NCBI GenBank assembly: GCA_025937075.1
Contig: JAICSD010000263.1
Span: 1-6,485 of the forward strand
Reading direction: 5' to 3'
Source: Vicinamibacteria bacterium
GTDB taxonomy: Bacteria; Acidobacteriota; Vicinamibacteria; Vicinamibacterales; 2-12-FULL-66-21
Length of the DNA: 6,485 bases
Shown here: positions 1 to 6,485 of the stretch, piece after piece
How positions within the stretch are numbered: the stretch's first letter is position 1
Layout of the letters: every line of letters begins with the position of its first letter
The notes under the pieces: generated by a model
Database searches by the model: none
What the model saw: only the letters and a program-made list of their open reading frames with translations
What the model was told of the DNA's origin: nothing
Translations under genes and position numbers: made by a program

Positions 1-669
1 CCGAAGACTCCTCCGTTCACCATCGTCGGGATTGTCCGCGACGTGAAGCAGGGCGGCATGTCGAAGAAGACAGGCACCGAGTTGTACTTCCTCTACGATC
101 AGGCGCCGAGACTTGCGGGCTTCGCCCCCGGGAACATGAACGTCGTCATTCGCTCGGCGATGCCGGAAGAGACCCTGGCACGCGAGATCCAGGCGGCCGT
201 CCGCGCGCAGGACGCGTCGCTGCCAATCGTGAAGCTGCGGACGATGGATCAGGTGTTCGCCGATTCGGCGGCGCGGCCGAGGTTCCTGGCCGTGCTGCTC
301 GGCATCTTTGCCGGGCTCGCGCTGGCGCTTGCCGCGATCGGGACGTACGGGATCCTGTCGTATTCCGTGATGGAGCGGACAAGGGAGATCGGGATCTACA
401 TGGCGCTTGGCGCCTCTCGCAGGAGCGTGCTCGGCATGGTGCTCGGCCAGGGCATGCGGCTGACGTTGACGGGACTGATCGTCGGGCTCGTCGCCTCCGT
501 CGGGTTGACGCGTCTTCTCCAGTCGCAGTTGTTCAACGTCAAACCGACCGATCCGTTGACGCTTGCGGCCGTGACCAGCTTCATCGCCGTTATCGCCGGA
601 ATTGCCTGCTACGTTCCTGCCCGGCGGGCGACCCGCGTCGATCCGATCGTGACGCTCCGCGAAAGCTGA
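1..669 (+). CDS. ABC transporter permease, MacB/FtsX type, C-terminal part (5' end outside window)
   Basis: The frame is open from base 1, so this is the last 222 residues of a longer protein. The GTG at 43 lies inside the domain and is not a start. The N-terminal part contains FTIVGIVRDVKQGG, typical of the end of the periplasmic MacB_PCD domain. It is followed by an extracytoplasmic segment and a C-terminal FtsX-type permease domain with hydrophobic helices at about fragment residues 95-120, 154-172 and 186-206. Between the first two lies MERTREIGIYMALGAS, the family's conserved cytoplasmic loop, and the end reads PARRATRVDPIVTLRES, the usual terminal signature. Such permeases work with a MacB/LolD-like ATPase in efflux or envelope lipid/protein handling. 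Acidobacteria carry many copies without an adjacent ATPase gene. The substrate cannot be deduced. The family call is secure; the specific role is not. Confidence 0.93.
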   Translation, partial: PKTPPFTIVGIVRDVKQGGMSKKTGTELYFLYDQAPRLAGFAPGNMNVVIRSAMPEETLAREIQAAVRAQDASLPIVKLRTMDQVFADSAARPRFLAVLLGIFAGLALALAAIGTYGILSYSVMERTREIGIYMALGASRRSVLGMVLGQGMRLTLTGLIVGLVASVGLTRLLQSQLFNVKPTDPLTLAAVTSFIAVIAGIACYVPARRATRVDPIVTLRES

Positions 670-729
670 ATTCAACGCGCGTCAGCTGTTGTCCCCGTCC
701 GCAGACGCCTCGAGTGCACGGCACGCCGG

Positions 730-741
730 AATCGGCCGATT
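730..741. repeat. 12-bp perfect palindrome in the intergenic region
   Basis: AATCGGCCGATT is its own reverse complement. It lies 61 bp after the permease stop and 68 bp before the preferred phosphatase start, the only non-coding gap on this side. It could be a dimeric regulator site or part of a weak hairpin ending the permease transcript. No T-run follows it, so a Rho-independent terminator is unlikely. The rest of the 670-808 gap shows no convincing promoter. Confidence 0.3.
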
Positions 742-808
742 GGCGTTGGCAGTCGATTTGCCCTCCATACTGGGGAAATCAAACCAACTCATCCCTTGGC
801 GGTGCCTC

Positions 809-1411
809 GTGCATAAGAATCGACGACTTTCGACGCAGCGGATCGCCGCGGTCTTGCTTGGGCTGGCACTCGCAGCGCCGGCCTCGGCGGGGACGCTCGA
901 CGGCAAGCTCGCGAATATCCACATCGACAACTTCGGCCAGGTGGACGACCACTATTATCGCGGCGGCCAGCCGAAGAATCAGGATTTCGCGGACCTCGCG
1001 GCTGCCGGGGTCAAGACGGTGATCAATCTGATCGACGGCACGGATGCGAACGAGAAGGCGATGGTGGAAGCCTCCGGCATGCGATACGTCGCCATCCCGA
1101 TGACGACGCATGTCGTCCCGACGCCGGCGCAGCTAGCGGAGTTCCTGAAGGATGTGACCGATCCGTCCAATCAGCCCGTGTTCGTGCACTGCATCGGCGG
1201 ACGGCATCGAACGGGCGTGATGACGGCCGTCTATCGCATGGCGGTGAAGGGCTGGGACTCCACGCGCGCGTTCGCGGAGATGAAGGACTACAAGTTCGGC
1301 GCGGATTTCCTCCACCCCGAGTTCAAGAAATTCGTCTTCGCGTATCACCCCGCGATCGCGGCCGCGGCATCCGCGCAGGATGCAGCTCCGGCGTTGAAGG
1401 GCGGAAAGTAA
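809..1411 (+). CDS. Exported Cys-based (tyrosine/dual-specificity-like) phosphatase
   Basis: The preferred start is GTG at 809, giving 200 residues. A TTG at 689 would add 40 residues with no signal-peptide character. From 809 the protein begins with a clear signal peptide: basic residues 3-6 and 11, a hydrophobic core at about 12-23, and cleavage after ASA at residue 27. A weak SD, GGCGG (798-802), sits 6 bp upstream. The mature part has YYRGGQP and GVKTVINLID, typical of Siw14-like/DSP-type phosphatases. The P-loop HCIGGRHRTG follows (H127, Cys128 nucleophile, Arg134), matching HCxxGxxRTG. Family knowledge predicts hydrolysis of a phosphoester through a phosphocysteine intermediate; an extracytoplasmic location is inferred. 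The substrate could be phosphoprotein or a small molecule such as an inositol phosphate. I see no obvious Asp general acid in the 30 residues before the P-loop, where such families often have one. Confidence 0.85.
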   Translation: MHKNRRLSTQRIAAVLLGLALAAPASAGTLDGKLANIHIDNFGQVDDHYYRGGQPKNQDFADLAAAGVKTVINLIDGTDANEKAMVEASGMRYVAIPMTTHVVPTPAQLAEFLKDVTDPSNQPVFVHCIGGRHRTGVMTAVYRMAVKGWDSTRAFAEMKDYKFGADFLHPEFKKFVFAYHPAIAAAASAQDAAPALKGGK

Positions 1412-1421
1412 CAGCGTCCTT

Positions 1422-2771
<1,350 letters not shown>

Positions 2772-2776
2772 CGGAG

Positions 2777-2780
2777 CTCC
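2777..2780 (-). promoter_or_regulatory. Ribosome binding site of the oxidoreductase gene
   Basis: On the minus strand this reads GGAG, 5 nt before the ATG at 2771. It lies in the 24-bp gap after the mini-MscL stop codon and fixes the start of the Tat-signal protein. Confidence 0.6.
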
Positions 2781-2795
2781 ATCGCCCGGCGCACC

Positions 2796-2951
2796 CTACA
2801 CCCGCGCGGCGCCGAGATCAGAGGTGCAGTACGGGCAGCGCGTTGCCGTGATCGGGATGCGCGAGACGCAGAACGCCGCGCCGATGATGACGCCGACTGC
2901 CAGGTCGAGGACGTTGCCGCGGGCCGCGAACTGCTTGAATCCCTCGAGCAT
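2796..2951 (-). pseudogene. mscL: Internally deleted MscL (mechanosensitive channel) remnant, 51-codon ORF still open
   Basis: The minus-strand frame runs from ATG (2951) to TAG (2796). Residues 1-27 match the start of MscL, including [17 protein letters not shown], the N-terminal amphipathic helix and first part of TM1. The frame then jumps to C28, and [15 protein letters not shown] follows, resembling the Cys-rich (zinc-ribbon-like) tail that, from memory, ends some MscL homologues. The rest of TM1, the periplasmic loop, TM2 and the cytoplasmic helix are absent. MscL proteins are usually about 130-150 residues, so most of the channel is missing and a tension-gated pore cannot form. The junction is near 2868-2873 (F27/C28). 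An SD AAGAGG (2962-2957) stands 5 nt before the ATG, so translation is plausible. The oxidoreductase gene starts 24 bp downstream. It may be decaying, or retained as a leader ORF or small Cys-containing membrane peptide. The MscL origin is seen clearly; the present function is unknown. Confidence 0.8.
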
Positions 2952-2956
2952 GATGA

Positions 2957-2962
2957 CCTCTT
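2957..2962 (-). promoter_or_regulatory. Ribosome binding site of the mini-MscL ORF
   Basis: It reads AAGAGG on the minus strand, 5 nt before the ATG at 2951. Its good match suggests the shortened ORF is still translated. Confidence 0.55.
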
Positions 2963-2979
2963 CGGGAAAGAGCGGGCCG

Positions 2980-3009
2980 ATATTACTCCCAACGTGAAAT
3001 TGCTAAAAA
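2980..3009 (-). promoter_or_regulatory. Candidate leftward promoter for mini-MscL and the oxidoreductase gene
   Basis: On the minus strand TTTTTA (3009-3004) and TAATAT (2985-2980) are separated by 18 bp. They match the sigma70 -35 at 3 of 6 positions and the -10 at 4 of 6. The predicted transcript would begin about 20 nt before the mini-MscL ATG. The AT-rich island is the only such stretch in this GC-rich neighbourhood, which fits a divergent promoter region. Support is by pattern only. Confidence 0.35.
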
Positions 3010-3028
3010 TTTCGCTGAGTGCTATTTT
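3000..3028 (+). promoter_or_regulatory. Candidate sigma70 promoter for the BlaI-type regulator and M56 operon
   Basis: TTGCTA (3000-3005) and TATTTT (3023-3028) are spaced by exactly 17 bp, each matching the -35 or -10 consensus at 4 of 6 positions. The predicted start site near 3035 leaves a leader of about 45 nt before the ATG at 3080. The -10 lies inside the inverted repeat 3019-3036, the arrangement expected for an autorepressing regulator. Confidence 0.5.
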
Positions 3029-3036
3029 CGTAGCAC
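3019..3036. promoter_or_regulatory. Operator-like inverted repeat, site 1
   Basis: GTGCTA and TAGCAC form perfect 6-bp arms around a 6-bp centre (TTTTCG), 44 bp before the regulator's ATG and overlapping its candidate -10. BlaI/MecI/CopY proteins bind as dimers to short dyads in their own promoters, so this is the natural operator candidate. A related 18-bp sequence (14 identical positions) occurs before the HEAT protein at 5685. An isolated TGCTA half-site also occurs at 3001-3005. Known BlaI/CopY operators centre on TACA/TGTA; this dyad differs, so the assignment is inference. Confidence 0.55.
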
Positions 3037-3079
3037 CTTTTCGGCGCCCGCTTCGTCTAAGCCTGTAGCCGAACGCGCC

Positions 3080-3466
3080 ATGACCACGAACCACCGCGAT
3101 CTCAGCCGCCGGGAACGGCAGATTCTGGATATCCTCTACCAACACGGCCGGGCGACCGCGGCCGAGGTGCAGGCTGCGCTGCCCGAACCGCCGAGCTATT
3201 CGGCGGTTCGCGCGCTCTTGCGTATTCTGGAAGACAAAGGCCACGTCCGCCACGAGCAGGACGGCCCGCGGTACGTCTACGTTCCCACGCTGGGCCGCGA
3301 GAACGCGAAGCGGTCCGCGCTTCGGCACATTCTGCAGACATTCTTCGACGGGTCCGCCGAGCAGGCGATCTCCGCGCTGCTCGACGGCTCGTCCGCGAAG
3401 CTTTCCGGGGCGGAGCTCGATCGGCTCGCGCGTCTGATCGAGAGCGCTCGCAAGAGCGGGGTATAG
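3080..3466 (+). CDS. BlaI/MecI/CopY-family transcriptional repressor
   Basis: This 128-residue protein has the usual length for the family. A winged helix-turn-helix spans about residues 8-70: LSRRERQILDILY opens it, PPSYSAVRALLRILEDKGH (37-55) is the recognition-helix region, and HEQDGPRYVYVPT (58-70) is the wing. Residues 76-124 form the dimerisation part, including LRHILQTFFDGS, the conserved segment near which BlaI/MecI are cleaved. In BlaI/MecI systems the repressor dimer blocks its own operon and target genes until the partner membrane protease responds to a signal. The M56 gene starts 4 bp after this stop, which fits such a pair. No good SD precedes the ATG at 3080, suggesting weak translation. 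Likely autoregulated through the dyad at 3019-3036. The family is certain; the inducing signal is not beta-lactam by any visible evidence. Confidence 0.95.
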   Translation: MTTNHRDLSRRERQILDILYQHGRATAAEVQAALPEPPSYSAVRALLRILEDKGHVRHEQDGPRYVYVPTLGRENAKRSALRHILQTFFDGSAEQAISALLDGSSAKLSGAELDRLARLIESARKSGV

Positions 3467-3470
3467 ATCA

Positions 3471-5627
3471 ATGGACATCGCTCACCTGCCGCTCGCGATC
3501 GACGCGGCGATCAAGTCCTCCGTCGTCCTGGCGGGCACATTTGCCGCCGCGTGGCTGCTCCGGCGCGCGTCCGCCGCGGCGCGGCACCTGGCGTGGGCGC
3601 TCGGTCTTGCGGGTACGCTGCTGGTGCCCGCGCTGTCTGTCGGGCTGCCTCGGTGGGAAGTGCCGCTCGTCCGCGTGAGCTCGCCTGAATCGGCGCCAGT
3701 GGCCGCCCCGGCGCAGACTTCCGCGATCGTCCATCGGCCACATGCAGCGATCGCACGCGCCGATCACGGTGGGACAGTCCAGGCGCCCCCGATGTCGACG
3801 GCATCCTCGCAGGCGGAAACATCTGCGCCCCGCGCCGCCACGTTCGGCGTCGACCTTGGTTCGCTGCCCTGGACGACGCTGCTGCTGATCGGCTGGGCGG
3901 CAGGCGCGGTGATCGTCCTCGGACGCGTGCTGCTGGGCCTCGCCGCGGTGCAGTGGATCTCGCGCCGGACGGCGGTCGTCAGCGACGCGCCGTGGAGCGC
4001 GCAGGCGCGCGCCCTTGCGGCGTCGCTCGGTCTGACGCGCGTGCGGTTTCTGCGTTCGTCGAACGCCTCGATGCCGATGGCGTGGGGAATCCTGCGCGCC
4101 TCGATCCTCATGCCGGCCGACGTGGACGCCTGGTCCGCGGATCGCCTGCGCATCGTCCTGCTGCACGAGCTCGCGCACGTGAAGCGCCGCGACTGCGCCA
4201 CGCACGTCTTCGCGCAGATCGCGTGCGCCGTCTACTGGTTCAATCCGCTCGCGTGGATTGCCGCGCGCCGCCTGCGCACCGAACGCGAGCGCGCGTGCGA
4301 TGATCTCGTGCTCTCGGCCGGCACGCGCGGGTCCGACTACGCGAACGAGCTGCTCGAGGTTGCGCGTGTGATGCGTGCCGGCCGTTTCCCCGCCGTGCTC
4401 GCGGGCGCCACGCTGGCGATGGCGCATCGATCGCAGCTCGAAGGGCGCCTCATCGCGATTCTCGATCCGACGCTTTCGCGCCACGGCCTCTCCCGTCTGC
4501 GCGCGGCCGCCGGCACCGCGCTCTTCGCGCTGCTGCTCGTGCCGATTGCGTCGCTGCAGCCGTGGGTCGAGGAACCGGAGGCGCTGCACGCCGCCGCGAT
4601 GAAGTCGCCGGCGCAGCCCATGCCGCAGCCGGCGCCAGCGCCGCAGCCGCAGGCCGCGCCCCAGCGCGAGAAGGCGGTTGCGATCGAACACGCGCACACG
4701 AGCGTTCACACCACAAGTGCGGAAACGGTCGGCTCCCGGATCGCGAACAGCGTTTCGACGTCGATCGCAAACAGCGTCGCCGCAACGGCCGGAGATATTG
4801 CCGGCAATGTGGCGGAGAGCGTCGTCGATCCCGTGGTGGATGCGGCGGGCGTGCAGGCGGGCGAAAAGGGGTCGACCGCCGATCCTCGCAGACTCAACGC
4901 CCTGATCGAAGCGCTGAAAGACTCCGATCGCGAAGTGCGGGAGACCGCGCTCGCCGCGCTCGCGGAGATGCGCGACCCGCGCGTCTTCGATCCGTTGACT
5001 GCCGCGCTCAAGGACGCCAGCCCCGATATCCGCCAGCAGGCGGCGTTCGGCCTCGGCCAGTTGCGCGATGGCCGCGCCATCGAGCCGCTGACCGCGGCCT
5101 TGAAGGACGCCAACGCGGACGTGCGCGAGCAGGCGGCGTTCGCACTGGGACAGCTGCGCGCGAAGGCATCTGTGCCGGCGTTGTCCACCGCGCTGAAGGA
5201 CACCGATGCAGACGTCCGCGAACAGGCCGTGTTCGCCCTGGGTCAGATTCGCGACGCCAGCGCAATCGACGCGATCGCGCCTGCGCTGCACGACACCGAC
5301 GCCAACGTCCGCGAGCAGGCGGCCTTCGCGCTCGGACAGATCCGCGATCACCGCGCCGTCGAGCCGCTCATCTCCGCGCTGAAGGACGAGAAGCCCAATG
5401 TGCGCGAGCAGGCGGCATTCGCGCTCGGCCAGCTTCGCGACGGCCGCGCCGTCGAGGCGCTCGTGATTGCGCTGAAGGACGCCACGCCTGACGTCCGCGA
5501 GCAGGCGGCGTTCGCCCTGGGTCAGATTCGCGACCCGCGCGCCATCGATGGTCTGACCGCCGCGCTGAAGGACGCGAATTCGTCCGTTCGCCAGCAGGCA
5601 GCATTCGCGCTCGGCCAAATCCGCTAG
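3471..5627 (+). CDS. BlaR1-like M56 membrane metallopeptidase with C-terminal HEAT-repeat array
   Basis: The product has 718 residues; ATG at 3471 lies 4 bp after the repressor stop. Predicted membrane helices are at about 14-30, 40-58, 134-160 and 345-362. The M56 domain between helices 3 and 4 carries the zinc motif HELAH (H232, E233, H236). It also has FNPLAWIAARRLRTERERACDD, where E273 (or E271) is the likely third zinc ligand. In BlaR1 this cytoplasmic domain acts on the repressor after a signal. After helix 4 comes a Pro/Ala/Gln-rich linker (380-400) and an Ala/Ser/Val stretch with IANSV twice (424-460). Eight 31-residue HEAT repeats (475-718) follow, consensus ALKDxxxxVREQAAFALGQIRD. 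By BlaR1 topology the HEAT array would be outside the cytoplasmic membrane, in the place of the penicillin-binding sensor. HEAT arrays bind proteins, so a protein ligand is inferred. The array ends abruptly four residues short of a full repeat. Confidence 0.93.
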   Translation: MDIAHLPLAIDAAIKSSVVLAGTFAAAWLLRRASAAARHLAWALGLAGTLLVPALSVGLPRWEVPLVRVSSPESAPVAAPAQTSAIVHRPHAAIARADHGGTVQAPPMSTASSQAETSAPRAATFGVDLGSLPWTTLLLIGWAAGAVIVLGRVLLGLAAVQWISRRTAVVSDAPWSAQARALAASLGLTRVRFLRSSNASMPMAWGILRASILMPADVDAWSADRLRIVLLHELAHVKRRDCATHVFAQIACAVYWFNPLAWIAARRLRTERERACDDLVLSAGTRGSDYANELLEVARVMRAGRFPAVLAGATLAMAHRSQLEGRLIAILDPTLSRHGLSRLRAAAGTALFALLLVPIASLQPWVEEPEALHAAAMKSPAQPMPQPAPAPQPQAAPQREKAVAIEHAHTSVHTTSAETVGSRIANSVSTSIANSVAATAGDIAGNVAESVVDPVVDAAGVQAGEKGSTADPRRLNALIEALKDSDREVRETALAALAEMRDPRVFDPLTAALKDASPDIRQQAAFGLGQLRDGRAIEPLTAALKDANADVREQAAFALGQLRAKASVPALSTALKDTDADVREQAVFALGQIRDASAIDAIAPALHDTDANVREQAAFALGQIRDHRAVEPLISALKDEKPNVREQAAFALGQLRDGRAVEALVIALKDATPDVREQAAFALGQIRDPRAIDGLTAALKDANSSVRQQAAFALGQIR
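4893..5624 (+). repeat. Tandem 93-bp coding repeats (eight HEAT units)
   Basis: Eight in-frame units of 31 codons (the last is 27) start at 4893 and end at the stop codon of the M56 gene. Similarity extends to the DNA. For example, 25 identical bases occur at 5231-5255 (unit 4) and 5510-5534 (unit 7), exactly three units (279 bp) apart. This suggests growth or homogenisation by recombination among units. Confidence 0.9.
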
Positions 5628-5638
5628 TCACGCGCTGA

Positions 5639-5671
5639 CCGCCGATGATCGCCAGAGGGTGATCGCGGCGG
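5639..5671 (+). promoter_or_regulatory. Strong RNA hairpin between the M56 and HEAT-protein genes
   Basis: CCGCCG pairs with CGGCGG, then GATC with GATC and GCC with GGT (one G-U pair). This leaves an AGAG tetraloop and a small 2/1 internal loop, about 13 bp in all. It starts 11 bp after the M56 stop. A T-rich run (TTTTCTT) appears only about 20 nt later, so it is not a classical Rho-independent terminator. It may attenuate, process or stabilise the message between the two genes. Confidence 0.45.
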
Positions 5672-5684
5672 GGTGTTGTCACAG

Positions 5685-5702
5685 ATGCTGTTTTCTTAGC
5701 AG
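5685..5702. promoter_or_regulatory. Operator-like sequence, site 2, before the exported HEAT protein
   Basis: ATGCTGTTTTCTTAGCAG matches site 1 (3019-3036) at 14 of 18 positions, sharing the pattern TGCTnTTTTCnTAGCA. The dyad arms TGCT/AGCA are intact. It ends at the SD (AGGAG, 5701-5705) and lies 10 bp before the ATG. Binding here would block elongation or initiation close to the start rather than cover an obvious -10; a TTGTCA (-35-like) lies at 5676-5681 but no -10 fits it well. The shared centre, not only the arms, makes a common binding protein plausible. Confidence 0.5.
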
Positions 5703-5705
5703 GAG
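5701..5705 (+). promoter_or_regulatory. Ribosome binding site deciding the HEAT-protein start
   Basis: AGGAG lies 7 nt before the ATG at 5713. It selects this codon over the in-frame GTG at 5659, which lies in the hairpin and has no signal-peptide sequence after it. Confidence 0.75.
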
Positions 5706-5712
5706 CCGAACC

Positions 5713-6441
5713 ATGAGTCCCGTCACCGTCTTCTTCCGCACGCTCCTCCGATCGAGCGCGCTCTTCCTCGGCGTTGCCGCAGTGTTCCTGCATCCGCCGG
5801 CCGACTGGCGCGCCGCGTCGCAGATGGTCGTCGGCGCGCAGCAAGCCGCGTCGGAGCAGGCGATTGACGGACTCATCGCGCTCCTGAAGGACACGGACGC
5901 GGGCGTTCGCCGCCAGGCGGCGCGTTCGCTCGCCGAACTGGGCAGCACGCGCGCCGTGCCGGCGCTGGCCGCGGCCATCAAAGACGCCGACGTCGACGTC
6001 CGCGCGTCGGTCGTCAGCGCGCTGGGTGACCTGAACGATCCGCGATCGAGCGCCGCGCTGCGCGAAGCGCTGAAGGACGACTCGGTCGCCGTACGCGCGC
6101 GCGCGGCATCGGCGCTCGGCGATCTCGGCGACGCGACCGCGGTTGATGCGCTCATCATCGCGGCGCACGACAAGAGCCCGGACGTCCGCAAGCGAGCCAT
6201 CGCGGCGCTCGGCGATATTCACGATCCCAAGGCCATGGAGACGCTGACGCAGGCGTTGAAGGATGAAGATCCGGCGATTCGGCGCGCGGCGGCCGCGGCG
6301 ATTGCGGATCTGGACGGCGATAACGATGGAGCAGGCCACAACGTGCCGCATCCACACCCGCACCCGCACCCGCACCCACACCCCAACCCGAACCCGAATC
6401 CGCACCCGCACCCGAACACGCACCCGCTGAGGATTCGATGA
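5713..6441 (+). CDS. Exported or membrane-anchored HEAT-repeat protein with His-Pro-rich tail
   Basis: The product has 242 residues from the ATG at 5713. An N-terminal signal peptide or anchor is seen at 1-26 (Arg 9 and 13, hydrophobic SALFLGVAAVFL). Five HEAT repeats of about 31 residues follow (51-81, 82-112, 113-143, 144-174, 175-about 200), with consensus ALKDxDxxVRxxAxxALGDL. These resemble but are distinct from the REQAAFALGQ repeats of the M56 protein. A DLDGDNDG stretch (199-206) looks like an acidic calcium-type loop. The tail 212-238 alternates His-Pro and Asn-Pro, with nine His. No catalytic motif is visible; the protein is probably a scaffold or binding partner outside the membrane. 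The tail could bind Zn, Ni or Cu, or act as a stiff spacer. It lies 85 bp after the M56 stop on the same strand, with a second operator-like site before it, so regulation by the BlaI-type repressor is likely. The next gene overlaps its stop. Confidence 0.85.
   Translation: MSPVTVFFRTLLRSSALFLGVAAVFLHPPADWRAASQMVVGAQQAASEQAIDGLIALLKDTDAGVRRQAARSLAELGSTRAVPALAAAIKDADVDVRASVVSALGDLNDPRSSAALREALKDDSVAVRARAASALGDLGDATAVDALIIAAHDKSPDVRKRAIAALGDIHDPKAMETLTQALKDEDPAIRRAAAAAIADLDGDNDGAGHNVPHPHPHPHPHPHPNPNPNPHPHPNTHPLRIR
6343..6426 (+). repeat. Hexanucleotide-type repeat (CACCCG-like) encoding the His/Asn-Pro tail
   Basis: Degenerate copies of CACCCG, with variants CACCCA, CACCCC, AACCCG and AATCCG, encode His-Pro and Asn-Pro pairs. 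The 6-bp unit means slippage would change tail length without breaking the frame or the overlap with the next gene. Confidence 0.85.
6429..6432 (+). promoter_or_regulatory. Ribosome binding site of the last, partial gene
   Basis: GAGG lies 5 nt before the ATG at 6438 and 8 nt before the in-frame ATG at 6441. It is inside the last codons of the HEAT protein, indicating translational coupling. Confidence 0.55.
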
Positions 6442-6485
6442 TGCCGCTCGCAGCGATGCTCGCCGTTGCCATGATCGTCACCGTC
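6438..6485 (+). CDS. Start of a membrane or exported protein (3' end outside window)
   Basis: Sixteen codons are visible, MMPLAAMLAVAMIVTV, a hydrophobic start typical of a signal peptide or first membrane helix. The ATG at 6438 (or 6441, same frame) overlaps the HEAT-protein stop in an ATGA arrangement, with GAGG just upstream, so the two genes are probably translated from one message. The family cannot be told. By its position it is a further member of the HEAT/M56 cluster. Confidence 0.6.
   Translation, partial: MMPLAAMLAVAMIVTV

Follow-up and report, generated by a model that had tools for sequence, protein, structure and literature searches.

A BlaI-M56 locus with a HEAT-repeat array in place of the penicillin sensor and a neighbouring HEAT-protein gene

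Genes and putative operators of the locus

The DNA analysed here is a 6.5-kb stretch (6,485 bp, hereafter the window) from a Vicinamibacteria bacterium, probably one living in soil, and relatives are annotated as Vicinamibacterales or Acidobacteria. Genes run in the order FtsX-type permease (its end), phosphatase, oxidoreductase, blaI, M56 receptor, HEAT gene and the start of another gene. Upstream of blaI, the phosphatase (812-1411) is DSP/PTP-like, with matches to PTP-NADK and Y_phosphatase2, and the oxidoreductase (1422-2771, minus strand) is of the Gfo/Idh/MocA type, with a start that looks Tat-like by eye (MHRREFLKTSAAALAASPF).

At the core of the locus lies a repressor-receptor pair. The blaI gene (3080-3466, plus strand) encodes a repressor of 128 aa that matches the winged-helix family PF03965 at 98.5 bits (cut-off 22.6). 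After a gap of 4 bp, the receptor gene (3471-5627, plus strand) encodes 718 aa, and the match of its M56 domain to PF05569 (residues 108-330, 3792-4460) scores 102.7 bits against a gathering cut-off of 31, with the HELAH motif at 4164-4178. The next gene (5713-6441, plus strand), which we call the output gene, encodes a membrane-anchored HEAT protein of 242 aa (HEAT_2, 121.3 bits) with a (His/Asn-Pro)n tail. Across its family the N-terminus is a strongly kept membrane anchor (MSPVTVFFRTLLKSSAIFxGAAAIFLHPSLEW) and the C-terminus a (His/Asn/Arg-Pro)n tail. The AlphaFold2 model of the window's output protein (mean pLDDT 82.8) has a helix at residues 3-25, a solenoid at pLDDT 96-98 and a loose tail. 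A further gene (6438-6485, plus strand), of which the window holds the first codons, overlaps the output gene by ATGA; at this place L001, L002 and L003 carry a second HEAT gene.

A likely blaI promoter, TTGCTA-17 bp-TATTTT (3000-3035, plus strand), was read by eye. It has one exact match in the window and none in 200 shuffles; a sigma-70 consensus scan of 2900-3100 returned no promoter. Its second hexamer is covered by a palindrome, TGCTATTTTCGTAGCA (3020-3035), whose arms GTGCTA/TAGCAC lie at 3019-3024 and 3031-3036, and which we take as putative operator 1. Putative operator 2, TGCTGTTTTCTTAGCA (5686-5701), stands directly 5' of the GGAG ribosome-binding site of the output gene. When three mismatches are allowed, the window contains these two matches and no other, against 0.04 expected; a pair of matches never arose in 200 shuffles. 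The operon and its product gene would thus each carry the same type of palindromic site, an arrangement that recurs among relatives: promoter and operator 1 are arranged alike in L001, L002 and L130 (not in L003 or L004), and operator 2 is found in the same place in L001, L002, L003, L130, L132, L135 and L136. Judged by its letters, operator 1 is of a widespread type, because TGCT...AGCA half-site palindromes precede blaI at many M56 loci of other phyla, including 39 of 73 M56 loci without HEAT repeats. The special part is the putative operator 2; of 51 M56 loci without HEAT, one had a site in the 300 bp that follow the receptor. BlaI/MecI operators of Gram-positive bacteria are of the TACA/TGTA type, in contrast to the TGCTA...TAGCA found here.

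Protease, topology and HEAT array of the receptor

The BlaR1/BlaI system of Staphylococcus aureus (8exp, 8exs; PMC9834060) shares several parts with this locus: the M56 gluzincin active-site residues, four membrane helices, an outer loop, an autocleavage loop with S/T at P1, an adjoining BlaI-type repressor, operators on both its own operon and a product gene, and a sensor fold related to the product fold. That paper names H201, E202, H205, D210, E242, D246, Y261 and R294 as catalytic or supporting residues of BlaR1. Aligned with 8exs, these become H232, E233, H236, D241, E273, D277, Y290 and R326 of the receptor. That is, the HExxH motif, the downstream Glu of the zinc site and the supporting residues are all present, and all eight positions are invariant in 51 of 51 aligned relatives (chosen from 120 listed). 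Together with the two profile matches, this confirms the original prediction of an M56 domain with HELAH next to a BlaI-type repressor.

The two systems differ at the candidate cut sites. The candidate autocleavage bond T314-L315 (4410-4415) aligns with S283-F284 of BlaR1. Position 314 is filled by S or T (36 and 15 of the 51 rows), and L315 is invariant. In the repressor, the sequence ALLD (99-102) is invariant across 10 aligned homologues, and L100 aligns with F102 of S. aureus BlaI (1sd4), so that the bond N101-F102 would correspond to A99-L100, although this alignment is weak (E 8e-5). Both candidate P1' places thus hold an invariant Leu (L315 in 51 rows, L100 in 10), where the S. aureus system has Phe. 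Since Phe at the BlaI cut site is called almost invariant in the excerpted text of PMC9834060, the Leu in the repressor is a real difference. We would guess that the protease pocket is adapted to Leu.

The receptor is predicted to span the membrane four times (helices 3-29, 35-58, 134-166 and 342-361 in the structure model). Its loop 28-42 is basic, with three K/R and no D/E, and the stretch after helix 4 starts acidic. This fits the Nout/Cout plan given for BlaR1 (PMC9834060) and would place the array outside the membrane. Between helices 2 and 3, in the place of EL1 of BlaR1, residues 59-133 (3645-3869) would form an outer loop that is mostly disordered in the model, and residues 370-467 (4578-4871, pLDDT < 50) form a linker between helix 4 and the array. 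The array itself consists of eight 31-residue HEAT repeats (residues 471-718, 4881-5624), on which the profile match, the repeat units and the model agree. Tandem two-helix units of this length are what is expected of a PBS/alphaRep-type solenoid. The C-terminal region had been read as a linker plus eight HEAT repeats without a penicillin sensor, and the external position of the array had been drawn from BlaR1; the first reading holds, and the second gains support from the predicted topology, with the structure model likewise showing a solenoid of two-helix units.

HEAT repeats are common to the receptor and to the lyases CpcE/CpcF and NblB. We rejected a HEAT phycobilin lyase identity for the receptor, whose scores fall far under the curated NCBIfam cut-offs (CpcE, 94.6 against 330 bits; NblB, 86.4 against 300). 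Classical BlaR1 identity was rejected as well: the penicillin-binding sensor is missing, and the match to the NCBIfam model blaR1_generic (91.9 against 400 bits) covers the N-terminal part only. The Pfam matches of the receptor include no penicillin-binding family, and HEAT repeats stand in its place. In a structure search with the receptor model, BlaR1 was not listed for the protease part, because solenoid matches fill the list.

The receptor might nevertheless still respond, like BlaR1, to beta-lactams or to the cell wall, if some other part of the protein recognized the drug or a muropeptide. Protease and repressor do resemble the BlaR1/BlaI families, and the Bacillus licheniformis system is triggered by a peptidoglycan fragment (PMC3305447). 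We give this reading very little credence, as the receptor has no penicillin-binding domain and neither a beta-lactamase nor a penicillin-binding protein occurs among the Pfam-searched genes of the window and neighbouring loci (part of the neighbours).

What the array may do instead is suggested by its inner face. HEAT repeats usually bind proteins. In the artificial alphaRep binders, the varied, target-binding positions are 18, 19, 22, 23, 26 and 30 (PMC3754942, in excerpt), which, matched by eye, are 17, 18, 21, 22, 25 and 29 in our unit numbering. Across 667 units from the 120 listed relatives of the receptor, positions 21, 22, 25 and 29 are E/Q (94%), Q (90%), F (95%) and Q (96%), whereas the same positions are mixed in 353 units of the HEAT proteins found with the output. 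Entropy there is 0.3-1.2 bits in receptor units against 2.9-3.4 bits in output-type units; phylogeny accounts for part of this contrast, since the relatives in one set are not as close to each other as those in the other. Where alphaReps are artificial and carry a varied face, the array described here is natural, is fused to a membrane protease and keeps its inner face conserved, which likely marks a binding surface within the window's clade. More distant receptors (L006, L044, L132, L133, L135, L136 and L139) have other residues on the array face, and the array of L134 has S at unit position 25. The E/Q-Q-F-Q face is therefore a feature of the clade around the window, and other clades may have other ligands. 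The proposal that the receptor senses a protein or envelope state rather than a beta-lactam stands in part: no penicillin sensor is present, and a conserved face of the target-binding type is in keeping with a protein or peptide as the signal.

Recurrence of the layout and extent of the putative regulon

The layout is not peculiar to the window. A HEAT gene lies within 3 kb at 11 of 17 M56-HEAT loci (window included), or 11 of the 16 assessable ones once L005, whose contig ends with the receptor, is set aside; tabulating M56-HEAT fusions with their neighbours therefore bears out a recurrent arrangement. Ten of these HEAT neighbours follow the receptor and one (L137) precedes blaI. An operator-like site occurs at the HEAT gene in nine of the 11 loci, and in L131 and L138 it lies 22 and 14 bp after the receptor gene instead. 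The five assessable loci without a HEAT neighbour are L006 (1.4 kb seen), L019, L044, L133 and L139; directly behind the receptor, L133 carries a multihaem cytochrome c-type protein (8582-9838). Among M56 loci without HEAT, a HEAT gene within 3 kb downstream was found in none of 51 (those of 73 in which 1 kb or more follows the receptor), while three of seven HEAT loci in that comparison's own set had a HEAT neighbour, one of those loci being cut off by its contig. HEAT proteins are common, which weakens the neighbour evidence. Gene order, operator letters, protease residues and recurrence can all be read from the sequences. The earlier reader had missed both putative operators, the probably co-regulated HEAT gene, the conservation of the locus in relatives and the mscL gene that adjoins blaI in the closest relatives.

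Beyond the locus, operator-like sites are scarce. Five close genomes, scanned with the operator patterns, yielded 3 and 8 sites, nine of these 11 at the locus, with 0 and 4 in reversed controls; seven more distant genomes gave 15 sites, 13 of them at the locus, against one in the reversed control. Over all 12 genomes this comes to 26 sites, 22 at the locus and 4 elsewhere against 5 for reversed patterns; because the patterns were drawn from locus sites, matches at the locus are expected and only the scarcity elsewhere is informative. Such scans would miss weaker sites: G187 has no pattern match, though its locus has a related near site. Because sites outside the locus are no more frequent than in the reversed control, the regulon looks local, as far as pattern matches tell, and we rejected a wide regulon on the same numbers.

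The mscL gene deserves separate mention. An intact copy (PF01741) diverges from blaI, with operator 1 between the two, in L001, L002 and L130. It is cut in L003, and in the window a remnant (2811-2951, minus strand), found by tblastn with the L001 MscL, keeps residues 1-27 and 124-144 in one frame around an internal in-frame deletion that may be genuine or may stem from the assembly. In L004 a different gene occupies this place, and none of the other loci searched gave a tblastn match to mscL. Common descent may explain why mscL lies here, or the gene may be part of the response. One rival reading has the system respond to membrane tension or turgor, the signal passing through the helices, the outer loop or the linker and the array only anchoring or dimerizing the receptor; mscL would then belong to the response. 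Besides the divergent mscL (partial in L003 and the window), this is favoured by signalling of BlaR1 via its outer loop and helix 3, as described in excerpts of PMC9834060. We nevertheless think it quite unlikely: mscL is broken in the window, missing in L004 and at none of the other loci searched, the L001 operator lies about 300 bp from it, and conservation of the array is second only to that of the protease, which would not be required of a passive anchor.

Kinship of sensor and neighbour extends to other M56 loci. A neighbour homologous to the receptor's C-terminus lies within 3.5 kb at 16 of 66 loci, against a mean of 2.5 and a largest value of 8 in 2000 shuffles of the loci; left out of this count are L015, L028 and L066 (the sensor-like ORF overlaps the M56 ORF, likely by frame breaks), L134 (the same locus as L019), and L131 and L005 (less than 600 bases behind the receptor). 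Without the HEAT loci, seven of 52 have such a neighbour (shuffled mean 0.7, largest 4) and 45 have none. Four of the seven form one verrucomicrobial family (L025, L042, L045 and L053), so that besides HEAT there are four independent cases, namely that family, L040, L050 and L072. All keep the plan of an M56 receptor with an exchanged C-terminus next to BlaI, with other domains. In the verrucomicrobial family, an unnamed C-terminal domain is 45-63% identical with the neighbouring protein, which begins like a lipoprotein in L025 and L053; L042 also carries a SecDF_P1_head domain. The neighbour of L025, L042 and L053 is encoded ahead of blaI, with no sign of a second operator. A receptor with a DUF4440/SnoaL-like C-terminus (9617-11128) is followed in L040 by a separate DUF4440 protein (11141-11596, 26% identity). 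L050 has carboxypeptidase-regulatory domains in both the receptor C-terminus and the neighbour, and in L072, from Bacteroidetes, the receptor (9491-11893) and the next gene (11912-13093) share an unnamed region of 246 residues at 28% identity. HEAT and carboxypeptidase-regulatory domains are common, which weakens the single cases.

The pair could also be decayed or constitutive, with no signalling role and a HEAT neighbour by coincidence, given how common HEAT proteins are and that the adjoining mscL is broken in the window. Protease residues invariant in 51 relatives, the recurrence of the second operator and the shuffle control make this highly improbable.

A probable proteolytic relay with an exchanged sensor

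We consider it probable that the locus encodes a proteolytic relay of the BlaR1 type whose sensor has been exchanged: a HEAT array outside the membrane would detect a protein or peptide of the envelope, and cleavage of BlaI would induce HEAT proteins. The locus would be kept off by BlaI bound to operator 1, over its own promoter, and to operator 2, where the next gene begins. Four helices would hold the receptor in the inner membrane; its zinc protease would face the cytoplasm and its HEAT solenoid the periplasm. When an envelope protein or peptide binds to the conserved inner face, or leaves it, helices 3 and 4 may move and free the active site from the receptor's own loop (T314-L315). The freed protease would cut BlaI at A99-L100 and so release it from the DNA, allowing expression of the repressor-receptor operon and of the membrane-anchored HEAT protein(s). 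We infer that the HEAT product has a role in this relay. On this reading, the receptor works like BlaR1 but is no beta-lactam receptor. For an external HEAT sensor with a local regulon of HEAT proteins, the anatomy is well supported and the working switch moderately so.

The sensor domain of BlaR1 is related to class D beta-lactamases. By analogy, the shared fold of sensor and product at this locus suggests that the two may handle the same ligand or each other, with a HEAT solenoid in place of the class D beta-lactamase-like sensor and a HEAT protein in place of BlaZ/PBP2a as the product. One specific form of this idea is self-monitoring: the array binds the HEAT output itself, through its solenoid or its Pro-rich tail, and the switch gauges free output in the envelope as a homeostat. 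The excess of homologous neighbours over shuffled loci favours it, as does the mutual binding of the alphaReps A3 and bA3-2 through their concave faces (PMC3754942, in excerpt). In L132, L135 and L136, Q22 and R29, and often also W25, occur in both the sensor and the output array, and position 31 is mostly R against E/D. Of 202 neighbouring ORFs, 13 have tails of (xP)5 or longer; each of the 13 is a HEAT protein from these loci, and four are receptors. On the other hand, the output of L138 has no tail, a tail is found in none of the 120 listed receptor relatives, and gene duplication could give the same homology without contact. The window's output face (R, mixed, mixed, D/E) differs from the receptor face, so the idea of a same ligand is weak for this output. 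Self-monitoring is, on this evidence, unlikely. Rather doubtful too, though offered as a tentative generalization, is the view that sensing of the own product is general among M56 receptors. A captured copy of the output would serve as the sensor, and each receptor would form a twin circuit with its output (HEAT/HEAT at this locus; DUF4440/DUF4440, carboxypeptidase-regulatory repeats and others elsewhere). BlaR1, with a sensor resembling beta-lactamases, would be one case of the rule, and the array here would bind the HEAT output or a common ligand and set the level of the output through BlaI proteolysis.

The open-licence PMC papers that we searched held nothing on M56-HEAT receptors. In staphylococci, BlaR1 is the familiar switch by which the cell senses penicillin. 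In the relay that we favour, this antibiotic switch appears to have been rewired to a different signal. The locus suggests that the BlaI-M56 relay is a general switch across the membrane that accepts plug-in sensors, here a HEAT solenoid with a regulon that seems narrowed mainly to HEAT envelope proteins, and the likeness of sensor and product may serve as a rule for guessing what hundreds of so far unstudied M56 proteins sense or bind.
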